A DNA stretch of 64,000 nucleotides, taken from Evansella cellulosilytica DSM 2522. Lineage in GTDB: Bacteria; Bacillota; Bacilli; Bacillales; Salisediminibacteriaceae. Under the pieces are notes generated by a model. The model saw only the letters and a program-made list of their open reading frames with translations, did no database searches and was not told where the DNA came from. The stretch lies in NCBI RefSeq assembly GCF_000177235.2, contig NC_014829.1, positions 434,001-498,000 on the forward strand. The letters run 5' to 3'. The translations under genes were made by a program, and so were the position numbers. Below are positions 1 through 64,000 of the stretch, one piece after another (the stretch's first letter is position 1; each line of letters starts with the position of its first letter).

Positions 1-2
1 TA

Positions 3-956
3 TATTTAGTTGTTGAGGATGGCATTGAGAATAAACTAGAAAAACAGATGAGAAACGTAGATTATAAGATTATTTTTTATCCATCTTTTAAAAAAGAGCT
101 GAAGTATTCTTACACCATTCCAAATATGAAAAGGGGAGAATACTTTTTCTACAATGTTCGTTTAGAAACGAGCGACATGTTTGGACTTTTTAAAAAGAAA
201 AAGTATGTTACTGAACAAGATTCATTTTTAGTTTATCCAAATTACCATGAAATTGAGAGATGGTCTGCATACGAAAAAAACGAAACAGAAACAAGACTTT
301 CATCAGCGGATTTCATTGAAGATGTTACTTCTATAGCTGGAGCTAGGGAATATGTTCCTGGCGATAAGCTAACGAGTATAGATTGGAAAGTGACTGCTCG
401 TTCCAATAAATTAATGACGAAAGAATTTGAAGAATATATCGGGCAAAATTATATGGTTATTTTAAATAATCACATACCTAATGAAAATTCTGACACATTG
501 GAGGCGTATGAAAAATCAGTCGAGCTTGTGACCTCACTCATTATGCATGCGACAAGGAAACAATTAAAGGTTGGTCTATGGACGTTAGGGAATAAGCATC
601 GTATATTTTCTTTAGATACTGGAGAAGACCATCAAAAAAGACTTATCTACCATCTTTCCAAAGTTGAAGGCGAGAATAAGGGGAGCTTCCATACTGGACT
701 CAAGCAGTACGATGATAATATACAAAATGGAACAACTTTGTTTTTCGCCTCTACCGAAATTACTGATGAAATAATTGAGAGAGTACGTATTTATTTATCT
801 CGTAGAATTAAAGTGTATTTTTGTCTATTAAAGAAACATCACGCTATGGATAAGCTTGAAGAAAAGAGATACAGGGAGTTGCTTCGAATTGGAACAGATG
901 CGTATCTTTTAACAGGAGCTAATATCGATCATGTCATAAAAGCAGCAGGTGATTAA
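3..956 (+). CDS. yeaD: DUF58 family protein, YeaD-like (5' end outside window)
   Basis: The reading frame is open from the first bases of the window (YLVVEDGIENK precedes the first ATG at 48), so the true start lies upstream and about a quarter of the protein is probably missing. The DUF58 core is visible as YVPGDKLTSIDWKVTARSN (about residues 103-121 counted from the ATG at 48), followed by a vWA-like C-terminal half. The stop abuts the ATG of the transglutaminase gene (TAAATG), so the two are co-transcribed. In B. subtilis yeaD-yebA lie just upstream of guaA as here. The pair is thought to act at the cell envelope with an upstream MoxR-type ATPase, but its function is not established. Confidence 0.85.
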   Translation, partial: YLVVEDGIENKLEKQMRNVDYKIIFYPSFKKELKYSYTIPNMKRGEYFFYNVRLETSDMFGLFKKKKYVTEQDSFLVYPNYHEIERWSAYEKNETETRLSSADFIEDVTSIAGAREYVPGDKLTSIDWKVTARSNKLMTKEFEEYIGQNYMVILNNHIPNENSDTLEAYEKSVELVTSLIMHATRKQLKVGLWTLGNKHRIFSLDTGEDHQKRLIYHLSKVEGENKGSFHTGLKQYDDNIQNGTTLFFASTEITDEIIERVRIYLSRRIKVYFCLLKKHHAMDKLEEKRYRELLRIGTDAYLLTGANIDHVIKAAGD

Positions 957-3233
957 ATGAAACAAAAGCTTGGTAATCAAGCATCAACAAACTTACATCT
1001 TTATATTTATGTGTTAGCTTTTCTTATTTTATGGGAATGGTTAAGGCCGATACCGATCATTACAAATACAGGGCACATTCAAGTGTTTGTTTTCTTTGCG
1101 CTATTTTCCTGTATTCTCATATACTTTAAAACGCCTATTTATGCGATGCTCCCTTCGATGTTTATAGGAAGTATATTAGGATTGAATTATATATTTAATA
1201 GTCAAAAACTATTAGATTTTCAAGGCTTCATGGAGACAGTGCAGCGCTTTTTCACTGAAGCGATCTATAATATCCACCTCATTGTTTCGTGGAATCTAGC
1301 TTCATTAACCGACTTTTTTCGGACATTTTTACTCTTTTTATTATTATCTTTAATCTGTTATTTGCTTTATTTTTGGATTTTCCATACGAAAAAAATCTTT
1401 TTCTTTTTACTTTCTACAGTTATTTACATCACGGTGCTCGATACATTTACAGAGGTGGATGCGTCTAATGCCATTATACGAATTGTAGTTATCGGATTTT
1501 TCATTATGACTTTACTTCATATGTTGAAAATACAGGAAGAAGTAAAGGAGATCGGACAAAAAAGAATCATTCCAATTTCGATTACATGGATGTATACACT
1601 TATTATTATGATTGTCGTTGCATTATTTATTGGAATAGCAGCTCCGAAGCAGGAGCCGAGATGGGCGGATCCGGTACCGACATTTAGAAGCCTCGTTCTC
1701 GGTGAAAACGGCATCGGTGATGGTACGAGAAGAGTTGGGTATGGAGATAATGATGAAATTTTAGGTGGTGGCTTTGTTCAAGACTACAGTACAGTCTTTT
1801 TTGCCGAAACGACGTACGCTGGTTATTGGCGAGGGGAATCAAAGGATGAATACACAGGTAGAGGCTGGATAGCTGAAACATCAGAAGTACAGTCAGAAAC
1901 GGTGTTTGAACAAGGGGAAATTGACTATTGGTTGTTTGGACAGTTTTCAGAAACTGTCGAGCATTATGTAAGAATAACGTTAGCAGAGGATCAAAGCTTT
2001 GATCACTTATTTTATCCAGGACAGCTCACAGGCGTAAACGTAGATTCGCTACGTGTGCATGTAAATGGACAATTAAGTGATGCATCAGACGTTGACTTTT
2101 TCACAGATATCACTAGTGGGAAAGTGTCAGCAAAAACCAACAATGTGAATGATGAAGTGTCATTGACTAGCTATTCTTTATCCTTTGAACCGGCCAAATT
2201 TCCGATAGATGCGCTTCAAAACAGTGAGGCATCTGATATTGACGTAGATGAACGTTATTTACAGCTTCCAGATACACTACCTGAACGAGTCTATGACTTG
2301 GCAGAGGAAATTGTTGCAGACCATGATAATCTTTTTGATAAAGTGGTGGCAGTTGAACAATACTTCTCAGAAAATGATTTTGAATATGAGACTACGAATG
2401 TTCCAATACCGGAAGAGGGGCAAGACTATGTAGATCAGTTTTTATTTGAAACCCAATATGGTTATTGTGATAATTTCTCCACAGCGATGGCGGTGTTGTT
2501 AAGAACACTAGATATACCTACGAGATGGGTCAAGGGGTTTACGCAAGGAGAGGTAGTCGATTATATTGGTGAAAGTACACAGCGGTATGAAGTACTGAAT
2601 AGTAATGCGCATTCATGGGTGGAAGTTTATTTTCCTGGTGTTGGATGGGTACCATTTGAACCAACACAAGGGTTCAATAATAATGTTGACTTTTATGAGG
2701 AGTCAGAGGAAGCATCTTCTAATATTGAAGAGGAAGAATTTCCAGAGGAAGAAGAGCTTGATGAGCAAGATCAAGAAATTCCGTCTCCTGAGGAAGATGA
2801 TTTACTTGAAGACGAAGATGAAAATGACACAACTACCATCAATAATGACCGTTTATTTGCAAATCCATTCACGATGAAAAACATACTGATTTCTATGTTC
2901 GTTTTATTGTTTGTCGTCTATTTTTATAGAAAACAGAACATATTACAAAACAAATACTTTATGATGAAATATCGTATTAGTGGTAAAGATGAAAAATACT
3001 CAGACGCTTACGAGAGGTTACTTTGGATACTTGCTAACGAAGGGCTTCCAAGACAGTCCGGTGAGACATTACGAGAATACGCTAAAAGAGTCGATCGATT
3101 CATAGATTGTAAGGCTATGACGGATTTAACGAATACGTACGAAAAAATCTACTATGGTGGGAAAGTAGCTGAAGGCGATTGGGAGAAGCTTCATAAAGAG
3201 TGGGAAAGAGTTGTCAAGACTATCACCTCTTGA
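957..3233 (+). CDS. yebA: Membrane-anchored transglutaminase-like protein (YebA)
   Basis: 758 residues. The first ~230 residues hold six to seven hydrophobic segments. An extracytoplasmic part follows, containing a transglutaminase/protease-like domain with Cys in YGYCDNFSTAMAVLLR, His in NAHSWVEVYFPG and an acidic residue in VPFEPTQGF, the usual Cys-His-acidic triad. A very acidic Glu/Asp-rich linker (about 575-630), one more membrane segment and a DUF4129-like cytoplasmic tail (SGETLREYAKRVD) end the protein. The start codon directly follows the DUF58 stop. The enzyme may crosslink or cleave a cell-surface substrate; the substrate is unknown. Confidence 0.88.
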   Translation: MKQKLGNQASTNLHLYIYVLAFLILWEWLRPIPIITNTGHIQVFVFFALFSCILIYFKTPIYAMLPSMFIGSILGLNYIFNSQKLLDFQGFMETVQRFFTEAIYNIHLIVSWNLASLTDFFRTFLLFLLLSLICYLLYFWIFHTKKIFFFLLSTVIYITVLDTFTEVDASNAIIRIVVIGFFIMTLLHMLKIQEEVKEIGQKRIIPISITWMYTLIIMIVVALFIGIAAPKQEPRWADPVPTFRSLVLGENGIGDGTRRVGYGDNDEILGGGFVQDYSTVFFAETTYAGYWRGESKDEYTGRGWIAETSEVQSETVFEQGEIDYWLFGQFSETVEHYVRITLAEDQSFDHLFYPGQLTGVNVDSLRVHVNGQLSDASDVDFFTDITSGKVSAKTNNVNDEVSLTSYSLSFEPAKFPIDALQNSEASDIDVDERYLQLPDTLPERVYDLAEEIVADHDNLFDKVVAVEQYFSENDFEYETTNVPIPEEGQDYVDQFLFETQYGYCDNFSTAMAVLLRTLDIPTRWVKGFTQGEVVDYIGESTQRYEVLNSNAHSWVEVYFPGVGWVPFEPTQGFNNNVDFYEESEEASSNIEEEEFPEEEELDEQDQEIPSPEEDDLLEDEDENDTTTINNDRLFANPFTMKNILISMFVLLFVVYFYRKQNILQNKYFMMKYRISGKDEKYSDAYERLLWILANEGLPRQSGETLREYAKRVDRFIDCKAMTDLTNTYEKIYYGGKVAEGDWEKLHKEWERVVKTITS

Positions 3234-3258
3234 CCGTGACTCGTTACATTGATAAAAT
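3230..3258 (+). promoter_or_regulatory. Sigma-A promoter of guaA
   Basis: TTGACC at 3230-3235 and TAAAAT at 3253-3258 are separated by 17 bp. The -35 overlaps the stop codon of yebA. The predicted start site lies about 40 nt upstream of the guanine aptamer. Confidence 0.6.
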
Positions 3259-3302
3259 AAATCAGTATTTGATAGATTTTGTGAAGTGAATTCAATAATG
3301 AT

Positions 3303-3373
3303 GCCTCATATATATTTAGGAATAAGGCCTAAGTGTTTCTACCAGGTAGCCGTAAACAACCTGACTATGAAGG
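3303..3373 (+). promoter_or_regulatory. Guanine riboswitch aptamer (guaA leader)
   Basis: The purine aptamer core is present: L2 AATAAGG closed by TTAGG/CCTAA, J2/3 TTTCTACC, L3 CCGTAAA on a P3 helix AGGTAG/CAACCT, and J3/1 GACTATG. The specificity base (position 74 in xpt numbering) is C, which means guanine rather than adenine. P1 is CCTCATA against TATGAAGG, slightly imperfect. Ligand binding should favour the terminator that follows and lower guaA expression when guanine is plentiful. Confidence 0.93.
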
Positions 3374-3391
3374 TAGACCTTTCTTAACGTA

Positions 3392-3446
3392 AAACTAGAA
3401 ATTCTGCCTTCGTGTATTTAATTCACGAAGAGAGTTTCTAGTTTTT
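3392..3446 (+). terminator. Riboswitch-controlled terminator upstream of guaA
   Basis: AAACTAGAAA at 3392-3401 pairs with TTTCTAGTTT at 3435-3444, extended by an inner CTTCGTG/CACGAAG helix and followed by a short T run. It lies 18 nt after the aptamer, the position expected for transcriptional attenuation. Confidence 0.8.
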
Positions 3447-3533
3447 CTTATATTATAAGAATGAATGGTATCGTTAGGGTAAACATTAATATTAGTATTG
3501 TCGTGTAAAAAAATGACGTAAAGGTGGATGAAG

Positions 3534-5072
3534 ATGCAAGAAATTAAAGAAAAAATTATTGTGCTTGATTTTGGAGGTCAATATAATCAGCTCATTGCTA
3601 GGCGTATTCGTGATTTAGGTGTGTATAGTGAATTGCATTCACATAAAACTTCTATTGAGGAAATAAAGGAAATGAATCCAACTGGAATTATTTTTTCAGG
3701 AGGCCCTGGTAGTGTTTATGCCGAGGACGCACCACGCTGTGATGAAAGAATTTTTGATTTAGGTATACCAGTGCTTGGAATTTGCTATGGTATGCAATTA
3801 ATGACGCACCATTTTGAAGGGAAAGTGGAAGCAGCTAATCACCGTGAGTACGGAAAAGCAATTATCCAAGTTGAAAACAAAAGTAAATTATATGACGGTT
3901 TAGAGGACAAGCAATCCGTTTGGATGAGTCATGGTGACTTAGTCGTTGCTCCACCAGCAGGTTTTACAGTAGATGCAACGAACGTATCTTGTCCTGTAGC
4001 GGCAATGAGTGATGAAAGCAGAAAGCTTTACGGTGTACAATTCCACCCAGAAGTTCGTCATTCAGAGTTTGGGAATGAAATGCTTAGCAACTTTGTTTAT
4101 AAAGTTTGTGAATGTAAAGGCAATTGGTCAATGGAAAACTTTATTGATATGGAAATGGATAAAGTTCGCGAGCTAGTTGGCAATAAAAAAGTATTATGTG
4201 CGCTAAGTGGTGGTGTAGATTCCTCTGTTGTTGCTGCTCTCATCCATAAAGCAATTGGCGATCAGTTAATATGTATGTTTATCGATCATGGACTTTTAAG
4301 AAAAGGAGAAGCTGATAGCGTCATGAAAACCTTCTCTGAGGGCTTTGATATGAATGTGATTAAAATTGATGCACAGGAACGTTTCTTGTCAAAGCTTGAA
4401 GGAGTCAAAGATCCAGAGCAAAAACGTAAAATTATTGGAAACGAATTTATTTACGTTTTCGAGGAAGAGGCAGGAAAATTAACTGATGTTGATTTCTTAG
4501 CACAAGGGACTCTTTATACAGATATTATCGAAAGTGGAACAGATACTGCCCAAACGATTAAGTCTCATCATAACGTTGGTGGGCTCCCTGAAGATATGCA
4601 TTTTAAGCTAATAGAGCCGTTAAATACGTTATTTAAAGATGAAGTTCGCGAGGTTGGAACAGAGCTCGGTCTTCCGGAAGAAATTGTTTGGCGTCAACCG
4701 TTTCCAGGCCCGGGATTAGGGATTAGAGTACTCGGTGAGATTACGGAAGAAAAGCTGGAAATTGTTAGAGAATCAGATGCTATTTTACGTGAAGAAATTA
4801 AAAAGGCCGGATTAGATCGAGAAATTTGGCAATATTTCACTGCACTTCCTGATATGCGTAGTGTTGGTGTAATGGGAGACGCTAGAACGTACGATTATAC
4901 AGTAGGTGTACGTGCTGTGACATCTATTGATGGTATGACATCTGATTGGGCTCGTATTCCATATGAAGTTTTGGAGATTATATCTACTAGGATCGTAAAT
5001 GAAGTAAAGCATGTAAACAGAGTTGTATATGATATTACTTCTAAGCCACCTAGTACGATTGAATGGGAGTAA
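3534..5072 (+). CDS. guaA: GMP synthase (glutamine-hydrolysing)
   Basis: Converts XMP, ATP and glutamine to GMP, the last step of guanine nucleotide synthesis. The N-terminal class I amidotransferase domain has Cys84 (LGICYG) and His171/Glu173 (HPEV). The ATP pyrophosphatase domain carries SGGVDSS at 225-231, and the C-terminal dimerisation domain ends in PPSTIEWE. An in-frame ATG at 3528 is only 1 nt from the ribosome site AAAGGTGG (3520-3527), so the ATG at 3534 with 6-nt spacing is chosen, giving 512 residues, close to the B. subtilis length. It is monocistronic, with its own promoter and guanine riboswitch. Confidence 0.97.
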
Positions 5073-5135
5073 CAAAATATCCTTTTTTTGGATAAAGACG
5101 ATTGAAAAAGAAATAAAACACTGTGATGATGTGTG

Positions 5136-5180
5136 AAACACGAATAATGAATATAATTTTGTTAATTAATATTCGTTTTT
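5136..5180 (+). promoter_or_regulatory. Paired PurR operator boxes upstream of pbuG
   Basis: AAACACGAATAAT at 5136-5148 and, on the other strand, AAAAACGAATATT at 5168-5180 resemble the PurBox consensus AWWWCCGAACWWT (core CGAAT instead of CGAAC in both). They are in opposite orientation, 19 bp apart, and end 4 bp before the -35. This is the same geometry as the better boxes in front of purE in this window. PurR control of pbuG is known in B. subtilis; here it is inferred. Confidence 0.6.
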
Positions 5181-5184
5181 TCTG

Positions 5185-5214
5185 TTGACACATCACTAGG
5201 TAGCTTGGTAAACT
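5185..5214 (+). promoter_or_regulatory. Sigma-A promoter of pbuG
   Basis: Consensus TTGACA at 5185-5190 and TAAACT at 5209-5214 with an 18-bp spacer. The predicted start is about 19 nt upstream of the aptamer, the same spacing as at purE. Confidence 0.65.
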
Positions 5215-5239
5215 TTGAATATGTTAATACTCTGTGCAT

Positions 5240-5308
5240 GTTCGTATAATTTCGGGAATAGGGCCCGTAAGTTTCTACCGAGCTACCGTAAATGGCTTGA
5301 CTATGAAC
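5240..5308 (+). promoter_or_regulatory. Guanine riboswitch aptamer (pbuG leader)
   Basis: P1 GTTCGTA/TATGAAC, L2 AATAGGG closed by CGGG/CCCG, J2/3 TTTCTACC, L3 CCGTAAA on GAGCTA/TGGCTT, and J3/1 GACTATG. The specificity base is C (guanine). Nearly canonical, and in front of a guanine/hypoxanthine permease as in B. subtilis. Confidence 0.95.
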
Positions 5309-5376
5309 AATGGGATAGAACTAGTTTTTTTATTAAAACTACTTTAAACCATTTTTTATAGTTGCAATTTATGAAG

Positions 5377-5408
5377 CTCTGGGGCGCCTTCTCGTCTCGG
5401 AGTTTTTC
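5377..5408 (+). terminator. Attenuation terminator in the pbuG leader
   Basis: CTCTGGGGCG pairs over 10 positions (with G-T wobbles) with CGTCTCGGAG around the loop CCTTCT and is followed by TTTTTCT. It lies between the aptamer and the pbuG ribosome site. A second A/T-rich hairpin sits nearer the aptamer (about 5319-5342), so the exact antiterminator is unclear. Confidence 0.75.
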
Positions 5409-5445
5409 TATTGCACATTGATTAAAAATAAGGAGTGGTTAAAAA

Positions 5446-6753
5446 GTGGAAAAGTATTTCCGTTTTGATGAACTAGGTACAAACTATAAGCGCGAGATAA
5501 TGGGTGGTTTAACAACGTTCTTAGCGATGGCTTATATTTTGTTTGTTAATCCAGATATTTTAAGTGCGGCAGGTATGGACGAAGGTGCTGTATATGTAGC
5601 GACTGCATTAGCGGCAGCTATCGGTACAATCATGATGGGTGTTGTTGCACGTTATCCAATTGCGCTAGCGCCAGGAATGGGATTAAATGCTTTCTTTACA
5701 TTCTCAGTCGTTATTGGTATGGGAATTCCATGGCAAACTGCTTTATTAGGTGTATTTATTTCCGGTATTATATTTATCATTATTACAGTAGTAGGGATTC
5801 GTGAATTAATTATTAATGCAATCCCAGCAGAATTAAAATACGCTGCAGCAGCAGGTATTGGTTTGTTTATTGCTTTTATCGGTTTAAAGAATGCTGGGAT
5901 TGTTGTGCCATACGAATCAACAGCTGTTACATTAGGTGATTTAACGTATGGGCCAACTTTATTAGCTGTCTTTGGTGTTGTTATTACAGTTATTTTAATG
6001 GCATTAAAGCTTCGTGGTGGAATATTTTATGGGATGATCATTACTGCGGTAGTAGGGTTGATTTTTCAAGTACTACCAATGCCAAGTCAAATTATTGGGC
6101 CAATTCCAAGTCTAGAGCCGACATTTGGAGCATTTTTACAGCCGTTTGCTGATCAATCATTTGGTGAAATTTTTTCAATTAGTTTAATTATCGTTATTTT
6201 AACGTTCTTATTTGTAGACTTCTTTGATACTGCTGGAACTTTATATGCAGTAGCGAACCAAGCTGGATTTGTTAAGGATAACAAGCTGCCAAGAGCGCAA
6301 AAAGCACTACTTGCTGATTCTTCAGCATCTGTAGTCGGTGCTGTTTTAGGTACATCAACGACTACAGCATACATTGAGTCTTCATCTGGTATTGCAGCGG
6401 GCGCGAGATCTGGTTTTGCATCTATCGTTACAGGGATTTTATTCCTAGTTGCATTGCTGTTTTCACCACTACTTGTTGTTGTGACATCTCACGTAACGGC
6501 ACCAGCGTTAATTATTGTAGGTATCTTAATGGCTGGCGCACTTGGAAATATCGACTTCAAAAAGTTTGAAATTGCAGTTCCTGCTTTCTTAACTGTCATT
6601 GCAATGCCATTAACGTATAGTATTGCAACTGGTATAGCATTAGGGTTTATCTTTTATCCAATTACAATGATATGTACTGGTAAAGCGAAGGAAGTACATC
6701 CAATTATGTACGCTTTAGTTCCAGTGTTTATTTTATACTTTGTATTCCATTAA
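5446..6753 (+). CDS. pbuG: Guanine/hypoxanthine permease PbuG (NCS2/AzgA type)
   Basis: 435 residues with about 12 or more membrane segments. AzgA-type motifs are GGLTTFLAMAYILFVNP near the N-terminus, ALAPGMGLNAFFTFSVV, and FVDFFDTAGTLYAVANQAG in the second half. It imports guanine and hypoxanthine with protons. The start is GTG at 5446, 7 nt after AGGAGTGG. It is alone in its transcript behind PurR boxes and a guanine riboswitch, which fits a salvage importer shut off when guanine is high. Confidence 0.95.
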   Translation: MEKYFRFDELGTNYKREIMGGLTTFLAMAYILFVNPDILSAAGMDEGAVYVATALAAAIGTIMMGVVARYPIALAPGMGLNAFFTFSVVIGMGIPWQTALLGVFISGIIFIIITVVGIRELIINAIPAELKYAAAAGIGLFIAFIGLKNAGIVVPYESTAVTLGDLTYGPTLLAVFGVVITVILMALKLRGGIFYGMIITAVVGLIFQVLPMPSQIIGPIPSLEPTFGAFLQPFADQSFGEIFSISLIIVILTFLFVDFFDTAGTLYAVANQAGFVKDNKLPRAQKALLADSSASVVGAVLGTSTTTAYIESSSGIAAGARSGFASIVTGILFLVALLFSPLLVVVTSHVTAPALIIVGILMAGALGNIDFKKFEIAVPAFLTVIAMPLTYSIATGIALGFIFYPITMICTGKAKEVHPIMYALVPVFILYFVFH

Positions 6754-6833
6754 GAAGTGATGCAGAGGTAGTCTTAAAGAGAATTTTCTATAAGTAGACC
6801 TATTTAGAGGGAAATACTAAAAATGATAAAGCG

Positions 6834-6873
6834 AACGAGACTCTTTCACATAGTGAATTTGTCTCGTTTTTTT
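6834..6873 (+). terminator. Terminator of pbuG
   Basis: AACGAGAC pairs with GTCTCGTT around an inner TTCAC/GTGAA helix, followed by a run of seven T. The 344 bp between pbuG and the next gene otherwise hold only the promoter-like element at 6964-6972. Confidence 0.85.
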
Positions 6874-6963
6874 ATCCTAAAAACCTTATAATATTACATC
6901 TCATTAGCTCACATTTGCTACGGTCAATTATGCTAATTGTTAGAAGTAGGTTGGAAAATTTTG

Positions 6964-6972
6964 TGGTATAAT
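6964..6972 (+). promoter_or_regulatory. Extended -10 promoter candidate
   Basis: TGGTATAAT is a perfect extended -10 (TGn TATAAT), but no good -35 lies 16-18 bp upstream. It would give a leader of about 120 nt for the small gene at 7098. Confidence 0.45.
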
Positions 6973-7097
6973 AAAACGAGTTATGTTTGTGAAAAGGTGA
7001 ACTTATTTTGTCAGGGAAGGTTCCTTCAATGAGATCTCGTTTTCTTATTTAACTAACGAGCTTTAGTGAATGATACATAATAGAAGGTGATGATTAA

Positions 7098-7382
7098 ATG
7101 AGGAAAATATTTAAGATTATTTTCGTAATAATTTTAGCAGTAATTTTGTTATGGGTAATTTCGGGGATTATTGATTTTTCCCTAGTTAATGGATTTGAGA
7201 AGAAACCAATATTCGCAATACCAACTGTTACAGCTGACGATGGTGGTTCAGGAACGTATCAAGGGTTAGGGTATTCTTTTGAGATTGAAGGTGATTTCAT
7301 GTCAGTGGATGAGCCACCCAGAGTAACCTATTATGAATATTACATATTGGGAAGTCTTATTAGTAAAGGAAATACTGACTAA
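7098..7382 (+). CDS. Small membrane-anchored protein of unknown function
   Basis: 94 residues. A basic start (MRKIFK) and one long hydrophobic segment (about 7-28) are followed by a short extracytoplasmic part with many Gly and aromatic residues (GTYQGLGYSFEIEGDF ... YYEYYILGSLI). The ribosome site AAGGTGATG lies just upstream. No catalytic motif is visible and no family is recognised with confidence. Topology suggests an N-terminal anchor with the C-terminal domain outside the membrane. Confidence 0.7.
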   Translation: MRKIFKIIFVIILAVILLWVISGIIDFSLVNGFEKKPIFAIPTVTADDGGSGTYQGLGYSFEIEGDFMSVDEPPRVTYYEYYILGSLISKGNTD

Positions 7383-7407
7383 ATATAATATATAATTTGC
7401 AAAAAAA

Positions 7408-7441
7408 CTTGTGAAAAATTGTGCTAGAACAAGCTTTTTTT
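7408..7441 (+). terminator. Weak terminator after the small membrane protein gene
   Basis: CTTGT and ACAAG form a 5-bp stem with a 16-nt loop, followed by seven T. The stem is short, so termination may be partial. Confidence 0.4.
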
Positions 7442-7507
7442 AGTTTGGATAAAAAAGGTAATGTTTGACACACTAAAAGAGATTGAGATAAGTGGAGTGT
7501 GATAAAC

Positions 7508-8608
7508 GTGCCTGGGATATTATCTGTTGCAACGAAAGAACCGCCTTATACAATGACACAACAAGAAACAATGGAAATTGTAAAAAACTTATTCGAGCAA
7601 CGTTATCCAAATATAGACCGGTTATTAACGATTTTTGATAACGGTCAAATAAAGAAGAGAAACTTTGTCGTACCGAAAGAGTGGTTTAAAGAAGAGCACA
7701 GTTTTAAGGATAAAAATGATATATATATAAAGGAAGCCATAGAACTAAGTGTTGATGTAATAAGAAAGTGTCTAGAAAATAGTCAACATTTGAAGCGAAA
7801 TGTCTCACCTGCTGAAATTGCTGCGATCATTTTTGTTAGTAGTACTGGTATTGCAACTCCTTCGATAGAGGCAAGAGTGATGAACAGGCTTCCGTTTTCC
7901 AAGAGTACGAAGCGCATTCCTATATGGGGCTTAGGGTGTGCTGGTGGAGTCGCTGGTATTGCAAGGGCATTCGAGTATTGTAAAGCATACCCATTTGCGA
8001 AGGTGCTCGTAATAAATGTGGAGTTATGTAGTTTAACTTTTATGAAGGATGACATGAGAAAAAGTAATATTATCGGTACATCCTTATTCGCAGATGGTGT
8101 AGCTTGTACACTTGTTGGTGGAGATGAAGTGTTGCAGAAAGAAAAGCTGAGTAATAAGAAGTTGATCCCGTATATAGTGGAAACGGAATCACAATTATTA
8201 AGAGATTCTGAACAAATAATGGGATGGAATGTCGTAAATGAAGGTCTACAAGTTGTGTTTTCAAAGGATATTCCTACGGTAATTAAGGAATGGCTGAAAC
8301 CTAACACATTACAATTTTTAGAAAAACAAGGCTATAACATAAACAATATTGCTCAGTTTATTGCCCATCCTGGTGGGAAAAAAGTGTTAGAAGCCTATGA
8401 AGAAACATTGTCGATTTCAACCGAGATGACTAGACATGCAAGAAAGGTGCTTCAAGAGCACGGAAATATGTCTTCTCCAACAGTAATATACGTTCTGCAA
8501 GAAACGATGAATCAAGATGTAGAAAAAGGTGATGTTGGACTTATGGTAGCATTAGGACCCGGTTTTTGCTCTGAGCTAGCGTTGTTGAGATGGGAGGAAG
8601 TTGAATGA
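7508..8608 (+). CDS. bpsA: Type III polyketide synthase (alkylpyrone synthase BpsA-like)
   Basis: A chalcone-synthase-fold enzyme of 366 residues. The Cys-His-Asn triad is visible: Cys at about 144 in WGLGCAGGVAG, His in FIAHPGGKK and Asn in EHGNMSSPTV. B. subtilis BpsA condenses long-chain acyl-CoA with malonyl-CoA to alkylpyrones; the same role is inferred here. GTG codons at 7499 and 7508 are both in frame; the ribosome-site-like GTGGAGTG (7492-7499) is correctly spaced only for 7508. Its stop overlaps the start of the methyltransferase-like gene (ATGA), a coupling that matches bpsA-bpsB. Confidence 0.88.
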   Translation: MPGILSVATKEPPYTMTQQETMEIVKNLFEQRYPNIDRLLTIFDNGQIKKRNFVVPKEWFKEEHSFKDKNDIYIKEAIELSVDVIRKCLENSQHLKRNVSPAEIAAIIFVSSTGIATPSIEARVMNRLPFSKSTKRIPIWGLGCAGGVAGIARAFEYCKAYPFAKVLVINVELCSLTFMKDDMRKSNIIGTSLFADGVACTLVGGDEVLQKEKLSNKKLIPYIVETESQLLRDSEQIMGWNVVNEGLQVVFSKDIPTVIKEWLKPNTLQFLEKQGYNINNIAQFIAHPGGKKVLEAYEETLSISTEMTRHARKVLQEHGNMSSPTVIYVLQETMNQDVEKGDVGLMVALGPGFCSELALLRWEEVE

Positions 8609-9129
8609 TTGTTTACATGTTTGTATTATTTATTATCGTTTTACAGCGCATATATGAACTGTTTATTGCAAAGCAAAACGAGATTTGGATGAGGGAGCGC
8701 GGTGCGGAAGAATTTGGTGAGGATCATTATAAATGGATCGTCTTAATGCATTTCTGCTTTTTTGCAGCTTTATCGATAGAAGTGGTGTTAAGGGGAGCAG
8801 AGTTAATCTCTTGGTGGCCAGTTGTTTTAAGTGTGTTTTTAACAGCACAAGTAGCACGGTGTTGGCTCATCATTTCACTAGGGCGTTTTTGGAATACAAA
8901 AATTATTGTTATGCCCGGTGAAAAGAAAGTCAATAAAGGTTTATATAAGTGGATTCGTCACCCAAACTATGTCGTTGTTGCGGTCGAAATTTTAACATTG
9001 CCTTTATTATTTCAAGCTTACGTGACGGCTATTTTATTTACACTGTTAAATAGTGCTATCTTAATATTTGTTAGAATACCGGTAGAGGAAAAAGCGCTGA
9101 AGTTTTTAAGTGAAGGTGATCATACTTGA
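8605..9129 (+). CDS. bpsB: Isoprenylcysteine carboxyl methyltransferase-family protein (BpsB/YpbQ-like)
   Basis: 174 residues with four to five membrane segments. The C-terminal half carries the ICMT-family signature: basic GLYKWIRHPNYVVV followed by a hydrophobic segment and a final RIPVEEKAL. The ATGA overlap with the polyketide synthase gene indicates translational coupling. In B. subtilis BpsB methylates the alkylpyrones made by BpsA to alkylpyrone methyl ethers; I infer the same membrane-linked role. Confidence 0.85.
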   Translation: MIVYMFVLFIIVLQRIYELFIAKQNEIWMRERGAEEFGEDHYKWIVLMHFCFFAALSIEVVLRGAELISWWPVVLSVFLTAQVARCWLIISLGRFWNTKIIVMPGEKKVNKGLYKWIRHPNYVVVAVEILTLPLLFQAYVTAILFTLLNSAILIFVRIPVEEKALKFLSEGDHT

Positions 9130-9277
9130 CTCTATGGAGTGAACTGATTTATCAGGCAGATTTCTAAGCATGATACGTGTTTCTACTATATGATGTAGGT
9201 TAGAGAATGAAATATTCGATAAAAATGATGATAACCTTTAGTACAGAGTGTTGTTTAGAAATGAGGGAGAAACAAAG

Positions 9278-9478
9278 TTGACAAAAAAGAAAAAGCAAAA
9301 GTTTTACGTAGAAGAAGGAGAATCAATATCTGATTGCCTTGAGAGAATGGATAAGGAAGGTTATACGCCAGTTCGTCGGATGGAAGAGCCAATATTAAAA
9401 GAGGTAAAAAGAAATGGAAAAACTGATATTGAAGTAGAGAGACAACAAATCGTTTTTGAAGGGCTACTGCAAAAATAA
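9278..9478 (+). CDS. yebG: Small NETI-motif protein YebG
   Basis: 66 residues, soluble and basic. It contains KFYVEEGESISDCLERM and GYTPVRRMEEPI, the pattern of the short NETI proteins found next to purE in many bacilli (the signature tetrapeptide reads GESI here). The start is TTG at 9278, 8 nt after GAGGGAG; the in-frame ATG at 9248 has no ribosome site. Function is unknown. Confidence 0.8.
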   Translation: MTKKKKQKFYVEEGESISDCLERMDKEGYTPVRRMEEPILKEVKRNGKTDIEVERQQIVFEGLLQK

Positions 9479-9487
9479 GGAGAGTAG

Positions 9488-9644
9488 GATGTCCCAAAAG
9501 CTATTGTAAATTTTGGCAATGGCTCCACTCACCGCGCGACCACTATAAAAAACCACTTATAGTGGTCTTTAAGGGATTGCGGTGGCTACGCACATTGCTT
9601 AGAGGTTGACACAAAAGGTAAAAAATCGACCTTTTGTGTCAACC
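9488..9644. repeat. Structured intergenic repeat, family 1, copy a
   Basis: About 157 bp, nearly identical to copy b at 10657-10816 and sharing its core with the copies at 31188 and 60048. It has a central hairpin GACCACTATAA/TTATAGTGGTC, an enclosing pairing between GCAATG..CACCGC and GCGGTG..CATTGC, and a strong right-end hairpin TTGACACAAAAGGT/ACCTTTTGTGTCAA. The conserved core ends GGCTACGCACATTGCTT. It is non-coding and may also serve as a 3' end for the convergent coat genes, though no T run follows. Confidence 0.85.
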
Positions 9645-9656
9645 ACTTTGTACGAT

Positions 9657-10247
9657 TTAGTGATCATCTTCATTGGAAACGTCAATATCTATATCAACAG
9701 GTGTTTGCGAAGATTTACTTTGCTGGTTTCCTGATTGCTGATATTCATCCTCTATTGAGGACATAGTTGATGAATATCCCGTTTGAGAATCGGTATTCGA
9801 CTTATAGGATGAAAGCCCAGTTGATGTCGGAGAAGACGATTGAGAATCCGTTACACCCATTGATAAAGAAGTAGATGGGAGTAAGGAATCTGGTTGTTGA
9901 GGTTGAGTCGGTTGGCTCATCGTCCCCATTGTTGTGCTAGACATTGTTTGAGAAGGCTGCTGCTGCTGTTGCATTTGAGTAAATTGTATCGTTGATTGCG
10001 CAGCCATTTGGTCTACTTGTATTTGTTCATTCATGTTATAGGGGTGATAATAGCCTTTATTTATCATATAATCAGCAACATTTTCGTGAAAAACGATGGC
10101 TTGCTGTAATTGTTGGTTTATTGTTTTTCGAACATTATCTGACGTACACTCTGTTAAAGCGTAAGCGCAGTTTCTAACAGCTGTTTTAGCTGACAACAGT
10201 AAATCAGTAGCTACAGATTGTTCTGTCATTTGGTTCGGATTCATCAT
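9657..10247 (-). CDS. CotF-family spore coat protein
   Basis: 196 residues. The N-terminal ~85 residues match the CotF coat domain (SVATDLLLSAKTAVRNCAY, then HENVADYMINKGYYHPYN). The remainder is low complexity rich in Gln, Ser, Thr and Met and ends in acidic DIDIDVSNEDDH. A good ribosome site (AAGGGGG) precedes the start. It follows the 64-residue gene at 10260-10454 by 12 bp, so they form one unit, probably expressed in the mother cell. The Gln/Ser-rich tail is longer than in classical CotF. Confidence 0.8.
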   Translation of the reverse strand: MMNPNQMTEQSVATDLLLSAKTAVRNCAYALTECTSDNVRKTINQQLQQAIVFHENVADYMINKGYYHPYNMNEQIQVDQMAAQSTIQFTQMQQQQQPSQTMSSTTMGTMSQPTQPQQPDSLLPSTSLSMGVTDSQSSSPTSTGLSSYKSNTDSQTGYSSTMSSIEDEYQQSGNQQSKSSQTPVDIDIDVSNEDDH

Positions 10248-10259
10248 GTCGTTCCCCCT

Positions 10260-10454
10260 TTATTGATTAAGCAATCCTTGAAGCGTTGTTATGCTTTGCT
10301 TAGATGCTTGTACGTCTTGTTGTAATAAAGATTTAAGCTGTGTATCTTGTACCATGTTTTGGGCAACTTGTGACTTATTCAAACAGTTTGTTTTAAATAC
10401 AAGCATTTCATGTAGTTCTGCTTTTTCATGAATAGCTAATCCTTGATTGTTCAT
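10260..10454 (-). CDS. Small CotF-related spore coat protein
   Basis: 64 residues, alpha-helical and soluble. The pattern AELHEMLVFKTNCLNKSQVA ... DVQASKQSITTLQGLL is typical of the short coat-associated proteins encoded beside CotF-domain genes. An excellent ribosome site (GGAGGTGA) precedes the ATG. It is the upstream gene of a two-gene operon with the 196-residue CotF-type gene. Confidence 0.75.
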   Translation of the reverse strand: MNNQGLAIHEKAELHEMLVFKTNCLNKSQVAQNMVQDTQLKSLLQQDVQASKQSITTLQGLLNQ

Positions 10455-10594
10455 TGATTATCACCTCCGACATTTAGAGTGTCTCTTTTTTGCGTCATAT
10501 ATCCCTGAGATTAGCCGTTAAACATTGGATGATTTGCAAGAAGATGAATGGAATTTTTTTGACTTTTAATGCTTTTTTATTCTTTTCTTATCAT

Positions 10595-10639
10595 TAAAAA
10601 AAGACATTCCAAAAGGGAATGCCTCTTTGGAATGTCTTT
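10595..10639 (-). terminator. Terminator of the DUF2512 gene
   Basis: AAAGACATTCCAAA and TTTGGAATGTCTTT form a perfect 14-bp stem. On the minus strand the stem is followed by a T run, so it ends transcripts coming from 10822-11193. Confidence 0.8.
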
Positions 10640-10656
10640 AAGATAAAAGAAAAGAG

Positions 10657-10816
10657 AGGGTGTCCGAAAAGCTATTAGAAGTTTTGGCAATGGCTCCACT
10701 CACCGCGCGACCACTATAAAAAAACCACTTATAGTGGTCTTTAAGGGATTGCGGTGGCTACGCACATTGCTTTGAGGTTGACCCAAAAGGTAAAAAATTG
10801 ACCTTTTGGGTCGACC
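10657..10816. repeat. Structured intergenic repeat, family 1, copy b
   Basis: Near-identical to copy a over the central 100 bp, with the same central hairpin and core. The right-end hairpin has diverged in sequence but keeps pairing (GACCCAAAAGGT against ACCTTTTGGGTC). It starts just past the terminator at 10595-10639 and ends 5 bp before the stop of the DUF2512 gene. Confidence 0.85.
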
Positions 10817-10821
10817 TTATA

Positions 10822-11193
10822 TTAATGACCGCCTACGAGGCGTTCATCTTTTTCGAATACAGCATTGCTCATAAACTTATGGAAGAACCATTCTCCTGCT
10901 CCGATGATAACACCGGTTAGCAAGGCTACGCTAAAAGGTACAGCAATCCCATAAACGATTGGTCCGATTAGCCATATTGCTATAGTACATAAACCAATAT
11001 CGGAAATCGTTGCTACAGTGTTGTTTGTAGCACGTAAAATGAATATGTCTCCGATAATATATGCTGCACCAGTAATAATGAGAGCTAACAGCGTAGTGTT
11101 TAAAAATGGGTAACCATTAAACATGGATAAAACAAAAACAGAAACGAGAATAACCATCATAGCTTTGATTGCCAATGCTATTATATGTCTCAT
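10822..11193 (-). CDS. DUF2512 (YndM-type) membrane protein
   Basis: 123 residues with four hydrophobic segments and a short cytoplasmic C-terminal tail (FEKDERLVGGH). The motif GDIFILRATNNTVATISDIGL between segments two and three is characteristic of the YndM/DUF2512 family as I remember it. Ribosome site AAGGAG lies 7 nt upstream. Function is unknown; it stands alone between the coat genes and the amidase. Confidence 0.7.
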   Translation of the reverse strand: MRHIIALAIKAMMVILVSVFVLSMFNGYPFLNTTLLALIITGAAYIIGDIFILRATNNTVATISDIGLCTIAIWLIGPIVYGIAVPFSVALLTGVIIGAGEWFFHKFMSNAVFEKDERLVGGH

Positions 11194-11295
11194 TTGTTCA
11201 ACTCCTTACATGATTGGACTTCTCAAGTCTCCTTTTTATCATGCATATACTAAGTTGATTTTATTTTAGGTTATTACTGGAAAAGGAGAAGAGGC

Positions 11296-12756
11296 CTAAA
11301 TGTTTGGGGCTTTTCTCTCCTTTGTCGCTTGCTCATACGCATATGCAAAAGATAATAATATTCCTTCAGAAAAGGCTGCACTTGTAAAGGTAATCCCAAC
11401 TGGTTCCCCTTCGTCTGTAAACCCTGCTGGGATAGTAATGGAAGGATATCCTGCTTTAGCTGGGATGCTAGCGCCAAAGTTGTTTGGAAAAACAATGGCG
11501 TCTACCTCTTTTAATGCAGCATCAATGCCATTATCTTTTGCGTGATACTGGTCATGCTCTAAGCTTGTAATATATTCTTTTTCGGTAAGAGTGCCACTTG
11601 TTGCATTACTTTCTAACAACATTTTCTGCCCGTATTTCAACATGACATCTCGATTGTTCTCATTAAAGGAAATGATATCAGTTAATGAAGATATTTTTGC
11701 ACATGTTGTAAATTCCTTTAAATAAGTGTTAATGCCTACTTTAAATTCGTATTTTAAGACATCAATATTCCATTTGCTTTTAGTGGAAGGAATCGTTATA
11801 TCAACGACATCAGCACCGAGGGTTTTTATTTTTTCAATTGCACCATTGATAACCTTCGCTTTATCTTCGGAAAGGTAATCAAAATAAACTTCTCTCGCTA
11901 TTCCAATTTTAGCCCCTTTTAACCCGTCTGAACGTAAAAAGGTCGTGAAATCTATATTTTGCAGCTTATGATTTGTTTTAGTAATAGGGTCGTTTTCATC
12001 GACGCCAACAATACCGTTTAGTAACAAAACTGCATCTTCTACCGTTTTTGTCATTGGACCTGCTGTATCTTGAGTGTGTGATATTGGAATGATCCCATTC
12101 CTACTAATTAAACCGACAGTCGGTTTAATTCCTACAAGGGAATTTTGACTAGCAGGACTTAATATGGACCCTGAAGTTTCTGTTCCTATCGCAACTGTTG
12201 CAAAACCAGCAGCAATCGCAGCGCCAGACCCGGAGCTTGATCCACCGACAATAAATTCAGAGCCATAAGGGTTTGTGACTTGTCCACCACGTGAACTATA
12301 TCCTGTTGGCATGTTTTCTCCCATAAAATTTGCCCATTCGGTCATGTTAGTTTTCCCAAGAATAATTGCACCTGCTTCTCTTAATTTTTTTACTATAAAA
12401 GCATCTTTGAGGGCAAATGAGTCAGCAAGAGCAACTGACCCTGCGCTCGTGTGCATTTTATCGTTTGTTGCTATATTATCCTTAATTAAAACAGGGATAC
12501 CATGTAGCTTACCTCTTGGTCCTTTTACGGCTCGTTCCTTATCCATTGCTTCTGCAGTCTGTAGCGCTTCTGGATTTATTTCAATAATCGCATTAATTTT
12601 ATCTTTATCTAATGTAGCAATCCTATATAAGTACATAAGCACTAATTCGCGCGATGTTAGCTCTTCACGCACTAGTTTATGATTAATCTCACTTAATGAC
12701 GCACTCGTTAACCAACTATGAGCTAGCTTCTTTAATTTTGGATTTTCCATCATCAT
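11296..12756 (-). CDS. Amidase signature family enzyme
   Basis: 486 residues. The Ser-cisSer-Lys site of the amidase signature family is complete: Lys in PVLIKDNIA, the Gly/Ser box VGGSSSGSGAA, and nucleophilic Ser in GTETSGSI. It resembles GatA, but a true gatA lies at 39.4 kb with its partners, so this is a stand-alone amidase hydrolysing an unknown amide. There is no signal peptide. AAGGAG lies 4-10 nt before three consecutive ATG codons, so the exact start is uncertain by two residues. Confidence 0.85.
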   Translation of the reverse strand: MMMENPKLKKLAHSWLTSASLSEINHKLVREELTSRELVLMYLYRIATLDKDKINAIIEINPEALQTAEAMDKERAVKGPRGKLHGIPVLIKDNIATNDKMHTSAGSVALADSFALKDAFIVKKLREAGAIILGKTNMTEWANFMGENMPTGYSSRGGQVTNPYGSEFIVGGSSSGSGAAIAAGFATVAIGTETSGSILSPASQNSLVGIKPTVGLISRNGIIPISHTQDTAGPMTKTVEDAVLLLNGIVGVDENDPITKTNHKLQNIDFTTFLRSDGLKGAKIGIAREVYFDYLSEDKAKVINGAIEKIKTLGADVVDITIPSTKSKWNIDVLKYEFKVGINTYLKEFTTCAKISSLTDIISFNENNRDVMLKYGQKMLLESNATSGTLTEKEYITSLEHDQYHAKDNGIDAALKEVDAIVFPNNFGASIPAKAGYPSITIPAGFTDEGEPVGITFTSAAFSEGILLSFAYAYEQATKERKAPNI

Positions 12757-12947
12757 TCAACTCCTTGAAAAATAGTGTACCAAGGATAAAGAAAAAGTGG
12801 TAATATATACAACTATATGAAATAGAAGTCACTATTAATCGGTGTGTCTATGTAGTTAAATGAATGTAGAACGTGCTGATCTACATTGTCCACATACTGT
12901 GTACAAATGTTAACGGATGAGAGATTATGTAACACATAATGTTAGCA

Positions 12948-12991
12948 AAACACGAACATTAAGTCTGTATTGTATTTTAACGTTCGAAATT
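12948..12991 (+). promoter_or_regulatory. Paired PurR operator boxes of the pur operon
   Basis: AAACACGAACATT at 12948-12960 and, on the opposite strand, AATTTCGAACGTT at 12979-12991 match the PurBox consensus AWWWCCGAACWWT with an intact CGAAC core. They are divergently oriented, 18 bp apart, and end 3 bp before the -35. PurR would repress the operon when PRPP is low. Confidence 0.8.
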
Positions 12992-12994
12992 TGG

Positions 12995-13024
12995 TTGACT
13001 TTTGTTTTCTTACCTTGTTATGAT
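12995..13024 (+). promoter_or_regulatory. Sigma-A promoter of the pur operon
   Basis: TTGACT at 12995-13000 and TATGAT at 13019-13024, spacer 18 bp. It is flanked upstream by the PurBoxes and downstream by the guanine aptamer at 13050. The remainder of the 532-bp amidase-purE gap (12757-12947) shows no gene. Confidence 0.7.
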
Positions 13025-13049
13025 AGTAACGAAGAATTGAATATCATTA

Positions 13050-13118
13050 CCTCGTATAATCTTGGGAATATGGCCCATAAGTATCTACCTAATGACCGGA
13101 AATTATTAGACTATGAGG
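13050..13118 (+). promoter_or_regulatory. Guanine riboswitch aptamer (pur operon leader)
   Basis: P1 CCTCGTA/TATGAGG, L2 AATATGG, J2/3 TATCTACC, L3 CCGGAAA on CTAATGA/TTATTAG, and J3/1 GACTATG with the guanine-specific C. Two bases differ from the common core (T to A in J2/3, T to G in L3); both correspond to positions that are flipped out in known structures, so function is probably kept. Confidence 0.92.
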
Positions 13119-13180
13119 GAGACTGCCGTGTGTAACAAACTTGGCTCTACATGGAGCCATTGTATTGTTATTGGTTTTCA

Positions 13181-13224
13181 CGTGTTCCTTTGTCCCCTCC
13201 AAAGACAAACGAATGCGTTTTTTT
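13181..13224 (+). terminator. Attenuation terminator of the pur operon
   Basis: CGTGTTCCTTTGTC pairs with GACAAACGAATGCG over 14 positions with one mismatch, loop CCCTCCAAA, then seven T. It lies 63 nt after the aptamer. A smaller hairpin (GGCTC/GAGCC at 13143-13158) lies in between. Confidence 0.88.
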
Positions 13225-13288
13225 ATATAAATAGTGAAGTGAGAGATAGTAAAATATATTTTTCTACATATATAAAGGGGGCGTCATC

Positions 13289-13774
13289 ATGACAGCTAAA
13301 GTTGGAGTCATCATGGGATCTACATCTGATTGGGAAACGATGAAGCATACTACTGAAACGTTAGATGAACTAGGAGTTGCCTATGAAAAAAAAGTAGTTT
13401 CTGCTCATCGTACGCCAGATTACATGTTTGAATATGCAGAAGCAGCACAAGGAAGAGGAATTCAGGTGATAATCGCAGGTGCTGGAGGCGCTGCTCATTT
13501 ACCAGGAATGGTTGCTGCTAAAACGCACCTTCCGGTTATTGGCGTTCCTGTTCAATCGAAAGCATTAAATGGTATGGATTCACTATTATCAATTGTCCAA
13601 ATGCCTGCTGGCGTTCCAGTAGCTACCGTTGCGATTGGAAAAGCTGGTGCAACCAATGCGGCGTTATTAGCGGCGCAGCAACTTGCAGTACATGATGAAC
13701 AACTGAGACAACGTTTAGAAGAACGAAGAGAAGCAAAAAGAAAAGATGTACTTGAAAATGGAGAATTGATATGA
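13289..13774 (+). CDS. purE: N5-carboxyaminoimidazole ribonucleotide mutase
   Basis: 161 residues, class I PurE, which converts N5-CAIR to CAIR in purine synthesis. Visible motifs are GSTSDWETM (phosphate loop), SAHRTPDYM with the catalytic His, [12 protein letters not shown] and [26 protein letters not shown] lies before the ATG. It is the first gene of the operon, and its stop overlaps the purK start (ATGA). Confidence 0.97.
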
Positions 13775-14898
13775 TGGCGAACTGGATTAAGCCTGGTAGC
13801 ACGGTAGGGATCCTAGGGGGAGGCCAGTTAGGAAGAATGATGGCCCTCTCTGCACGAGAAATGGGCTACCGTGTTGCAGTGTTAGAACCAACACCTGATT
13901 CCCCATGTGGTCAAGTTGCTGATATTCAAATTAAAACAGCGTATAACGATCATGAAGGTGCAAAAAAGCTGGCAGAAAATTGTGATGTGCTGACTTATGA
14001 GTTTGAAAACATCGATGCAAGCACAGCGAACTGGTTAGAAGAAAATATGTATTTACCGCAAGGAAGTAAGCTTTTATCGATTACACAAGACCGTATTACT
14101 GAAAAGGCAACGATTGCTTCCTTCGACATTCCAGTAGTACCTTATCGTACTGTTGACACGCTAGTAGAATTAAAAAGTGCTGTTGAACAATTGCATTTGC
14201 CAGCTGTGCTAAAAACAGCTAGAGGTGGCTATGACGGGAAAGGTCAAAGGGTAATAAAGCAAATGGAAGATGTATCAGCAGCTTGGGAAGAGTTAGCTGG
14301 AAAAGGACCATTTGTTTTAGAATCTTGGCTAGAATTTGAAAAAGAAATCTCAGTGATTGTGACGAGAAGTGTTCACGGAGAAACAACAACTTTTCCGATA
14401 GCTGAAAACATACATCAAAATAATATATTACATCAGTCAATAGTGCCAGCAAGAATGAATAGTAAGCTAGAGAAAGAAGCTGTTACAATAGCAACGCATT
14501 TAGCTGATTCTCTTGAATTAGTAGGGACGTTAGCTGTTGAAATGTTTGTAGGTTCAGATGGTTTGCTTTATGTAAACGAGTTAGCACCGAGGCCACATAA
14601 TTCTGGACACTATACGATCAATGCTTGTGTTACTTCTCAATTTGAACAGCATATTCGTGCTGTATGTGGCTGGCCGTTAGGTAGCACCGAATTAGTTAAA
14701 TCAGTCGTAATGGTTAACATATTAGGAGAGCATATGCCAAAGGTGATGGAGAACGTCACAGATCTTAAAGGAGCAAAGCTTCATTTATATGGCAAATCCG
14801 AAGCAAAAATCGGCAGAAAAATGGGCCATGTCAATGTTCTAGGCGATAATGTAGAGACAATATTAGAACAAATAGAGCGATCACCAATTTGGAAATAA
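13771..14898 (+). CDS. purK: N5-carboxyaminoimidazole ribonucleotide synthase
   Basis: 375 residues, ATP-grasp enzyme that carboxylates AIR with bicarbonate and ATP, feeding PurE. It has [13 protein letters not shown] at the N-terminus, [10 protein letters not shown] in the ATP-grasp loop and [15 protein letters not shown] near the active site. Two ATG codons (13771, 13774) are possible; the first gives the ATGA overlap with purE. Confidence 0.97.
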
Positions 14899-14926
14899 GT
14901 AAACAATACACTAGGAGGAAATACAG

Positions 14927-16222
14927 ATGATTGAACGTTATACACGACCTGAAATGGGTGCTATTTGGACAGAGGAAAATCGTTTTCAAGCGTGGTTAGA
15001 GGTTGAGATTCAAGCTTGTGAGGCGTGGGCGGAGCTTGGTGATATACCGAAAGAGGACGTAAAGAAAATTAGAGAAAATGCAGGCTTTAACGTTGATAGA
15101 ATTAAAGAGATTGAAGAAGAAACAAGACACGATGTAGTTGCTTTTACACGTGCTGTATCTGAAACGTTAGGGGAAGAACGTAAATGGGTGCATTACGGTT
15201 TAACATCAACAGACGTTGTTGATACGGCATTATCATATTTACTTCGACAAGCAAATGAGATTATTGAAAAGGATTTAATTAATTTTATCAACATATTGAA
15301 GGATAAAGCAAAAGAGCACAAAATGACAGTCATGATGGGGCGCACACATGGTGTACATGCAGAGCCTACAACTTTTGGTTTAAAACTAGCACTATGGTAT
15401 GAAGAAATGAAGCGAAACTTAGAACGTTTCCGAGCGGCTGCTGAGACCGTGCGAGTAGGTAAAATTTCTGGGGCGGTTGGAACGTATGCAAACATTGATC
15501 CGTTCGTAGAGAAATATGTATGTGAAGGTCTTGGTTTAGAAGCATCACCGATTTCTACACAAACTTTACAACGCGATCGCCATGCGCATTACGTGGCAAC
15601 ACTTTCATTAATTGCTTCCTCTATTGAGAAAATGGCAGTGGAAGTACGTGCATTACAAAAAAGTGAAACACGTGAAGTGGAAGAGTTTTTTGCAAAAGGT
15701 CAGAAAGGTTCTTCGGCAATGCCGCATAAGCGAAACCCAATTGGTTCAGAAAATATGACAGGTCTTGCTCGTGTATTGAGAGGTCATGTTGTAACAGCAT
15801 ATGAGAACGTTGCTTTATGGCATGAGAGAGATATTTCTCACTCTTCAGCAGAGCGTGTCATCTTACCAGATGCGACTATTATGATTAACTACATGCTTAA
15901 TCGTTTTGGTAACATCGTCAAAAATTTAACGGTATTCCCTGACAATATGAAGCGCAACATGGATAGAACGTACGGTTTAATTTACTCCCAACGAGTTCTT
16001 TTAACGCTTATAGATAAAGGGATGGCTAGAGAAGAAGCATACGATTTAGTGCAACCGAAGGCGATGGAAGCGTGGGAAAAGGCTGTACCATTCCGTTCAT
16101 TAGTGGAAGCGAATGAGCAAATTATGAGCCACTTATCTAAGGAAGAGCTAGATGATTGCTTTGATTATCACCATCATTTAAAACACGTCGATACAATCTT
16201 TGATCGTCTAGGATTAAATTAG
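14927..16222 (+). CDS. purB: Adenylosuccinate lyase
   Basis: 431 residues. It cleaves SAICAR to AICAR and adenylosuccinate to AMP. The fumarase/aspartase signature [17 protein letters not shown] contains the mobile catalytic loop Ser; the His motifs [14 protein letters not shown] and [13 protein letters not shown] are intact. Ribosome site AGGAGGAAA, 28 nt after purK. A 113-bp gap with a hairpin separates it from purC. Confidence 0.97.
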
Positions 16223-16267
16223 TTGACTCACGATTATTAATAATTAGCGTTTGACTATTAGTAGCCA

Positions 16268-16313
16268 GAGGGCACTGAAAAAGGCCTCCGATATTGACCT
16301 TTTTCAGTCCCTC
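16268..16313. repeat. Stem-loop between purB and purC
   Basis: GAGGGCACTGAAAAAGG pairs with CCTTTTTCAGTCCCTC (one bulged C) around a 13-nt loop. No T run follows, so it is unlikely to be a full terminator. It carries the same ACTGAAAAAG stem found in several other hairpins of this window. It could act as an mRNA processing or stability element inside the operon. Confidence 0.75.
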
Positions 16314-16335
16314 AAAATGAATAGGAGGGAGCATC

Positions 16336-17049
16336 TTGCAAAAAGGAGCTTGTCTTTACGAAGGAAAAGCAAAAAGAATCTATAAAACCGAAACCCCAGG
16401 TGTACTATGGGTGGAATATAAGGATGATGCTACAGCCTTTAACGGAGAGAAAAAAGATGTACTTACTGGCAAAGGGCGATTAAATAACGAAATCAGTTCT
16501 CTCATTTTTACACAGTTGAAGCAAGAAGGGATTGATAGTCACTTTATTGAGAGATTATCAAGTAATGAGCAATTAATAAAAGAAGTAGAAATCGTTCCTA
16601 TTGAAGTAGTTGTTCGCAATGTGGCAGCTGGTAGTCTAGTAAAAAGGCTCGGAATTGAACGCGCAACGGCTTTTAACCCTCCAATAGTAGAGTTTTATTA
16701 TAAAGATGATGCGCTAGGTGATCCTATCATTACAGATGAACATGTACGGGTCATGAATTTAGCTAGTAAAGAAGAGGTAGACCAGCTAAAAGATATGGCA
16801 CTACAAGTCAATGAACACCTTAAACAGATGTTTAAAAAGGTCGGCATTCAATTAGTAGACTTTAAGCTGGAATTCGGTAGAGACCAAACAGGTGCGATTT
16901 TACTAGCAGATGAGATTTCTCCGGATACGTGCCGTTTATGGGATGAGGAAACAGGGGAATCATTCGATAAAGATTTATTTAGATTTCAGCTAGGAAACTT
17001 GCAAGACGGCTATGAAACAATCTTAACTCGACTAGGAGGACTTAAATAA
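16336..17049 (+). CDS. purC: Phosphoribosylaminoimidazole-succinocarboxamide synthase
   Basis: 237 residues, SAICAR synthetase joining CAIR and aspartate with ATP. It has LYEGKAKRIYKT at the start, KDDATAFNGEKK, and DFKLEFGRDQTGAILLADEISPDTCRLWD. The start is TTG at 16336, after AGGAGGGA. Its stop overlaps the purS start by one base (TAATG). Confidence 0.96.
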   Translation: MQKGACLYEGKAKRIYKTETPGVLWVEYKDDATAFNGEKKDVLTGKGRLNNEISSLIFTQLKQEGIDSHFIERLSSNEQLIKEVEIVPIEVVVRNVAAGSLVKRLGIERATAFNPPIVEFYYKDDALGDPIITDEHVRVMNLASKEEVDQLKDMALQVNEHLKQMFKKVGIQLVDFKLEFGRDQTGAILLADEISPDTCRLWDEETGESFDKDLFRFQLGNLQDGYETILTRLGGLK

Positions 17050-17303
17050 TGTATGAAGTAAAAGTATTTGTCTCATTAAAAGAAGCGGTATTAGATCCAC
17101 AAGGAGCAGCGGTGAAAGGTTCTTTACATCACTTAGGTTTTGAAGGAGTAGAGGAAGTTAGAATCGGAAAAGTAATGACGCTTCGCATCGAAAGCACAGC
17201 GGATAAAATTGAAGCGGAAGTAAAGGAAATGTGTGAAAAGCTATTAGCGAATCCAGTTATTGAAGATTATCGTTTTGAAATTGAGGAGGTAGTTTCTCAA
17301 TGA
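17049..17303 (+). CDS. purS: Phosphoribosylformylglycinamidine synthase subunit PurS
   Basis: 84 residues. A small alpha/beta protein ([32 protein letters not shown]) that bridges PurQ and PurL in the three-subunit FGAM synthase of Gram-positive bacteria. It overlaps purC by one base and purQ by four (ATGA), so translation is coupled. Confidence 0.96.
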
Positions 17304-17983
17304 AGTTTGCAGTAATCGTCTTTCCAGGCTCCAACTGTGACTTAGACATGTATCATGCAGTAAAGGATGAACTTGGTGTTGAAGCAGAGTATGTATGGCA
17401 TGACGAAACGAGCTTAGAAGGCTTTGATGGTGTGTTGTTACCAGGAGGATTCTCATATGGGGATTATCTTCGTTGTGGAGCAATTGCTCGTTTTTCACCA
17501 ATAATGGATGCTGTCATTCAAGCAGCAAACGAAGGAAAGCCAGTACTTGGCGTATGTAATGGATTCCAAATTCTTTTAGAAGCAGGTCTTTTACCAGGGG
17601 CGATGCGTCGAAATAAAAACTTGAAATTCATTTGTCGTCCTGTTCAGTTAGTAGTAGAGAACAACGAAACGCTTTTTACAAATGGTTATGCAAAAGGGCA
17701 AGAGATTACAATCCCAGTTGCTCATGGTGAAGGAAATTACTATTGCGACGATGACTTGCTACAGAAACTAGTTGCTAATAAACAAATCGTTTTTTCATAT
17801 CAATCAGATGTAAATGGATCTGTAAATGACATTGCAGGTATTACGAACGAGGCAGGAAATGTACTTGGCATGATGCCTCACCCTGAAAGAGCAGTCGATT
17901 CATTACTAGGATCAGATGACGGATTAACTTTATTTAAATCGATTTTAAGCCATTGGAGGGAACGAAATGCAATTACTTCATGA
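17300..17983 (+). CDS. purQ: Phosphoribosylformylglycinamidine synthase, glutaminase subunit PurQ
   Basis: 227 residues, class I glutamine amidotransferase supplying ammonia to PurL. It has [12 protein letters not shown], nucleophile Cys in [17 protein letters not shown], and catalytic His/Glu in [10 protein letters not shown]. It overlaps purS by ATGA; the purL start lies inside its last codons. Confidence 0.97.
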
Positions 17984-20189
17984 GCCATCTCCACAGATGA
18001 TTAAAGATGAGCGCATTTACGCAGAAATGGGAGTAACAGATGAAGAGTTTCGCATGGTAGAAAATATTTTAGGGCGTCTACCTAACTATACAGAAATTGG
18101 TCTTTTCTCTGTTATGTGGTCGGAGCACTGCAGCTACAAAAACTCTAAAGTCGTATTGAAAAAATTCCCGACAACAGGTGAAAAAGTGTTACAGGGACCT
18201 GGTGAAGGTGCTGGAATCATTGATATTGGAGACGAGCAAGCAGTCGTTTTCAAAATCGAAAGTCATAATCATCCATCCGCAATTGAGCCGTATCAAGGGG
18301 CTGCAACTGGTGTAGGTGGTATCATTCGTGACATCTTTTCCATGGGTGCTCGTCCAGTAGGTCTATTAAACTCGTTACGTTTCGGAGAATTAGAGACGCC
18401 TAGAGTGAAGTATTTATTTGAAGAGGTAGTTGCAGGTATCGCTGGGTACGGTAACTGTATCGGTATTCCAACAGTCGGTGGAGAGATCCAATTTGACCCT
18501 TGTTACGACGGTAATCCATTAGTGAATGCGATGTGCGTAGGGTTAATTGACCATAAAGATATCCAAAAGGGGCAAGCAAAAGGGGTAGGCAACTCTGTCA
18601 TTTATGTTGGTGCAAGCACTGGACGCGATGGTATTCACGGAGCAACGTTTGCATCCGAGGAGTTAAGTGAAGCTTCTGAAGCGAAGCGCCCTGCTGTTCA
18701 AGTAGGAGATCCATTTATGGAGAAGCTTCTTCTTGAAGCATGTCTTGAAGCGATCCAAAACGATGCGCTTGTTGGTATTCAGGACATGGGTGCTGCTGGT
18801 CTTACTTCTTCCTCCGCAGAAATGGCTAGTAAAGCTGGCTCTGGAATTGAAATGGATTTAGATAAAGTACCACAACGTGAAAAAGGGATGACGGCATATG
18901 AAATGATGCTTTCAGAGTCACAAGAAAGAATGCTCCTTGTTGTGGAAGCGGGTCGTGAGCAAGAAATGATCGATATTTTTGAGCGTTGGGGCTTAGAAGC
19001 GGTTGTTGTAGGGAAAGTGACGGATGATAAAAAGCTTCGTCTCCTTCATAAAGGGGAAGTTGTAGCGGACGTTCCTGTTGATTCTTTAGCAGAGGATGCG
19101 CCTGTATATCATAAGCCTTCTAAAGAGCCTGCTTACTATAGTCAATTCCAAAATGAAGCGCCTTTCAAACCTGCAGTAGCAGATATGAAGGAAACGTTAG
19201 CACAATTATTAGCACAACCAACCATTGCTAGTAAAGAGTGGGTTTATGACCAATACGATTACATGGTTAGAACGAATACAGTAGTCGCACCTGGTTCGGA
19301 TGCTGCTGTTCTTCGTATTCGTGATACGGAAAAAGCAATTGCAATGACAACAGATTGTAATTCTCGTTATATATATTTAGATCCATACGTAGGTGGACAA
19401 ATTGCTATTGCCGAGGCAGCTAGAAATCTCGTCTGTTCAGGAGCAAAGCCACTTGGCGTTACGGATTGTTTAAACTATGGTAGCCCTGAAAAACCAGAAA
19501 TTTTCTGGCAGCTAGAAAAGTCTACAGACGGATTAAGCAATGCTTGTGAAGTGCTCGAAACACCAGTAATTGGTGGGAACGTATCTTTATATAACGAAAC
19601 AAATGGAGTTGCAGTATATCCAACACCTGTTATTGGGATGGTAGGTCTTGTAGAAAACGTAGATCACATTACGAAGCAGCAATTCCAACAAGCTGGAGAT
19701 TTAATTTATGTCATTGGTGAGGCTGGAGATGACTTCGGTGGAAGTGAGCTACAAAAGCTTCAAAAAGGTGCTATTTCTGGAAAAGCGCCAGCTATTGACC
19801 TGTCTGTTGAAAAAGCGCGTCAAGATCAAGTTTTAGCTGCTATTCAAGCTGGAACAGTATCTTCTGCCCACGATTTAGCAGAAGGTGGTTTTTTAGTCGC
19901 ATTAGCAGAATGTACTTTCGGTACTCAGTTAGGTGCAAAAGTGACTTTACAAGGTGAGGATGTAGTGAAGGAGAGCTTTGCTGAAACGCCTTCCAGATAT
20001 ATTATTACGGTTGCAAAAGATAATCAGTCAGCTTTTGAAGCGTTGATTCCTGATGCAACACTTGTTGGTGAAGTAACGAAAGAAGCGACGCTCACTGTTC
20101 AAGATCAAGCAGGTAAATCTGTATTAACAGAAGAAGTATCAAAACTCGAAGACACATGGAGAGGTGCCATTTCATGTTTGCTGAAATAA
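17967..20189 (+). CDS. purL: Phosphoribosylformylglycinamidine synthase, synthetase subunit PurL
   Basis: 740 residues, short-form PurL, which converts FGAR to FGAM with ATP and ammonia from PurQ. It has [12 protein letters not shown] (nucleotide site), [20 protein letters not shown] and [17 protein letters not shown] in the first half, with the duplicated AIRS-like fold in the second ([15 protein letters not shown]). The start ATG follows TTGGAGGG and overlaps purQ by 17 bp. Confidence 0.97.
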
Positions 20190-21586
20190 AAGGTTTAAAC
20201 GAAGAATGCGGGGTATTCGGTGTTTGGGGTCATAAAGACCCTGCACCGATTGCCTATTATGGCCTTCATAGTCTTCAACATCGAGGCCAAGAAGGTGCTG
20301 GAATTGTCGTTAGTGATGGAGAAAAGCTAAAAGCCCATAAAGGGATGGGGCTTGTAAATGATGTATTTGGTAAAGGTGAGATTAACGATATGCATGGTAA
20401 GGGTGCAATCGGCCATGTTCGTTATACGACAGCAGGCGATAGTAACCTATTAAACGTACAGCCATTTGTTTTTAACTCGCAAACTGGCAGTCTTGCACTT
20501 GCGCACAATGGAAATCTAGTAAATGCGAATGCGTTAAAGCACCAGCTTGAAAGACAAGGGAGCATTTTTCAAACGACTTCTGATACTGAGGTTGTAGCAC
20601 ACTTAATTAAGCGAAGTGGCTATGACACGATCGAAGAAAGAATTAAAAATGCATTAACGATGATTAAAGGTGCGTATGCGTTTATTTTTATGATTGAAGG
20701 TAAGATGATGGCAGCGTTAGACCCGAACGGACTTCGACCGCTTTCGATTGCTCGTTTAGGTGATGGATATGCTATTTCATCTGAAACATGTGCCTTTGAT
20801 ATTATTGGTGCGGAATATTTACGTGAGGTAGAGCCAGGGGAGCTAGTGATAATCGATGATGACGGGCTTAGAAGTGAAAGGTTTTCTTCTTCACCTAAGC
20901 GTGCGATTTGCTCTATGGAGTACGTTTACTTTGCACGTCCAGATAGTAACGTCGATGAAATAAACGTACACCAAGCACGAAAAAATTTAGGGAAACAGCT
21001 AGCTGAAGAGCAGCCTGTAGAAGCAGACGTCGTAACAGGTGTTCCTGATTCTAGTATTTCTGCAGCCATTGGATATGCTGAGCAGGCTGGTATTCCATAT
21101 GAATTAGGATTAATTAAAAACCGTTATGTTGGAAGAACGTTCATTCAGCCATCACAGGAGCTTCGTGAGCAAGGGGTAAAAATGAAGCTATCTGCTGTTC
21201 GTGGAGTTGTTGAAGGGAAACGAGTAGTCATGATTGATGATTCCATCGTAAGGGGAACGACAAGTCGTCGTATCGTAAAGCTACTGCGTGAGGCGGGAGC
21301 TTTGGAGGTTCACGTTAGAATTAGTGCGCCACCAATTACAAATCCTTGCTTTTACGGCATTGATACATCAACAAAAGGTGAGTTAATTGCCTCTGTAAAA
21401 ACAGTAGAAGAAATTCGTGAGGAAATCGGAGCAGACTCCTTATCCTTCTTAAGTGTAGAAGGTTTACAAAAAGGGATTGGGCGTTCACCAGAGATGGAGA
21501 ATCATGGCCAATGCTTAGCTTGCTTCACAGGAAGCTACCCTACTGAAATATATCCAGAAACTGATCATCCACAAGAAAAATGTTAA
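20174..21586 (+). CDS. purF: Amidophosphoribosyltransferase
   Basis: 470 residues; catalyses the committed step from PRPP and glutamine to phosphoribosylamine. The start at 20174, 7 nt after GAGAGGTG, gives an 11-residue propeptide ending before Cys12 (LNEECGVFG), exactly as in the B. subtilis enzyme, where the propeptide is cleaved to expose the nucleophile. The PRPP motif [13 protein letters not shown] is intact, and C-terminal CFYG and CLACFTG match ligands of the oxygen-sensitive [4Fe-4S] cluster. It overlaps purL by 16 bp. Confidence 0.97.
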
Positions 21587-21601
21587 GGAGTTGGGGAAAA
21601 C

Positions 21602-22639
21602 ATGTCAAAAGCTTATGAATCAGCCGGTGTAAATATCGAAGCAGGCTACGAAGGAGTTCGTCGTATAAAAAAGCATGTAGAATCAACAAAACGACCAGAA
21701 GTCCTTGGTTCTCTCGGAAGCTTTGGAGGATTGTTTGACCTTTCTTCCTTTACTTATAAAGAGCCAGTACTTGTATCAGGAACAGATGGTGTTGGAACGA
21801 AGCTCCTCATTGCCCAAGAGATGGGGAAGCACGATACAATCGGAATCGATGCAGTTGCCATGTGTGTAAATGATATTATCGTTCAAGGGGCATCTCCGTT
21901 ATTTTTCTTAGATTATTTAGCGCTTGGTGTGAATGATCCTGAAGTAGTTGAGCAAGTTGTTTCAGGCATTGCGGAGGGCTGTCGTCAATCAGGAGCAGCG
22001 CTTATTGGTGGAGAAACTGCGGAAATGCCAGGTCTTTATAAACCAGAGGAATATGATGTGGCAGGATTTGTTGTTGGTATTGCAGAAAAAAGTCAATTGT
22101 TTGATCCAACAAATGTTGCAGCAGGAGATGTTTTGATCGGTATTACATCATCAGGTGTACACAGTAACGGTTTTTCACTCGTCCGTAAAATAGTAGCTGA
22201 ACAAGGCTTGTCTTGGAGCGATCCATTTGGAGATTCGGGTAAATCGATTGGAGAAGTGTTTATTGAACCGACACGTATTTACGTCAAAACGCTAAAACCG
22301 TTTTTATCTAATGGCTTGGTGAAGGCAGCAGCGCATATTACTGGTGGTGGTCTTATCGAAAATGTGCCGCGTATGCTTCCAGAAGGACTAGGTGCGGAAA
22401 TTAATGTCGACGCTTGGGAGTTACCGCAAGTATTTCAATGGTTAAAGGAAAAGGGTAACTTAACTGCTATCGATTTGTATGAAACGTTTAACGCGGGCAT
22501 TGGTCTTGTGTTAACGGTTAAAGCTTCTGATGCAGATGAAGTAATAAAGACACTGACAGAAAACGGTGAATCTCCAAAGGTAATCGGTGAAGTTGTAACA
22601 GGCACTGGTGTAACGTTTAAAGGAGAGGGCGTATCATGA
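21602..22639 (+). CDS. purM: Phosphoribosylformylglycinamidine cyclo-ligase (AIR synthetase)
   Basis: 345 residues; closes the imidazole ring of FGAM with ATP to give AIR. VSGTDGVGTKLLIAQ, AMCVNDIIVQGASPLFFLDY and GGETAEMPGLY are diagnostic. AAGGAGTTGGGG lies 5-10 nt before the ATG. Its stop overlaps the purN start by ATGA. Confidence 0.97.
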   Translation: MSKAYESAGVNIEAGYEGVRRIKKHVESTKRPEVLGSLGSFGGLFDLSSFTYKEPVLVSGTDGVGTKLLIAQEMGKHDTIGIDAVAMCVNDIIVQGASPLFFLDYLALGVNDPEVVEQVVSGIAEGCRQSGAALIGGETAEMPGLYKPEEYDVAGFVVGIAEKSQLFDPTNVAAGDVLIGITSSGVHSNGFSLVRKIVAEQGLSWSDPFGDSGKSIGEVFIEPTRIYVKTLKPFLSNGLVKAAAHITGGGLIENVPRMLPEGLGAEINVDAWELPQVFQWLKEKGNLTAIDLYETFNAGIGLVLTVKASDADEVIKTLTENGESPKVIGEVVTGTGVTFKGEGVS

Positions 22640-23214
22640 ATCTCGGAGTGTTTGCTTCTGGAAGTGGAAGTAACTTTGAAGCGATAATGGAAGCAGTAAA
22701 GAGTGGGGCAGTTGCCGGGAAAGTACAGCTTCTCGTTTGTGATAAGGAGGATGCTTATGCCATTAAGCGTGCTGAAAATCACGGTGTACCTGTTTTCACA
22801 TACCAACCAAAAGTATTCGCTTCAAAGGAAGCATATGAAACAGAAATTTTAAGGCAGCTTCAAGCATATAACGTTGAGTTGATTGTTTTAGCAGGCTATA
22901 TGAGGCTGATTGGCTCCACGTTACTGTCTGCCTTTGAACATAGAATAGTCAACATTCATCCTTCGTTATTACCCGCATTCCCTGGATTAGATGCTATCGG
23001 ACAGGCATTTGATGCAAAGGTAAAGGTTAGTGGTGTAACGGTGCATTATGTAGATGCGGGTATGGATACTGGTCCGATCATCGCCCAAGAGGCGATTCAC
23101 ATAGAAGATGGAGATACGAAAGAGGACGTACAACGAAAAATCCAGCAAGTTGAGCATCAACTGTATCCGAAAACGATACAAGGTGTTATCGAACAAATAA
23201 CAAGGGGCGTGTAA
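22636..23214 (+). CDS. purN: Phosphoribosylglycinamide formyltransferase
   Basis: 192 residues; transfers formyl from 10-formyl-THF to GAR. FASGSGSNFEAI forms the phosphate loop; NIHPSLLPAFPGLDAIGQA carries the catalytic Asn/His, and VTVHYVDAGMDTGPIIAQ the catalytic Asp. It overlaps purM by 4 bp and is 3 bp from purH. Confidence 0.97.
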   Translation: MNLGVFASGSGSNFEAIMEAVKSGAVAGKVQLLVCDKEDAYAIKRAENHGVPVFTYQPKVFASKEAYETEILRQLQAYNVELIVLAGYMRLIGSTLLSAFEHRIVNIHPSLLPAFPGLDAIGQAFDAKVKVSGVTVHYVDAGMDTGPIIAQEAIHIEDGDTKEDVQRKIQQVEHQLYPKTIQGVIEQITRGV

Positions 23215-23217
23215 CAG

Positions 23218-24753
23218 GTGAAAAAACGTGCATTAGTAAGTGTATCAGATAAAACAGGTATTATCCCATTCGTTCAAAAGCTAGAAAGCTTAGGGGTCGA
23301 GATCATCTCTACTGGTGGTACAAAAAAAGCATTAGCTGAAGCTGGAGTAAAAGTTATTGGGATCGAAGATGTAACACAATTTCCTGAGATGATGGATGGG
23401 CGAGTGAAAACGTTGCACCCTAACATTCATGGAGGGTTACTAGCACGTCGCGATGTTGACGCGCACATGAATGCTGCAAAGGAGCACGGGATTGAGTTAA
23501 TCGACTTTGTCATTGTTAATCTGTACCCTTTCCAACAAACTATTGAAAAACCTGCGTCTACTTATGCAGATGCAATCGAAAATATTGATATCGGTGGTCC
23601 ATCAATGATCCGTTCCGCTGCAAAAAATCATGCATCTGTTTCTATTATCGTTGATGCCGATGATTATGATGTAGTAATAGAAGAGTTAGAAGCAAACGGT
23701 GAGGTATCTGTTGAAAGAAAACGTAAGCTTGCTGCTAAAGCTTTCCGCCACACTGCGGCTTATGATGCACTCATTGCTGAATACTTAACGAAGCAAGTAG
23801 GAGAAGAAACTCCTGAAAAGCTTACAGTAACCTATAACTTAAAACAAACGCTTCGCTATGGAGAGAATCCACATCAAAAAGCGAGCTTCTATGAAAAACC
23901 ACTTGGTAACTTAACTTCCATTGCTCGTGCGAAACAGCTTCATGGAAAAGAGCTTTCTTACAACAATATTAACGATGCAGATGCTGCGCTAGCGGTTATT
24001 CGTGATTTCAAAGAGCCTGCAGTTTCTGCGATTAAGCACATGAACCCATGCGGTGTAGGCGTTGGTGAGAACGTCTACGAGGCATATATGAAGGCTTTTG
24101 AAGCGGATCCAGTTTCTATTTTTGGTGGAATTGTAGCGTCAAACCGTGAAGTTGATGCTATGACAGCCGAGAAGATGAAAGAGATTTTCCTTGAAATTGT
24201 TATTGCTCCTAGCTTTACTGAAGAGGCATTAGAGATTTTAACAGAAAAGAAAAATTTGCGTCTCTTAACTGTAGACTTTGCAGCAGATCAGCCTGTTGAG
24301 CAATTTGTGAAAAGTGTGGCAGGTGGAGCATTATTACAGGATGAGGATACATTAAGCTACGAAGATGTAACGCTAAAGATCGCTACGAAGAGAGAGCCGA
24401 CTGAGGATGAATTAAAGCAATTAAAGATGGCATGGAATGTTGTAAAGCATGTGAAATCTAATGCGATAGTATTAGGAAAAGCGGATCAAACAATCGGTAT
24501 CGGTGCGGGGCAAATGAATCGTGTCGGTGCTGCGAAAATTGCAATTGAGCAAGCAGGAGAGCAAGCGAAAGGTGCAGTACTAGCGTCAGATGCATTTTTC
24601 CCAATGAATGATACAGTGGAAGCTGCTGCAAAAGCAGGCATTACTGCAATCATTCAGCCTGGTGGCTCTGTAAAGGATCAAGATTCTATCGATAAGGCTG
24701 ATGAATACGGCATTACAATGGTGTTTACAGGCGTAAGACACTTTAAACACTAA
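23218..24753 (+). CDS. purH: Bifunctional AICAR transformylase / IMP cyclohydrolase
   Basis: 511 residues; performs the last two steps to IMP. The N-terminal MGS-like IMP cyclohydrolase domain ([27 protein letters not shown]) is followed by the AICAR transformylase domain ([29 protein letters not shown]). The start is GTG, with only 3 bp after the purN stop. An intrinsic terminator follows its stop by 12 bp, setting purD apart. Confidence 0.97.
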
Positions 24754-24765
24754 CATTTATTAGCA

Positions 24766-24797
24766 AAAGATCGGGTAGCATTTTACCCGGTCTTTTA
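24766..24797 (+). terminator. Terminator between purH and purD
   Basis: AAAGATCGGGTA pairs completely with TACCCGGTCTTT (one G-T) around GCATTT. The 3' arm itself ends in TCTTT followed by TAT, so the T tract is moderate. It probably ends most purE-H transcripts before purD. Confidence 0.7.
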
Positions 24798-24822
24798 TCA
24801 AATATGCAAATGTAAAAGGTGA

Positions 24823-24851
24823 TTGAAGCGAGCGTGCGGCTCTTATATACT
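24823..24851 (+). promoter_or_regulatory. Candidate sigma-A promoter of purD
   Basis: TTGAAG at 24823-24828 and TATACT at 24846-24851 with an exact 17-bp spacer, lying 26 bp after the purH terminator and 107 bp before the purD start. No PurBox or aptamer is visible around it. Confidence 0.55.
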
Positions 24852-24894
24852 GGGCTTGTTTGGGCTTATTTACCAAATACGTACGTGCATCTAA

Positions 24895-26232
<1,338 letters not shown>

Positions 26233-26250
26233 AATTAGTAGAGTGTAACA

Positions 26251-26294
26251 AGGGTGACTCGAAAAGTGCATTTTTGCCTTTTGAGTCACCCTTT
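26251..26294 (+). terminator. Terminator of purD
   Basis: AGGGTGACTCGAAAAG pairs with CTTTTGAGTCACCCT around a short T-rich loop, followed by TTC TAG. It is palindromic enough to act in both directions. Confidence 0.65.
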
Positions 26295-26305
26295 CTAGTA
26301 TAGGA

Positions 26306-26345
26306 AGACACTGAAAAAGTGGGTATTCTTTCACTTTTTCAGTGT
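26306..26345. repeat. ACTGAAAAAG-type stem-loop after purD
   Basis: GACACTGAAAAAGTG pairs perfectly with CACTTTTTCAGTGTC around a 10-nt loop. It uses the same stem motif as the hairpins at 16268, 31188-31361 and 60048-60218. Confidence 0.8.
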
Positions 26346-26403
26346 CCCTAGTATAGGTGTAGGGCGCATTTGTCATGTGAATACTATTATGTGGTTTTGT
26401 GCG

Positions 26404-26617
26404 AGTTTAAAAGCCCTTGTTGAAGTGGAAGCATGAGCGAAAGGATATTAAAGAGAGTTTAAAATCCCGTGAGGAAGTGAGGGTATGAGGCATAGGATAT
26501 TAAAGTTAGTTTAAAATCCCGTGAGGAAGTGAGGGTATGAGCGAAAGGACATTAAAGAGAGTTTAAAACCCATCAGAAGATGAGCAGATGTCTGAGTGGA
26601 CATTAAAAGAAGTTCCC
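26404..26617. repeat. Tandem repeat array, 52-bp period, about four units
   Basis: AGTTTAAAA recurs at 26404, 26456, 26508 and 26560, exactly 52 bp apart, with a degenerate fifth start near 26611. Units two and three are almost identical (TCCCGTGAGGAAGTGAGGG, then TATTAAAG). TTTAAAATCC near each unit's start can pair with GGATATTAAA near its end (one mismatch). No protein is encoded through it. Confidence 0.9.
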
Positions 26618-26730
26618 TCCGTGAGAAGTTACTTCAATGCCTGAGTGTATTACAAGATATGCTCTTACAATTAATCTTTTATAAACTTAATCTAGAATAT
26701 TTCAATATGATGAAACCTTCTGAGTATACA

Positions 26731-26744
26731 ATCGTATATACGAT
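26731..26744. promoter_or_regulatory. Perfect 14-bp palindrome, possible operator
   Basis: ATCGTATATACGAT lies 25 bp before the start of the 40-codon gene. A near-identical 12-bp palindrome occurs at 47921-47932 before another membrane-protein gene. The shape suits a dimeric regulator; the regulator is unknown. Confidence 0.4.
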
Positions 26745-26768
26745 ATCAATGTTTTAGGAGTGGCAGAG

Positions 26769-26891
26769 TTGACTAATAAGAGAAAAGAACAAGATAAGAA
26801 TTTGCTTTTAAGTAATGTACTAGAAATTGCGATAGAAATAGTATTGTTTGCTCCAAGATTAATAGGGAAATTTTTAAAAGGTTTGTTCTAA
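26769..26891 (+). CDS. Hypothetical 40-residue protein
   Basis: TTG start with ribosome site AGGAGTGG 5-8 nt upstream, 40 codons and a TAA stop. A charged, Lys-rich N-terminus (residues 2-11) is followed by an amphipathic or membrane-seeking helix (about 12-40: VLEIAIEIVLFAPRLIGKF). The good ribosome site, membrane-protein-like composition and a neighbouring membrane gene in the same direction argue that it is real. No family is recognised. Confidence 0.5.
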   Translation: MTNKRKEQDKNLLLSNVLEIAIEIVLFAPRLIGKFLKGLF

Positions 26892-26978
26892 ATTTTCCAA
26901 TATTTTCATTATATTAATAGATTAAATTAAATAAAGGTGATTCTACAATAATGACAAGAGGGAGGGAGCATACATCAA

Positions 26979-27302
26979 ATGTCTATAAAAAAGCTTTTAT
27001 GGAAATTATTCTTTATTATCATATCTCTTGGAGCACAATTCGGCATCACGTTTCTTGTTTATGAGCAACTAAATACTCATCATTTTTTTGATGTGATGTT
27101 TTTTACAGCAATTTTATTTGTAGTAATAACGATCTTTTTTTCAAGTAGTGGTGGCTTCAATATGGCTCATTACAAGGCAGAAAGAATATATAGTCAGAAA
27201 TCGTTTAAAATGGAGCGATTCTCGATGAATGTCAATTCTTTTGTTATTTCATCAGTATTATTTTTAATCATATACATCTTATTAGAGGTTTTTGTTCGCT
27301 AA
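26979..27302 (+). CDS. Small three-helix membrane protein (DUF3899-like)
   Basis: 107 residues with three hydrophobic segments (about 8-28, 38-56 and 86-105). A FFSSSGGFNMAHYKAERIY motif between segments two and three recalls DUF3899 proteins, from memory and tentatively. The GGGAGGGAG upstream is 10-13 nt from the ATG, rather far. Function is unknown. Confidence 0.65.
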   Translation: MSIKKLLWKLFFIIISLGAQFGITFLVYEQLNTHHFFDVMFFTAILFVVITIFFSSSGGFNMAHYKAERIYSQKSFKMERFSMNVNSFVISSVLFLIIYILLEVFVR

Positions 27303-27350
27303 TAAAAGATAAGAGGATTGGTTAAAGCATGTCTGCTCGCGTACCTCATG

Positions 27351-27378
27351 AAAAAACGAGCTCGTGAAAACAAGCTCG
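27351..27378 (-). terminator. Terminator of the DUF2892 gene
   Basis: On the minus strand CGAGCTTG pairs with CGAGCTCG (one G-T) around TTTTCA and is followed by six T. It lies 13 bp after the stop of the gene at 27392-27673. Confidence 0.8.
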
Positions 27379-27391
27379 ATAAAAAACAAAA

Positions 27392-27673
27392 TTATGTTGG
27401 ATTGATTGGTTCTGACCCGTTAGCCGATTCTGTATGATGGGTGCTACGATAGCTTGTATTATCATTATTTTTATCCATTGATTGTTCTGCTATATATGTT
27501 AACGGACAAAAGCGTGTAAACCCTTCAGCAACCTTCATTGCTCCCATCATGGCTAATAAAAGTGGCATCGTTTCATTGGAACGACGTACGAGCTTTGCAG
27601 TGGCCCAAGCAAGAATAGAAAAGCCGCAAGTGATTCTGATTAATGCATTTAATGTTCCGATATTTTGTTTCAT
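27392..27673 (-). CDS. DUF2892 (YgaP-like) membrane protein
   Basis: 93 residues. The first 60 hold two hydrophobic segments in the DUF2892 arrangement: NIGTLNALIRITCGF, then MPLLLAMMGAMKVAEGFTRFCPLTY. A polar tail rich in Asn, Ser and Thr follows. The ATG at 27673 has GGAGG 8 nt upstream; the longer TTG-start frame (27688) would translate the ribosome site itself and is rejected. No rhodanese domain is attached. Confidence 0.8.
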   Translation of the reverse strand: MKQNIGTLNALIRITCGFSILAWATAKLVRRSNETMPLLLAMMGAMKVAEGFTRFCPLTYIAEQSMDKNNDNTSYRSTHHTESANGSEPINPT

Positions 27674-27782
27674 AGTGTTTTCCTCCAAATTTAATATTTT
27701 TGTAATATAAAACTTTAGTGTTTTAAAGGGAAAGTATGTTACGATAATACAAAGATAAACTAAACAAAATTGGGTGATAAAG

Positions 27783-29531
27783 ATGGTAAAAGGATTTTCA
27801 CATTACTGGACTAAAAGAGAAATACGACAGCAGCTAGAAGTTATTCGTGGAAATTTAGCTCCTACGAAGGTTATTACGAATGCGAAATGGCTTAATAGCG
27901 TTCGGAAATGCTGGAATAAAGGGAACATCTGGATTTACAATGATCGTATTGTTTATGTGGGAGATCAATTGCCTAAGCTTATGCCACATGAAACCGAGAT
28001 TTTTGATGCCTCATCGAAATACGCTGTACCAGGCTATATCGAGCATCATGCACACCCATTTCAACTATATAATCCCCTTAGTCTGGCTCAATATGCATCA
28101 GAACGAGGAACAACAACGTTAATAAATGACAACTTACTGTTTTTTTTACATTTGAGCAAAAAGAAAGCGCTTACTTTGTTAGATAATCTACAAAAGACAC
28201 CGGCTACACTTTTATGGTGGGCTCGTTATGACTCACAAACAGAGTTGCATAATGAGGAAGAAGTGTTTGCTTATTCAAATATGAGAACGTGGATTAATCA
28301 TCCATATGTCGTACAAGGCGGAGAATTAACAGGCTGGCCAAGTGTATTAAATGGGGATGATTCTATCCTGCATTGGATGCAGGAAACAAAGGATGTCAAA
28401 AAGCCAATTGAGGGGCACTTTCCTGGGGCGAGCGAAAAAACGCTCACGCAAATGGCTTTATTAGGTGTTGACGGAGATCACGAATCAATGACAGGAGAAG
28501 ATGTGATCAGAAGATTAGACATGGGAATGACAGCATCGTTAAGATACTCTTCTATTCGACCAGATTTACCGAACTTATTATCTGAACTACATGAGGCTGG
28601 ATTAGATCAGTATGAAAGTCTACTTATGACAACTGATGGCTCGACCCCGAGCTTTATGAAAAATGGTATGATGGAACACCTCATTAAGATTGCACTTGAT
28701 AATGGGGTTCCGTTTATGGATGCGATAGCGATGTGCACATACAATGTCGCAAAGCATTATCATATGGATGATATGTTAGGAATGATTGCGCCAGGGAGAA
28801 TTGCGAATATTAATTTCTTATCGTCAACAGAGGATCCGTTACCTACTGATGTATTGGCGAAAGGTCAATGGGTTCGTAAGCAGGATACACCATGCTTCCC
28901 TAATATAGATATGTCATGGAACGAGTATGATTTATCGCCTTTAAATATAGATTGGGACTTACAGGAAAGTGACTTTCATTTTTCTTTACCAGTCGGAGTG
29001 GAAATGGCAAATGATGTTATTTTAAAGCCTTATCGGATTATATCAGATCTTACTAGAGAGACGTTGAGCGAAGAAAATGATGAATGTTTCTTTATATTAG
29101 TAGACCGTTCTGGAAAGTGGATATTAAGCACAGCTATAAAAGGCTTTGGTAAAAGCCTTTATGGATTTGCTAGTACTTTTAACCATACAGGAGATATTAT
29201 TTTAATAGGTAAATCTAAGCAGGGATTATTAAAGGCATTTGATCAATTGAAGAAACAGCAAGGTGGTATTGTTCTTCTTGATGAGGACAAAATGGTATTC
29301 TCTATGAATCTACCATTAAATGGAATGATGTCAGAAGAAACAATGGAGAAGGTGATGGAGCAGGAGGCAACGTTAAAAGAGGCGCTAAAAGGGCGGGGAT
29401 ATCGTTTTAACGACCCGATTTATAGTTTGCTATTTTTCGCATCAACTCACTTACCATACGTTCGAGTAACACAAAAAGGGATCTTTGATGTAAAAAAGAA
29501 AAAAGTTCTCTTTCCCTCAATTATGCGTTAA
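27783..29531 (+). CDS. yerA: Adenine deaminase-like amidohydrolase (YerA)
   Basis: 582 residues, matching B. subtilis YerA in length and locus. The amidohydrolase metal motif appears as IEHHAHPFQLYNP, later conserved pieces include GHFPGASEKT and LLMTTDGSTPSF, and an AdeC-type C-terminal domain follows (VEMANDVILKPYRI). Deamination of adenine to hypoxanthine is predicted but the YerA branch is divergent, so the substrate is not certain. The ATG at 27783 follows GGGTGAT; an in-frame GTG at 27774 overlaps that site. Its neighbour yerB starts 37 bp downstream. Confidence 0.85.
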   Translation: MVKGFSHYWTKREIRQQLEVIRGNLAPTKVITNAKWLNSVRKCWNKGNIWIYNDRIVYVGDQLPKLMPHETEIFDASSKYAVPGYIEHHAHPFQLYNPLSLAQYASERGTTTLINDNLLFFLHLSKKKALTLLDNLQKTPATLLWWARYDSQTELHNEEEVFAYSNMRTWINHPYVVQGGELTGWPSVLNGDDSILHWMQETKDVKKPIEGHFPGASEKTLTQMALLGVDGDHESMTGEDVIRRLDMGMTASLRYSSIRPDLPNLLSELHEAGLDQYESLLMTTDGSTPSFMKNGMMEHLIKIALDNGVPFMDAIAMCTYNVAKHYHMDDMLGMIAPGRIANINFLSSTEDPLPTDVLAKGQWVRKQDTPCFPNIDMSWNEYDLSPLNIDWDLQESDFHFSLPVGVEMANDVILKPYRIISDLTRETLSEENDECFFILVDRSGKWILSTAIKGFGKSLYGFASTFNHTGDIILIGKSKQGLLKAFDQLKKQQGGIVLLDEDKMVFSMNLPLNGMMSEETMEKVMEQEATLKEALKGRGYRFNDPIYSLLFFASTHLPYVRVTQKGIFDVKKKKVLFPSIMR

Positions 29532-29568
29532 ACTAAGAAAGTGAATAGGTATGGGAGTGAACGAAAAG

Positions 29569-30651
29569 ATGAAACGTCTAATATTAACAGTCTTCGTAAT
29601 AAGTTTATTTTTTCTCGTAGCTTGTAAATCAGAAGAAGAAACAGCAAAAGAAGAACCACGAGAAGAAGAAAAGGTTGAAATAATAGAGTCTGAGGAACCG
29701 GAAGAAGAGCCGTTACCTCCGTTTCCACTAACAGGGTTAGGGTCAGAAGAGGGAGAATTTGAATACCGTGCATTTGGTGTGATGATTGAAAACTCGATGA
29801 GTGCAAGACCTCAATCAGGTCTTTATCAAGCAGATGTAGTGTATGAAGTTCTTTCTGAAGGGTCGATAACGAGATTGCTAGCAATCTATCATAGTCAGCA
29901 ACCAGAACGTATTGGACCGGTCCGTAGTGCAAGAAGCTATTATGTACATTTAAATAAAGGATTTGATGCTATTTATGCATCAGCAGGCGGAAGTCCAGGG
30001 GGACTCCAATTAGCAGAAAGTGATTATGTCGATAATATTTCTGGGCTTGTATACGATGGACGATTCTTTTCTAGATCCACTGATAGAGTCGCACCTCATA
30101 ATATGTATACGACTTATGATGACTTAAAGGCAGCAACAGATCACCTCGGGTATGAGTGGGAGAGACAGCCACCTTCCTTGTACTTTGTTGATGAACTAGA
30201 AGAAAATGCAGGAGAAAAAGTAGATTACTTCGAGGTTAAATATGGCTCTACGAATAATGACGTACAATATGAATATGACGAACAATTGAAAAAATATGTC
30301 AGATACAATGGTGGACAGCCAACCGAAGATTTAGAGACAGGCGAAGCAGTTGCACCAAAGAATGTATTTATAGTAGAGATGAGCCACCGCGTCATTCCTA
30401 AAGAAGAGAACCACATCGATGCTGGTTCAAATCGAAGGGAGATCGATGTTGAGTCTGGTGGAAGAGCTTATTTAATGCAAGAAGGAACATTACAAGAAGT
30501 AGAATGGAAAAATGTAGATGGTATCATACTACCATTTAAAGATGATCAACAGGTGCCATTTTTACCTGGACAAACTTGGGTGAACATTGTACCAACAAAC
30601 GGTGGTGGACTCGAATCATATGTTTCATTATCTAACAACACAGTTGATTAA
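29569..30651 (+). CDS. yerB: DUF3048 lipoprotein YerB
   Basis: 360 residues with a lipoprotein signal peptide (MKRLILTVFVISLFFLVAC, lipidated Cys19), then an acidic linker (EEEPREEEK) and the two-part DUF3048 domain (GVMIENSMSARPQSGLYQAD, PVRSARSYYV, and the C-terminal GQTWVNIVP). The start at 29569 is chosen because GGGAGTGA is 8 nt upstream and the signal peptide begins there. It is held on the outer face of the membrane; function is unknown. Confidence 0.88.
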   Translation: MKRLILTVFVISLFFLVACKSEEETAKEEPREEEKVEIIESEEPEEEPLPPFPLTGLGSEEGEFEYRAFGVMIENSMSARPQSGLYQADVVYEVLSEGSITRLLAIYHSQQPERIGPVRSARSYYVHLNKGFDAIYASAGGSPGGLQLAESDYVDNISGLVYDGRFFSRSTDRVAPHNMYTTYDDLKAATDHLGYEWERQPPSLYFVDELEENAGEKVDYFEVKYGSTNNDVQYEYDEQLKKYVRYNGGQPTEDLETGEAVAPKNVFIVEMSHRVIPKEENHIDAGSNRREIDVESGGRAYLMQEGTLQEVEWKNVDGIILPFKDDQQVPFLPGQTWVNIVPTNGGGLESYVSLSNNTVD

Positions 30652-30710
30652 CTATCCGTGAATAGATAAGCTAAAACTTGGCAATGAAGATGTAGAGAGG
30701 GTGAGTCTTT

Positions 30711-31016
30711 TTGCAAATAAATAAATTACGTGGAAAAGAATTAGATCAATTATTTGAAGCGATATTAAGTCTTAAGGACTTAGAAGAGTGCTATCAGTTT
30801 TTTGACGACTTGTGTACAATGAACGAAATACAATCGTTGGCACAACGTTTAGAAGTAGCGAGAATGCTGATGGAAGGATACACATATCAGCGTATAGAAA
30901 AAGATACCGGTGCTAGTACTGCAACAATTTCTAGAGTAAAACGTTGTATTAATTATGGAAATGATGGCTATAAGTTCACTCTTGAGAGAGTACATGGAGA
31001 GTTAAAAGAAAAGTAA
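30711..31016 (+). CDS. yerC: TrpR-like regulator YerC
   Basis: 101 residues, very close in sequence and length to B. subtilis YerC (TrpR/YerC/YecD family). ELDQLFEAILSLKDLEECYQFF is followed by a Trp-repressor-type helix-turn-helix (SLAQRLEVARMLMEGYTYQ, then TGASTATISRVKRCI). The TTG start lies about 7 nt after GAGAGGGTGAG. It probably binds DNA as a dimer; its targets are unknown. Confidence 0.92.
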   Translation: MQINKLRGKELDQLFEAILSLKDLEECYQFFDDLCTMNEIQSLAQRLEVARMLMEGYTYQRIEKDTGASTATISRVKRCINYGNDGYKFTLERVHGELKEK

Positions 31017-31024
31017 AAGACTAA

Positions 31025-31070
31025 AAAGACTTAAAACTAGCTTATGAAGCCAGTTTTAAGTCTTTTTTTT
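31025..31070 (+). terminator. Terminator of yerC
   Basis: AAAGACTTAAAACT with AGC pairs with GCC AGTTTTAAGTCTTT, one internal mismatch, followed by eight T in all. Confidence 0.9.
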
Positions 31071-31084
31071 AGATAAGTATAAAT

Positions 31085-31160
31085 TAGGCAGTGAAATTTT
31101 ATCACCATGCGTACTAGCGAGAAGAGCACTCACTAGTCTATGGAGAAATTCCACTGCTTC
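31085..31160. repeat. Hairpin repeat family 2, copy A
   Basis: GGCAGTG/CCACTGC form the outer stem and GTACTAG/CTAGTC the inner stem. The shared core is TAGCGAGAAGAGCACTCAC. Compared with copies C and D (42311, 49146) both stems carry paired changes. It is followed directly by TTCTAAGAAAAGAC and the left arm of a terminator. Confidence 0.8.
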
Positions 31161-31170
31161 TAAGAAAAGA

Positions 31171-31388
31171 CTAAAAACGAGCTTCAAGCGAGGCCACTGA
31201 AAAAGTATAAAACAACTTTTTCAGTGCCTTTTATTTGTATTGCAGTCGCTCGCCTGATAGGAGAAACCCGCTCCTATCAGGCTTTTAAACGATTGCGACG
31301 GCTACGCACATTGCTTAAGGGCACCGAAAAAGTGAAAGAACGCCACTTTTTCAGTGCCCTTGCTTCAATCTCGTTTTTAGTTTTTTTT
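31171..31388 (+). terminator. Terminator split by an inserted repeat element
   Basis: CTAAAAACGAG at 31171-31181 and CTCGTTTTTAG at 31370-31380 are perfect complements followed by eight T, but 188 bp separate them. Removing 31188-31361 and one copy of the flanking GCTTCAA leaves a normal terminator with a 7-nt loop, like those after copies C and D of repeat family 2. Confidence 0.75.
31188..31361. mobile_element. MITE-like family 1 element (copy c) with 7-bp target duplication
   Basis: 174 bp flanked by direct repeats GCTTCAA at 31181-31187 and 31362-31368. The ends form inverted repeats (GGCCACTGAAAAAGT against ACTTTTTCAGTGCCC), and each end is also a hairpin. The centre is a hairpin GCCTGATAGGAG/CTCCTATCAGGC, and the core GCGACGGCTACGCACATTGCTT is shared with copies a, b and d. 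It encodes no protein, so any movement would need a transposase in trans. Confidence 0.75.
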
Positions 31389-31459
31389 AAGGATACTTCA
31401 GTAAATCAGCAAACCATCATTTATTGTTAAACTCTACTAATGAGTAAAGAGCTTTTTTT

Positions 31460-31468
31460 TGGTATACT
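31460..31468 (+). promoter_or_regulatory. Extended -10 promoter candidate for pcrB
   Basis: TGGTATACT fits an extended -10; no convincing -35 lies upstream. Transcription from here would place the 31534 repeat array in the 5' leader of pcrB. Confidence 0.4.
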
Positions 31469-31533
31469 ATTCAGCAGAGTAGAAAGATAAAGATGCGGAA
31501 TAGGGTTGTAATCCGTTGGTGCTGTGATGCTGT

Positions 31534-31720
31534 TGTTGAACGGAAAGGAACTGCAGAAAGTATTCCGTTTAAGTGGAGAATGCGTTGTTGAACGGAAAGG
31601 AACTGCAGAAAGTATTCCGATCAAGTGGAGAAGATGCTGTTGAACGGAAAACAACAGAAGAAAGTATTCCGTTCAAGTGGAGAAGATGCTGTTGAACGGA
31701 AAACAATCAAGAACTAGCAC
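31534..31720. repeat. Tandem repeat array, 52-bp period, about 3.5 units
   Basis: TGTTGAACGG begins at 31534, 31586, 31638 and 31690, exactly 52 bp apart. Within each unit TTGAACGGAA can pair with TTCCGTTCAA (variants in unit two), so each unit is a 10-bp-stem hairpin. A decayed unit is visible upstream from about 31495. The array lies 60 bp before pcrB. Confidence 0.92.
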
Positions 31721-31780
31721 TAACATTTGCTCTCCGCTCCATAGTAAGTTTGCAAGAGAATCGAAAGTGAGGGGAAACCC

Positions 31781-32467
31781 ATGAAACAATATAAAGAATG
31801 GAAGCATGCCTTCAAACTGGACCCTAACAAAGAGATTTCAGACGAAGATTTAGAGCTTCTTTGTGAATCTGGAACGGACGGAATCATTGTTGGTGGAAGT
31901 GATGGTGTAACAGAAGAAAATACGATTGATCTTCTCATGCGTATTAGAAGGTATTCTGTCGCATGTGCATTAGAGGTATCTAATCTCTACTCTATCGTAC
32001 CTGGATATGATTATTACTTTATTCCTTCTGTCGTCAATACAACAAATGCAACATGGATTAATGGTCTTCATCATAGAGCGTTGAAGGAGTATGGTCATCT
32101 TATGAACTGGGATGAAGTAGTGACAGAAGGCTATTGTGTACTCAACCAATCTTCTAAAGTAGCACAATTAACAGATGCCAATACAGAACTTGATTCAGAG
32201 GATGTAATTGCTTATGCGAGAATGGCGGATAAGCTTTTTCACATGCCAGTATTTTATTTAGAATATAGCGGTAAGTATGGAGATCCCGACATTGTCGCTG
32301 AAGTGAAATATGTGTTAGAGCATTGTCGGCTTTTTTATGGTGGAGGAATTGAGTCGTTTGAACAAGCGAAAGAAATGGCGCAACATGCAGATACGATAAT
32401 AGTAGGAAATGTGATATATACGGATATTAAGGAAGCCTTGAAAACAGTAAATGCAGTGCAGGAGTAA
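31781..32467 (+). CDS. pcrB: Heptaprenylglyceryl phosphate synthase
   Basis: 228 residues, TIM-barrel PcrB. It makes an sn-1 ether bond between glycerol-1-phosphate and heptaprenyl diphosphate. [37 protein letters not shown] and LFYGGGIES are conserved in the family. GAGGGG lies 7-9 nt before the ATG. It heads the pcrB-pcrA-ligA-yerH cluster, as in B. subtilis. Confidence 0.95.
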
Positions 32468-32536
32468 GTGTACAATTGGTATGAAATGAGATAAAATGAA
32501 CTTATTATAGAACGTACGTTCTGGAGGGGTGGTTTC

Positions 32537-34819
32537 ATGGAACGAATAAAGCAGCAATTACTAGATGGCTTAAATAAAGAACAAGGTGAAGCAGTGAAGC
32601 ATGGTGATGGTCCGCTACTAATCATGGCTGGTGCAGGGAGTGGAAAGACGAGAGTATTAACGCATCGTATTGCTTATTTGATCGGTGAAAAAGGGGTGCC
32701 TCCGTGGTCAATATTAGCCATTACTTTTACGAATAAAGCGGCAAGGGAAATGAAGGAGCGAGTGGCTCGTATTGCATCTACAGCTGAGGAAATTTGGATT
32801 TCTACGTTTCACTCGATGTGCGTGAGAATTCTACGAAGAGATATTGATCGGATTGGGACAAGCCGTAACTTTACGATATTAGATTCCGGAGATCAACTTA
32901 CTGTCATTAAACGTATTCTTAAGGAATTAAATATTGATGTAAAAAGATACGAGCCGAGATCGATTTTAGGGACGATTAGCTCAGCAAAAAATGAATTAAA
33001 GACACCAAAGGATTACGAAAAAACAGCTTCGGGACCATACGAATTAACAGTGTTAAAGGTATATGAAGCATATACAAAAGAACTAAAGAAAAACCAAGCA
33101 TTAGACTTTGACGATCTCATTATGACAACTATTAAGCTTTTTAAGCAAGTGCCAGAGGTGTTGGAATACTATCAACGTCGTTTTCGCTATGTCATGGTCG
33201 ATGAGTATCAAGATACAAACCGTGCACAATATGTATTAGTGAAAATGATGGCAGACCGACACCAAAATATTTGTGTCGTAGGGGATTCAGACCAGTCTAT
33301 TTATCGTTGGAGAGGAGCCGATATTCAAAATATTTTATCCTTTGAAAATGATTATCCAAATGTCAATGTGATTATGCTTGAGCAAAATTATCGGTCGACG
33401 AAAAAAATTCTTCAAGCTGCGAATGAAGTGATAGAAAATAATTCAAATAGAAAGCCTAAAAAGCTTTGGACACAGAATGACGATGGAGAAAAAATTAAAT
33501 TTTATGAGGCCGATAGTGAGCATGACGAAGCACAATATGTTGTTGGGAAAATAAAAGAAGCAACAGACTCTGGACGTTATAGAGCCTCAGATATATCTAT
33601 TCTTTATAGAACGAATGCACAATCCCGAGTCATGGAGGAAATGCTAGTTAAATCGAACATTCCTTATACGATTGTTGGAGGGACAAAGTTCTACGATAGA
33701 AAAGAGATTAAAGACTTATTAGCATATTTACGTCTAGTAGCCAATCCAGACGATGATATTAGCTTTAGAAGGATTATTAATGTTCCACGACGTGGTATTG
33801 GTGCGACGACACTAGCGAAAATTGATGATTATGCTGCAAGGAATGACCTATCTATTTTTCAAGCGCTACAGGAAGTGAGACATATTGGTCTTAGCCCACG
33901 CTTTGAGAAAACTCTTACGGAATTCATTGAACAAATTAATGGGTGGGTACAAATGCAAGACTACTTGCCTGTAACTGAATTAGTAGACGAGCTTTTAGAT
34001 AAAACAGGTTATCGCGAGATGTTAAAAAATGAAAAGAATTTAGAAGCAGAAGCGCGTTTAGAAAACATTAATGAGTTTTTAACAGTAACGCAAGAATTTG
34101 AAAAAACGAGTGAAGATAAGACACTCGTCGCTTTCTTAACTGACTTAGCATTAATAGCAGATATCGATAAAGTGGATGATGATGGCAACCAAGAAGATCA
34201 AGTATTGCTCATGACACTACACTCCGCAAAGGGGCTAGAATTTCCTTTAGTTTTCCTTATTGGCCTAGAAGAAGGGGTTTTCCCGCATAGTAGGTCATTG
34301 ATGGAAGAAGCAGAAATGGAAGAGGAACGTCGTTTAGCATATGTAGGAATTACGAGAGCAGAACAGGAACTATGTATTTCTAGAGCAAGAATGCGAACGT
34401 TATACGGTAGAACGAATATGAATCCTCCGTCACGCTTTTTAAACGAGATACCAGATGATTGTGTAGAGCACGTTAATCCAAAAGAAGATAATAGCATGCC
34501 AGATTGGATGAAAACGACGAGAAGTCATACAAGTTCGGGAACTGGGGCGCATTTTTCTTCGAGTAATAGAAGAGGGGCAGCTAGACCGACAAATACGGCT
34601 GCACCTAGAGGTACTGTAACACAGCGTTCAAAAACGACAGTAACTGGTGGACAATCCTTTGATTGGGCTGTTGGAGATAAAGCTTCTCATAACAAATGGG
34701 GGGTAGGAACTGTTGTAAGTATGAAGGGAGATGGCGAAAATATCGAATTAGATATTGCCTTTCCTGCGGTTGGAGTTAAACGCTTGTTTGCAAAATTTGC
34801 ACCAATAACGAAACAATAG
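32537..34819 (+). CDS. pcrA: ATP-dependent DNA helicase PcrA
   Basis: 760 residues, UvrD/Rep superfamily 1 helicase acting 3' to 5' in repair and plasmid replication. Motifs in order: [13 protein letters not shown] (I), [14 protein letters not shown] (Ia), [11 protein letters not shown] (II), [14 protein letters not shown] (III), EQNYRST (IV), [13 protein letters not shown] (V), [10 protein letters not shown] (VI). A Ser/Thr/Arg linker and a C-terminal Tudor-like domain ([15 protein letters not shown]) that binds RNA polymerase in relatives follow. Ribosome site GGAGGGG; ligA starts 12 bp after the stop. Confidence 0.97.
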
Positions 34820-36844
<2,025 letters not shown>

Positions 36845-36884
36845 AACTTAAATGATAGTGCACCTGGTGAGGGAGTGTGAATCG

Positions 36885-38063
36885 ATGAAGAGAAAATTAA
36901 GTATTGTATGTATTTCCTTTCTTTTATTATTAACAGGGTGTATCCCTACGTTAGACCGCGGAGAAGAAGAAATTATCGTTGTTGAGCAAACAGAGGAAAC
37001 AGAGGAACAGCATTTTGTCATTACTCCTACTATCGATACACCAGAAAACTATTATCGTAATTTACTTCCTGATGGTATATATCATCGGAGTGAAGCGAGG
37101 GGCACTGTCGCTCATACGATGAATAATCGAATAGATATGAACCAATTTGAGTTAGGGCTAATGGAAATTGCAACTGCAAGGTATAGCCAAGAAGACTTTT
37201 ATTTTCAAGAAGGCGAGCTATTAACGGGCAATACTATTAATAGCTGGTTACGTCGGTATAACCCTAATGAGGATCGCTATCGCTTTGGTCTCAATCCACC
37301 ATTAGGAGAAGGCGATGATCTAGAAGAACAAATGAGAAAAAGTCCAATCGTTCTTTCCCATGTCATGGAGCATAACTATGTGCAAAGAAATGATGATGGA
37401 GAAATTATGCTCGGTGGTATTGTAATCGGTCTTTCTCTTAACTCAGTTTACTATTTCCGGACGGAAGATGAAGAAGGGCGCTATTATTTTCACGAAGAGC
37501 CAATAGAGCCAGAAGATGCTGAAGCTGCAGGTAAGGAAATGGCTGAACAAGTCGTGGAGCGTATAAGAGCTAGAGACGGTTTAGAAAATGTTCCTATTAC
37601 GATTGCTCTTTATCAGGAAGAACGCCGTGGGGCTATTGTTCCAGGGACATTTATATCAATGGCGCATATATCTGGCGAAGATGCATTTATTAATGATTGG
37701 GAAGAAATTAACGAGCAATTCTTCTTTTTCCCATCTTCGAATGCCCGTACTGTACATCCAAATTTATCAAACTCCTTTGGCCAATTTAAAGATGAGGTGG
37801 AAGAGTTTTTCGGTAGATCAATGGGGATTGTAGGAAAAGGTCGCTATAAAAATGATGCATTAGACGAGCTAACGATAGAGTTTAATCTCCAATCGCACGG
37901 GAAAGCTGAAATTATTGCCCTTACTCAATTTGTTAGTGGTAAAGTAAGCTCATTGTTTACTTTTGACGCACCAATAAATGTGTACATTAACTCCGTAAAT
38001 GGACCAGAAGCGATAATTATTCAATATCCAGGAGAAGATCCGTATATTCACGTATATAAATAA
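36885..38063 (+). CDS. yerH: CamS-family lipoprotein YerH
   Basis: 392 residues. The signal peptide ends in the lipobox LLTGC, followed by an acidic stretch (EEEIIVVEQTEETEE) and the CamS sex-pheromone-like domain (YYRNLLPDGIYHRSEARG, PIVLSHVMEHNYVQR, IEFNLQSHGKAEII). GGAGTG lies 8-10 nt before the ATG at 36885; the in-frame ATG at 36852 is not preceded by a ribosome site and would bury the signal peptide. It is anchored on the outer membrane face; function is unknown. Confidence 0.88.
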   Translation: MKRKLSIVCISFLLLLTGCIPTLDRGEEEIIVVEQTEETEEQHFVITPTIDTPENYYRNLLPDGIYHRSEARGTVAHTMNNRIDMNQFELGLMEIATARYSQEDFYFQEGELLTGNTINSWLRRYNPNEDRYRFGLNPPLGEGDDLEEQMRKSPIVLSHVMEHNYVQRNDDGEIMLGGIVIGLSLNSVYYFRTEDEEGRYYFHEEPIEPEDAEAAGKEMAEQVVERIRARDGLENVPITIALYQEERRGAIVPGTFISMAHISGEDAFINDWEEINEQFFFFPSSNARTVHPNLSNSFGQFKDEVEEFFGRSMGIVGKGRYKNDALDELTIEFNLQSHGKAEIIALTQFVSGKVSSLFTFDAPINVYINSVNGPEAIIIQYPGEDPYIHVYK

Positions 38064-38125
38064 AATGGCCTGTAGGATTACTCTAACGGGTTTACCACAG
38101 AGGTGCAAACAAGTAATTCACAAGC

Positions 38126-38168
38126 AAAACACATGCGATTTCACAGTTGAAATCACATGTGTTTTTTG
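38126..38168 (+). terminator. Terminator of the pcrB-yerH operon
   Basis: AACACATG with GATTTCA pairs with TGAAATC and CATGTGTT (one bulge), followed by TTTTTTG. It ends the cluster; the next 900 bp contain no gene. Confidence 0.88.
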
Positions 38169-38384
38169 TTGTTATATCAGTGTTTTATTGTTAAACATAC
38201 AGTAATTCACACCCCTATTCGCATAGCTAGAAATAAATATTGATGTGATTTGCCATGTGAATTTTAATGTGAAAGGTAAGGAATTGTTTTTTTATATAAA
38301 AGTAAATGAAAAGATATATATATAATCTTTCCATCTTTCAAGCAATGTAATGAAAGAAACGAGCAGAAATACTCAATTGAATAA

Positions 38385-38576
38385 ATAAACGGAGAAATTC
38401 CGCTTATTTAATAAATAGCACTGAAAATAGTCTGAATAAACGGAGAAATTCCCCTTATTGACTCGAAACTCTTGAAAAAGGGGGGATTTCCTTTGCATAA
38501 GCGGAAAAACTACCCTTATTTGCCACGAAATTAGGTCAATTTTGATTTTAAACGGAAATTCTCCGCTTATTTTATT
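38385..38576. repeat. Hairpin repeat array, spacing 51-61 bp, four units
   Basis: ATAAACGGAGAAATTCC-type units start at 38385, 38436, 38497 and 38548 (steps 51, 61, 51). The first pairs AATAAACGGA with TCCGCTTATT around GAAAT; the others are variants, and an inverted, decayed copy sits near 38474-38492. No coding potential. Confidence 0.8.
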
Positions 38577-38692
38577 TCATTGGTAAAGAGAGGAATACAT
38601 GGACTTGGCATAAGCCAAGTTTATCTAATAAATTTCCAATAAAACCGCATTTACTCCAACAAACGATTCGTGAAATAAGCAAACATAAAAAC

Positions 38693-38724
38693 AATGGTAC
38701 GAAGAACTTTCGCGCCATTTTTTT
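38693..38724 (+). terminator. Orphan terminator in the yerH-gatC gap
   Basis: AATGG..CGAA pairs with TTCG..CCATT around GAACT and is followed by seven T. No protein gene lies between this and the terminator at 38126, so any transcript it ends is non-coding, possibly including the array at 38385-38576. Confidence 0.75.
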
Positions 38725-38849
38725 ATGCGAATAATTATACTGTCAATCTAGTTGCGAAAGATGTGAGTTTTAGCGTGTGAATTCGTTTGTGATTTGACAA
38801 TTCGCACCTCACAAGTAAACCCGTAATATTACTCCTATTAAAAAAAGAC

Positions 38850-38930
38850 AAGAAATTTTGCGGTGAAAATGGGCGTAGTAGTGAGAATCCCTCTTTCTAC
38901 TACTTAAGAAGAAGTCGGCAAAATTTCTTC
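38850..38930. repeat. Hairpin repeat family 2, copy B (divergent)
   Basis: AAGAAATTTTGC pairs with GGCAAAATTTCTT as the outer stem; GTAGTAG and CTACTAC form the inner stem around TGAGAATCCCTCTTT. The core resembles copies A, C and D, but unlike them no terminator follows. Confidence 0.6.
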
Positions 38931-38991
38931 ACAATTTTTGAAATATGTTCGCTTCATGTTAAAAGGCTAAAGCTTTTGTATTTTTATAAGA

Positions 38992-39020
38992 TTGCTTGTA
39001 TTTCTGTTCTTTGGTATCAT
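38992..39020 (+). promoter_or_regulatory. Promoter of gatCAB
   Basis: TTGCTT at 38992-38997, 17-bp spacer, TATCAT at 39015-39020 preceded by TGG (extended -10). It lies 60 bp before the gatC start. The rest of the 1-kb gap holds only the terminators and repeats listed. Confidence 0.55.
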
Positions 39021-39079
39021 CATACTATTGTAATACAGTGGTAAAATACGGATAAATGACCAATTGGAGGTGGAATGAA

Positions 39080-39370
39080 ATGGCTCGTATCTCAAAAGAA
39101 CAAGTAGAGCATGTGGCTAATTTAGCGAGACTTGAATTTACGAATGAAGAAATCGATATGTTTCAGCAACAATTAGACGATATCATAGGTTATGCGGAGC
39201 AGCTTAATGAGCTCGATACATCAAATGTAAAACCTACTTCTCATGTCCTCGACATAAAAAATGTTTTAAGAGAAGACGAAGTAAAGCCTTCTCTTGAAAG
39301 AGAAAAAGTATTAAAAAATGCACCTGACCATGAAGATGGACAATTTAAAGTGCCGTCGGTGTTAGAGTAA
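39080..39370 (+). CDS. gatC: Asp-tRNA(Asn)/Glu-tRNA(Gln) amidotransferase subunit C
   Basis: 96 residues. [18 protein letters not shown] and the C-terminal [19 protein letters not shown] are diagnostic; the chain wraps around GatA and GatB. The ATG at 39080 follows GGAGGTGG; the ATG at 39056 lies before that site and is rejected. First gene of gatCAB. Confidence 0.96.
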
Positions 39371-39384
39371 AGGGGGAAAGTAAT

Positions 39385-40842
39385 GTGAGTTTGTTTGATC
39401 ATAAAATCGCAGATATACATGAACTTCTACATAAAAAAGAACTATCTGTTACTGATTTAGTGAATGAATCATATAACCGAATCAATCAGGTAGAATCAAA
39501 GGTTGATGCTTTTCTTCATTTGACAGAGGAGCTAGCAAGAGCAAAAGCGAAAGAATTAGATGAACAATTAGGGGCCATTCAAACGCTAGAAGGAACGTTG
39601 TTTGGCTTGCCAATAGGAATAAAGGATAACATTGTGACGAAAGGAATTCGTACGACTTGTGCAAGCAAGCTACTAGAAAACTTTGAGCCACAGCATAATG
39701 CAACAGTAGTAAACAAGCTTGCAGATGCAAGAGCCATTACGATCGGTAAATTAAACATGGACGAATTTGCAATGGGCTCGTCCAATGAGAACTCAGGCTA
39801 CAAACTAACTCGTAATCCGTGGGACTTAAATCGCGTTCCTGGTGGCTCTAGCGGTGGTTCGGCTGCTTCTGTTGCTGCAGGTGAAGTTTTGTTTTCTTTA
39901 GGCTCTGATACAGGTGGTTCCATACGTGAACCAGCATCGTTCTGTGGTGTTGTCGGTATGAAGCCAACTTATGGACGTGTATCTCGATTTGGTCTTGTCG
40001 CGTTTGCGTCATCACTCGATCAGATTGGACCTATTACTCGCAATGTAGAGGACAATGCGTACGTGCTTCAAGCGATCTCAGGGCACGACAAAATGGATTC
40101 TACTAGTGCAAATGTAGACGTACCGTCTTTCACTAATGGTCTGAATGGAGATATTAAGGGCTTAAAGGTTGCGGTTCCTTCAGAGTACATCGGAGAAGGT
40201 GTAAGTAGCGAAGTTCGTGAGCAAGTGATGCAGGCGTTAAAGACACTAGAAAGCCTAGGGGCTACGTGGGAGGAGGTTTCTCTTCCACATTCTAAATATG
40301 CGACGGCGGCCTATTACTTATTAGCTTCATCAGAGGCTTCGGCAAACTTAGCGCGCTTTGATGGTATTCGTTACGGTGTTCGTGTAGAAGAGGAGAACCT
40401 TATCGAAACGTACCGTAAGTCTCGTAGTGAAGGGTTTGGAGATGAAGTGAAGCGTCGAATTATGCTAGGTACCTTTGCTTTAAGCTCGGGGTACTATGAT
40501 GCTTATTATAAAAAAGCACAACAAGTAAGAACGCTAATAAAACAGGACTTTGAAAATGTTTTTGAGAAGTATGATGTCATTATTGGTCCTACAGCACCTA
40601 CGACAGCTTTTAAGATAGGTGAAAAAACCGATGATCCATTAACGATGTATGCAACAGATATTTTAACGATTCCAGTAAACTTAGCAGGAGTACCAGCAAT
40701 TAGCGTTCCGAGTGGACTAGCTGGTGGGTTACCAGTAGGTTTACAAATAATAGGTAAGCACTTTGACGAAGCAACAGTGTACCGTGTAGCTTATGCATTT
40801 GAACAAGCAACAAATTTCAACGAACAAAAGCCAAAACTATAA
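39385..40842 (+). CDS. gatA: Asp-tRNA(Asn)/Glu-tRNA(Gln) amidotransferase subunit A
   Basis: 485 residues, amidase-signature glutaminase that frees ammonia for tRNA-bound Glu. Lys in [23 protein letters not shown] and nucleophile Ser in [10 protein letters not shown] form the Ser-cisSer-Lys site. The start is GTG, about 8 nt after AAGGGGGAAAG. 14 bp separate it from gatC, and gatB follows 13 bp later. Confidence 0.97.
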
Positions 40843-40855
40843 GGGGGGAACGAGA

Positions 40856-42289
40856 GTGAAATATGAAACGATTGTCGGACTTGAAGTCCACGTAGAACTG
40901 AAAACGAAGTCAAAAATATTTTGTGGTTGCTCCACTGAATTTGGTGCACCACCCAACACGCACACATGTCCCATTTGTCTCGGTCACCCAGGAGTTCTCC
41001 CAGTTTTGAACAAGCAGGCGGTGGAATTTGCGATGCGTGCAGCTATGGCGCTGAACTGTGAAGTAGCCGAAGTAACGAAGTTTGATAGAAAAAACTATTT
41101 TTATCCTGACAATCCGAAAGCATACCAAATTTCCCAGTTTGATAAGCCAGTAGGAGAGCATGGTTGGATTGATATAGAAGTAAATGGCGAGACAAAGCGA
41201 ATTGGTATTACCCGTTTACACTTAGAGGAAGATGCAGGGAAGCTTACACATGTAGATGGAATGGGACACTCATTAGTAGACTTTAACCGAGTGGGGACAC
41301 CTTTAATTGAAATCGTCTCTGAGCCAGATATTCGTACTCCAGAGGAAGCTTATGCTTATTTGGAGAAATTAAAGGCTATTATGCAGTACATTGAAGTATC
41401 TGACTGTAAAATGGAGGAGGGCTCTCTCCGTTGTGATGCGAATATTTCCTTACGTCCTGTTGGTCAAGAGGAATTTGGTACGAAAACGGAGCTGAAGAAC
41501 TTGAATTCCTTTGCATTCGTACAAAAAGGTTTAGCTTACGAGCAAGAGCGTCAAGCGGAAGTATTGTCGAGCGGAGGAGAAATCCTTCAGGAAACACGAC
41601 GATGGGATGAAAAGGCTAATAAAACGTTATTGATGCGTGTAAAAGAGGGATCTGACGACTATAGATACTTCCCAGATCCAGACCTTGTCGAGTTCCATAT
41701 CGATGCAGCCTGGAGAGAAAAAGTCGAAAAGCAAATACCGGAGCTTCCAGATGCGCGTCGGAAGCGGTATATTAATGAACTAGATCTTCCAGCATACGAT
41801 GCAAGTGTATTAACGCAGCAAAAGTCAGTGAGTGATTTCTTTGAGGCTTGCCTTGCGGAGGGTGGTCCTGCAAAGCCAGTTTCTAACTGGGTGATGGGTG
41901 AAGTTAGCCGTTATCTAAACGCTGAGGAAAAAGAAATTGAAGACATTCCGATGACCCCGAAATCATTGGTTAACATGATATCCCTCATAGAAAAGGGAAC
42001 AATCTCATCCAAGATTGCAAAGCAGGTTTTCAGTGAACTAATGGAAAACGGCGGCGATCCTGAGGAGATCGTAAAAGATAAAGGGCTTGTACAAATATCT
42101 GATGAAGGTGAGATTCTTAAAATGGTCAACGATGTTCTTGACCAAAATCCACAATCGGTTGATGATTTCAAAGCAGGCAAAAAGAAAGCGGTTGGATTTT
42201 TAGTTGGTCAAATAATGAAAGCATCTAAAGGAAAAGCGAATCCTCAGTTAGTAAATAAGATGCTAGTCGAAGAGATGAATAAAAGATAA
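40856..42289 (+). CDS. gatB: Asp-tRNA(Asn)/Glu-tRNA(Gln) amidotransferase subunit B
   Basis: 477 residues. [14 protein letters not shown] opens the protein; zinc-binding Cys residues appear in FCGCSTEF and [33 protein letters not shown] and the C-terminal YqeY-like tail ([19 protein letters not shown]) are standard. It phosphorylates tRNA-bound Glu or Asp and channels ammonia from GatA. The GTG at 40856 follows GGGGGGAAC; an upstream in-frame ATG inside gatA is rejected. Confidence 0.96.
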
Positions 42290-42310
42290 TCAAGATTCAC
42301 AAAGCAAAAT

Positions 42311-42395
42311 TGGCGGTGGAAATGATGCCACGTGTAGTAGCGAGAAGGGCACTCACAACTACTTTAAAGACATGTGTCATCATTTCTTCACCGCT
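42311..42395. repeat. Hairpin repeat family 2, copy C
   Basis: Three nested helices: GGCGGTG/CACCGC, GATGCCAC/GTGTCATC (one mismatch) and GTAGT/ACTAC, around CGAGAAGGGCACTC. It is about 85% identical to copy D at 49146 and sits directly between gatB and its terminator, so it lies in the gat 3' UTR. Confidence 0.85.
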
Positions 42396-42398
42396 TAT

Positions 42399-42450
42399 AA
42401 GAAAAGACTAAAATCGAGCTTAATCCAGCTCTTTTTTAGTCTTTTCTTAT
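42399..42450 (+). terminator. Terminator of gatCAB
   Basis: AAGAAAAGACTAAAA pairs with TTTTAGTCTTTTCTT, with an inner GAGCT/AGCTC helix. The A-rich and T-rich arms should allow termination in both directions. From 42451 to the celB promoter at 42865 I see no gene. Confidence 0.85.
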
Positions 42451-42864
42451 AATAATTTATAAAATAATCATCTAAAGTAAAACAGCACTTTCGCCTAGTT
42501 TTTATGGAATTATTATCCATAAATTGAAAGAGAAACTATCCATTTCCTGTATGCACAGTGAAATGAGAACAAAAGAATATAGTTATTGATTAAGTTCAAA
42601 TCTTGATGGTTAGGATAAAATAACCAAATTTTAAAATAAAAATACTAACCTATCAATATAGATTTTATCCGGAAAAAAAGAAGAGCAATAGAGAAAAACG
42701 GAGGATAGTATAGAAATCTTTTTCGGAAAGATTTATTAGTTGAGGAGGGTAACAACATAAAAGTTTTGCTATTCTATGTAGTTAAATGTCGAATATACAT
42801 GCACACAGTAGCATAGTACTATGACTTTTTACTAATAAAGAAAGGCGTTAGGTATATTCTCGTA

Positions 42865-42893
42865 TTGAATAAAAAAAAATTGTTCTATACAAT
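42865..42893 (+). promoter_or_regulatory. Promoter of the first cellulase gene
   Basis: TTGAAT at 42865-42870, 17-bp spacer, TACAAT at 42888-42893. The surrounding bases (TTAGGTATATTC upstream, then TTGAATAAA) recur before the second cellulase, so the promoter was duplicated with the gene. Confidence 0.6.
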
Positions 42894-42925
42894 GAATTCC
42901 GCAACACATTTTTTTTGGAAGAGGG

Positions 42926-42939
42926 TGATAGCGTTTACA
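42926..42939. promoter_or_regulatory. CcpA cre site upstream of the first cellulase gene
   Basis: Read on the minus strand, TGTAAACGCTATCA matches the cre consensus TGWAANCGNTNWCA at every fixed position. It lies about 33 bp downstream of the -10, where bound CcpA would block transcription in the presence of preferred sugars. Confidence 0.8.
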
Positions 42940-43021
42940 TATACTCCTTAAAAAGTGCAAGCGCAGACTAAAACGATTTCGTTTCAGTATGAAAAGCTAA
43001 AACATTACCGAGGAGGAAAAT

Positions 43022-44251
43022 ATGAAAAAGATAACTACTATTTTTGTCGTATTGCTCATGACACTGGCATTGTTCATTATAGGAAACACGACTGCTGCTG
43101 ATGATTATTCAGTTGTAGAGGAGCATGGGCAATTAAGTATTAGTAACGGAGAATTAGTCAATGATCGAGGCGAACCAGTTCAGTTAAAAGGGATGAGTTC
43201 CCATGGTTTACAATGGTACGGTCAATTTGTAAACTATGAAAGCATGAAATGGCTAAGAGATGATTGGGGTATAACTGTATTCCGAGCAGCGATGTATACA
43301 TCTTCGGGAGGATATATTGAGGATCCTTCCGTAAAGGAAAAAGTAAAAGAGGCTGTTGAGGCTGCGATAGACCTTGGTATATATGTCATAATTGATTGGC
43401 ACATCCTTTCAGACAATGACCCGAATATATATAAAGAAGAAGCAAAGGATTTCTTTGATGAAATGTCTGAGCTGTATGGAGATTACCCGAATGTGATATA
43501 CGAAATTGCAAATGAACCGAATGGTAGTGATGTTACGTGGGACAATCAAATAAAACCGTATGCAGAGGAAGTAATTCCGGTTATCCGTAACAATGATCCT
43601 AATAACATTATTATTGTAGGTACAGGTACATGGAGTCAGGATGTTCATCATGCTGCTGATAATCAGTTAACAGATCCGAACGTCATGTATGCATTTCATT
43701 TTTATGCAGGAACACATGGACAAAATTTACGAGACCAAGTAGATTATGCATTAGATCAAGGAGCAGCAATATTTGTTAGTGAATGGGGAACGAGTGCAGC
43801 TACTGGTGATGGCGGCGTGTTTTTAGATGAAGCACAAGTGTGGATTGACTTTATGGATGAAAGAAATTTAAGCTGGGCAAACTGGTCTCTAACGCACAAA
43901 GATGAGTCATCTGCGGCGTTAATGCCAGGTGCAAGCCCAACTGGTGGGTGGACAGAGGCTGAACTATCTCCATCTGGGACATTTGTGAGGGAAAAAATAA
44001 GAGAGTCAGCAACAACACCACCTAGTGATCCAACACCACCATCTGATCCAGATCCAGGTGAACCAGAACCAGATCCAGGTGAACCGGATCCAACGCCACC
44101 AAGTGATCCAGGAGATTATCCGGCATGGGATCCAAATACAATTTATACAGATGAAATTGTGTACCATAACGGCCAGCTATGGCAAGCAAAATGGTGGACG
44201 CAAAATCAAGAGCCAGGCGACCCATACGGTCCGTGGGAACCACTCAATTAA
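43022..44251 (+). CDS. celB: Secreted GH5 endoglucanase with one C-terminal carbohydrate-binding module
   Basis: 409 residues. A signal peptide (about 1-26) precedes the GH5 barrel (about 35-325) with acid/base Glu165 in ANEPNG and nucleophile Glu254 in FVSEWGTS. A Pro/Asp/Glu linker of PSDP and PGEP repeats (331-364) leads to a CBM5/12-like module (366-409, [20 protein letters not shown]). It hydrolyses beta-1,4-glucan outside the cell. Length and layout match CelB of Bacillus sp. N-4 from memory. Ribosome site AGGAGG. The gene downstream is a close paralogue. Confidence 0.93.
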
Positions 44252-44285
44252 CGATATAATGATAGAAATTTACTAATGATATAAG

Positions 44286-44324
44286 GAGAATGCCAAGAGT
44301 CTAAATTGGACGATTGGCATTCTC
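44286..44324 (+). terminator. Terminator after the first cellulase gene
   Basis: GAGAATGCCAA and TTGGCATTCTC form a perfect 11-bp stem; the following tract is only ATTTTA. The rest of the 554-bp gap holds the promoter and cre site of the next gene. Confidence 0.7.
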
Positions 44325-44649
44325 ATTTTACATATTAGAGTTGAAATACTTTCCGCTATTCGTCTGCAATAAGTTAACCCCATACTTAAGTAGTAGTTTT
44401 CCAATTCTGTAAAACACTTTTAATAAGAAAAGGTTTTCTTACGAATCATTTACATGCAAATTAATAAATTGTGAGACATTAGTGTAAAACTTTTTATCTA
44501 GTAGTAAAGCTTTATTTTATAAAACTAAACTAATTGATTTCAAAAAAAAGAAGTGCAATAAGGGCGTATTTTGACGAAAATCATGCTTGTCAGATAATTT
44601 GACCTACCTTAGTATAAAGCTTATTTTATTGATTAGGTATATTCACTGA

Positions 44650-44678
44650 TTGAATAAAGAGAGTTTGTTTTATAAAAT
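44650..44678 (+). promoter_or_regulatory. Promoter of the second cellulase gene
   Basis: TTGAAT at 44650-44655, 17-bp spacer, TAAAAT at 44673-44678. Its layout relative to the cre site and start codon is almost the same as for the first cellulase. Confidence 0.65.
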
Positions 44679-44712
44679 TAACAACGAAAAACCATTTTCG
44701 TTCGGGAGGAGT

Positions 44713-44726
44713 TGATAGCGCTTACA
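44713..44726. promoter_or_regulatory. CcpA cre site upstream of the second cellulase gene
   Basis: Minus-strand TGTAAGCGCTATCA is a full match to the cre consensus TGWAANCGNTNWCA, about 35 bp after the -10. Confidence 0.8.
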
Positions 44727-44805
44727 ATTCGCTAGTTTATAAGTGTGTTTAGAAACTAAAACGATTTCGTCTCTAAAGTCTGTAAAAAAATTTTAGGAGG
44801 AAAAG

Positions 44806-46272
44806 ATGAAAAAACTAACGACTATTTTTATTGTATTTACGTTAGCATTATTATTTGTTGGAAACTCTACTTCTGCAAATAATGGTTCCGTTGTTGAGCA
44901 AAATGGTCAATTAAGTATTCAAAACGGTCAATTAGTGAATGAACATGGAGACCCGGTACAGCTAAAGGGAATGAGTTCACATGGATTACAATGGTATGGA
45001 CAATTTGTAAACTACGATAGTATAAAGTGGTTAAGAGACGATTGGGGAATAACCGTATTCCGAGCAGCGATGTATACATCTTCAGGAGGGTATATTGAAG
45101 ATCCTTCAGTAAAAGAAAAAGTAAAAGAGGCTGTTGAAGCTGCGATTGATCTCGGAATATATGTCATTATTGACTGGCATATTCTTTCTGATAATGACCC
45201 GAACATTTATAAGGAAGAAGCAAAAGAGTTTTTTGATGAAATGTCTGCACTTTATGGGGATTATCCGAATGTCATTTATGAGATTGCGAATGAACCAAAC
45301 GGACATAATGTAAGATGGGATAGCCATATTAAACCATATGCAGAGGAAGTAATCCCAGTAATCCGTGCAAACGATCCTAATAATATTGTCATTGTTGGGA
45401 CAGCAACTTGGAGTCAGGATGTACACGAAGCAGCTGATAACCAACTAGATGACCCGAATGTAATGTATGCGTTCCACTTCTACGCTGGAACACATGGTCA
45501 GCAATTAAGAAATCAAGTTGACTATGCTTTAAGTCGAGGAGCAGCGATATTCGTTAGTGAGTGGGGAACGAGTGCGGCTACGGGTGATGGTGGCGTATTT
45601 TTAGATGAAGCCCAAGTGTGGATTGACTTTATGGATGAGAGAAATTTAAGCTGGGCAAACTGGTCTTTAACACATAAAGATGAGTCATCTGCAGCGTTAA
45701 TGCCTGGTGCAAACCCAACTGGTGGGTGGACAGCGGCTGAATTGTCTCCATCTGGTGCATTTGTGAGGGAAAAAATAAGAGAATCAGCGTCTATTCCGCC
45801 AAGCGATCCAACACCTCCATCTGATCCAGATCCAGGTGAGCCGGACCCAACGCCACCAAGTGATCCAGGGGAGTATCCAGCATGGGATCCAAATCAAATT
45901 TACACAAATGAAATTGTGTATCATAACGGTCAGTTATGGCAAGCGAAATGGTGGACACAAAATCAAGAGCCGGGAGCTAATCAATATGGGCCATGGGAGC
46001 CTTTAGGAGATGCTCCTCCAAGTGAACCGAGCGATCCACCACCACCATCAGAACCAGAGCCGGACCCAGGAGAACCAGATCCAGGTGAGCCAGACCCAGG
46101 AGAACCGGATCCAACGCCACCAAGTGATCCAGGAGAGTATCCAGCATGGGACCCAACGCAAATTTACACGAATGAAATTGTTTACCATAACGGACAATTG
46201 TGGCAAGCAAAATGGTGGACACAAAATCAAGAACCCGGATATCCTTATGGACCATGGGAGCCGTTAAACTAA
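44806..46272 (+). CDS. celA: Secreted GH5 endoglucanase with two C-terminal carbohydrate-binding modules
   Basis: 488 residues, paralogue of the upstream gene. A signal peptide (about 1-24) and a GH5 domain with Glu163 (ANEPNG) and Glu252 (FVSEWGTS) are followed by a linker, a first CBM5/12-like module (356-400), a second Pro-rich linker ([15 protein letters not shown]) and a second module (445-488) nearly identical to the first. The extra module plus linker accounts for the added length. Matches CelA of Bacillus sp. N-4 from memory. Ribosome site AGGAGG. Expected to be repressed by glucose through its cre site. Confidence 0.93.
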
Positions 46273-46289
46273 CATATTAATCATAAATG

Positions 46290-46321
46290 AAAAGGTGCTC
46301 AGCAAAGAGGAGCACCTTTTC
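46290..46321. terminator. Bidirectional terminator between celA and the DDAH-like gene
   Basis: AAAAGGTGCTC and GAGCACCTTTT are perfect complements around AGCAAAGAG, with A and T tracts at the two ends, between convergent genes. Confidence 0.88.
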
Positions 46322-46331
46322 TAACAAAACT

Positions 46332-47192
46332 TTAGTCCTTCGCTCTAACAAGAGGCATAGTACAACATCTAAAAGATCCACCGGACTTAATAATTTCTGT
46401 AATATCGACTTCTATCACTTCATAACCACGAATACGAAGCTGCTGATTGACTTCTCTATTTATAGGTAAGCTAACAATTCTTTTTTTACCAATAGAAAGT
46501 ACGTTTGTTCCAAGTGTGAACTGCTCTTCTTCATTTACTTCAATTAAATCAAAATGCTTTGCTAATATCTTTTCTTCCTTTTTGTCAAAAGCTCGTGGGA
46601 AATATAACGCTTCATTCTCTGAAATAATATTGAACACACAATCTAAGTGTAAATATTTTTCAGTAAAAGGTACGGTTATTACTTCGTACTCGTGTAAAAG
46701 CTTTTGGATATGGTTAATGGCATTTTGGTTCGTTCTATTGCTTAATCCAATAAATATTTGATGTCCATTAATAATGACATCGCCACCTTCTACCATATCT
46801 CCTAACAAATTATAATAAGGAATTTCTTTGGATTCTAGCCATTCCTTTAGAATGTTTTCCTCCCCTATTCTAGCACCATGTGCCATCTCTGCTACAAAGG
46901 TTGTTTGACCTAAGGTGAAACCAATGTCACGAGTAAATACTTGTTCTGGATATTTAGAATTTGGAGGAAGTAATATCACTTCAACACCATGCTTTTCTAA
47001 TGCTTTGACAAAATGTTGATGTTGTTCCATTGCTAATTCAATATGAAGACCTTCGTTTGCAAAATGCTTTTGTGTATCATTTATTTGTTCGCGGATATGC
47101 ATATGTTTAGGTTCACACAATACAACACGTTTTAACGTGTCGTATTCTGTACGGCAATATGTTTTATCTGTTTGTTTAGATAAGATTGACAT
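46332..47192 (-). CDS. ykgA: Amidinotransferase-fold hydrolase (DDAH/arginine deiminase-like, YkgA)
   Basis: 286 residues of the arginine-modifying pentein fold. Catalytic residues expected in the family are visible: Asp in VFTRDIGFTLG, Glu and Asp in LGDMVEGGDVII, His in KYLHLDCVFN and Cys in GGSFRCCTMPL. It probably hydrolyses a free guanidino compound such as dimethylarginine or arginine. The ATG at 47192 has GGGGGA 7 nt upstream; the ATG at 47216 precedes that site. It converges on celA. Confidence 0.85.
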   Translation of the reverse strand: MSILSKQTDKTYCRTEYDTLKRVVLCEPKHMHIREQINDTQKHFANEGLHIELAMEQHQHFVKALEKHGVEVILLPPNSKYPEQVFTRDIGFTLGQTTFVAEMAHGARIGEENILKEWLESKEIPYYNLLGDMVEGGDVIINGHQIFIGLSNRTNQNAINHIQKLLHEYEVITVPFTEKYLHLDCVFNIISENEALYFPRAFDKKEEKILAKHFDLIEVNEEEQFTLGTNVLSIGKKRIVSLPINREVNQQLRIRGYEVIEVDITEIIKSGGSFRCCTMPLVRAKD

Positions 47193-47347
47193 GAAAAATC
47201 CCCCAATGTAGAACAAGTTATATTTATTATTTCCTACATAGGACTAGTTATGAGAAATGATCATTCATTGTTATAAGGAAATTAAAGGATAATGAGGAGA
47301 GTTTCAGCTTAAGGGTAACTATACCAAGCTTTATCGAGGGTGAAATG

Positions 47348-47399
47348 AAAAAATGTAGAGGCTGATCTAATGTGTGAAGCGACATTTGAACAGCCTCTA
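47348..47399 (-). terminator. Terminator of the 160-residue membrane protein gene
   Basis: On the minus strand TAGAGGCTG pairs with CAGCCTCTA, with an inner ATGT/ACAT helix, and is followed by CATTTTTTC. It lies 15 bp after the stop at 47415. Confidence 0.75.
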
Positions 47400-47414
47400 T
47401 ATGATAAGTGTACA

Positions 47415-47897
47415 TTAAAAATTTGATTCGTTTGCTTGCTGTTCCTTCTCGTACTGTTCCTTCATCTTTTCCCAATTTATTTGTAGCAAAAGACTAATAT
47501 TATAATAAACAGCAGCAGCAGCCAAACCGATAACAATGCTCAATAATGAATCGCCAAGTGTAAAGAAGAAGTTTCCATTTGCTAAAGACGTAATTGCGGA
47601 ATAAACCATTGCTACAGCAATACCTGCTAATGCATACAAAGCAAAGTTTCTACAATACGCTTCAAGCTTTGTTCTAACTTCAGTATTCCGATTTTTAACA
47701 AAGAAATCCACAATATATGTCGCAGGAATACCACCAAGAATAAATACAGGGGCGGTATAGAAAGAATAAATACCTAAAAGTAAACCAAAACCGAGCTGTT
47801 CACCACTACTAAACAAGTACGTATAGCCAGCTAAAATAGCGCTGAAAATAACAACTGAAAGTACAGATATGAAAAATCTGTGAATAAATTTTGACAT
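47415..47897 (-). CDS. Four-helix membrane protein of unknown function
   Basis: 160 residues with hydrophobic segments at about 7-28, 36-65, 87-108 and 118-140, and a charged Glu/Lys/Gln-rich C-terminal tail (WEKMKEQYEKEQQANESNF). No conserved catalytic motif is visible and no family is recognised. The ribosome site AAGGAGG lies 9 nt upstream, and the palindrome ATCGTATACGAT lies 24 bp before the start, suggesting its own regulator. Confidence 0.75.
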   Translation of the reverse strand: MSKFIHRFFISVLSVVIFSAILAGYTYLFSSGEQLGFGLLLGIYSFYTAPVFILGGIPATYIVDFFVKNRNTEVRTKLEAYCRNFALYALAGIAVAMVYSAITSLANGNFFFTLGDSLLSIVIGLAAAAVYYNISLLLQINWEKMKEQYEKEQQANESNF

Positions 47898-47920
47898 TAT
47901 TGTGAACCTCCTTTTTATAT

Positions 47921-47932
47921 ATCGTATACGAT
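47921..47932. promoter_or_regulatory. Perfect 12-bp palindrome, possible operator
   Basis: ATCGTATACGAT lies just upstream of the ribosome site of the 47415-47897 gene. It is the same half-site (ATCGTAT) as the palindrome at 26731-26744. Confidence 0.4.
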
Positions 47933-48082
47933 CAAAAAAAATACGTAAATGATTTTGCTCACATTTTATAAAAACATTTTAATAATAATTATTGGACAAT
48001 GACTATCATTACTTACCTTTTAAAAACATACATATAAATGAAAGTGTTGTTTAGAGAAAGGGCATTTTCATTCCTTTATTCA

Positions 48083-48111
48083 TTGTAGTGGTGATATACT
48101 GACATTATAGT
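48083..48111 (+). promoter_or_regulatory. Promoter of dgkB
   Basis: TTGTAG at 48083-48088, 17-bp spacer, TATAGT at 48106-48111; start codon 38 bp downstream. Confidence 0.6.
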
Positions 48112-48148
48112 ACCGTGATCGTGATTAAACCCTTTGGAGGACAAGTTA

Positions 48149-49063
48149 ATGAAACGGTGTAGACTAATTTATAACCCTTCCTCTGGGAGGGAACAAGTGA
48201 AAAAACAATTACCTTATATACTAGAACAGCTAGAAATAACTGGCTATGAAACATCCACACATGCTACTACTGGCAAAGACTGTGCTAAAAAAGCAGCTAG
48301 GTTAGCTGCTGAACGAGGTTTTGACCTTGTCATTGCCGCTGGTGGAGACGGAACAATAAATGAAGTTGTGAATGGTCTAGCAGAACAGCCTAATCGCCCG
48401 ATGCTTGGTGTTATTCCAGCAGGAACTACAAACGATTTTGCTAGAGCGTTGCACATACCAAGAGACATTCGTGAAGCGACAGATGTATTATGTAATGGTA
48501 CTGAGCAATATGTTGATGTTGGAAAAGTCGGTGGACAATTTTTTATTAACATTGCTGGGGCTGGAACACTTACAGAATTAACGTATGAAGTTCCAAGTAA
48601 ATTAAAGACGATGATTGGACAAGTAGCCTATTATGTAAAAGGTTTTGAAAAATTACCTCGAATTCGTCCAACGGAAGTAACAATAGAATATGATGGAAAG
48701 TGGTTCGAAGGAGAAATCATGTTATTTTTAGTATCGAATACGAACTCGGTTGGTGGTTTCGAGAAGCTTGCACCAAAAGCTTATTTAAATGATGGGCTAT
48801 TCGATCTTTTAATATTGAAGAAAACAAATTTGGCTGATGTAGTCAGGGTGGTTAGTGCGGCACTGCGAGGAGAGCATATCCATGATGATTGCGTAATATA
48901 TGTGCAAGCTAGCAGAATCAAGATTCATTCTAAAACTGAAATGCACTTAAACCTTGATGGAGAATACGGGGGAGACTTACCAGGAGAATTTACTAATTTA
49001 CACAATCATATCAAAATGATTGTACCAAATAAAAAACTGGCTGTTTTTCAAGATTTATATTAA
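48149..49063 (+). CDS. dgkB: Diacylglycerol kinase DgkB
   Basis: 304 residues, soluble lipid kinase of the DAGK catalytic family that recycles diacylglycerol to phosphatidic acid. It has LIYNPSSGREQVKK, the nucleotide loop AAGGDGTINEVVNGLA, IPAGTTNDFARAL, and the C-terminal HLNLDGEYGGDLP. The ATG at 48149 is 8 nt after GGAGG; a frame starting at TTG 48134 would include the ribosome site. In B. subtilis dgkB (yerQ) lies shortly after gatCAB; here the cellulase block separates them. Confidence 0.94.
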   Translation: MKRCRLIYNPSSGREQVKKQLPYILEQLEITGYETSTHATTGKDCAKKAARLAAERGFDLVIAAGGDGTINEVVNGLAEQPNRPMLGVIPAGTTNDFARALHIPRDIREATDVLCNGTEQYVDVGKVGGQFFINIAGAGTLTELTYEVPSKLKTMIGQVAYYVKGFEKLPRIRPTEVTIEYDGKWFEGEIMLFLVSNTNSVGGFEKLAPKAYLNDGLFDLLILKKTNLADVVRVVSAALRGEHIHDDCVIYVQASRIKIHSKTEMHLNLDGEYGGDLPGEFTNLHNHIKMIVPNKKLAVFQDLY

Positions 49064-49145
49064 TTTCAAGAGGGGAGGGGTTCAATAGGTTGATTTTTAG
49101 CTATTGTCTCCCTTTCTTTTTAAAAGGAAATGTATACATTACATT

Positions 49146-49230
49146 TGGCGGTGGACCTGATGCCACGCGTAGTAGCGAGAAGAGCCCTCACTACTACTTT
49201 AAAAACATGTGGCATCATTTCTTCACCGCT
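49146..49230. repeat. Hairpin repeat family 2, copy D
   Basis: The most regular copy: GGCGGTG/CACCGC, GATGCCAC/GTGGCATC and GTAGTAG/CTACTAC nested around CGAGAAGAGCCCTCA. It is directly followed by the dgkB terminator, so it lies in the dgkB 3' UTR. Confidence 0.88.
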
Positions 49231-49232
49231 TC

Positions 49233-49282
49233 TAAGAAAAACAAAAAAAGAGCTAAACGAAGCTCTTTTTTTGTTTTTCTTA
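49233..49282. terminator. Bidirectional terminator between dgkB and the convergent gene
   Basis: TAAGAAAAACAAAAAAAGAGCT is mirrored by AGCTC and a T-rich arm ending CTTA. It overlaps the last codon of the minus-strand gene at 49280. Confidence 0.82.
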
Positions 49283-50182
49283 TTCAATTCTCTCATAGTT
49301 TTTTAATGTTTTTAGCATTTGGACGGTTAAATAGCCTTTCCATTCTTGCTTTACACGGGTTTCCCATTCATCTTTATATTGTCCCCATTCCCAAAACGGC
49401 TCCCACGAACCATCCTCTTTCTGATTGTTAATTTCATAATCTAAGTTTTTTTGAATGACATCTTCTAATGCATTAAACATCGCTGCATTTGGGCTAGGTG
49501 CTAAACTTAGTGGCTTCGCACAATAACCACCCCATTGTGTATGGTCGAGTGTTGCGATATCTCTAATACTATCTCTTAAATATTCAACGATCATCGTTTT
49601 CCCTGGATCAGGCATTTCTTCTACTAAACGTAAATAACACAACACTTCATGGTACTCAGGTGTTTTATGTTGATTATCGAGATGTTGAAATACACTTTCT
49701 TGAAAAATATGAAACAGCTGCTCTGGAATCGCTTGAGGATAAGCATGATAATATCCTACTATCTCAACACCAGGATTTGCTTGAAAGGAGGTTACATCCT
49801 CTGAGTGTTTCCACCAATCGGCATGCGGAAATTCATTCATATGGGACAGCTTAAGCGGCCATGTTTCAAAAGAATAATATGTATCAGTGAAATATTTCAT
49901 GACAGATTGAATAAAAGGGTGCTCCCATGATGCTTTTACTTCGCGTGCATATTGAAGCGCAACAGTTGATACGATTGGACTAGAGAATTTGGATCGAATA
50001 TCTGGCTCTAGCCCGTGACCAACGCCACCATCTTCATTTTGATAAAACTGCAACTGCTGCATCACTTCGAGACTTGATCCGCTATTAAAGTGATATTCAA
50101 ATAAGGCGCGATCAATTGGTCGAGCGTAGTGGTGAATATAATGAACTGCAAGGGCATATTTCTCTTGAGATAGTTTTATCAT
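49280..50182 (-). CDS. Terpenoid-cyclase/prenyltransferase-fold protein of unknown function
   Basis: 300 residues, soluble, no signal peptide. Repeats of the type QNEDGGVGHGLEPD, DHTQWGGYCAKPLSLAP and NQKEDGSWEPFWEWG are typical of alpha/alpha-toroid (squalene-cyclase-like) folds, but the DxDD or DxD catalytic motifs of terpene cyclases are not seen. The ATG at 50182 has GAGGAG upstream; the frame extends to 50299 without a ribosome site. Substrate and role cannot be assigned. Confidence 0.7.
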   Translation of the reverse strand: MIKLSQEKYALAVHYIHHYARPIDRALFEYHFNSGSSLEVMQQLQFYQNEDGGVGHGLEPDIRSKFSSPIVSTVALQYAREVKASWEHPFIQSVMKYFTDTYYSFETWPLKLSHMNEFPHADWWKHSEDVTSFQANPGVEIVGYYHAYPQAIPEQLFHIFQESVFQHLDNQHKTPEYHEVLCYLRLVEEMPDPGKTMIVEYLRDSIRDIATLDHTQWGGYCAKPLSLAPSPNAAMFNALEDVIQKNLDYEINNQKEDGSWEPFWEWGQYKDEWETRVKQEWKGYLTVQMLKTLKNYERIE

Positions 50183-50430
50183 AATATACACTCCTCTTTT
50201 TCTTACGGTGTTTTTGTAGAGAAAAAGCGATTTTAGTAGATATGTATTATTGTACCACATCACATACCAAAAAATGGGAACTTTATAAGGTTTATGCAAG
50301 TTGTTTTCTCACGCCGTAATAGTGGAAATCTATATACGATGAAACTTTTAATAGCTTTATAACGTAATACTTTATTGGAGAGATAATTAAATTTGATCAA
50401 TGTTATATAAAGGAGTAAAGGAGAGAAGAA

Positions 50431-51366
50431 ATGAGTAGCTATGCACTTGAAGTAGAAGGTCTCACGAAAATAGTCGGAGGAAATAAAAGAATAGTAGACG
50501 AAGCAACATTTCAAATGGATAAAGGAGAAATTCTTGGGTTACTCGGGCCAAATGGGGCTGGGAAAACGACAACAATACGAATGATTGTCGGTCTCATTAG
50601 TAAATCAGAGGGGAAAGTAATTATCAACGGAAGAGATTTAGATAGTGAAGGCCAAAGGTGTAAAGAAGAAATCGGGGCAATTATTGAGAATCCAGCATTC
50701 TATGATCATATGTCAGGATTTAAAAATCTAAAGCAGTATGCAAGAATGGCTCGCCAGGAAATTACAGATGAAAGAATAATGGACGTTGTAAAATTAGTGA
50801 AGATGGATCATGCCATCCATGACAAAGTGAAAAAATATTCATTAGGTATGAAGCAACGATTAGGAGTTGCTCAAGCTATATTACATAAGCCGGCTGTGCT
50901 TATTTTAGATGAACCTACGAATGGACTTGATCCCCAAGGTATACGCGATTTAAGAGACTACTTAAAAATTTTAGCACAACAAGGTACGTCCACACTCGTA
51001 TCCTCTCACCTATTAAGTGAAATGCAGCTAATGTGTGACCGTGTAGCCATTATGGAGCATGGAAAAATCATTGATGTATCCTCTATCTCCGCACTTAATG
51101 ATAATGGAGATGAAGATGAGCTGATTGTTTCTTTTAAAGTGAAACAATTAGATGAAGCATCAGCATTGGTCGAAAAAAGTGAATTAGAAGTAACGAATGT
51201 AGCAGACGAAAATAATAGTCTTCAATTAAAAATGAAGAGTGAGATGATTCCAAAAATTAACAAGCTATTAGTAGAAAATAATATTGATGTTTATGCGATA
51301 GAATCGGCTAAAACATCGTTAGAAGAAAAATTCTTAAAATTAACGACAGTATCGGAAAAAGGGTGA
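50431..51366 (+). CDS. ABC transporter ATP-binding protein
   Basis: 311 residues. Walker A GPNGAGKTTTIR, ABC signature YSLGMKQRLGVAQA, Walker B VLILDEPTNGLDPQG and switch His in SSHLLSEM are all present. A C-terminal ~90-residue domain typical of ABC-2 exporters follows. Ribosome site AAAGGAG. It is 14 bp from the permease gene, making an ABC-2 export pair of the kind that handles peptides, antibiotics or lipids; the cargo is unknown. Confidence 0.93.
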   Translation: MSSYALEVEGLTKIVGGNKRIVDEATFQMDKGEILGLLGPNGAGKTTTIRMIVGLISKSEGKVIINGRDLDSEGQRCKEEIGAIIENPAFYDHMSGFKNLKQYARMARQEITDERIMDVVKLVKMDHAIHDKVKKYSLGMKQRLGVAQAILHKPAVLILDEPTNGLDPQGIRDLRDYLKILAQQGTSTLVSSHLLSEMQLMCDRVAIMEHGKIIDVSSISALNDNGDEDELIVSFKVKQLDEASALVEKSELEVTNVADENNSLQLKMKSEMIPKINKLLVENNIDVYAIESAKTSLEEKFLKLTTVSEKG

Positions 51367-51380
51367 GGGGAGAGTAAGTT

Positions 51381-52343
51381 ATGTGGCAACTATTTAAAAA
51401 CGAGTGGATAAAGCTTTGGTCGAAGAAACAAAATTGGTTCTTCATAGGAGCTCTTATCATCATTACTATTTTTGTTGGTATTATGCACAATCAGTTAATG
51501 AGCGATCCTTATGCCTCGGAAACGGGTGATTGGCAAGTTGGGCTAGAAATGGAAATTGCACATCAGGAAGAAATTATTGCAACGACGGATGAAGAGTGGG
51601 AAAAAGAATGGGCACAGGAACTTATAAATGAACATGAGGCCTATTTAGAGGCAGGTGTGGATCCAACTGCAACGACAAATATGACGTTTATTAATAGCAC
51701 ATTATTAGGAATTGCCTCGTTTATAACGTTATTTTCTGTCATCGTTTCAAGTACGATCGTTTCTTCAGAAGTTAATTCGGGGACAATAAAACAATTAGTC
51801 ATTAGGCCGTATGAGAGATGGCAATTTTTACTTTCAAAGTTTATGATCGTAGTTGTTTATATGCTCATTTTAATCGCTACGTTGTTTATTACTAACTTTT
51901 TGATAGGTACCATTTTCTACGAGGCAGGAAGCTTTAGTGATCCAATCATTGAGAGATCCTTTATGGGAGAAACTGCTGAATGGACTGTAGGTCCACTGAT
52001 TTTTGCAAAAATTGGATTATATATATTAAACACGTTAGTATTTATCGTTATCTCTTTTTCTTTATCAACACTGTTTAAAAATCAGGCATTAGCAGTCGGA
52101 ATTGGAATATTTACTTTGTTTGCAACGAGTATGCTATCACAATCTTTAGTCTTCTTTTTAGAAGATACCGCATGGTTCAAGTTTATCTTTATTTCACATT
52201 TAAACTTACCACAATATGTGGCACAAGAAACACTGATGGAAGGCGTGACGTTGCCGTTTTCTTTAGTTGTTCTTTCTATATACGTCATTGTATTTTTAGC
52301 CATTACAACTGTGTTCTTCCAAAAGAGAGATATTGCATACTAA
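51381..52343 (+). CDS. ABC-2 type transporter permease
   Basis: 320 residues with six hydrophobic segments. The first (about 20-38) is followed by a large acidic extracytoplasmic loop with HQEEIIATTDEEWEKEWAQEL; the remaining five lie in the C-terminal two thirds (STIVSSEVNSGTIKQL is the usual coupling region). Ribosome site GGGGAGAG. It forms the exporter with the preceding ATPase. Confidence 0.92.
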   Translation: MWQLFKNEWIKLWSKKQNWFFIGALIIITIFVGIMHNQLMSDPYASETGDWQVGLEMEIAHQEEIIATTDEEWEKEWAQELINEHEAYLEAGVDPTATTNMTFINSTLLGIASFITLFSVIVSSTIVSSEVNSGTIKQLVIRPYERWQFLLSKFMIVVVYMLILIATLFITNFLIGTIFYEAGSFSDPIIERSFMGETAEWTVGPLIFAKIGLYILNTLVFIVISFSLSTLFKNQALAVGIGIFTLFATSMLSQSLVFFLEDTAWFKFIFISHLNLPQYVAQETLMEGVTLPFSLVVLSIYVIVFLAITTVFFQKRDIAY

Positions 52344-52363
52344 TACATGTAGCTTAACAATTG

Positions 52364-52410
52364 AGGTTGACTTAAAGGTTGATTTTTTACCTATTGAGTC
52401 AACCTTTAAT
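52364..52410 (+). terminator. Terminator of the ABC exporter operon
   Basis: AGGTTGACT..AAAGGT pairs with ACCT..AGTCAACCT around a T-rich loop, followed by TTTAAT. The stem resembles the right-end hairpin of repeat family 1 copies a and b. Confidence 0.65.
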
Positions 52411-52443
52411 CATTCCTTGTAGACACCTTTAATTTTTCAAGAG

Positions 52444-52478
52444 GCACAGAAAAAGTACAGAGCAACTTTTTACTGTGC
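52444..52478. repeat. Stem-loop GCACAGAAAAAGT / ACTTTTTACTGTGC
   Basis: A 13-bp stem with an 8-nt loop, related to the ACTGAAAAAG hairpins elsewhere in the window. No T run beyond the stem. Confidence 0.7.
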
Positions 52479-52542
52479 AAAATAATTAAAGAGGGACTGA
52501 AAAAAGGTAAATATCGAATTCTTTCAAAGGAGGAGATAAGCT

Positions 52543-52728
52543 ATGACGATGCTACTATTTGTTGCATTAGCACTAGGAGTTGTTATGATAACGGCTTTAG
52601 AACTGACCGAGTCTTCTACATATGGGAGAGGTATGAAGCCATTTTTGAGAGAGTTTAAGAAGGCATTATACTTTATTCTACCTCTGTTTGTGCTGGCGCT
52701 CATCATTTACTATATTTTTCTATTCTAA
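52543..52728 (+). CDS. Small two-helix membrane protein
   Basis: 61 residues. Two hydrophobic segments (about 3-18 and 42-61) flank a polar basic stretch (ESSTYGRGMKPFLREFKK). An excellent ribosome site AAAGGAGGAG lies 7-9 nt before the ATG. No family is recognised. Confidence 0.7.
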   Translation: MTMLLFVALALGVVMITALELTESSTYGRGMKPFLREFKKALYFILPLFVLALIIYYIFLF

Positions 52729-52820
52729 ATGCTCATTTATCTCCTTGTTTGAAATTGAGAGATCGAAGCTAGTATAATAAAGACCTCAATGTAAAAAGGA
52801 GTAATTGGAGTGAATATTAA

Positions 52821-53063
52821 ATGAAAAAGCTTGCTCGATGGAGAGATAAATATTTTTTAAGAATGCGTCCCTTATTAATAATGATGGCTACTATCATCCT
52901 TCTAGGTGTCATTGTAGAAGCGATATTTCCAAACGACACTACACTGCGTAGTTACATCTTCACAATATTAGGCGGTGCATTCATCGTTGTTTGGTTTATC
53001 TTCTCATATTATGTCATATTTTATCTTACGCCGTGGGGGCGTCGTTTAACTAACAAAGACTAA
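52821..53063 (+). CDS. Small two-helix membrane protein with basic N-terminus
   Basis: 80 residues. A strongly basic start (KKLARWRDKYFLRMRP) keeps the N-terminus inside; two hydrophobic segments follow (about 17-35 and 46-68), with a basic end. AAAGGAG and TTGGAG occur 12-25 nt upstream, rather far from the ATG. No family is recognised. Confidence 0.65.
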   Translation: MKKLARWRDKYFLRMRPLLIMMATIILLGVIVEAIFPNDTTLRSYIFTILGGAFIVVWFIFSYYVIFYLTPWGRRLTNKD

Positions 53064-53152
53064 ATGGGTCAAGTAAGTAAATACTGATAGAACTTAAACA
53101 ACACACAAATGATAGCATAAGCAACTCTTATCAACATCATACCTTCAGTAAC

Positions 53153-53185
53153 GAAAAAGAGGGAGAACATAAATCTTTCTCCCTC
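53153..53185 (-). terminator. Terminator of the DUF418 gene
   Basis: GAGGGAGAA and TTCTCCCTC form a 9-bp stem; on the minus strand it is followed by TTTTTC. Confidence 0.8.
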
Positions 53186-53206
53186 AAAATATGTTTATTA
53201 TAAAAC

Positions 53207-54448
53207 TTACTTTTTCATCTTCGGAATGGATAAGTACGTACCAACACGCCAGAACCACTCCATAGGTCCAAATTGATTTCGCTTTAGCCATAATCGACTA
53301 ATGAACATTTGAATCAAGAAGAGAGCAAGTGCAAGGAGGACACCGATAAACGTACCTAGTTTTCCTAGTAACCCAAACCCATATCCATAGAAGATAGTCG
53401 TCATGACGATAGATTGAGCCAAATAGTTGGAAAGTGCCATTCTACCGACGTATCCAAAACCTTTAAAAATCTTCGTTTCTCCTATCTTGTTGAACAGAAG
53501 ACAAAATGCTGCAATATATCCTAACCCTAATAAAGGACCACCAAGAATATAACCGAAATATTCTAGACTTTCATTAGTAGTAAATACGTTACCTGCTTTT
53601 ATAATTAAGCCTAAAATGATCGCTATGAAAGCTATTTTCATAAGCGTTGATTTATGGTCATTCGGGTGATGTACCCACCGCTTCTTCGCTAAATAGCCTC
53701 CTACTAAAAATAATAGTAACGTTTGAGTAATCATCGTAATAAAGTTAAAAACTGTCATCACAATTGCCATTATTTCACGTTCTAAAGCACTTAATTCGAT
53801 TCCGTAGTCGATCTTTTCAAATGGACTAGCTGTAAATCGATGGTGAACAATATCTCCATACGTTCCATTACCTAAAACATCCCGTTCATATTCCACATAA
53901 GAGTCAAAAGTCACGATAGCTTCATCATCTCCAGGCAATAGTCCAGGTAGGTTTATAAGCGCTGCTATGGCAATGGCCCAGATGAGGAGTGTTTTTGCTT
54001 TTCGATTAACAAAAAAGATAAATAAAAAACCTGTAATCGCGTATGTAAGTAAAATGTCTCCATCCCAAATGAAGTATAAATGAACAAAACCCATTACCAT
54101 TAGTATTAGTAATCTACGAACAAATAACAAGTAAAAAGGACGTTCGCGCTCTTGGGAACGCTCCCAAATCATAATTGCCCCGAAGCCAAATAACATCGAA
54201 AAAATAGGATAAAAGCTACCTTGAAAGAACCAACTAATAAAGGTATAAGTTACTTGGTCAATGTTGCTAGTTAATACTGGGGGAATTAACTCCATTCCAA
54301 ATGTCCCGTATTGAAATGCAAACATATTCACAAGTAATATTCCTAACAAAGCAAATCCTCTTAAACTATCAATGTGATTTAACCTTTTGTTAGAGTCAAG
54401 TGGGGTCATCTCAACTTTTGGTTTATTTTGCTGCGTTTGTTGTTCCAT
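53207..54448 (-). CDS. DUF418 family membrane protein
   Basis: 413 residues with about ten hydrophobic segments. The N-terminal motif NHIDSLRGFALLGILLVNM, the FSMLFGFGAIMIW segment and the C-terminal GRMALSNYLAQS region are typical of DUF418 (YeiB/YrkO-like) proteins, distantly related to acyltransferase-3. The ATG at 54448 has AAGGAG 7 nt upstream; the frame extends to 54475 without one. Function is unknown; single-gene unit. Confidence 0.87.
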   Translation of the reverse strand: MEQQTQQNKPKVEMTPLDSNKRLNHIDSLRGFALLGILLVNMFAFQYGTFGMELIPPVLTSNIDQVTYTFISWFFQGSFYPIFSMLFGFGAIMIWERSQERERPFYLLFVRRLLILMVMGFVHLYFIWDGDILLTYAITGFLFIFFVNRKAKTLLIWAIAIAALINLPGLLPGDDEAIVTFDSYVEYERDVLGNGTYGDIVHHRFTASPFEKIDYGIELSALEREIMAIVMTVFNFITMITQTLLLFLVGGYLAKKRWVHHPNDHKSTLMKIAFIAIILGLIIKAGNVFTTNESLEYFGYILGGPLLGLGYIAAFCLLFNKIGETKIFKGFGYVGRMALSNYLAQSIVMTTIFYGYGFGLLGKLGTFIGVLLALALFLIQMFISRLWLKRNQFGPMEWFWRVGTYLSIPKMKK

Positions 54449-54695
54449 TTTTTTCTCCTTTACACTGTTTATCATAATATAGAGTCTAAATATATTATCT
54501 TACCAATAATTAGGGAAAGCAATGTAAAGTTGATGAAATTATAATGTCAGATGCTAGTTTATAAGAGGGAAGGGGTTATACAAAGCAATATTCTTGAATT
54601 GTCACCTCTAGTATAAAGATTTAATCGGATACTAAAAACGTCAATGTATTTCGAATTGTTTTAGGACAGTTAAAGTTGTTAAATTCCTACATTTT

Positions 54696-55466
54696 TTACT
54701 CTAAAATCCAATCAAACTCATCAATCTTTAATTTTTCCAACAAGTTATTATCATCATGTATTGCCTCGTAGTAATGAGAAGCATTTCTCCTCGTTCCTAG
54801 AGGTGCTTCATGAATCCACATGGCTTGATCATCGAACTCTATTTTAAAAACGGCTTCCCTAAGATTATCGAGATCATCTTGTTTATAGCCGCCATAAATT
54901 CTTAATGTGTATTTCTCATCATAATGTATATAGATATTTCTATCTCGTTTAAGATTTACACTTTCGAAAAGATGAAGAACATTTTGAATTTCATCCTCTG
55001 CATGAAATGTCACTTGAGCTCTATCAGCTCCTCTAATAAATTCAACTTTATCAATCTCAGTAGCATTGAGTTTTTCTAATACTTCTTCAGTGAATGTCGT
55101 ATACATCATATTACTAGTGATGAATGATATATTAATGATACCAATAACAAAAAAAATCATGATAGCAACTGTAGCTACATATTTTTTCCCCTCTAAATAG
55201 ATTCGTTCCAGAGTGGCTCTAAAAGTAAAAAGTACGATAGCAAAGCTCACCCAGAACCACATCATATCATTGTAGTTGGTTTGGTCCATTACCAAAAACA
55301 GAATTAAGAGTGCGGTAATGGCAATGACTAATTCACCTATTTTACTTAAGTAGTTTCCACTCGTTTCTGATAGTTTTTTTATTTCACCTTTTACAAGCTT
55401 CTTTTCAGCAATTTTCTCAAAAATCGTTATAAAAATAGCTAATAAAGACAGTAGTGTATAAAACAT
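54696..55466 (-). CDS. Membrane protein with C-terminal soluble domain (DUF4181-like N-terminus)
   Basis: 256 residues. The start resembles DUF4181 proteins: a hydrophobic segment, then EKIAEKKLVKGEIKKLSET, then three further hydrophobic segments up to about 120. The second half is a soluble alpha/beta domain (VEFIRGADRAQVTFHAED, IYIHYDEKYTLRIYGGYK) that I do not recognise. AGGAGG lies upstream of the ATG. The family assignment is tentative. Confidence 0.65.
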   Translation of the reverse strand: MFYTLLSLLAIFITIFEKIAEKKLVKGEIKKLSETSGNYLSKIGELVIAITALLILFLVMDQTNYNDMMWFWVSFAIVLFTFRATLERIYLEGKKYVATVAIMIFFVIGIINISFITSNMMYTTFTEEVLEKLNATEIDKVEFIRGADRAQVTFHAEDEIQNVLHLFESVNLKRDRNIYIHYDEKYTLRIYGGYKQDDLDNLREAVFKIEFDDQAMWIHEAPLGTRRNASHYYEAIHDDNNLLEKLKIDEFDWILE

Positions 55467-55661
55467 GAATAAAATCCTCCTGTGGGGATAGGCTTTTTTG
55501 CAAACTGGTACTTTAAAATCATATCAACACTTACAAAAATATCCAACAGTCTTGTGATCTACATAAATCTATGTAATCAAATTTTATATCTGGAATAAAA
55601 TGTTAAAATACTATGGGGGAGTGTATTTCCCTCCTAATTCATACTCGATAGGAGATGTAAG

Positions 55662-56336
55662 ATGATGAAGGCTGTTTTATTTGATCTAGATAATACATTG
55701 TTAGACCGTGACGCATCTGTAAGAAGCTTTGTGAGTCACCAATATGATAGGTTAAGTAATTATTTAAATCATATTCCGAAAGAAACTTATATTAATAGAT
55801 TTATACATATAGAACAGCGAGGATACGTATGGAAGGATATAGTGTATCAACAATTAGTCGAAGAATTTATTATCAGAGAAATTTCCTCAGATGAACTGCT
55901 TCAAGATTATATAATGGAATTTAGAAATCACTGTATTCCTTTCCCAAACTTAAATGCAATGCTAGATTCTCTGAAAGAGAGTCAACTTTTACTAGGGATT
56001 ATTACGAATGGAAAAGGGAAATTCCAGATGGATAACATAAAAGCACTAAAAATTGAGGATTACTTCGATTTAATTTTAATTTCAGAATGGGAAAATCTTA
56101 AAAAACCTGATCCAAGAATATTTCAAAGAGCGTTAGAGCAACTAAATGTGCGGGCAAAGAGTAGTTTTTTTGTTGGTGATCACCCTCAAAATGATATTGA
56201 TGGTGCTCATAGAGTAAACATGAAGACGATTTGGAAAAGAGATCACCAATGGTGCGATGTACATGCAGATTTCATCATTGATGATTTGATTGAAATACCT
56301 GCAATCATCCACAAGGATAATATTTCACAAATATAA
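55662..56336 (+). CDS. HAD-superfamily phosphatase-like hydrolase
   Basis: 224 residues. HAD motif I FDLDNTLLD (nucleophilic Asp), motif II IITNGKG, motif III Lys in ENLKKPDPRIF and motif IV VGDHPQNDIDGA are all present, with an alpha-helical C1 cap in between. It likely dephosphorylates a small metabolite. Two adjacent ATG codons follow AGGAGATG; the first is used. Confidence 0.9.
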   Translation: MMKAVLFDLDNTLLDRDASVRSFVSHQYDRLSNYLNHIPKETYINRFIHIEQRGYVWKDIVYQQLVEEFIIREISSDELLQDYIMEFRNHCIPFPNLNAMLDSLKESQLLLGIITNGKGKFQMDNIKALKIEDYFDLILISEWENLKKPDPRIFQRALEQLNVRAKSSFFVGDHPQNDIDGAHRVNMKTIWKRDHQWCDVHADFIIDDLIEIPAIIHKDNISQI

Positions 56337-56438
56337 GTATTTGTGAAATGTTTTAAAAAAGAAAAGGCTATTAATATTTTGCGAGTCTTCTTATAATATT
56401 AGAAAGTAAAAGTAATGATTCAAACTGGAGGAGAAAAA

Positions 56439-56837
56439 ATGAGGTGGGTTAAAGAAGATTTTTTAATAAGTGATGATGTATCTACCATTGATTTAGAAAT
56501 TGTAGTAAGTCTTCTTTCAACAACATATTGGGCGGCAAAAAGGGATAGGGAAACAATAAAAAAGAGTATAGAAGGTTCTGTTGTTTTTGGTCTATATCAT
56601 AGTAATAACCAAATTGGTTTTGCAAGGGTAGTGACAGATAAGGCTACTTTTTCTTGGGTAATGGATGTCGTTATAGACGAAGCCTATAGAGAGAGAAAAC
56701 TCGGCACGTGGTTAATGGAGTGTATATTAGATCATCCACATATTAAGCATACATCTTTTGGGTTAGCTACAAAGGATGCTCAAAGTTTTTACAGAAAATT
56801 TAACTTCTATGAAGAGGAATGTATGCGAAGACGATAA
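56439..56837 (+). CDS. GNAT family N-acetyltransferase
   Basis: 132 residues. SVVFGLYHSNNQIGFARVVTD, VVIDEAYRERKLGTWLM (the acetyl-CoA-binding region, with KLG in place of the usual GxG) and LATKDAQSFYRKFNFYE match the GNAT fold. The ATG at 56439 is 5 nt after GGAGGAG; an ATG at 56415 precedes that site. Substrate is unknown. Confidence 0.85.
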   Translation: MRWVKEDFLISDDVSTIDLEIVVSLLSTTYWAAKRDRETIKKSIEGSVVFGLYHSNNQIGFARVVTDKATFSWVMDVVIDEAYRERKLGTWLMECILDHPHIKHTSFGLATKDAQSFYRKFNFYEEECMRRR

Positions 56838-56961
56838 GCTATCTTTTCCTATATGGAAAATCATTTATTTCAAGGTCGCCTATCATTTTACAAAATAATA
56901 TATAATGGAATGGACATGTTTTAATAATGATTTTTAACTGAAGGTTGGAGGATATTTACGA

Positions 56962-57570
56962 ATGACATTTATAAAGGAAATGATTAGTTGGGTAAAATCT
57001 ATTGCAGTAGCTCTCGTACTAGCAGTATTGATTAGTATTTTTGTCGTGCAACCTTTTAAAGTTGATGGCAGCTCCATGGAGCCGACATTAATGGGGGCGG
57101 ATAATCAGCATGATAGTAGTGCAGATCGTCTATTCGTTTTAAAAACACCATATTTATTCGGGGCGACACCAAACTTTGGTGACATTGTTATTGTTGATAG
57201 TCGCTTAAATAATGAAAGATCATGGAAGGATGTTCTGCTAGAAAACCAACTCATCTCACTTTTTACAGATAGGGAAGAATCGAATGATTATATGTGGGTA
57301 AAGCGTGTGATCGGCGAGCCTGGAGATGTACTAGAAATGAATGGTGGGCGTTTATATCGCAATGGGGAGCTTCTTGAAGAAGAGTATATAAAAGAAAATA
57401 TACAAGGTAACTTCGAAAAGGTGGTTGTTCCTGAAGATAATGTTTTTGTCATGGGAGATAACCGAAATAACAGCATGGATAGTCGAAGTATCGGGCCAAT
57501 ACCAACAGAACACGTAATAGGAAGAGCATTTTTAAGATATTTTCCTTTTAATAAAATGGGGAATTTTTAA
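56962..57570 (+). CDS. Signal peptidase I
   Basis: 202 residues. One N-terminal membrane segment (about 11-30) precedes the catalytic Ser in VDGSSMEPTL and the general-base Lys in YMWVKRVIGEPGD; GDNRNNSMDSRSIGPI completes the family boxes. It removes signal peptides on the outer membrane face, and proteins such as the two cellulases would be substrates. It resembles SipS/SipT; a 20-residue insertion-like stretch (residues 78-97) precedes the Lys box. Confidence 0.94.
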   Translation: MTFIKEMISWVKSIAVALVLAVLISIFVVQPFKVDGSSMEPTLMGADNQHDSSADRLFVLKTPYLFGATPNFGDIVIVDSRLNNERSWKDVLLENQLISLFTDREESNDYMWVKRVIGEPGDVLEMNGGRLYRNGELLEEEYIKENIQGNFEKVVVPEDNVFVMGDNRNNSMDSRSIGPIPTEHVIGRAFLRYFPFNKMGNF

Positions 57571-57577
57571 TGGGCAA

Positions 57578-57619
57578 GAGGATAACGGCAATTTTAGTTT
57601 CAGCTTTGGCGTTATCCTC
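57578..57619. other. Dyad between convergent genes
   Basis: GAGGATAACG and CGTTATCCTC are perfect complements 22 bp apart, extended by GCAA/TTGG. There is no T tract on either side, so termination is possible but not typical. Confidence 0.5.
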
Positions 57620-57644
57620 TGTAAGAAGCTTGAGTCGATTTCGA

Positions 57645-58505
57645 TTAATGTTTGTACTTATTGACATACTTGCCGTGATCTGGAATGGCGATATGTTCAA
57701 AGTCGTTTACTAGCTTCTCTAAGCTATTCGTTAAAAGTTCACCTGATGCAGGCGGACCATGTCCAGTTACAGCTAAAGCTGGATGTAGTGATGCTAGTTT
57801 TTTTACAGAGTTCCAAGCTGCTTGCCAATCAGTAGTTAAGTATCTAGGTGGCCCACTAATTTCAAACTCTTGTGTAAATACTTTGTATAAATATTCTTGT
57901 TTTACAGTAACGAATGCATCACCAACGAGGAGTGAATGATCCTTTTTTCGATAGAGTGAAACGTGTCCAGGAGTGTGCCCTGGGGTATGTACCCAATGAA
58001 ATTCTGGTAATGCAGGTACTATGCCGTCATTAGGAAGTGGTTGTACATGATCCCCAAGATTAACAGCTTCGTTAGGGAAAAGGGAAGATAGTTTTGCGAT
58101 AGCACCACCTTCTACAGTAGGATCTGGTTCAGGGTAGCTTTTTTGCCCAGTTAAATAAGGGATTTCTAATTGGTGTGCATAAACTGGTACGTTCCAGTGA
58201 TTAACCAATTCTATAATTGCTCCAACATGATCAAAATGCCCATGAGTTAAAATGATTGCTTTCGGCTTACTGTTTTTCCCAAAGCGCTCCTCCGTCATTT
58301 CTATGATCCTATTTGCTGATTCGGGCATTCCAGCATCCACTAAAACAAACTCATTATCATCTTGGCGCCCGATAACACACATATTAACTACTTGAATTGT
58401 GTAACAATAAATATCAGGTTGAACCTCTACTCCGACACCACTATTAATTGATGTAGCAGGAATAAATTTATAATCAGACCCGTAAGACATTTCTTTATCC
58501 ATCAT
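57645..58505 (-). CDS. Metallo-beta-lactamase-fold hydrolase
   Basis: 286 residues. The zinc-binding signature HGHFDHVGAI is followed by His in TPGHTPGHVSLY, Asp in LLVGDAFVTV and a late His in VTGHGPP, giving a complete two-metal site. GGAGG is 5 nt before the ATG at 58505 (a second ATG at 58502 is also possible). It probably hydrolyses a thioester, lactone or phosphoester; the substrate is not predictable. Confidence 0.9.
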   Translation of the reverse strand: MMDKEMSYGSDYKFIPATSINSGVGVEVQPDIYCYTIQVVNMCVIGRQDDNEFVLVDAGMPESANRIIEMTEERFGKNSKPKAIILTHGHFDHVGAIIELVNHWNVPVYAHQLEIPYLTGQKSYPEPDPTVEGGAIAKLSSLFPNEAVNLGDHVQPLPNDGIVPALPEFHWVHTPGHTPGHVSLYRKKDHSLLVGDAFVTVKQEYLYKVFTQEFEISGPPRYLTTDWQAAWNSVKKLASLHPALAVTGHGPPASGELLTNSLEKLVNDFEHIAIPDHGKYVNKYKH

Positions 58506-58645
58506 TAACACCTCCTTTTTCTTATCGATATTATTTCCTTGAATACATAAAATAACCTCTAAAAGTGAATGAGTGTGGAAAACTATTCAGTTCATGAGAA
58601 GAGGCGGGGGAGCAGTTGGTAATTTTAGGTTGAGATTTGCTTTTT

Positions 58646-58770
58646 CGGTCAGCATAGCCGATTGAATGAAGCCCGTCGTTAGATGAATTTTTGGTTTACG
58701 GTCAACATAGCTGGTGAATGAACCCCGTCGTAGTATGAAAAATGATCTAACGGTCATCATAGCTTCCGCC
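58646..58770. repeat. Short tandem repeat array, 52-53-bp period
   Basis: CGGTCAnCATAGC begins at 58646, 58699 and 58751 (steps 53 and 52). CCCGTCGT recurs between the copies. About 2.4 units, in the 395-bp gap between the metallo-hydrolase and the HNH gene; no other feature is seen there. Confidence 0.8.
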
Positions 58771-58900
58771 TCCAAACACGTTTTTTATTTCTCTCACGCG
58801 TAATGTAAATAAAGCTCATGATCGGAAAATGAATAGGGAAAACTCAAAACGACATGTTTGTTAAAGTAATAATGGATATTAAAATCGTGGAGGGAATAAA

Positions 58901-59191
58901 GTGTCCCAATGTGAGCTTTGTGGCCGTAATCATGTTGAAACAACTATTCATCATCTCGTTCCAAAAGAAATGGGGGGAACATTTGGTGCAACTGCAAGTC
59001 TGTGTATACCTTGTCATAAACAGATTCATGCATTATATACAAATGACGAAATTGCAGCCAGGCTAACAACGGTAAGCGATTTAAGGAATGATGAGAAATT
59101 GATGCAGTTTATCAAATGGATAAGAAAGCAACCACCAACGAAAGTGATGAAAATAAGAAAGTCTAATGATAGAAAAAGAAAAGGTAAATAA
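58901..59191 (+). CDS. yisB: HNH nuclease-like protein (YisB-like)
   Basis: 96 residues. A Cys4 zinc pair (CELCGR and CIPCHKQIH) frames the HNH fold, with His-His in TTIHHLVPKEMGG and His in CHKQIHALY. The C-terminal tail is very basic (KVMKIRKSNDRKRKGK), suiting DNA binding. The GTG start follows GGAGGGA. It resembles B. subtilis YisB; whether it cuts DNA is unknown. Confidence 0.82.
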   Translation: MSQCELCGRNHVETTIHHLVPKEMGGTFGATASLCIPCHKQIHALYTNDEIAARLTTVSDLRNDEKLMQFIKWIRKQPPTKVMKIRKSNDRKRKGK

Positions 59192-59367
59192 TACCTCAAG
59201 AAGTATTAATAACCTTGATAGGTAGCCTTTCCACATCCTACTTTTCTACACTAATGAATAAAAGATCTTTTCTTTTTAAAATATCATGCTAAAATGTTGA
59301 ATTATGACACTTTGTGACGAATAGGTTGCAATGCTGTTTAAAAATTGAATAAGGGGCAGGGGTTTGA

Positions 59368-59862
59368 ATGAAGAAGTCTTTATTAGTTTTAATTGTAGTT
59401 TTACTTTCATCATTTTTACTAGCGTGTAGTGGAGAGACTCTAGGAAAAGGAAAAGCAAAGGAAGTAGAGGTTAATGAAAGTATTAATTATCACGATGAAT
59501 TTGAGTACACTGTATTATCAATTGTAAGAACAGACAGCTATGAGTATGAGAGTTCCTTTGGTGCTCCGGCTACATTAGAAGCAGAAGAGGGAAAAGAAAT
59601 TGTGATATTAAATATTGAGGTTACGAATATATCTGATGAGGAGCAGGGCGCATTTCAATCGCTTCATTTGTTAGATGGTAATCAAGTAAACTATCAGAAG
59701 GTTCTTTTTTCAAAAGATTCACTTTCAACAACTACACCTCTATTACCAGGTGGAAAAACGAGTGGCCCAGTTATTTATGAAGTTACAAAGGGAAATGAAT
59801 TGGAATTTCGCATAGCAACTCTTGGAGGAGATCCAGTAGAGCAAACGATTATTCTTCCATAG
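59368..59862 (+). CDS. DUF4352 lipoprotein
   Basis: 164 residues. Lipoprotein signal with lipobox LLAC (Cys20), then a DUF4352-type immunoglobulin-like domain (EEGKEIVILNIEVTNISDEEQ, GGKTSGPVIYEVTKGNE). It is exposed on the outer membrane face; function is unknown. Ribosome site AAGGGGCAGGGG. Confidence 0.85.
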   Translation: MKKSLLVLIVVLLSSFLLACSGETLGKGKAKEVEVNESINYHDEFEYTVLSIVRTDSYEYESSFGAPATLEAEEGKEIVILNIEVTNISDEEQGAFQSLHLLDGNQVNYQKVLFSKDSLSTTTPLLPGGKTSGPVIYEVTKGNELEFRIATLGGDPVEQTIILP

Positions 59863-59884
59863 TTTCATATAATAGAAAAGAGAG

Positions 59885-59928
59885 AGGGAGACTCGAAAGG
59901 TTGTTTTAACCTCGTGAGTTTCCCTTTT
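59885..59928 (+). terminator. Terminator of the DUF4352 lipoprotein gene
   Basis: AGGGAGACTC and AAGGTT pair with AACCT and GAGTTTCCCT around GTTTT, followed by TTTTGT. Confidence 0.78.
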
Positions 59929-60047
59929 GTATTAATTAGCTTATTAGACACTTAAAAAAGCTATGTTAAATCTGTTTGTGATTTTCGCTTCAAGATACTC
60001 TCTTGAAGGGCATTGCTTTATGAGAGAACTGAGGTAGGTGGATCTTT

Positions 60048-60218
60048 GAGACTGCTGAAAAAGTACAAAACAATTTTTTTCAGTGCCTTTTATTTGTATT
60101 GCAGTCGCTCTCCTGACAGGAGAAACCCACTCCTATCAGGCTTTTTAACGATTGCGACGGCTACGCACATTGCTTAGGGGCACTGGAAAAGTGGAAGAAC
60201 ATCACCTTTTCAGTGCCA
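60048..60218. repeat. Structured intergenic repeat, family 1, copy d
   Basis: About 171 bp and close to the element at 31188-31361: left hairpin CTGAAAAAGT, central GCAGTCGC/GCGACGGC enclosing CCTGACAGGAG/CTCCTATCAGG, core GGCTACGCACATTGCTTAGGGG, and right-end hairpin GGCACTGGAAAAGTG/ACCTTTTCAGTGCC. No clear target duplication remains. Confidence 0.8.
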
Positions 60219-60291
60219 CAGGCATCTCGCACTTTTCGTGAAAATCAACAATAGTATGAAGAATTGAGAATGTAGGCAAATGCTTTATCAT

Positions 60292-61050
60292 TTCTGTCCG
60301 ATTGCAACTCTATTTCGGACAGAGTTTCTTGTTTAATATTCAACTCTGTCCGATTGCTACTCTATTTCGGACAGAGTTTCTTGTTTAATATTCAACTCTG
60401 TCTGATTGCAACTCTATTTCGGACAGAGTTTCTTGTTTAATATTGACCTCTGTCCGATTGCTACTCTATTTCGGACAGAGTTTCTAGTTCATTACTCAAC
60501 TCTGTCCGATTGCAACTCTATTTCGGACAGAGTTCCTTGTTTAATATTGAACTCTGTCTGATTGCTACTCTATTTCGGACAGAGATCCTTGTTTAATATT
60601 GAACTCTGTCTGATTGCAACTCTATTTCGGACAGAGTTTTCTTGTTTAATATTCAACTCTGTCCGATTGCAACTCTATTTCGGACAGAGTCTCTCGTTTA
60701 ATATTGAACTCTGTCTGATTGCAACTCTATTTCGGACAGAGTCTCTAGTTCATTACTCAACTCTGTCCGATTGCAACTCTATTTCGGACAGAGTTCCTTG
60801 TTTAATATTCAACTCTGTCTGATTGCAACTCTATTTCGGACAGAGTCTCTTGTTTAATATTCAACTCTGTCTGATTGCAACTCTATTTCGGACAGAGTCT
60901 CTTGTTTAATATTCAACTCTGTCCGATTGCAACTCTATTTCGGACAGAGTCTCTTGTTTAATATTGAACTCTGTCCGATTGCAACTCTATTTCGGACAGA
61001 GTCTCTTGTTTAATATTGAACTCTGTCCGATTGCAACTCTTTTTCGGATA
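60292..61050. repeat. Array of 15 tandem hairpin units, 52-bp period
   Basis: CTGTCYG begins at 60294, 60346, 60398, 60450, 60502, 60554, 60606, 60659, 60711, 60763, 60815, 60867, 60919, 60971 and 61023; all steps are 52 bp except one of 53. Each unit pairs CTGTCYG with CGGACAG around ATTGCAACTCTATTT and is joined by a conserved linker such as TTTCTTGTTTAATATTCAA. The last unit is degenerate. Linkers are conserved, so this is not a CRISPR array. It fills most of the 1.29-kb gap before 61153. Confidence 0.97.
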
Positions 61051-61152
61051 ATTCTTAAACAGATCTAAAAAATGAATGGATAATTTTCTACATAATGTCT
61101 AGTTAGCTCATGTTAAAATAACTAGATAAGGACAAATTTCTAGGAGCGGAAT

Positions 61153-61347
61153 ATGAAAAAGACACTAAATGACGAAAATATACGAACTGTTAAAGTAATG
61201 TTACTAATAGTTATTGTTATTGCTCCTTTAGCAAATGCATTCGGTTATTTCTTTATAGGGCTTTATATATTAAGCTTCGTTAGTCTTATCTTTTTATTCG
61301 TATTTGATATGTACTTTAAAAGGAAAGATCAAAGAAGGAAACGCTAA
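61153..61347 (+). CDS. Small two-helix membrane protein
   Basis: 64 residues. Two hydrophobic segments (about 13-33 and 36-52) lie between charged ends (KKTLNDENIRTVK, then YFKRKDQRRKR). Ribosome site TAGGAGCGG lies 4-6 nt upstream. No family is recognised. Confidence 0.65.
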   Translation: MKKTLNDENIRTVKVMLLIVIVIAPLANAFGYFFIGLYILSFVSLIFLFVFDMYFKRKDQRRKR

Positions 61348-61393
61348 AGGATGACTCTAGGTGAATAATCAACCAGATGAGTCATCCTCTTAT
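61348..61393 (+). terminator. Terminator after the 64-residue membrane protein gene
   Basis: AGGATGACTC and GAGTCATCCT are perfect complements with a 21-nt loop. The T tract is poor (CTCTTAT), so efficiency may be low. It begins at the stop codon. Confidence 0.6.
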
Positions 61394-61410
61394 GTAATAG
61401 CACTCTCTCT

Positions 61411-61839
61411 TTAATTATCAGCAGAAGCCTTCTTCGCTTGTCTTAAATAATAGATAAAAGCAGCGCCTCTCATGAGTCCCTCTAGCTTATTTTTATCGAG
61501 GATATCCATGCCTGCTTGTGCTCTTTCTGCTTTATCTACTGAAAACTTAGCTAATGTAGACGTTAAATGGTGAGCGGATTCTCCAGTATCATGAATAATT
61601 TGAAATAGTGGATCTAGCTTTGCTAGTTTCTCATTAACATCTGCAAGTGTTTCATTTGAGTTATGAATAACCCCTACCGTTTCTTTTGATAACTCTGTAA
61701 TACTGGCCCCTGTAGTATTAATTGTTTTTGCTGTCGCACCTAACGTCTCCTCTAGTCGTTTTAATACAGGTCTAAGAAAAATAATAAGTACTGCAAACCC
61801 AATAGATAAAATAAAAACACCAATGCCTAACCAATCCAT
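61411..61839 (-). CDS. DUF948 membrane protein (YtxG-like)
   Basis: 142 residues. One N-terminal hydrophobic segment (about 4-22) precedes a long amphipathic, coiled-coil-like region of heptads (LEETLGATAKTINTTGASITELSKE, ETLADVNEKLAKLDPLF) as in DUF948 proteins such as YtxG. It is probably anchored in the membrane with a cytoplasmic coiled coil; function is unknown. Ribosome site GGAGAGGTGATG. Confidence 0.85.
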   Translation of the reverse strand: MDWLGIGVFILSIGFAVLIIFLRPVLKRLEETLGATAKTINTTGASITELSKETVGVIHNSNETLADVNEKLAKLDPLFQIIHDTGESAHHLTSTLAKFSVDKAERAQAGMDILDKNKLEGLMRGAAFIYYLRQAKKASADN

Positions 61840-62096
61840 CCTTCATCACCTCTCCACAAAATTCTACTCTTTTAGATCTATTACTATCATAATAGCAAGG
61901 AAGAGCATCATATGCCTACTAATTAAAACGCTAAATTTAAGTTGAGTCACTTTTACGTATGGTTGTACAAGCTTAAGGGAGTACTCTTTCTTTTGAGTAC
62001 CCTAAACACATTTTTTATAAACAGATAATCTTTATTTTTCCCAATCATAGTCATTACATGCAAAATTCGTATAAATCTAAACAATTTTAATTTTTT

Positions 62097-62102
62097 TGAA
62101 AC
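62097..62102 (+). promoter_or_regulatory. Possible ECF-type -35 element upstream of the sigma gene
   Basis: TGAAAC matches the usual ECF -35 hexamer core, 57 bp before the sigma gene start. No CGT-type -10 is visible at the expected distance, so autoregulation is only suggested. Confidence 0.25.
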
Positions 62103-62158
62103 GAATTGTTATGTACAATGATCTATTAAAGAGAGCGTATGCATAAGGGGGGACGGTG

Positions 62159-62692
62159 ATGGAGATTTTGAGCAGCAATGATGCAGTCTCGGTTAATCAA
62201 GAGGACGTTGTTTTTCATTTGAAAGAGGGGGACATGCAAGTGCTTCTTCACTGGATTAAAGAAAGACAAGATAAGTTTTACCGCATAGGCTGGTCCTTTT
62301 TTAAGGTTCAAGAAGATATTGAGGATGCTTTACATAACGCTATTATTATAGCTTATGAAAGGATTCATACATTAAGGAAGATACAATTCTTTGGAACTTG
62401 GTTCACAAAAATTTTTCTCAATGAGTGTAGAAAGATCTATCGCACGAATAAGAAAACAATCCGTTTTGAACAAGTTAATTCTATAGCAGATAGAGAACCT
62501 GACTTGCAAGCTAATAAAATTGAGCTAAGAGAAGCTTTAGAAAAATTAGAAGCAGAGACAAAGGAAATGATTATTTTAAAGTATGTAGCAGGATACTCTT
62601 TTAAGGAAATTGGCGAGCTGTTTGATAGAAGAGAAAATACTGTGAAAACGAAAGTACATAGAGGGTTAAAAGCGATTCGGAAATATGTTTAG
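62159..62692 (+). CDS. ECF-type RNA polymerase sigma factor
   Basis: 177 residues. Region 2 (KFYRIGWSFFKVQEDIEDALHNAIIIAYERI) and region 4 (LEKLEAETKEMIILKYVAGYSFKEIGELFDRRENTVKTKVHRG) with helix-turn-helix are present; regions 1.1 and 3 are absent, as in ECF sigma factors. GTG (62156) and ATG (62159) starts are adjacent; AAGGGGGG suits the ATG. The anti-sigma gene starts 18 bp after the stop. The target stress is unknown. Confidence 0.92.
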   Translation: MEILSSNDAVSVNQEDVVFHLKEGDMQVLLHWIKERQDKFYRIGWSFFKVQEDIEDALHNAIIIAYERIHTLRKIQFFGTWFTKIFLNECRKIYRTNKKTIRFEQVNSIADREPDLQANKIELREALEKLEAETKEMIILKYVAGYSFKEIGELFDRRENTVKTKVHRGLKAIRKYV

Positions 62693-62710
62693 GGAAGAGG
62701 TGTGGAAAAG

Positions 62711-64000
62711 ATGACGTGCAAGAAAGTGGAGGATCGTTTATTAGACTATTTAGATGGAAATCTTCCTTCTGAACAAGTGAGTGAAATAAAAAATCATGTA
62801 CAAACTTGCTCCTCTTGTGCAAATGAACTTAAAAAACTAGTTAGAGCGAAAAAAACAATAGAATTGGAAAGTGACAAGTGCAAGGTTCCGAATAACTTCT
62901 TTTCTAATGTTGAAGCGAGAGTGAATGATCACGTTTTGGCAGAAGGAGAACAAGGAAAGCGGAATTGGGGCATAAATATAGCCATTGCTTTGATTGGTTT
63001 TATCGTGATCTCTTCTTTTTTTATCACCGAGGGGATAGTAGACATGAGCGGATGGTGGGATAAAGACAGGGAATACCATCATTTGGAGCGCGCAATTGAA
63101 GAGGGGTATGGCGAACAATTAAATATATCTGTGCAAGATAATGGGATAGAGGTCACGATTACGGAAATAATTGCAGATGAACTACAGACAGTTTTGTATT
63201 ATGAAATTCGTGATGTGGAAGAACAAAATCATTTAACACCAGTATACGAGAAAATAGTAATTAACAATGAAAAAGAACTTTGGCCAGAATCGTTGAGCTA
63301 CTATAGCGGTTTAGAGGGTTTTAGTGCACACGCAATGAATAATACCTATTATGAAGATGAAAATTTTAATCGGGGTAAATTGACATATATTCCGTTAGAA
63401 GTTGATTCTGGAAAAATTGAAATATCAATAAGTGAACTGACCTTTGTTGATGGTGATGAAACAGAATGGTACAATACACCGTCATCAACAGATTTACGTA
63501 CTGTCGAAGGAGATTGGTCATTTGATGTCCCGGTAAAGAAGCATGGAATGAGAGAATATGATTTAGGTGAAGAAAGCTTTGCGCTATTCAATAATGAAAT
63601 TATCTTGAAATCGCTTTCTGTAGCACCATCGAATACAATCCTACAGCTCGAGCATAAGATAGATCGAACAAATGACGAGAAAGAAATGCAATACTTTAGT
63701 ATCGAAGCGATAAAAGTTAACGGGAAGCGTTTTGAACGGGATAAATTTAGCCATATGCCAATGACTATGACTAGCCAAGGTGATGTTGTAATAGCTTTTG
63801 ATACAATATACTTTGAGGAAATAACGGATGTAGAGATAATATTAGATCAAGTATCTTTTCTTGTTCATGAAAATATAGAAATTCCAATCGATCCACAAGA
63901 TCCAATGGTAGAATACAACTACAATGGAACGAACATCTCTATTATCGATGTGATTGAGGATGAAAACTATACAACGATTGTTTTAGAAGAGGAAACGCAT
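62711..64000 (+). CDS. Transmembrane anti-sigma factor with zinc-binding N-terminus and DUF4179-like domain (3' end outside window)
   Basis: The frame is open for 430 codons up to the window end. Residues 3-36 carry Cys3 and H29-x3-C33-x2-C36, the zinc anti-sigma fold that binds ECF factors. One membrane segment spans about 87-105. The extracytoplasmic part (EEGYGEQLNISVQDNGIEVTI onward) resembles DUF4179 proteins often paired with this sigma class, followed by a second beta-rich domain. Ribosome site GAAGAGGTG, ATG 18 bp after the sigma stop, so translation is coupled. Confidence 0.88.
   Translation, partial: MTCKKVEDRLLDYLDGNLPSEQVSEIKNHVQTCSSCANELKKLVRAKKTIELESDKCKVPNNFFSNVEARVNDHVLAEGEQGKRNWGINIAIALIGFIVISSFFITEGIVDMSGWWDKDREYHHLERAIEEGYGEQLNISVQDNGIEVTITEIIADELQTVLYYEIRDVEEQNHLTPVYEKIVINNEKELWPESLSYYSGLEGFSAHAMNNTYYEDENFNRGKLTYIPLEVDSGKIEISISELTFVDGDETEWYNTPSSTDLRTVEGDWSFDVPVKKHGMREYDLGEESFALFNNEIILKSLSVAPSNTILQLEHKIDRTNDEKEMQYFSIEAIKVNGKRFERDKFSHMPMTMTSQGDVVIAFDTIYFEEITDVEIILDQVSFLVHENIEIPIDPQDPMVEYNYNGTNISIIDVIEDENYTTIVLEEETH

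Follow-up and report, generated by a model that had tools for sequence, protein, structure and literature searches.

A 172-bp gene-less element, found between the arms of a terminator hairpin in the yerC-pcrB gap of Evansella cellulosilytica DSM 2522, is very probably a MITE that an IS1182-family DDE transposase mobilised in trans into the terminator loop, with duplication of the loop. The window is the whole stretch of DNA analysed, 64,000 nucleotides of contig NC_014829.1 (positions 434,001 to 498,000), and belongs to a genome of one contig with 4,681,672 bases (G000). The gap is flanked by two genes which, from their protein sequences, we take to be yerC (30711-31016) and pcrB (31781-32467). 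It contains a composite unit of 218 nt (31171-31388), formed by the outer arms, the element and a T8 tract, and preceded by the body of a repeat called here family 2. The features of the site, in window positions, are the following:

31023..31067, + strand: terminator-like hairpin directly 3' of yerC, upstream of the insertion (inverted repeat, 95% complementary, T run after it)
31075..31170, + strand: body of the family 2 host repeat bearing the terminator (genome matches)
31171..31181, + strand: left arm of the host terminator hairpin, CTAAAAACGAG (sequence, inverted-repeat listing)
31181..31189, no strand: left copy of the target duplication, GCTTCAAGC (8/9 identical to the right copy)
31190..31361, + strand: 172-bp mini-element (MITE, type 1), GAGGCCACTG...CAGTGCCCTT (direct-repeat peak over 176 pairs; 40 or more other genome matches)
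31195..31226, + strand: 5' terminal hairpin of the element, CACTGAAAAAGT / ACTTTTTCAGTG (fold, sequence)
31252..31282, + strand: central palindrome, GCCTGATAGGAG / CTCCTATCAGGC (sequence and fold)
31317..31361, + strand: 3' terminal hairpin of the element (inverted repeat, 94% complementary)
31362..31370, no strand: right copy of the target duplication, GCTTCAATC (8/9 identical to the left copy)
31370..31380, + strand: right arm of the host terminator hairpin, CTCGTTTTTAG (sequence, inverted-repeat listing)
31381..31388, + strand: T8 tract 3' of the host terminator hairpin (sequence)

In the pcrB leader, at 31508-31702, a unit of about 52 bp (GTATTCCGTTCAAGTGGAGAAGATGCTGTTGAACGGAAA and variants) is repeated in tandem.

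The first-pass annotation had described a 174-bp element flanked by a 7-bp repeat. Its GCTTCAA pair is present at 31181-31187 and 31362-31368, and the outer arms are, as it stated, perfectly complementary and followed by eight T; the element and the flanking repeat were retained, with the length changed to 172 bp and the duplication to 9 bp with one mismatch. Removal of the element and one duplication copy yields CTAAAAACGAGCTTCAAGCTCGTTTTTAG, a near-perfect palindrome. This target is self-complementary and GCTTCAAGC almost matches its reverse complement, so that within an inverted repeat some direct repetition is to be expected anyway; taken by itself the direct repeat is weak evidence at this site, and the 7-bp repeat as stand-alone proof of insertion was rejected. 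The past insertion of a non-coding inverted-repeat element into a terminator loop, also claimed in that annotation, is upheld by other copies: their non-palindromic repeats and the spacing arithmetic of occupied terminators make the repeat more than chance.

The terminal inverted repeats of the element are GAGGCCACTGAAAAAGT / ACTTTTTCAGTGCCCTT and its ends are formed by GAGGSCACTGAAAAAGT, each end lying within a hairpin in which that repeat faces a second copy of itself. Of the listed ORFs just one overlaps the element (68 aa, 31224-31430), and it extends beyond it. A DNA search of the genome gave at least 51 matches (best 40 of 275 candidates scored, self match and sub-matches counted), and matches were identified in 5 of 9 Evansella genomes, its own counted. 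The end motif ACTTTTTCAGTGNC was counted 111 times on one strand and 113 on the other, where the reversed control gave 1 and 2. The element is thus short, has no gene of its own, carries terminal inverted repeats and exists as dispersed copies with target duplication, as a MITE does. Two other forms share its ends: solo hairpins (about 42-46 bp) and longer elements (about 250-290 bp) whose interior differs. The window itself contains two solo end hairpins (16268-16313 and 26304-26349) and a second type-1 copy (60047-60217). The roughly 80-bp interior of the 250-290-bp elements (GCTTTCCGTGGGCGGCTGGTGAGCCTCCT..., as in L138, 8-278) matches repeats in 7 of 9 Evansella genomes. Tandem hairpin-core-hairpin-core-hairpin arrays were observed at L032 (G000 919000-920700) and L044 (G000 396000-397300), where a single terminal hairpin doubles as the end of two adjoining elements; this suggests recombination or slippage between hairpins.

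Testing the flanks of other copies for duplications, as had been advised, gave a positive result. The sampled G000 loci and the window gave 176 unique pairs of end repeats with at most two mismatches, a number that includes many inner pairs belonging to the same element. Over this set the direct-repeat signal is highest for n = 9, exactly 5 nt outward of CACTG/CAGTG. Repeats of 9 bp that agree at 8/9 or 9/9 positions flank 14 of the 176 pairs, 7 of those perfectly, whereas a mispaired-flank control reaches 8/9 in 0.5% of 10,497 cases. When only outer-end pairs were considered, a set of 66 that includes decayed copies and in which some pairs are alternative readings of one element, 15 presented a duplication of 8/9 (9-bp) or 7/8 (8-bp), against 1.2% of 12,995 mispairings. 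By type, these were 8 of 18 type-1 elements (G000 copies with both ends recognisable; 8- or 9-bp duplication), 4 of 16 of the 250-290-bp type and 3 of 32 solo hairpins. More than half of the type-1 copies lack a duplication, for which decay of old copies would account. The duplications AAAGAACAT, GAGATAAAA and GAATATGAC, located at the same element ends in other targets, are non-palindromic. In two congeners (G007 and G004; 40 loci sampled, 3 without a recognisable end pair) a duplication, mostly of 8 bp, was identified in 16 of 43 end pairs, 7 of these 16 being one amplified composite in which the element lies in a GCCCCGCAGCGAGTAGGCGCTGGAGC repeat with the duplication GCGAGTAG. This composite is amplified in G007 (L209-L244) and its empty repeat occurs in tandem in G001 (L165).

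The mover was probably an IS1182-family insertion sequence (IS). The domain PF13751 is present in 8 of 9 Evansella genomes, and Evansella vedderi DSM 9768 (G008) contains two IS with element-like ends, GAGRCCACTGAAAAA: L171 (492-493 aa, with a duplicate, L269) and L164 (532 aa). Both proteins exceed the cut-off of the NCBIfam IS1182 model (NF033551), with 351 and 373 bits against 270, and match PF13751 and PF05598. L171 is flanked by a perfect 9-bp duplication, GAAAAGCAA, in a target that is not a hairpin by score (4.0), and L164 by a 7/9 duplication in a hairpin-loop target, GGGACAAGG(TACCTGTCC)CCTTGTCCC. A wider set was formed by 26 loci encoding relatives, from named genomes and mainly Firmicutes; with L171 and L164 included and the duplicate L269 left out it comprises 27. 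Ends were located in 21 of the 27 (two of the 21 have no left flank and were scored zero), so that IS copies with element-like ends are found in E. vedderi and in other bacteria. An 8-9 bp duplication (at least 7/9, or 8/8) was identified in 13 of the 21, a count favoured by choosing the better of two lengths and the best among several candidate ends.

Hairpins were over-represented among the targets of both the mini-elements and the IS. The rejoined sites of 23 duplication-bearing insertions were scored, 14 from G000 and 9 from G007 and G004, with the amplified composite entered once. A hairpin centred on the duplication (score of at least 8) was present at 8 of the 23 sites, or 7 of 22 without the yerC-pcrB site, compared with 2.5% of the 1265 positions scored in those flanks (Mann-Whitney p = 0.00065), and 10 of the 23 fall within the local top 5%. 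The majority of targets are no clear hairpins: 15 of 23 score below 8 and 13 of 23 lie outside the local top 5%. For the IS, 8 of 21 sites have a hairpin target, where 3.2% of 1086 neighbouring positions do (p = 0.00011), as have 6 of the 13 with a duplication. Three perfect 9/9 duplications (L030, L094 and L139) are centred in loops of the family's own end hairpin. In the 66-pair set a flank-pairing score of at least 12 was reached by 8 pairs against 2.0 expected, with medians of 5.6 and 5.4, the excess being in the tail only; this mispaired-flank control is hard on the hairpin hypothesis, since different copies share related targets. Hairpin loops are thus preferred targets, not obligatory ones.

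It could be argued that the element is a MITE of another IS, with ends convergent with those of the IS1182 type, and was moved by a different transposase. This would agree with what was found in G000, where a search with the E. vedderi transposase reached no better than E = 2.4e-4 and 26% identity and where, of 7 PF13751 matches, the 5 inspected all had other ends, so that no IS with the element's ends was found; derivation of the element core from an IS interior is also not evident. We consider this alternative unlikely, because IS1182-type IS from a congener and from other bacteria agree with the element in terminal sequence, duplication length and hairpin preference. Two candidates of the search were dropped: a 1.48-kb end-repeat pair of G000 (L122), which contains ORFs of 119 and 157 aa between its ends and was not kept as a full IS, and a decayed IS1182 copy near 2.855 Mb (L189), for which the nearby end repeat was a solo hairpin.

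Insertion into a pre-existing terminator by an IS1182-family transposase, the preferred reading, is also consistent with the state of the family-2 terminators in the genome. The body at 31075-31170 has at least 56 genome matches (best 40 of 137 candidates scored, short palindromic sub-matches counted). Family 2 and its relatives (in the window at 31075-31170, 42310-42450 and 49140-49290) are an abundant structured intergenic repeat with a palindromic terminator-like hairpin at its end, and occur in tandem at G000 1561610-1562182 and 3089372-3089762. The first-pass annotation had matched the rejoined terminator to the two others of the window (42408-42439 and 49242-49273); the design is indeed the same, their stem sequence and loop are different, and closer empty paralogues of the occupied terminator exist elsewhere in G000. 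Intact short-loop hairpins of this kind, with a spacing of 19-22, account for at least 22 rows in the sampled G000 loci, one of them being yerC's own hairpin and tandem copies being counted separately. Occupied loops were identified at four loci. At the yerC-pcrB site an arm spacing of 200 less 19, the spacing of one class of empty paralogues, equals 172+9; at L002, 197 less 19 equals 170+8; at L136, 69 less 19 equals 42+8; and at L201, 71 less 19 equals 44+8. Two of the loops thus hold the 170-172-bp element and two only a 42-44-bp hairpin. The evidence at L136 is the spacing arithmetic, since its two flanking 8-mers are poorly conserved. A single arm is retained at L031 and L135, and by eye copies are found in the loop of family 2's second hairpin at L130, L133 and L137. 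Separately, other large terminator hairpins of G000, of the GAGGTTGACTGAAAAGGT type, contain solo 42-46-bp hairpins with partial 8-bp duplications in their loops (L198, L207 and L208).

These counts bear on a further alternative, in which the outer stem is part of the element, family 2 and the mini-element form one larger composite and are copied together, and the direct repeat arises secondarily from a longer inverted repeat with the near-palindrome GCTTCAAGC in its arms. The outer arms do form one 47-nt inverted repeat, 85% complementary, and the match of L002 to the 218-nt query covers 216 positions and takes in element and arms alike. This explanation is largely refuted and we regard it as improbable: the family-2 arms are absent from most sampled copies of the mini-element, the terminators counted above are intact with a short loop, two further occupied loops hold just the 42-44-bp hairpin, and the non-palindromic duplications occur elsewhere at the same ends.

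The 218-nt unit folds at -95.5 kcal/mol on the + strand against -47.5 for shuffles (z = -12.06), and a second computation gave z = -11.42. A repeated structured regulatory RNA or attenuator of pcrB, for which this very stable fold with its three hairpins might speak, is scarcely credible, as there is no Rfam match at the site, copies lie at many unrelated sites in either orientation, none lies in the gap before pcrB of eight congeners, and target duplications are present. No Rfam match was obtained at the element's place in the window, and a relaxed threshold at eight loci gave only weak sub-threshold matches in neighbouring repeats and none at the element. Elsewhere the window contains three purine riboswitches above the Rfam gathering score (3286-3387, 5222-5323 and 13032-13133). 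An orthologous empty site with one GCTTCAA, for which the first-pass annotation had recommended a search, was not found: the gap of all eight congeners lacks element, arms and host repeat and is unalignable (for one of them, in which yerC could not be placed, the scan covered the 1500 bp upstream of pcrB). In the predicted RNA the outer stem persists around the inserted element, so that termination may persist; yerC has in addition the terminator-like hairpin upstream of the insertion.

For the insertion by an IS1182-family transposase we infer, in all its biochemical steps, the following course. The transposase would recognise the extruded hairpin (cruciform) rather than its sequence and would join the element into the loop of the terminator-like hairpin borne by family 2. 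The two strands would be attacked 9 bp apart, and repair would duplicate the loop (GCTTCAAGC) on both sides, with the two stem arms remaining outside them. Four sequence features point to this course: the element's ends, duplications of 8-9 bp at many copies, the empty paralogous terminators and the IS1182-type IS with the same ends; that this transposase moved this element is suggested by the shared ends. Extended to the whole IS1182 branch and its mini-elements, structure-directed transposition into an extruded hairpin loop, with cuts at both loop borders and loop duplication, is put forward tentatively, as plausible rather than probable. The perfect hairpins in which the elements terminate may themselves be landing sites, which would lead the elements to nest in each other and in terminators genome-wide.

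Through its probable mover, the family ties the abundant unannotated intergenic hairpin repeats of alkaliphilic Bacillaceae to a named transposase family, and it illustrates how terminators and transposon-end hairpins turn into hot spots where intergenic repeats accumulate. The loci are also natural sites for asking whether a DDE transposase picks its target by DNA structure. A description of this element was not found in searches of the open-licence literature, which is no proof of its absence in print.

Several known systems resemble this one in part. The bcr1-like MITEs and hairpin repeats of the Bacillus cereus group are also short, intergenic and dispersed, with terminal inverted repeats and a flanking duplication, but they have another sequence and a 5-bp duplication, and to our knowledge no preference for hairpin loops. 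IS1397-like IS, which enter the loops of REP or palindromic units, likewise use the loop of a repeated palindrome as target; they differ in belonging to the IS3 family, in their short duplication and in a target defined by sequence. The E. vedderi IS (L171/L269 and L164) share with the yerC-pcrB element the ends GAGRCCACTGAAAAA and the 9-bp duplication, and L164 its position within a hairpin loop, but are full-length and encode a transposase whereas the 172-bp element is gene-less.

The closest comparison is with IS1272/TnSha1 of staphylococci, also of the IS1182 family, some members of which target palindromes (Siguier et al. 2015, as cited in PMC5678879 and PMC4923244). According to these papers, the targets of IS1272/TnSha1 are inverted repeats, often terminators, recognised by structure and not by sequence, and one hairpin can be entered repeatedly by independent insertions. 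The present elements would resemble it in part: the yerC-pcrB target is an inverted repeat, hairpins are preferred but not obligatory targets, and hairpins of one kind appear to have been entered more than once. In PMC4923244, TnSha1/IS1272 always enters hairpins, several of them confirmed terminators, with a blunt deletion and no duplication, and in PMC5678879 new IS1272 insertions hit inverted repeats and replace the stem-loop, again without duplication. IS1272 thus cuts in the stem and removes the stem-loop, whereas here the stem is kept and the 8-9 bp loop duplicated; deletion of the IS1272 type was not observed at the yerC-pcrB site, and the 13 IS counted above also carry duplications. 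These duplications, set against the removal of hairpins by IS1272, would make the present elements a loop-duplicating MITE family. Three pathways are drawn in the discussion of PMC5678879, and the yerC-pcrB element and its relatives appear to fit the third (Fig. 13, pathway c), where the loop alone would be duplicated because the joining takes place at the 5' loop ends; for IS1272, loop duplication has been published only as this hypothetical pathway. Since IS1272 deletes hairpins, and the branch described here seems to retain them with a duplicated loop, the pair can serve to separate hairpin recognition from cutting.
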